This document shows, piece after piece, positions 1 through 15,220 of a stretch of 15,220 nucleotides of DNA. Each line of letters begins with the position of its first letter. The stretch's first letter is position 1. Source of the stretch: Bacillota bacterium (lineage in GTDB: Bacteria; Bacillota_C; Negativicutes; JAEYSJ01); the NCBI GenBank assembly GCA_023434855.1, contig JAEYSJ010000348.1, forward strand, positions 1 through 15,220. The letters run 5' to 3'. The position numbers were made by a program, and so were the translations under genes. The notes under the pieces were generated by a model. That model was given only the letters and a program-made list of their open reading frames with translations. It was not told the DNA's origin and did not search any database.

Positions 1-1125
1 ATTTACCGTGGCGCCATTGGCCACCGTGGTGACAGTGGCGTTCTGCTCGGGCCCCTGGCCGTGGAAATTCCCGCCGATGAGGGCCGTACCGCCGCCGCTA
101 TCGCCGGATACGTCGATCTTAGTTCCGGCGGCGAGGGCGACGGTATTGCCCAGCACTTTGACCGTACCGCCGGTCTGTCCGGCGCTTTTGCCGGAAGCGT
201 CCAGCGTACCGCTGTTTGCCACCGCACCGGTCGTCCCGCCATCCAGGATGATAACCCCGTTTTTGCTGCCAATGCTTTGCGCTTCAATGACGCCCGTGTT
301 GTTGAGCACCGAACCGGCAAGAGCGTTGGCGGCCCTGGCGGTCATATACACCTGCCCGCCATTGGCCTGAATGAGGTTCTGGTTATCGGCCTCGGCATTT
401 AAGGCCGCCTGGGTTACGGCCAAGCTATACAGTCCATCGCCGTTAAAGTCAAGGGTTGCGGCATTGCCGGCGCCAAAGGCCACTGTTCCCTGATTGGCAA
501 CTATTACCCCCTTGTTCGAAACCTGTCCACCCAGGAGCGCCACATAACCGCCATTGGCAGCCGTGATCGTGCCTTGGTTCACTACTGAACCGCCACTGCC
601 GCTAAAATTATATATCCCCTTCTGAAAATCGCTGTCGGAAATATTGAGCGTTGAAGCCACAATCCCACCGACATTCACCGAAGACCCCGGCGCAAACAAA
701 ACCCCGTTGGTATTCACCAAGAACACCTGGCCATTGGCGTTTAAATGTCCATAAATACTTGACGCGTTGTTCCCCACAACCCGGTTCAGGGCAATCGAAC
801 TTGCGCCGGGCTGCAAGAAATTAACCGTCTCGTTCGCCGCAATATTAAAACTCTGCCAGTTAATGATCAGCTTATTCGTAGTTTGCGTAATATTCGTCGT
901 ATTCCCGTTTTGCGAAATAGTGCCCGCCCCGGACGTAATCTGCCCACCGGTCTGGCTCGCATACACCGGCATTGTCATCGTTGCCAACAGCATCGTTGCC
1001 GCTGCCACCGGTGGCAAAATAGTTCTCGCCAGGGCTTTTAGGGGACCCAGGCTTAAGCTTCTTGGCTGGCCTGCTATATGGCTTCCTTTGCCGCGTTCCC
1101 ATTCACGCCGCCATTTTCGCTGCAT
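1..1125 (-). CDS. TpsA-like filamentous haemagglutinin exoprotein, N-terminal part (partial)
   Basis: Secreted exoprotein of a two-partner secretion system. The reading frame is open without a stop from ATG at 1125 to the left edge (375 codons), so the C-terminus is missing. An AAAGGAGTGA ribosome binding site lies just upstream of the start. Residues 1-56 form a long, basic, extended signal peptide (MQRKWRREW...) with a hydrophobic stretch and a likely cleavage after VYA. Residues from about 57 match the TPS/haemagglutination-activity domain: ITSGAGTISQNGNTTNI, then NWQSFNIA, FLQPGASSIALNRV, and LVNTNGVLFAPG, a variant of the NPNG motif. From about residue 180 the sequence becomes Gly/Asn/Val-rich with repeated 'NxGxI.A..G' patterns, typical of a right-handed beta-helix. 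It follows the tpsB gene by 103 nt on the same strand. The base composition is clearly richer in G+C than the genes to the right. The family assignment is secure; its biological role (adhesin, haemolysin or toxin) cannot be told without the C-terminus. Confidence 0.93.
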   Translation of the reverse strand, partial: MQRKWRREWERGKGSHIAGQPRSLSLGPLKALARTILPPVAAATMLLATMTMPVYASQTGGQITSGAGTISQNGNTTNITQTTNKLIINWQSFNIAANETVNFLQPGASSIALNRVVGNNASSIYGHLNANGQVFLVNTNGVLFAPGSSVNVGGIVASTLNISDSDFQKGIYNFSGSGGSVVNQGTITAANGGYVALLGGQVSNKGVIVANQGTVAFGAGNAATLDFNGDGLYSLAVTQAALNAEADNQNLIQANGGQVYMTARAANALAGSVLNNTGVIEAQSIGSKNGVIILDGGTTGAVANSGTLDASGKSAGQTGGTVKVLGNTVALAAGTKIDVSGDSGGGTALIGGNFHGQGPEQNATVTTVANGATVN

Positions 1126-1228
1126 TTTTCGTCACTCCTTTGACATTTTTTAGAACAATTCCCACCCTGGGGCTGTTAAACGTTCCTCAATTGCTCTCCC
1201 TCTATTTAGTCATTTTTAAAATCAATTT

Positions 1229-2959
1229 TTAGAAGTACCGTATGCCGGTCAGCCACCACCGGCCGTGTTTGTTAGAAGTCTCCGTCGCATCCGCGCTGGA
1301 AGACAACTTCCAGGCGTAATCGACCCGAATGCTGTACTTTTTCTGGCCGTTTAAGATAAGACCCAATCCCGCGCCGCTGAGGGTCCGGGAAGAATCGCCG
1401 TCTGCATAGCTGTTTTTACTGCCGTCGACGTAGCCGCAATCAATAAACGCCGCCAGTTGGAATTTTGGGGTCGGCAGATTATAGCGCAGTTCCCCGGTAA
1501 AGATATAACCATCGTCGCCGGGAGCCTCACCCTGGGCATAGGCCCGTACGCCATTGCCCCCGCCGAGATAAAGTTTTCCCGATGAATCAAGGTTCTTGCT
1601 GGCCAGCTGGCCGGTAAGCGACAGATAGAAGTTCAACCGGTCATTCAAGCGCTGCAGCCGATTGAATGAAAAGTTTGCTTTAGTGTAACGACCGGCGGTC
1701 TGTGCCCCCTGGGCGTCGTTACTCTCCCACGAGTTGCCGGTTGGATCATCACCACCGGTAAAATTAAGCCGGCCGTTCTCTACATTCAGAGCAAAAACGT
1801 TCACGCTGCGGCTGTCCCGACTGACACCGTTCAGGCCTAAGGTCACAAAATTGGCTTTCCGCCGGTCAGAGGAATCGAACAGGTCAATATCGTCAACAAG
1901 CCGGCGAGTAGATACGCCGATCTGAGCATAGAGGTCATAATTGCGGGAGCGGACAATTGGGTACTGCCCGAAGATACCCACAGTTTCGCTAGTGCCGTGG
2001 GCCGAAAGGAGCGAATATTCCTGTTGAAGGGTGTAGTTGAGACGCGAATAATTCACTCCCAGCCGCCAGCCCTGGCTGCCATAGGGCACTATGTAATTCA
2101 TGCTGAAATTGTCCATACCGCCGCCGGTATTACTGTAGCTTAAGTTCAACACGTCCCCTAGGCCACTGGCGTCATTGAAGTTGAGGTTCAGGTTGCCTGG
2201 GTCCGAACCGGTGTAGCGGTTGCCATAATTGTTCATTGATAAATCCCCGGTTAATAGGTCGGCGTTATTGATATCGACAATAAGTTCAGTAGTGCCGGCG
2301 GTCTTGCCCGGAGCCAAAACGGCTTTGATGCTGATCCCGCCGGTATCACTTAGAAGGAGCAACGTGCGTTCCAGTACGTTCCGTTTCACATAGTCACCAC
2401 TCTTGATGTTGCGTAAAAATCTGGCGGCAGCCGCATTGGACAGCTTAGAGTGGTTGCGGATATCAACCCCACTGTACTTTCCCGGCATTATAGCAATTTC
2501 CACTATGCCGTCCACGGTCTCCTGAGCCGGAACATAGGCCTTGGCCACCACAAAGCCCTGATCACGAAAATACTTGGCAACGCGCCCGGCGACGTCTTTC
2601 AGTTCGCCAAGGGTAAGTTCCTTACCAACCGCGTCTTTAACGAGTGCCTGCAGCTTGTCCTCTCCATATATACTCTGGCCGGTGATATGAAAACCGCTGA
2701 CTTTAATCCTGGGGCCTGCTGATGGCCCGGGTGCCACCTCTTGCTGCTGTCCGTTCTCCTCGATGCTGACATCGTTTTTTGGCTGGGCGGGAAACTGCTT
2801 TTGTTTTACACTGTCAGCTACCTGGCCGGGTATTTGATTGACGGCTTGACCGGCATTGGGTGTAGCAGCCAAAGCCGGAGAAACCGCGCCGAAAACCAGT
2901 GCTAAAGCTGGCACCAGGCAGCATACCCTGCTGCGCAGTAATGATTTGTTTCGTAGCAT
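1229..2959 (-). CDS. TpsB-family (ShlB/FhaC/HecB) outer-membrane translocator
   Basis: A 576-residue beta-barrel transporter that should export the adjacent TpsA across the outer membrane. Residues 1-31 are a signal peptide (cleavage near SPALA). A Pro/Gln-rich linker follows (about 35-80), then a POTRA_2-type domain from PRIKVSGFHITG (84) to about 160 and a second POTRA-like segment to about 232. The rest is a ShlB-type 16-strand barrel region. The conserved loop-6 motif is present as GNGVRAYAQGE (VRAY at 471-474), and the protein ends in an aromatic C-terminal strand, GIRYF. The length is normal for the family (about 550-580). The start ATG is preceded by AGAAAGGATG. Its presence is strong evidence for an outer membrane, which among Firmicutes points to Negativicutes or Halanaerobiales. 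Confidence 0.95.
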   Translation of the reverse strand: MLRNKSLLRSRVCCLVPALALVFGAVSPALAATPNAGQAVNQIPGQVADSVKQKQFPAQPKNDVSIEENGQQQEVAPGPSAGPRIKVSGFHITGQSIYGEDKLQALVKDAVGKELTLGELKDVAGRVAKYFRDQGFVVAKAYVPAQETVDGIVEIAIMPGKYSGVDIRNHSKLSNAAAARFLRNIKSGDYVKRNVLERTLLLLSDTGGISIKAVLAPGKTAGTTELIVDINNADLLTGDLSMNNYGNRYTGSDPGNLNLNFNDASGLGDVLNLSYSNTGGGMDNFSMNYIVPYGSQGWRLGVNYSRLNYTLQQEYSLLSAHGTSETVGIFGQYPIVRSRNYDLYAQIGVSTRRLVDDIDLFDSSDRRKANFVTLGLNGVSRDSRSVNVFALNVENGRLNFTGGDDPTGNSWESNDAQGAQTAGRYTKANFSFNRLQRLNDRLNFYLSLTGQLASKNLDSSGKLYLGGGNGVRAYAQGEAPGDDGYIFTGELRYNLPTPKFQLAAFIDCGYVDGSKNSYADGDSSRTLSGAGLGLILNGQKKYSIRVDYAWKLSSSADATETSNKHGRWWLTGIRYF

Positions 2960-3065
2960 AATTTCATCCTTTCTGCATTAATAAATCCAAATTAAAGAAA
3001 AGCTCTGTTTTTGCTAAAAACGATACCTCCTCTCAGCTACCCCTTTCCTAATCCGGGGCGTCTTC

Positions 3066-3141
3066 ACGGCGGCAGGAGATAGGCAGAGACCCTTACACAC
3101 GCCGTCATGTCATTTTTCGGCAATAGCTTGCCATTATCTCC
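3066..3141 (-). promoter_or_regulatory. possible structured, pseudoknotted 5' leader of tpsB
   Basis: On the minus strand upstream of tpsB two helices interleave: GGAGATA (3141-3135) with TATCTCC (3081-3075), and ACGGCG (3105-3100) with CGCCGT (3071-3066). A small hairpin, GGCAA-GCTA-TTGCC (3132-3119), sits inside. This would be an H-type pseudoknot about 110 nt before the tpsB start. A weak promoter candidate lies upstream (TTGTTT at 3204-3199, 16 bp, TATTTT at 3182-3177), which would put this region in the transcript. It does not show the conserved sequence of the c-di-GMP-I, TPP, FMN or SAM-I riboswitches. Whether it is a riboswitch, another leader structure or chance pairing is unknown. 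Confidence 0.35.
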
Positions 3142-3149
3142 CCTCTCTG

Positions 3150-3253
3150 ACTTTTGGAAGAATACCTTCCGCGTTAAAAATAAAAACCGGCGATACACAA
3201 ACAATTCACGCCGACTTTACCCAGGATGAAAATTAGCTAAATACTGTCCACAA
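3150..3253 (+). repeat. upstream block shared by sRNA copies 1 and 4 (first copy)
   Basis: About 104 bp immediately upstream of the copy 1 promoter align closely with 4139-4243 upstream of copy 4. Shared stretches include CCGCGTT...AAAATAAAA.CCGG, ACAAACAATT, ACTTTACCCAGGAT and ACTGTCCAC. Each block begins with a small hairpin whose stem changes on both sides: GGAAG/CTTCC here (3156-3160 and 3166-3170) against GGGAG/CTCCC in the other block. This marks a segmental duplication and suggests the hairpin is selected. Confidence 0.8.
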
Positions 3254-3282
3254 CTGAAAGCACTGGTTAGTCATGCTATAAG
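3254..3282 (+). promoter_or_regulatory. promoter of sRNA copy 1
   Basis: -35 CTGAAA (3254-3259), a 17-bp spacer and -10 TATAAG (3277-3282), matching a vegetative sigma-A promoter. The same layout occurs at the same distance before all five copies. Confidence 0.75.
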
Positions 3283-3288
3283 AATTGC

Positions 3289-3372
3289 AAAGCAGACCCC
3301 TCCCTGGAAGGGGCTGTTTCGGGGAAGAACACCGTAGGGCTCCGCCAAGATTCCGCGGTGTTCTTTTATTTT
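3289..3372 (+). ncRNA. tandem small RNA, copy 1 (type A)
   Basis: Predicted RNA of about 84 nt starting about 7 nt after its -10 box. From 5' to 3' it has a CU-rich hairpin (CAG-A-CCCCTCC...GAAGGGG-CTG, 3293-3316), a conserved single-stranded TTTCGGGGAA, and a terminator stem GAACACCG (3327-3334) with CGGTGTTC (3356-3363) followed by a T-run. The terminator loop carries GGCTCCGCCAAGATTCC, which is identical in all five copies. I do not recognise the family by name; the start and end are inferred from the promoter and terminator. Confidence 0.75.
3327..3372 (+). terminator. Rho-independent terminator of sRNA copy 1
   Basis: 8-bp stem GAACACCG/CGGTGTTC with a 21-nt loop, then TTTTATTTTT. Confidence 0.8.
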
Positions 3373-3491
3373 TGTATCAGAATTTATAACTTTTCGGGTG
3401 ACTGCAAGCAGTTGACCTACCCGCAGTTTGTTTCAGAAAATACGCGAACTTTTACAATAGTGGTAAAATTAGTAAAAATGCCCTTCCACCA

Positions 3492-3520
3492 TTGAAAGCA
3501 CCGATTGATCGTGTTATAAT
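3492..3520 (+). promoter_or_regulatory. promoter of sRNA copy 2
   Basis: -35 TTGAAA (3492-3497), a 17-bp spacer and a perfect -10 TATAAT (3515-3520). One of the two strongest promoters in the array. Confidence 0.8.
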
Positions 3521-3526
3521 AATTGC

Positions 3527-3610
3527 GAAGCAGACTCCTCCCAGAGAGGGGCTGTTTCGGGGAAGAACACCGTAGGGCTCCGCCAAGATTCCGCGGTGTT
3601 CTTTTATTTT
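3527..3610 (+). ncRNA. tandem small RNA, copy 2 (type A)
   Basis: Same layout as copy 1. The CU-rich arm is CTCCTCCC paired with GAGGGG. The C-to-T change in the 5' arm is tolerated as a T-G wobble. The terminator stem is GAACACCG (3565-3572) with CGGTGTTC (3594-3601), then TTTTATTTT. A TTG-initiated reading frame of 66 codons crosses this RNA (3523-3723), but it has no ribosome binding site and its start lies at the expected transcript start, so the RNA explanation is preferred. Confidence 0.78.
3565..3610 (+). terminator. Rho-independent terminator of sRNA copy 2
   Basis: 8-bp stem GAACACCG/CGGTGTTC followed by TTTTATTTT. Confidence 0.8.
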
Positions 3611-3696
3611 GCCAACATGCTTATTTGCTGCAGTTCGTCGCCAGAGATACACTGACTTTAGTAATAATCAGAAAATTAGGACAATATTGTCCAGCA

Positions 3697-3725
3697 CTGA
3701 TAGTACCGGTGAATCGTTTTTAACA
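3697..3725 (+). promoter_or_regulatory. weak or decayed promoter of sRNA copy 3
   Basis: -35 CTGATA (3697-3702), a 17-bp spacer and -10 TTAACA (3720-3725). The spacing is kept but both hexamers are poor, so this copy may be weakly expressed or need an activator. Confidence 0.45.
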
Positions 3726-3731
3726 ATAGAA

Positions 3732-3812
3732 AAGCAGACTCCTCCCCAGGATAGCTGTTTCGGGTAGAACACCTTAGGGCTCCGCCAAGATTCCATAGTG
3801 TTCTTTTGTTTT
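3732..3812 (+). ncRNA. tandem small RNA, copy 3 (type B, possibly decaying)
   Basis: A type B copy resembling copy 5. The first hairpin becomes TCCT (3740-3743), a pure CCCC loop (3744-3747) and AGGA (3748-3751), framed by CAG/CTG. The terminator stem is shortened to GAACAC (3767-3772) with GTGTTC (3798-3803), with mismatches above it, then TTTTGTTTT. The loop GGCTCCGCCAAGATTCC is still intact. Weak promoter boxes and a broken stem suggest partial degeneration. Confidence 0.55.
3767..3812 (+). terminator. shortened terminator of sRNA copy 3
   Basis: 6-bp stem GAACAC/GTGTTC followed by TTTTGTTTT; weaker than in the other copies. Confidence 0.55.
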
Positions 3813-4138
3813 ACCAATATGTTTATTAGCTGCAGTTTGTCTTCAAGGGATAATAGTTAGGTTCAGTATCGGCAAAAATTTAAAATATCCCTTCATTGTT
3901 TCTTATTATCTCGTGAAAATTATAACTAATATAATATGTTTTCATCCAAGATATAATAGTTTATATTGTTTTTGTTAGCAATCCGTTGTATTATCTTGGA
4001 AAATTCTATTAATAATAATGGAATTCCTGCGTTATTTTGTAATTTATTTCATTGTATATTGTATTTTATTCAGTTATGATAGTAATTAATTTAACACATC
4101 TTGCAAATATAAACTTTATCTTATTGTAAAATACGCAA
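3813..4138. other. AT-rich spacer splitting the sRNA array
   Basis: The first ~75 nt resemble the inter-copy spacer (TGTTTATTAGCTGCAGTTTGTC). From about 3890 to 4138 the sequence is very AT-rich, with no convincing reading frame or transposase remnant. One inverted repeat is visible: CCAAGATA (3946-3953) with TATCTTGG (3992-3999), 38 nt apart. It has no clear terminal repeats or target duplication, so I cannot call it an insertion element. Confidence 0.6.
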
Positions 4139-4243
4139 ACTTTGGGAGTATCTCTCCCGCGTTTAAAATAAAAGCCGGAAATTACAAACAATTACACGCC
4201 AACTTTACCCAGGATAAGAAAATTAGGTAAACACTGTCCACCA
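4139..4243 (+). repeat. upstream block shared by sRNA copies 1 and 4 (second copy)
   Basis: Diverged duplicate of 3150-3253. Its opening hairpin is GGGAG (4144-4148)/CTCCC (4154-4158). It abuts the -35 box of copy 4 exactly as the first block abuts copy 1. Confidence 0.8.
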
Positions 4244-4272
4244 TTGAAAGCACTGGTTAGTCATGCTATAAT
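4244..4272 (+). promoter_or_regulatory. promoter of sRNA copy 4
   Basis: -35 TTGAAA (4244-4249), a 17-bp spacer and -10 TATAAT (4267-4272). As strong as that of copy 2. Confidence 0.8.
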
Positions 4273-4278
4273 AATTGC

Positions 4279-4362
4279 GAAGCAGACCCCTCCCTAGGAG
4301 GGGCTGTTTCGGGGAAGAACACCGTAGGGCTCCGCCAAGATTCCGCGGTGTTCTTTTATTTT
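4279..4362 (+). ncRNA. tandem small RNA, copy 4 (type A)
   Basis: The clearest type A copy. It has a perfect 7-bp hairpin CCCCTCC (4287-4293)/GGAGGGG (4297-4303) with CAG/CTG below it. The conserved TTTCGGGGAAGAACACCG follows, then terminator stem GAACACCG (4317-4324)/CGGTGTTC (4346-4353) and a T-run. The invariant 17-nt loop is present. A TTG reading frame at 4275-4463 overlaps it but lacks a ribosome binding site. Confidence 0.78.
4317..4362 (+). terminator. Rho-independent terminator of sRNA copy 4
   Basis: 8-bp stem GAACACCG/CGGTGTTC followed by TTTTATTTT. Confidence 0.8.
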
Positions 4363-4446
4363 GTCAACGTGTTTATTTACTGCAGTTTGTCTCAGGAGAT
4401 GCGCCATCTTTTGCCAGAATAAGAAAATCAGGCAGATATTGTACCA

Positions 4447-4475
4447 TTGGAACCATCGGTTAGTCGTGCTATAAC
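4447..4475 (+). promoter_or_regulatory. promoter of sRNA copy 5
   Basis: -35 TTGGAA (4447-4452), a 17-bp spacer and -10 TATAAC (4470-4475). Intermediate in quality. Confidence 0.65.
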
Positions 4476-4481
4476 AATAGC

Positions 4482-4564
4482 AAAGCAGACTCCTCCCCCA
4501 GGATAGCTGTTTCGGGTAGAACACCATAAGGCTCCGCCAAGATTCCATGGTGTTCTTTTGCTTT
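4482..4564 (+). ncRNA. tandem small RNA, copy 5 (type B)
   Basis: The intact type B copy. The first hairpin is TCCT (4491-4494), CCCCC loop (4495-4499), AGGA (4500-4503), inside CAG/CTG. The terminator stem is GAACACCAT (4519-4527) with ATGGTGTTC (4547-4555). Relative to copies 1, 2 and 4 both strands of the upper stem have changed, so pairing is kept. The loop again contains GGCTCCGCCAAGATTCC. A frame-breaking length difference from type A argues against a protein product. Confidence 0.72.
4519..4564 (+). terminator. Rho-independent terminator of sRNA copy 5
   Basis: 9-bp stem GAACACCAT/ATGGTGTTC followed by TTTTGCTTTG. Confidence 0.75.
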
Positions 4565-4581
4565 GTTAATCGACGTAAACC

Positions 4582-4623
4582 AACAATAATACACTATTAC
4601 ATTATAGTGTATTATTGTTTTTT
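4582..4623. terminator. 16-bp AT-rich hairpin after the sRNA array
   Basis: Perfect stem AACAATAATACACTAT (4582-4597) with its complement (4604-4619), loop TACATT, then further T's. It looks like a strong backstop terminator for plus-strand transcription leaving the array. The AT-rich palindrome could alternatively be a small repeat element. Confidence 0.6.
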
Positions 4624-4644
4624 GCCATCTAGTTACCTTATGTT

Positions 4645-4676
4645 GGAATATTATTCGACATTATGTATAATATTCC
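4645..4676. repeat. 10-bp inverted repeat
   Basis: GGAATATTAT (4645-4654) and ATAATATTCC (4667-4676) are perfect complements with a 12-nt loop and only a weak T-tract. Function unknown. Confidence 0.5.
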
Positions 4677-4751
4677 TTCTTGTTACTGGAAATTTTTTTA
4701 GAAATTGAAAAATCTATGGGTAGTTTTTATTGAGTGCCAACAAAATAAACC

Positions 4752-4797
4752 ACGCCACTAGTAAGGTTGTTCAATCCTTATCTAGCGGCGTTTTTTT
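4752..4797. terminator. terminator between the array and the flavoprotein gene
   Basis: Imperfect stem ACGCCACTAGTAAGG with CCTTATCTAGCGGCGT, followed by seven T's on the plus strand. It lies just beyond the stop of the minus-strand flavoprotein gene, so it could serve both convergent transcripts. Confidence 0.65.
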
Positions 4798-4802
4798 AAA
4801 AA

Positions 4803-5351
4803 TTAAATTATATTATTTCCCAATGCTTCAGCTCTCTTTAGTCCGTCCGTCTTCAGAACATCATCTTTATCATGAAGACCTGGCACAATGATTACGCCAC
4901 TATCCTGCCAATTCAGAAATTCAGCAATTAGTTTATAGGATTTAACAATACCTTCGAATTTTGTTTCATCGTTCGCACCGCCGCTGACTAGCAGCGCACA
5001 TTCTTTTATCCTCAATGTCTTTTGCGAAATAAAATAAGAATAGAACTTGTCAATAGCTGCTTTCAGCTGTGCGGGAAACGAGAACCAGTACATCGGTGTT
5101 GCGAATACAACCATGTCGGCTTGTTCCAGCAGCGGCGCAAGTTCATTAAAATCGTCAGGAACAGAACAAGCGGTCCCCGTTTTGAAACATGTCTGACAAT
5201 CAATACATCCTTTAATGCTTTTATCTGAAGTTGTATATTTTACCGTTGTATGTCCCGCCTGCCGGGCGCCGGCAATAAATGCATCTGCCAGCTTGTCGGT
5301 ATTGCCGCCTTTTCTGGGGCTGCCTGTTAAAACAAGTATATTCTTTGACAA
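4803..5351 (-). CDS. iron-sulfur-flavoprotein-like NAD(P)H-dependent FMN reductase
   Basis: 182-residue flavodoxin-fold protein. The FMN phosphate loop is TGSPRKGGNT (9-18). The motif ATPMYWFSFPAQLKAAIDK (84-102) is typical of the NADPH-dependent FMN reductase family. Cysteines 49, 52, 55 and 62 form a C-x2-C-x2-C-x6-C motif, which fits the compact cluster motif of the archaeal/clostridial iron-sulfur flavoprotein (Isf) group, so a [4Fe-4S] cluster is likely. The start is TTG: AAGGAGG lies 9 nt upstream, and the codon just before it is TAG, so no earlier start is possible. It is the last gene of a three-gene minus-strand group. Physiological substrate unknown; quinone, O2 or disulfide reduction are typical for such proteins. 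Confidence 0.85.
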   Translation of the reverse strand: MSKNILVLTGSPRKGGNTDKLADAFIAGARQAGHTTVKYTTSDKSIKGCIDCQTCFKTGTACSVPDDFNELAPLLEQADMVVFATPMYWFSFPAQLKAAIDKFYSYFISQKTLRIKECALLVSGGANDETKFEGIVKSYKLIAEFLNWQDSGVIIVPGLHDKDDVLKTDGLKRAEALGNNII

Positions 5352-5463
5352 CTATTGATACCTCCTTAACAGACTCTCAATTTATTCATTCTTTATCTAT
5401 TATTTCTTCTAAATAATTTGCAGTGTGCTCTCTGAATAGTATGTAACCTTGTAAGCATTTTTC

Positions 5464-6030
5464 CTATATCTCATTGCCAATAGAAAATGCCTGGGCAATT
5501 TGTTTTCCTACAACATAGTAATTTCTGCTGTCGGGAGCATAAATTAAAGGTTTTATTTGTTCAATAACCGGCTGATCTCCCTTTCCTTGTAAGACCTCCT
5601 CAATTTTAACATCCAGGACCTCGCCGATAAATTGAGTATGCAGGCCAATCTCAATAATCTGGATAACTTTGCACTCCAAATTAACAGGAAATTCTTTTAT
5701 ATACGGGGCATCCACTATATCACTTTTCACCACTGTAAGTCCGGTCTTAGCAAATTTATCTTCCTTATGCCTGGAAGCTATGCCGAAGTAATCGGCTTCT
5801 TTTACATAGTTTTCTGAAGGAATATTTATTGTGAACGCCTTTTTGACCAGTAGGTTACCATAAGAATAAGTAGCTTTACGCAGTGAAATTGCGACACAAG
5901 GCGGTGATGAGCAGCAAATACCTCCCCAGGCAGCAGTCATGGCATTGGGATTACCTTCATTATCATAGGTACACACAACCAAGACAGGTGTAGGATAAAG
6001 CAATGTTTTAGCACCCAAACTTTTTTTCAT
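5464..6030 (-). CDS. flavin reductase family protein (flavoredoxin-like)
   Basis: 188 residues, an FMN-binding split-barrel protein. The conserved N-terminal region includes [20 protein letters not shown] (12-31), AAWGG, and [12 protein letters not shown], the usual FMN-contacting segment. The C-terminal [14 protein letters not shown] is a normal end for flavoredoxin-like proteins. Start ATG has AGGAGG 8 nt upstream. It lies between two Isf-like proteins in the same direction, so it probably exchanges electrons or flavin with them; that is inference. The stop is TAG, and the frame continues open for 25 more codons to TGA at 5386 (see findings). Confidence 0.9.
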
Positions 6031-6047
6031 GAATTTCGCCTCCTAAG

Positions 6048-6149
6048 TTACAATCCGTACTCGTAGTTTATTTTACTTCCCATCCAGAATGACCGGAGAT
6101 ACTGCAGTTTTTTTGTACCAGGAGAAAGCTGAATAACCTTTTCTTTCAA
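6048..6149 (-). CDS. possible 33-residue small protein or gene remnant
   Basis: Open frame with TTG start (6149) and a short GGAG upstream, ending at TAA (6048) just before the AGGAGG of the flavin reductase gene. The composition looks coding (KEKVIQLSPGTKKLQYLRSF...). It could be a translationally coupled leader peptide, the tail of a decayed gene, or chance. I recognise no family. Confidence 0.25.
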   Translation of the reverse strand: MKEKVIQLSPGTKKLQYLRSFWMGSKINYEYGL

Positions 6150-6160
6150 CTCACTCCAAA

Positions 6161-6736
6161 TTATTTTATCTGTTTAAGGAGCCTTGCAATATTTTTACCT
6201 AAAAGTTGGAACGTCTGTATCCCTTCTGCGTCGTTCTGGACGTCACCGGGTTCACAGGCCAATGTCATATTCCAGTAACTGGTCCCAGGTATAACCATTT
6301 CAGCAATCCCAAAGAAAAAGTTAATAGCCGCATAGGTAAAATTAGACCCGGCCCGGCGCACAGCGACTACACCAGCACCTACCTTACCGCGAAGTATGTC
6401 ACCGCCATTGGCCTTTGACACAAAACCACAGCGGTCAATGAGTGCTTTCACTTCTGTGGATACATTGCTGAAATAGGTGGGAGAGCCGATGATTATTCCA
6501 TCAGCTTCTTGCATTTTTTGGATAAATAAATTCATATCATCATCGGTTCGTGCACAACGATTGTCTTTACTCTCCCAACACTTCATACACGCTAAACACC
6601 CGTAAACCTTGCGTCCACCTAATTGGATAAGTTCAGTCTCAATGCCTTCCTGTTGTATTTGTGCAAGAACGATTTTTAGGCTTTGGGCAGTATTACCGTC
6701 GATTCTGGGACTTCCATTAAAAGCAACAACTTTCAT
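6161..6736 (-). CDS. iron-sulfur-flavoprotein-like NAD(P)H-dependent FMN reductase
   Basis: 191 residues from ATG 6736, which is preferred over an upstream TTG at 6742 because GGAGGAGG ends 6 nt before this ATG. The flavodoxin-type phosphate loop is NGSPRIDGNT (7-16). Cysteines 47, 50, 53 and 61 give C-x2-C-x2-C-x7-C, the Isf cluster motif. GSPTYFSNVSTEVKALIDR follows (84-102). It is a paralogue-like partner of the reductase at 4803-5351 but not a recent duplicate, since the middles and C-termini differ. It is the first gene of the group and divergent from the HxlR regulator, the usual arrangement for HxlR-controlled flavoprotein genes. Confidence 0.87.
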   Translation of the reverse strand: MKVVAFNGSPRIDGNTAQSLKIVLAQIQQEGIETELIQLGGRKVYGCLACMKCWESKDNRCARTDDDMNLFIQKMQEADGIIIGSPTYFSNVSTEVKALIDRCGFVSKANGGDILRGKVGAGVVAVRRAGSNFTYAAINFFFGIAEMVIPGTSYWNMTLACEPGDVQNDAEGIQTFQLLGKNIARLLKQIK

Positions 6737-6835
6737 ACACAACCTCCTCCAATATTTAATGACCTTGAGTTAACAACCGCTTCCATTAACCTCACCCAGT
6801 GTTTTTTGTTTCCTGAAAGCGCTATCCGTGCTATA

Positions 6836-6864
6836 ATAATACATACTAATAGCATAAATTGCAA
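6836..6864 (-). promoter_or_regulatory. promoter of the flavoprotein group
   Basis: On the minus strand, -35 TTGCAA (6864-6859), a 17-bp spacer and -10 TATTAT (6841-6836). The -35 hexamer is its own reverse complement and is shared with the divergent promoter. Confidence 0.6.
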
Positions 6865-6869
6865 GTATG
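6842..6869. promoter_or_regulatory. candidate HxlR operator
   Basis: Inverted repeat CATACT (6842-6847) and AGTATG (6864-6869), 16-bp spacer, so the half sites are centred 22 bp (two helical turns) apart. It overlaps the shared -35 box of both promoters, so binding would block both directions. HxlR/YodB-type regulators are known to use TACT/AGTA-like half sites; assignment to this regulator is inference. Confidence 0.5.
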
Positions 6870-6888
6870 CACTTATTTGTGGTATAGT
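6859..6888 (+). promoter_or_regulatory. promoter of the HxlR regulator gene
   Basis: -35 TTGCAA (6859-6864), an 18-bp spacer and -10 TATAGT (6883-6888), 60 nt before the start codon. A further symmetric GGTATAGTACC surrounds the -10. Confidence 0.55.
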
Positions 6889-6948
6889 ACCCTTTTTTAT
6901 ACCATATGTATTTTCATTTCTATTATGTATCTAAGGAGGAATTATAAC

Positions 6949-7317
6949 TTGATTAAATTTCGCAATACTGAATATCACTGTCCAATGGAGTTAACCCTGG
7001 ACCTAATCGGCGGAAAATGGAAATCACTGATAATATGGCATTTAGGAGAAAACACCTTACGGTTTAGCGAACTAAAAAAAACCTTACCAAAAATAACGCA
7101 AAAAATGCTGACCCAGCAGCTTAGAGAGCTGGAACAAGACGGGTTGGTCAAGCGGTTTATTTACGCTCAGGTGCCGCCGAAAGTTGAATATTCTCTTACA
7201 GCTGACGGCAAAACTTTATTGCCTATTTTGAAGACAATGTCCCAATGGGGAATTGGCTATGCCAATGATACCGTGCCAATAAATCAATGTCACATAACGA
7301 CCGATACCATGAAATAG
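6949..7317 (+). CDS. HxlR-family winged-helix transcriptional regulator
   Basis: 122 residues from a TTG start at 6949, chosen because AAGGAGG ends 9 nt before it. A longer frame back to 6859 has a hydrophobic, non-homologous N-terminus. The DNA-binding core is typical Hxl[56 protein letters not shown], then the wing [13 protein letters not shown]. Cys11 in YHCP is the conserved cysteine used by YodB/HypR-type members to sense electrophiles or oxidants. It is divergent from the flavoprotein group and probably represses it, and itself, until thiol stress; that is inferred from family and layout. Confidence 0.92.
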
Positions 7318-7324
7318 AAAGACG

Positions 7325-7358
7325 AACCCGGGAGGCTGTTTAAGACTCTCGGGTTTGT
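7325..7358. terminator. bidirectional terminator between the HxlR gene and larB
   Basis: 10-bp stem AACCCGGGAG (7325-7334) with CTCTCGGGTT (7346-7355), containing one G-T wobble, followed by TTTGTTG. It lies between convergent genes. Confidence 0.8.
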
Positions 7359-7375
7359 TGCTAAATAAAGGTACC

Positions 7376-8122
7376 CTATAATTTATTAATTATACTGGCA
7401 TTATATGCAGCGCCGAAACCATTATCGATATTAACCACACTAACACCGCTTGCACAACTGTTCAGCATGGATAACAGCGCTGAAAGACCGCCAAAGTTAG
7501 CCCCATAACCAACACTTGTAGGGACGGCAATAATCGGTTTATCTACAAGTCCGCCGATAACGCTGGCAAGTGCTCCTTCCATGCCGGCAACTACAATAAC
7601 TACCTTTGCGCCCCGGATGATATCTATTTTGGCGAAAAGTCGATGAATGCCGGCAACTCCCACATCGATGATCTTTTCCACCCGATTGCCCAGAAGAGTT
7701 GCAGTTTCTGCTGCTTCTTCCACTACCGGCATATCAGAAGTCCCTGCTGAAATAATGGCAATATAACTGTCTGTAAGCTGTTCTGCTTTTTTGCGAATGG
7801 TGATTGTCCTTCCCAAAGGGTTATATTTGGCTTCTGTGCAGATCGTTTTTATTGCTTCGTACATTTTCTCATTCGCGCGGGTTGCCAATATATTATTATC
7901 CTTAGTCAGCATGAATTGAATGATGCTTGTCACTTGGTCTACTGTTTTTCCTTCACAATAGATCACTTCCGGATATCCTACGCGTATTTCGCGATGATTA
8001 TCGATCTTAGCAAAGCCCAGTTCTTTGTAAGGCAAATCTTGAAAGATTTCCATGGCTGCTTCCACTGCTATTTCGTTGTTCTTTACCTTCTGCAGCAGTT
8101 TTCTTATATCCGCCTTATTCAT
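7376..8122 (-). CDS. larB: LarB, nickel-pincer cofactor biosynthesis carboxylase/hydrolase
   Basis: 248 residues, full length. LarB carboxylates the pyridinium ring of nicotinic acid adenine dinucleotide and cleaves its phosphoanhydride, the first step to the nickel-pincer nucleotide of lactate racemase. The PurE-like C-terminal domain shows AGTSDMPVVEEAA (126-138), DVGVAGIHR (153-161), AGMEGALASV (179-188), AVPTSVGYG (199-207) and NIDNGFGAA (231-239). Cys223 and Glu182 are spaced as the catalytic Cys221 and Glu180 of the Lactiplantibacillus plantarum enzyme. GGGAGG lies just before the ATG. Third gene of the lar operon, 29 nt after larE. No larA is seen in the window, so the racemase or another LarA-like enzyme must be encoded elsewhere. 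Confidence 0.95.
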   Translation of the reverse strand: MNKADIRKLLQKVKNNEIAVEAAMEIFQDLPYKELGFAKIDNHREIRVGYPEVIYCEGKTVDQVTSIIQFMLTKDNNILATRANEKMYEAIKTICTEAKYNPLGRTITIRKKAEQLTDSYIAIISAGTSDMPVVEEAAETATLLGNRVEKIIDVGVAGIHRLFAKIDIIRGAKVVIVVAGMEGALASVIGGLVDKPIIAVPTSVGYGANFGGLSALLSMLNSCASGVSVVNIDNGFGAAYNASIINKL

Positions 8123-8151
8123 TATTTCCTCCCGGAATATCTAGGACCGCA

Positions 8152-8958
8152 CTATTTAGTTTCTCTGGTCTCGTTAAAACTGCCAACCCGATAGCCTTGC
8201 AAATCTAAAGTTACATACTTAAAGCCAAATTCTTTGAATTTGCCGGCTATCTCCGCAAGCAGCATCTCATTAAATAGTTTGTTTATATCCTTTTGGTCCA
8301 CTTCAATTCTTGCCAGATTGTCATGGCATCTCACACGAACAGCCCGGAAACCGCTGTTCATCATATACGTTTCCGCTTTTTCTATCTTAACAAAATCTTC
8401 TTCCTTCAGTTCATTGCCATAGGGTATTCTTGTCAGCAAACAGGCATAGGGCGGTTTATCCCAAGTACTAAGCCCCAGTTCTTTTGATAAACTTCTTATT
8501 TCCTGTTTACCCAGTTGGCACTCTAATAAAGGACTCTTTATATTCAGTTCCCTTAGCGCTTTCAAACCCGGCCGATAGTCACCTGTATCATCAAAATTGG
8601 TGCCATCAATCACATGAGGATAGCCTTCCCGCCGGGCAATGGCTTTGATCTGACTAAATACCGCCTGTTTACAAAGATAACATCGATTTTCCGGATTGTT
8701 TCTTATTTCAGCAATAATAGGTGTCTCCAGGATTTCAAAGGCAACACCAAGTTGTGTTACTAATTGTTTTGCTTCTGCGATTTCCCATTTTGGAATATAA
8801 GGAGATTGTATGGTTACTGCTTTTATATTATCACCTAAAGCCTGTTTAGCCACTTTAAGTAAAAAAGTACTGTCTACTCCTCCGGAAAAAGCCAGAATAA
8901 CCTTTTCCAGTTTCTTTAAATAATTTATCAAATATAAATATTTTTCATTGTTTATCAT
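8152..8958 (-). CDS. larE: LarE, ATP-dependent sulfur transferase for the nickel-pincer cofactor
   Basis: 268 residues, normal length. LarE adenylates the carboxylates made by LarB and converts them to thiocarboxylates. The PP-loop ATP motif is SGGVDS (25-30). NRCYLCK (91-97) and GTNFDDTGDYRPG (119-131) are family signatures. Cys173 in KPPYACLLTR corresponds to the sacrificial cysteine (Cys176) of the L. plantarum enzyme, which is consumed once per reaction. An extra Cys211 sits in VRVRCHDN, near the region where [4Fe-4S]-type LarE proteins have additional cysteines. The two arginines there are kept, so the sacrificial type seems more likely, but this is not settled. The gene starts 35 nt after larC ends, with AGAGG upstream. 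Confidence 0.95.
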   Translation of the reverse strand: MINNEKYLYLINYLKKLEKVILAFSGGVDSTFLLKVAKQALGDNIKAVTIQSPYIPKWEIAEAKQLVTQLGVAFEILETPIIAEIRNNPENRCYLCKQAVFSQIKAIARREGYPHVIDGTNFDDTGDYRPGLKALRELNIKSPLLECQLGKQEIRSLSKELGLSTWDKPPYACLLTRIPYGNELKEEDFVKIEKAETYMMNSGFRAVRVRCHDNLARIEVDQKDINKLFNEMLLAEIAGKFKEFGFKYVTLDLQGYRVGSFNETRETK

Positions 8959-8993
8959 AACTGTTAACCTCTATAATTGTTCTCTAATATATG

Positions 8994-9821
8994 TTAATCC
9001 GCTCTCTTATTGTTTCTATCTTCCCAGCCAAGAAATACCCTTAAAACATTAGGGATCTCAAGCTCCCTATGACCTATCCCATAACCAATCTTTTCTATTG
9101 AAAAGTCCATATGGTCGGTGAATGTGCCCACATTGGCCGCCAATATCGCGGCCCCGGTAGGCGTAGTCGTTTCAAAAGGCACTATACCTGATTTCACGGG
9201 AATATTCTTTAAGATCTCAACAGTTGCCGGCGCAGGAACGGGAATAATACCATGGGCGCATTTCACAAACCCTCCCCCTAGCTGAACCGCTGAAGCAATA
9301 ATCTTATCCACTTTTAGATAATCCAAACACACCGCAGCTCCCACGATATCAATAATCGAGTCAACAGCCCCAACCTCATGGAAATGCACCTCATCTAAGG
9401 GCTTGCCGTGCACTTTGGCCTCTGCCTCTGCTATCTTCATAAAAATCGTCAAACTCAACTTTTTTACCTTATCATTCAGACTGCTGTTTATTATAATACT
9501 TTCAATATCCTGTAAATTTCTATGAGCATGATGATCACGATGAGTATGGTGATTGTCAGACTCAATAGAAATCTGTGCTTCATGATGATGATGATCAGAA
9601 GGTTCTTGGACATGCATTGCATTTTTTAATACTACATCCACCCTGGTTCCGCTGATACCTTGCTTATTATCCTTTTTTACCTGCAACTCATATTCAGCAT
9701 CCAGATTGAGCTTAGACAACTCCTGTCGTAAGTAATCCTCATCAACTCCCACATCCAGCAATGCACCCACATTCATATCACCGCTGATGCCGCAGAAACA
9801 ATCATAATATAACACTTTCAT
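8994..9821 (-). CDS. larC: LarC, N-terminal (LarC1) nickel-insertion domain only
   Basis: 275 residues from ATG 9821. The ATG at 9836 has no ribosome binding site and itself overlaps the GGAG serving 9821. LarC inserts nickel into the pincer cofactor in a CTP-dependent reaction. The N-terminal signature YYDCFCGISGDMNVGALLD is present. A His-rich, probably nickel-binding segment follows (about 76-101 from this start, with HHHH and several HH/HxH). Then come EVHFHEVGAVDSIIDIVGAA and PVPAPATVEILK. The protein ends at the junction where L. plantarum larC1 passes by ribosomal frameshift into larC2 (NVLRVFLGWE). Here only 35 nt separate the stop from larE, so there is no room for the ~130-residue LarC2 domain. 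It may be encoded elsewhere, lost, or not needed. First gene of the operon. Confidence 0.9.
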   Translation of the reverse strand: MKVLYYDCFCGISGDMNVGALLDVGVDEDYLRQELSKLNLDAEYELQVKKDNKQGISGTRVDVVLKNAMHVQEPSDHHHHEAQISIESDNHHTHRDHHAHRNLQDIESIIINSSLNDKVKKLSLTIFMKIAEAEAKVHGKPLDEVHFHEVGAVDSIIDIVGAAVCLDYLKVDKIIASAVQLGGGFVKCAHGIIPVPAPATVEILKNIPVKSGIVPFETTTPTGAAILAANVGTFTDHMDFSIEKIGYGIGHRELEIPNVLRVFLGWEDRNNKRAD

Positions 9822-9908
9822 TGTCGAGTTCTCCATTACATAACATAATTTATTCTCTTAATCGATTTTACGAATCACTTCATCTTTTACCCCCAATAAC
9901 CATGTGGC

Positions 9909-9937
9909 TTTATAGAACCCATTAAAAGTTCTTGCCA
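9909..9937 (-). promoter_or_regulatory. possible promoter of the lar operon
   Basis: On the minus strand TGGCAA (9937-9932), a 17-bp spacer and TATAAA (9914-9909), about 88 nt before the larC start. The -35 is poor; no NikR-type operator or nickel riboswitch is evident. Confidence 0.35.
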
Positions 9938-9943
9938 GTAATC

Positions 9944-10014
9944 GGCGGAAAAGGGGGACGGAACTCTAGCACTTGCGCTAGATGGCAGCGAAATTCCGTC
10001 CCCCCTTTTCCGCC
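9944..10014. repeat. long hairpin element (REP/MITE-like)
   Basis: 20-nt arm GGCGGAAAAGGGGGACGGAA (9944-9963) pairs with 9994-10014, which has one extra C as a bulge. Inside lies a second hairpin TCTAGC (9965-9970)/GCTAGA (9977-9982). The GGGGGACGGAA...TTCCGTCCCCC type of arm is familiar as a dispersed palindromic repeat in anaerobic Firmicutes, sometimes linked to REP-associated transposases; that link is from memory and unproven here. It could also act as a terminator for the aldo/keto reductase operon on the minus strand, but it lacks a T-run. Confidence 0.65.
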
Positions 10015-10057
10015 AGGCCAGCTAAATTGTGATATATTTTTTTAGCGTGTTCAAAAC

Positions 10058-11206
10058 CTATTCAAACAGTTCTTTAACATTCTTTAATTCTTTAGAAATT
10101 TCAATACCTTGCGGACAATGACTTTCGCATTTACCACATTCCACGCACTTGGAAGCAGGTGCCGCTAGTCTCGACCACGCTCCATACATATACTTTGCTC
10201 CAGGTGAACCGTCGAAAACCCAATGATCGTTATACGTTGAAAAGCACATCGGTATATTGATGCCGACAGAACAAGGCATACAGTAAGCACATCCTGTACA
10301 ATTGACTTTTACTTTTTCTTCAAATATTTTTTTCACTGCTTCAATGATAGCTAATTCTTTTGCCGTTAAAGAATTCGCTTCCGCTTCCTGGGCCACTCTG
10401 ATATTTTCAGTAACATGGTCCATGGTACTCATGCCGCTTAATACAACTGACACCTCCGGGTGATTCCATACCCACCGCAAGGCCCACTCCGCCGGAGTTC
10501 TTCTGACTTCAGCCTGATCAATCACAGTTTTTGCTTCTTCAGGCAGCTTGGCCAGGTTGCCGCCTCGTAACGGTTCCATTATGGCAATGCCTAACCCTTT
10601 CCTGGCGGCGTATTCCAGCCCTTCTTTTCCTGCCTGGTATTTTTCGTCTAAATAATTATACTGAATTTGACAAAATGACCAGTCATAATAATCTACTATT
10701 TCTTTAAATAACCCGGCCTGATCATGAAATGAAAACCCGGCATATTTGATTTTCCCGTCTTTAATCGCCTGATCCAAAAAATCTTTAATTCCTGTTTCTT
10801 TTAACTGAGGCCAGACATGATTATTTAAAGAATGGACTAAATAAAAGTCAATTACATCTGTCTCAAGCCGTTCCAGTTGCTCATTTAAATAGCGCTCCAT
10901 ATCTGCTCTCGTTTTTATCAGCCAGCTTGGCAGCTTAGTTGCTAAGTAGACCCGCTCCCGATAGCCATCTTTGAGAGCTTTAGCAACAAAAGGCTCACTT
11001 GCTCCCCCCTCTGTAAAACCGGTTCCATGATAAGGATAGGCAGTATCAATGTAGTTTACTCCGGCATCAATTGCATACCTTACCATAGGTATTGCTTTCT
11101 CTTCATCGATTTTAGTTGGATCATTATTAATCACCGGCAGCCTCATACAACCAAAACCTAAGACAGAAACCATCTCATTTGTTTTGCCAAACTTTCTATA
11201 CAGCAA
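10058..11206 (-). CDS. aldo/keto reductase with C-terminal ferredoxin domain
   Basis: 382 residues. Residues 1-290 are an aldo/keto reductase barrel. The catalytic tetrad is visible as Asp54, Tyr59 (NYIDTAYPYH), Lys91 (LATKLP) and His125 (FYLVHS). The C-terminal ~90 residues hold two cysteine groups, C303/306/309/312 and C354/357/360/364-Pro, as in the ferredoxin-like 4Fe-4S domain of the group often annotated as oxidoreductases of the aldo/keto reductase family. The fusion suggests electrons can pass between NAD(P)H chemistry and iron-sulfur carriers. Third gene of the MerR operon, 41 nt after its paralogue. Substrate unknown. Confidence 0.9.
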   Translation of the reverse strand: MLYRKFGKTNEMVSVLGFGCMRLPVINNDPTKIDEEKAIPMVRYAIDAGVNYIDTAYPYHGTGFTEGGASEPFVAKALKDGYRERVYLATKLPSWLIKTRADMERYLNEQLERLETDVIDFYLVHSLNNHVWPQLKETGIKDFLDQAIKDGKIKYAGFSFHDQAGLFKEIVDYYDWSFCQIQYNYLDEKYQAGKEGLEYAARKGLGIAIMEPLRGGNLAKLPEEAKTVIDQAEVRRTPAEWALRWVWNHPEVSVVLSGMSTMDHVTENIRVAQEAEANSLTAKELAIIEAVKKIFEEKVKVNCTGCAYCMPCSVGINIPMCFSTYNDHWVFDGSPGAKYMYGAWSRLAAPASKCVECGKCESHCPQGIEISKELKNVKELFE

Positions 11207-11247
11207 AATTACTCCTCCTTCTAGACAAAATTCTATTGTTAATTATC

Positions 11248-12276
11248 CTAATTTACTTTCACTTCACCTGCAAGAATTTTTTGGTAATCTTCATAATTCT
11301 TCTTTAACAGTTCCGGCGTATCTAAGCCATAGGGGCATTGGGATTTGCATTTTCCGCATTCAAGGCATCCTTCAATTTTCTTCATCATTTCCTGTACACT
11401 TGGCGTCAGCCAATTTTCAGATGGGGAACGTCTGAGTAAAAGGGACATCCTCGCACAGTTATTGATGACAATTCCGGCCGGGCACGGCAGGCAATAGCCG
11501 CAGCCCCTGCAGAATTCTCCCATCAGCTCGCGTTTGTCTTTATCAATTAATGCCCTTCTTTCGTCGGTCAACTGCGGTGGGTTATCCATATAACTTAAAA
11601 ATTCATCCAGTTCCGTTTCCCGCTGGATACCCCAGATGGGAAGAACATTATCGTACTGGGCCATAAATGCATAGGCTGCGGCAGAATCTGTTATTAATCC
11701 CCCGGATAATGCCTTCATGGCAATGAATCCCATGTCCGCATTCTTGCATTTCTCTGCCAGTTCAATCTCCTTTTCTGACGACAGATAGCTGAAGGGGTAT
11801 TGCAGGGTCTCATACAATCCGGAATCGATGCATTCATGTGCCACATCCAGTTTGTGATTCGTCAGGCCAATGTGTCTGATTTTTCCCTGTTTTTTGGCTT
11901 CCAGCATGCATTCGTACATTCCCGATCCGTCCCCTGGTTTATAGCAGACATTTGGCCAATGGAACTGGTAAATGTCGATGTAATCTGTCTTTAGCATCGC
12001 TAAAGAAGTTTCCAGATCTCTCCAAAAGCCTTCCGGCGTATTGGCATGGGTTTTTGTCGCAATAAAAATCTTCTCTCGCATTCCCGCAAATGCCTGTCCT
12101 ATTTTTTCCTCACTGTCTGAGTACATACGTGCAGTATCAAAGAAGGTCATACCTCCTGTGTATGCCTTCCGTAAAATTTTGACCGCAGTCCCCATATTTA
12201 CTCTTTGAATGGGCAGTGCGCCAAAGGCATTGCGGTCAGTTGTAATCCTGGTGCTTCCTAATGTAATCCGGGCCAT
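11248..12276 (-). CDS. aldo/keto reductase with C-terminal ferredoxin domain
   Basis: 342 residues. The barrel has Asp47, Tyr52 (FFDTARMYSDSEEKIG), Lys75 (IATKTHAN) and His106 (DIYQFHWPN) as the tetrad. The C-terminus carries C256/259/262/265 and C304/307/310/314-Pro, parallel to the downstream paralogue at 10058. The two proteins share the fold and domain plan but not close sequence, so the duplication is old or they were recruited separately. The start lies 19 nt after the merR-type gene, indicating one transcript. Likely reduction of reactive carbonyls, inferred from the regulator; not shown. Confidence 0.9.
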   Translation of the reverse strand: MARITLGSTRITTDRNAFGALPIQRVNMGTAVKILRKAYTGGMTFFDTARMYSDSEEKIGQAFAGMREKIFIATKTHANTPEGFWRDLETSLAMLKTDYIDIYQFHWPNVCYKPGDGSGMYECMLEAKKQGKIRHIGLTNHKLDVAHECIDSGLYETLQYPFSYLSSEKEIELAEKCKNADMGFIAMKALSGGLITDSAAAYAFMAQYDNVLPIWGIQRETELDEFLSYMDNPPQLTDERRALIDKDKRELMGEFCRGCGYCLPCPAGIVINNCARMSLLLRRSPSENWLTPSVQEMMKKIEGCLECGKCKSQCPYGLDTPELLKKNYEDYQKILAGEVKVN

Positions 12277-12295
12277 TGTTATGTCCTCCGTTTTT

Positions 12296-12682
12296 TTAAT
12301 CTTCCGGTCTTCTTAGTGCTCTTTCTTTTTCTACTATTGTCTGTTCATAACTGGCAATTTTATAATCCAGACGTTCCAGCGTTTTCTTCATATCTTCCAA
12401 TCTTGTTGCGAGCTGCTTACGTTGCTCAATTAACAGTTCTTTTCTTACGTCAATGGTATCATCGCCCTGCTGGAACAGCCCAACATACTCAATCAATACT
12501 TCAATTGGAAGCCCTGCACTTCGCATACATATGACAAATTCCACCCACTTACAATCTTCTTCCGCATAATCTCTAATCCCGCTTTTATTGCGGTTTACAT
12601 GAGGAATCAGTCCGATGCGTTCATAATAGCGGAGGGTATCCTGGGAAACATCAAATTTTTTACATACTTCGGCAATTGTCAT
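12296..12682 (-). CDS. MerR-family regulator (AdhR/NmlR-like)
   Basis: 128 residues. The N-terminal winged helix is typical MerR: MTIAEVCKKFDVSQDTLRYYERIGLIP. A long dimerisation helix follows (about 80-120), and there is no metal-binding C-terminal loop. Cys52 in FVICMRSAGLPIE is at the same position as the aldehyde/thiol-sensing cysteine of Bacillus AdhR; Cys7 and Cys44 are additional. It is the first gene of an operon with two aldo/keto reductases and lies behind a 19-bp-spacer promoter, so it probably activates its own operon upon aldehyde or electrophile stress. Confidence 0.92.
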   Translation of the reverse strand: MTIAEVCKKFDVSQDTLRYYERIGLIPHVNRNKSGIRDYAEEDCKWVEFVICMRSAGLPIEVLIEYVGLFQQGDDTIDVRKELLIEQRKQLATRLEDMKKTLERLDYKIASYEQTIVEKERALRRPED

Positions 12683-12702
12683 CTAGTTTCACCTCCAAAA
12701 AC

Positions 12703-12733
12703 AGCATATCATCTGGAGTTAACTCCAAGTCAA
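12703..12733 (-). promoter_or_regulatory. MerR-type promoter/operator of the aldo/keto reductase operon
   Basis: On the minus strand, -35 TTGACT (12733-12728) and -10 TATGCT (12708-12703) are separated by 19 bp instead of 17. The spacer is filled by the perfect palindrome TGGAGTTAACTCCA (12714-12727). This is the classic overlong spacer that MerR proteins untwist for activation. Confidence 0.88.
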
Positions 12734-12781
12734 GAGTAGTTTCATAAAAGTATAAATGTTTAGATCCTTATATTAAGATGA

Positions 12782-14140
12782 CTAACTGGGAGAAACGCGA
12801 ATAGCGGCCTCACCATTAACCGGGCAACCATTCTCGCACGAACCGCATCCCACACACTTGTCAGGTAGAATGATGGGCCGGTGATATTCATCCCCGTCGA
12901 TTGCCAGAACAGGACATTGTTCGCCGCAAATATAGCACAATTTACCGGCATTCCAGGCAATACAACGTGACTTATCAATAGCAGCCTTGCCCATCCGGAT
13001 TTTTTCCAGGGGAACTTGGGCGATGGCCCCGGTTGGGCAAACCTTCTGGCATGCCAGACATAAATCACAGCGGGTTTTACGCGGGATGATATAAGGCGTT
13101 TCAAAATTTGCAAGTCCATCAGTAATAGGCATTGGGTAGAGCGCTTTGGCAGGACATACCTGAACACACCTTCCGCACCGATTGCAAACGGCAGTAAACT
13201 CTGTTTCCGGTAAAGCCCCGGGAGGGCGTAAGGCTTTTTCCGCCGCCCAAACAGTCTTTTTCCATAAAGCGGCAGCCATAGCAACAGCAAAAGCAGCTTT
13301 AAAGAACTGCCTTCGCGACCCTTGGAGCTTTGTTGCTGCAACATCATCGGCGGAAGCAAGCTTATCCTTGTTCCCCTGCCAGGAACTCTTCTGCCATTTG
13401 ATTGACTTCGTGGGACAAGTCCTTTGACAGTCCCCGCAGGCTAAACATCCTTCCTGCGCAATACCGGTATTCGTGGGCGCGGTACCAACTGAACAGGTTC
13501 TCGTACATTTCTCACAATGCACACAGTTTCCCGCAATCCGGTAACGAAAAATTCGTGGCCAGGCTGCTAATGACAAAAGAACCCCGGTAGGGCATAGCAC
13601 ACTGCACCACAAGCGGGAAAAAAACAGGGTACCGGCTGTTATCCCAATAAGCATCCAGGGAATATGTCCTGTTAGACCTCTCACAATTTCATGGCTAAAC
13701 AAAGCAAAAGGGGTTAAAAAGAAGACCCAGTTTGACCCAAGGACAAAGAGTATCACTAAAAAAAGGAGCCAATACCCCCGCATAGGCTGTACGGCATGCA
13801 ATACTTTGGTTCTGGTCAGCGACAGTTTTGTGAAAACTGCCCGGCCAATTTTATCCGTCAACGCCAACAAAGCGCCAAAAGGGCACAGCCAGCCACAAAA
13901 TATCCTTCCCCACAGCAAGGCTGATGCCAAAGTCAGCAGCGGCAGCCATGCCCAGGCAGGAACCTCCTGCTGCCAACGGAGTTGACTCAGCAAAAGCCAA
14001 GGGTCAAGCCGCGAGAACCATTGCAGTAATAGATTTTCTTGTCCGGGAGGGTAGGATAAGTAGGCGAGAAACAATACAAAAGATAGTAAGGAGATAAACT
14101 GCAACGTATATCGCAGCAATAACGCTTTCCTGGATTTCAT
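12782..14140 (-). CDS. NapH-NapG-type fused membrane polyferredoxin
   Basis: 452 residues. Residues 1-200 resemble NapH: membrane segments near 8-30, 64-81, 122-142 and 160-185, with the paired C-x3-C-P motifs GRIFCGWLCPFG (82/86) and WCSVLCPTG (179/183). A first 2x[4Fe-4S] domain follows, C206/209/212/216 and C232/235/238/242. Next is SRRQFFKAAFAVAMAAALW (275-293), a twin-arginine-like motif with a hydrophobic helix. A NapG-like part then has C319/322/325/329, C358/361/364/368, C393/402/405/409 and C429/432/435/439. Up to six clusters are possible. Probable quinol or low-potential electron-transfer membrane protein. The gene starts 3 nt after the DUF362 gene ends, so the two are surely co-transcribed. 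The partner enzyme is not in the window. Confidence 0.88.
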   Translation of the reverse strand: MKSRKALLLRYTLQFISLLSFVLFLAYLSYPPGQENLLLQWFSRLDPWLLLSQLRWQQEVPAWAWLPLLTLASALLWGRIFCGWLCPFGALLALTDKIGRAVFTKLSLTRTKVLHAVQPMRGYWLLFLVILFVLGSNWVFFLTPFALFSHEIVRGLTGHIPWMLIGITAGTLFFSRLWCSVLCPTGVLLSLAAWPRIFRYRIAGNCVHCEKCTRTCSVGTAPTNTGIAQEGCLACGDCQRTCPTKSIKWQKSSWQGNKDKLASADDVAATKLQGSRRQFFKAAFAVAMAAALWKKTVWAAEKALRPPGALPETEFTAVCNRCGRCVQVCPAKALYPMPITDGLANFETPYIIPRKTRCDLCLACQKVCPTGAIAQVPLEKIRMGKAAIDKSRCIAWNAGKLCYICGEQCPVLAIDGDEYHRPIILPDKCVGCGSCENGCPVNGEAAIRVSPS

Positions 14141-14143
14141 TGC

Positions 14144-15085
14144 CTACACCTTCACAACGGTAAGTTTTTGCAGATCCATTTCGCCTATGCCTAATTGTGC
14201 AGCTGCGGTTATATACTCAATATCCGCCGGTTTATGACCAAACACTGTCGCAGCATAAGTGTCAACAGCAACCGGGTCGGTACCAAAGATCACCTGATTC
14301 CATTCGTGAATGGTTCCCGGCCCGGTAGGCCCATTATCAATAATACCTCTTGTAGCATCTACAATGGTGAGATGAGGTTTACGGAAGGAAGCAAGTTCAG
14401 CAATACATTGGGTAAGATCTGTACTATGGAAGTAGCCGCGGTCCCATACAAGCCCCATCATGCCTTTTATACCCAGAGTCAGCTTGGTCATCCTGTGATG
14501 TTTGAGAATGGGGAAGTTAATAAACACGTCGGCATTTAGCACATCTTTGGAAAACAAGGCGGTTTTCAAGACCTTGCCGCCGATATCCACCTGCGAAAAG
14601 AAGCTTTGCTCATTGATGGCATAAGCTTTTCCACCGGCAGCTTCCACTGCCTCCTTAATTCTGCTGTTGGTTAGACATACAAGAGGACTTTGAAAAGGAT
14701 AATCAATTACTTTAACTTCCTTGGCCCCTGCTGCCAAACATTGCTTCACTACAGCGGCAACCAACTGCGGATTAGTTGTTGCGGCTTCTTCAGGTTTTCT
14801 GGCAACACTGAAATTCGGCTTTAGTACCACTGTTGATCCTTTACGAACCAAAGCGCTGATCCCGCCAAGGGCGGCAAAGCCTTTTTCTATTAGTGAATTG
14901 GGTTCAGTTCCCTCCGATACAATCAGTTTGCCGCGATCATATACACTTGCTGCCGAAGATGCAGCCTGACTGTTTTGCGTATTTTGCTGATTATCGCTTT
15001 TTCCGGAAAGATTCAGTCCGCATCCGGCTAATCCTAACGACAATAATCCATAGCTAACTCCACTGATAAATTCGCGTCTGTCCAT
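14144..15085 (-). CDS. DUF362 family protein with Tat lipoprotein signal
   Basis: 313 residues. The N-terminus combines a twin-arginine motif (DRREFI, 2-7) with a lipobox LAGC (Cys22), then a Gln/Ser/Ala-rich linker (30-48). This predicts a folded protein exported by Tat and lipid-anchored outside the cytoplasmic membrane. The rest matches DUF362: VLKPNFSVARKPEEAATTNP, HHRMTKLTLGIKGMMGLVWD, TIVDATRGIIDNGPTGPG and FGTDPVAVDTYAATVFG. DUF362 proteins often occur fused to, or beside, ferredoxin domains, as here. Molecular function unknown. The ATG is preceded by GAGAGGAATG. Confidence 0.9.
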   Translation of the reverse strand: MDRREFISGVSYGLLSLGLAGCGLNLSGKSDNQQNTQNSQAASSAASVYDRGKLIVSEGTEPNSLIEKGFAALGGISALVRKGSTVVLKPNFSVARKPEEAATTNPQLVAAVVKQCLAAGAKEVKVIDYPFQSPLVCLTNSRIKEAVEAAGGKAYAINEQSFFSQVDIGGKVLKTALFSKDVLNADVFINFPILKHHRMTKLTLGIKGMMGLVWDRGYFHSTDLTQCIAELASFRKPHLTIVDATRGIIDNGPTGPGTIHEWNQVIFGTDPVAVDTYAATVFGHKPADIEYITAAAQLGIGEMDLQKLTVVKV

Positions 15086-15141
15086 GATTCATCATTCCTC
15101 TCCATCATTAACTCAATATATTTGATTTCGTAGGCTTCTCT

Positions 15142-15219
15142 TTAACTGGCCGCCATTATTTTCTCCTCTGAATGGCTTTTCCCATTTCGTGTACCTACTC
15201 CGTGGGGTTTCACCTGCTT
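15142..15219 (-). CDS. possible C-terminal end of an upstream gene (partial)
   Basis: A frame open from the right edge to TAA at 15142 encodes about 25 residues ending SHSEEKIMAAS. It is too short to recognise. It may be the tail of a gene preceding the DUF362 gene or simply an unstopped stretch. No promoter is visible between it and the DUF362 gene. Confidence 0.2.
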   Translation of the reverse strand, partial: KQVKPHGVGTRNGKSHSEEKIMAAS

Positions 15220-15220
15220 A

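Follow-up and report, generated by a model that had tools for sequence, protein, structure and literature searches.

Small RNAs of the MicF type are encoded divergent from porin genes, FinP takes a two-hairpin form, and Inc carries the loop pair UUGGCG/CGCCAA. The LhrC RNAs of Listeria depend on the two-component system LisRK. According to the available text of PMC4132741, the hairpin loop and the terminator loop of LhrC both bind the target, and the authors infer that the copies act additively. The original prediction had named LhrC as a parallel for tandem multicopy RNAs, and is to be corrected in that the same text counts lhrC1-4 as a single locus and places lhrC5 at a separate one. FinP pairs with a leader following a loop-loop contact, as stated in the accessible part of PMC9977716.

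The window (the whole stretch of DNA that was analysed, 15,220 nucleotides) contains at 3254-4564 five direct repeats, arranged head-to-tail on the plus strand between tpsB and a flavodoxin-like gene (4803-5351, named by eye), both on the minus strand (Table 1). Each unit follows the plan that had been predicted, with a promoter, a C-rich hairpin, a linker, a terminator hairpin and a run of Ts, giving a predicted RNA of about 80 nt, and the repetition is far beyond chance (a 206-nt family in three copies and an 80-nt family in five). The linker and the T-run were present in all five units, and the linker, described before as TTTCGGG, is conserved only as TTTC(G)GGG, with one base lost in copies 3 and 5. 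The -35 and -10 elements are 17 nt apart in every copy, as claimed. A strict sigma-70 scan was passed by copies 2 and 4 only, with 11 of 12 bases and an extended TG, and copies 1 and 5 were judged by eye to be close to this 11/12 extended -10 type. The -10 of copy 3 (TTAACA) does not look convincing as a promoter element.

Table 1. Features of the array and of its neighbour gene in the window; promoters and RNAs are predicted, and R3 is the covariance model described in the text.
Feature	Position	Strand	Remarks
tpsB, ShlB/FhaC-type outer-membrane transporter	1229..2959	-	Pfam POTRA_2 and ShlB; divergent from the array
Upstream block	3153..3232	+	75% match to 4141-4220
Copy 1 promoter	3254..3282	+	CTGAAA 3254-3259, -10 TATAAG 3277-3282, TG extension; read from sequence, absent from strict sigma-70 scan
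Copy 1 small RNA, alpha	3289..3370	+	fold z -2.8; R3 37.8 bits
Copy 1 parts	hairpin 1 about 3288-3321; terminator hairpin about 3323-3367; invariant loop region 3338-3354	+	
Copy 2 promoter	3492..3520	+	TTGAAA 3492, 17 nt, TATAAT 3515; strict sigma-70 scan
Copy 2 small RNA, alpha	3527..3608	+	invariant loop region 3576-3592; fold z -4.8; R3 32.2 bits
Copy 3 promoter, decayed	3697..3725	+	CTGATA 3697, TTAACA 3720; read from sequence, absent from strict scan
Copy 3 small RNA, beta	3732..3811	+	invariant loop region 3778-3794; fold z -0.5; R3 15.5 bits
Upstream block, second copy, before copy 4	4141..4220	+	75% match to 3153-3232
Copy 4 promoter	4244..4272	+	TTGAAA 4244, 17 nt, TATAAT 4267; strict sigma-70 scan
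Copy 4 small RNA, alpha	4279..4360	+	fold z -6.1, best folder; R3 37.2 bits
Copy 4 parts	hairpin 1 4278-4311; terminator 4313-4357; invariant loop region 4328-4344	+	
Copy 5 promoter	4447..4475	+	TTGGAA 4447, TATAAC 4470; read from sequence, absent from strict scan
Copy 5 small RNA, beta	4482..4563	+	invariant loop region 4530-4546; fold z -1.9; R3 29.3 bits

The Pfam matches of the tpsB product bear out the predicted position next to a two-partner secretion gene, and its closest named relatives, among the best 120 of 1493, were from a Negativicutes MAG (72%) and Sporomusa termitida (70%). The window was taken to be a metagenomic contig from a Sporomusa-like Negativicute. The tpsB leader (2960-3260, minus strand) is similar to the leader at the S. 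termitida-like locus G693, carries AGGAGG about 70 nt ahead of the start codon, and is possibly a structured leader. Between copies 3 and 4 the region 3800-4199 is AT-rich (GC 0.20-0.27), and a palindrome, ACAATAATACACTAT...ATAGTGTATTATTGT, lies at 4583-4618 directly past copy 5. Another palindrome, GGACAATATTGTCC, precedes the copy 3 promoter. Both GAAAATTAG and an element resembling GGNNAAYAYTGTCC were seen by eye ahead of the promoters (3679-3692, 4226-4242 and corresponding positions ahead of the others), and these recurring elements are a possible regulator site. A CodY-like box upstream of copy 3 was dropped by eye, the other copies having a half-site only.

The RNA body is 81-96% identical across all 10 copy pairs. 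Identity in the upstream flank (-135 to -46) amounts to 39-46% in 8 of these pairs and to 75% in the pairs 1/4 and 3/5, which indicates a block duplication within the array. This visible duplication, together with the result that covariance models found no close copy of the array RNAs in 380 genomes of the class, would suit a recently amplified DNA repeat without RNA function. Such a repeat is nevertheless very unlikely, since within the units the transcript is the most conserved part and the promoter the second, the order of promoter, transcript and terminator is fixed, and compensatory changes occur across the relatives described below.

Two types of RNA could be distinguished, alpha (copies 1, 2 and 4) and beta (copies 3 and 5). 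UCCC is found in hairpin 1 of all five, and the C-rich motif of this hairpin was predicted to be mostly paired in copies 2 and 4 and partly open in copies 1, 3 and 5. All five copies share the terminator loop region GGCUCCGCCAAGAUUCC without change, and unpaired probabilities predicted its centre to be open in copies 1-4 and partly open in copy 5. In copy 3 some pairs of the terminator stem do not form in the pair count, and from this mismatched stem and the poor -10 it is probably a decaying RNA gene, the other four being intact-looking; the five small-RNA genes first proposed would hence be four, plus a decayed one. The terminator covariation on which the original prediction leaned is real but small, with both partners altered in 2 of 31 pairs and this number attained in 62 of 500 shuffles, so that changes in the array are no proof of selection on RNA by themselves, and covariation across relatives is the better evidence.

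Although short open frames are present, small protein genes or toxin-antitoxin units are a scarcely credible reading of the array. By eye, no ribosome binding site was seen, in agreement with the prediction, no ATG lies within the alpha transcripts, and the ATG of copy 5 lies in the terminator stem. The shared frame is broken by indels in two copies, also as predicted: copies 3 and 5 are each one linker base short, and copy 3 is one further base short.

No named family had been recognised for these RNAs, and the Rfam search of the window agreed, giving three matches at E up to 1, none of which reached the threshold. One, taken as chance, was to the promoter hairpin of a plant virus and fell within copy 4 on the minus strand (E 0.91). 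The other two were to miRNA families at 9938-10019, between larC and an aldo-keto reductase gene, and probably mark a mere hairpin. Blastn of the array gave no match against plasmids and phages, and only short matches in 31 of 36 genomes (best E 0.06). A 17-mer scan of named genomes returned 24 stretches, none titled Negativicutes; an early covariance model, R1, whose structure was one column off, matched in full length only at L026 (16.8 bits) and at a second L025 place (12.6 bits), and in the remaining stretches matched the loop part alone. The 17-mer had two matches in viral sequences, identical to each other, and a shorter pattern was found in 0 of 12 genomes of the family of G689. Weak R1 matches numbered 11 in 380 genomes and 23 in 40 genomes, and R2, the model replacing it, gave 7 and at least 21, respectively. 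Seven R1/R2 matches were inspected and the rest are known from lists or, for some, alignments; L031 and L036 appear coding by eye, L072, L073, L143 and L033 are intergenic stretches resembling terminators, and L142 was the one inspected match taken forward as a lead.

The covariance-model scan of class genomes that the original prediction had suggested led to a relative in G697 and then to others. R2 gave one stand-out match in 40 genomes, that of G697 (31 bits, E 2.6e-4; next 27.1 bits), with TGCTATACT, a feature outside the R2 model, just upstream; in the run on 380 genomes with stricter filters this match was not reported. When the G697 locus was compared by blastn with 28 genomes of its order, 5 matched, G697 included, and full copies at 76-80% were found in the other four (G684, G688, G689 and G693), with a tandem pair and one truncated copy in G684. 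Rfam gave no known family for six loci of the relatives.

A further model, R3, was built from six copies outside the window, among them that of G697, which had been found via the window model. The five copies of the array were its five best matches on the window (37.8, 37.2, 32.2, 29.3 and 15.5 bits), copy 3 coming hardly above a minus-strand chance match at 14.7 bits. On 80 genomes R3 gave 11 matches of at least 39 bits in 8 genomes (6 being training sequences and 5 new) and the next best at 25.9 bits, so four window copies (29.3-37.8 bits) lie above the genome gap and copy 3 does not. The family is patchy, with 72 of the 80 genomes having no match of at least 39 bits. By nhmmer with five members unpicked by window models, the same four copies outranked 200 random windows (E 0.046, 0.078, 0.14 and 3.3, best random 13), only with the -10 included, and these values are rough, as are all E-values of purpose-built models. 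With the transcript only and without G697 the window signal vanished, and with G697 kept only copy 1 (E 0.19) and copy 4 (E 3.2) came above the best random window.

Both partners vary at 16 of the 21 base pairs in a set of 14 distinct sequences, compared with 7.5 pairs after shuffling and no more than 8 in slid versions. The alignment (16 rows, 14 distinct, copy 3 left out as below the cut) was fitted to the model and leans to structure. Two-sided change cells were 42 against a shuffle mean of 13.2, and 0 of 500 shuffles reached 42. The extended -10 of the family, TGCTATA, followed by the start ATAGCAARGYAGAC, is fitted by copy 5, and copies 1, 2 and 4 are off by 1-3 bases and copy 3 by more; the terminator loop of the family, AACUCUUGGUCGGGG, is absent in the window, whose loop CUCCGCCAAGAU is close to its reverse complement. 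From the R3 ranking and gap and the weaker nhmmer test taken together, the window RNAs are very likely homologous to a porin-linked family of Sporomusa and Methylomusa. Separate small-RNA genes, as claimed, are the best fit. Relatives elsewhere have the same plan and stronger covariation, and with high confidence the units are predicted to be real small-RNA genes.

A gene for a 460-466 aa SLH-domain protein (Pfam SLH) lies divergent to the RNA gene in G684, G688, G689 and G693; we take this protein to be OmpM-like, with the barrel part read by eye. OmpM is described as tether and channel in the available part of PMC10628300. Nitrogenase-type, radical-SAM, ABC or cysteine-synthesis genes surround these porin-linked copies (some by Pfam, others by eye). 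The array neighbour tpsB is again an outer-membrane protein gene. Further copies were found among phage genes (G697 copy one; Pfam Rha and HTH_17, tail-type proteins by eye), near a TraD-like gene (G697 copy two), near a T4SS protein (G472), near TrbC and ParA-type genes (G703) and near a phage antirepressor (G483). Some members thus lie among conjugation or phage genes, and the nearest 5'-side open frame is divergent in 8 of 9 loci outside the window (by eye, the truncated G684 copy left out; four of the eight are the same porin locus), as would be expected if the RNAs exerted cis-antisense or kissing-loop control, FinP/Inc-like, on the leader of the oppositely directed neighbour gene. This control is unlikely for the array, whose start is separated from tpsB by about 330 nt and which lies antisense to no known leader; moreover, the G703 copy comes after a gene on its own strand, and a run of five such copies would be strange.

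Blastn of the G697 copy against a phage collection, and of the porin-linked G688 copy against phages and plasmids, gave no match, and a 26-mer from G697 had no viral match. AAGCAGACYCCTCCC occurs in 34 viral loci and TAGCAAGGYAGACCYC in 18, and R3 had no match at E 0.1 in any of these; on 54 viral loci (424 kb) this level was passed only by two loop carriers. The viral contigs L232 (2006-2080) and L233 (11060-11185), whose genes by eye include integrase- and replication-like ones, carry an 18-nt loop, GCTTAACTCTTGGTCGGG, in a different terminator stem. Convergent to the porin-linked RNA gene (L199/L203, L200, L201, L202 and L204) lies a second conserved hairpin, AGCTGGAGGCTGT...ACAGCC, which also accompanies the truncated copy of G684, close to two tRNA genes.

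The relatives have the terminator loop CUCUUGGUCGGGG or, in part of them, CUCUUGGCGGGG, which comes close to the window loop read as its reverse complement; an inversion of the hairpin or a pairing between the two types could account for this. The loop duplex equalled or surpassed 95% of shuffles in 8 of 11 cases when the loop of the relative was shuffled and in 6 of 11 when the window loop was shuffled (strongest -23.1 kcal/mol), where the 11 include one truncated copy and one weak match and the tests are not independent because the loops are related. It is conceivable, though quite improbable, that the array RNAs pair through this loop with the sister type as a sponge or anti-small-RNA, given that the loops of G472, G483 and G697b fail the relative-loop shuffle test, that reverse-complement alignment was below 0.05 in only 5 of 11 related loops, and that hairpin inversion yields the same loop pattern. 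An equally doubtful extension is a family split into UUGGUCG-loop RNAs, found next to porin-like genes and carried by phages and conjugative elements, and CGCCAA-loop RNAs amplified in the array as a chromosomal sponge. If true, the array would silence element-borne or porin-linked sister RNAs, and the outer membrane of diderm Firmicutes would be contested at the level of RNA.

The preferred reading, moderately probable as a whole, is that the five units are small-RNA genes, copy 3 decaying, of an undescribed base-pairing family of Sporomusa-like Negativicutes. The conserved transcript, the structure, the relatives and their contexts were obtained by computation; transcription, pairing mode and targets are inferred. 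For each unit, a sigma-70-type promoter and an intrinsic terminator of its own would delimit a two-hairpin RNA of about 80 nt. Base-pairing regulators, the probable role, are proposed here because the hairpin and terminator loops of LhrC bind the target and its copies are taken by the authors to act additively. The C-rich 5' hairpin (UCCC) could pair with ribosome-binding sites and the invariant terminator loop could be a second pairing site on other RNAs, while several copies may provide a higher dose and separate control, as argued for LhrC. Envelope or outer-membrane targets are suggested tentatively: porin leaders scored no better than control genes, and no target in the window was supported (best of 84 probe-gene comparisons, background fraction 0.006). 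A covarying family beside OmpM-like genes and on mobile elements would open a way to study how RNA controls the outer membrane in two-membrane Firmicutes, and it could be tested in named strains, since members occur in S. termitida- and Methylomusa-like genomes. In the open-licence literature searched, no paper on small regulatory RNAs of Sporomusa or Negativicutes was found by title or abstract, and no mention of UUGGCG was found.

Compared with the described systems, the array and its relatives resemble MicF-type RNAs in being placed divergent from an outer-membrane protein gene, and differ in that no target pairing was supported for the array RNAs, the sequence relation being compared through Rfam only. 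The likeness to FinP and Inc of conjugative plasmids is that some relatives lie among conjugation genes; Antisense RNAs of the FinP and Inc kind are defined by full complementarity to a target leader on the same element, and the divergent layout is what was seen here. LhrC1-5 of Listeria monocytogenes belong to a different bacterial lineage, and the array was not matched by the LhrC model of Rfam (not among the three matches at E up to 1). UCCC of LhrC lies in loop A, the single-stranded stretch and the terminator loop, whereas in the array it occurs once per copy, in hairpin 1 only, with none in the linker and UCCG in the terminator loop. As far as the available text of PMC4132741 describes LhrC, it shares with the array multicopy near-identical RNAs with their own promoters, two stem-loops and C-rich UCCC sites, and the LhrC terminator loop joins in target binding. 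The relatives next to porin-like genes and among phage and plasmid-transfer genes in related bacteria point to an undescribed RNA family.
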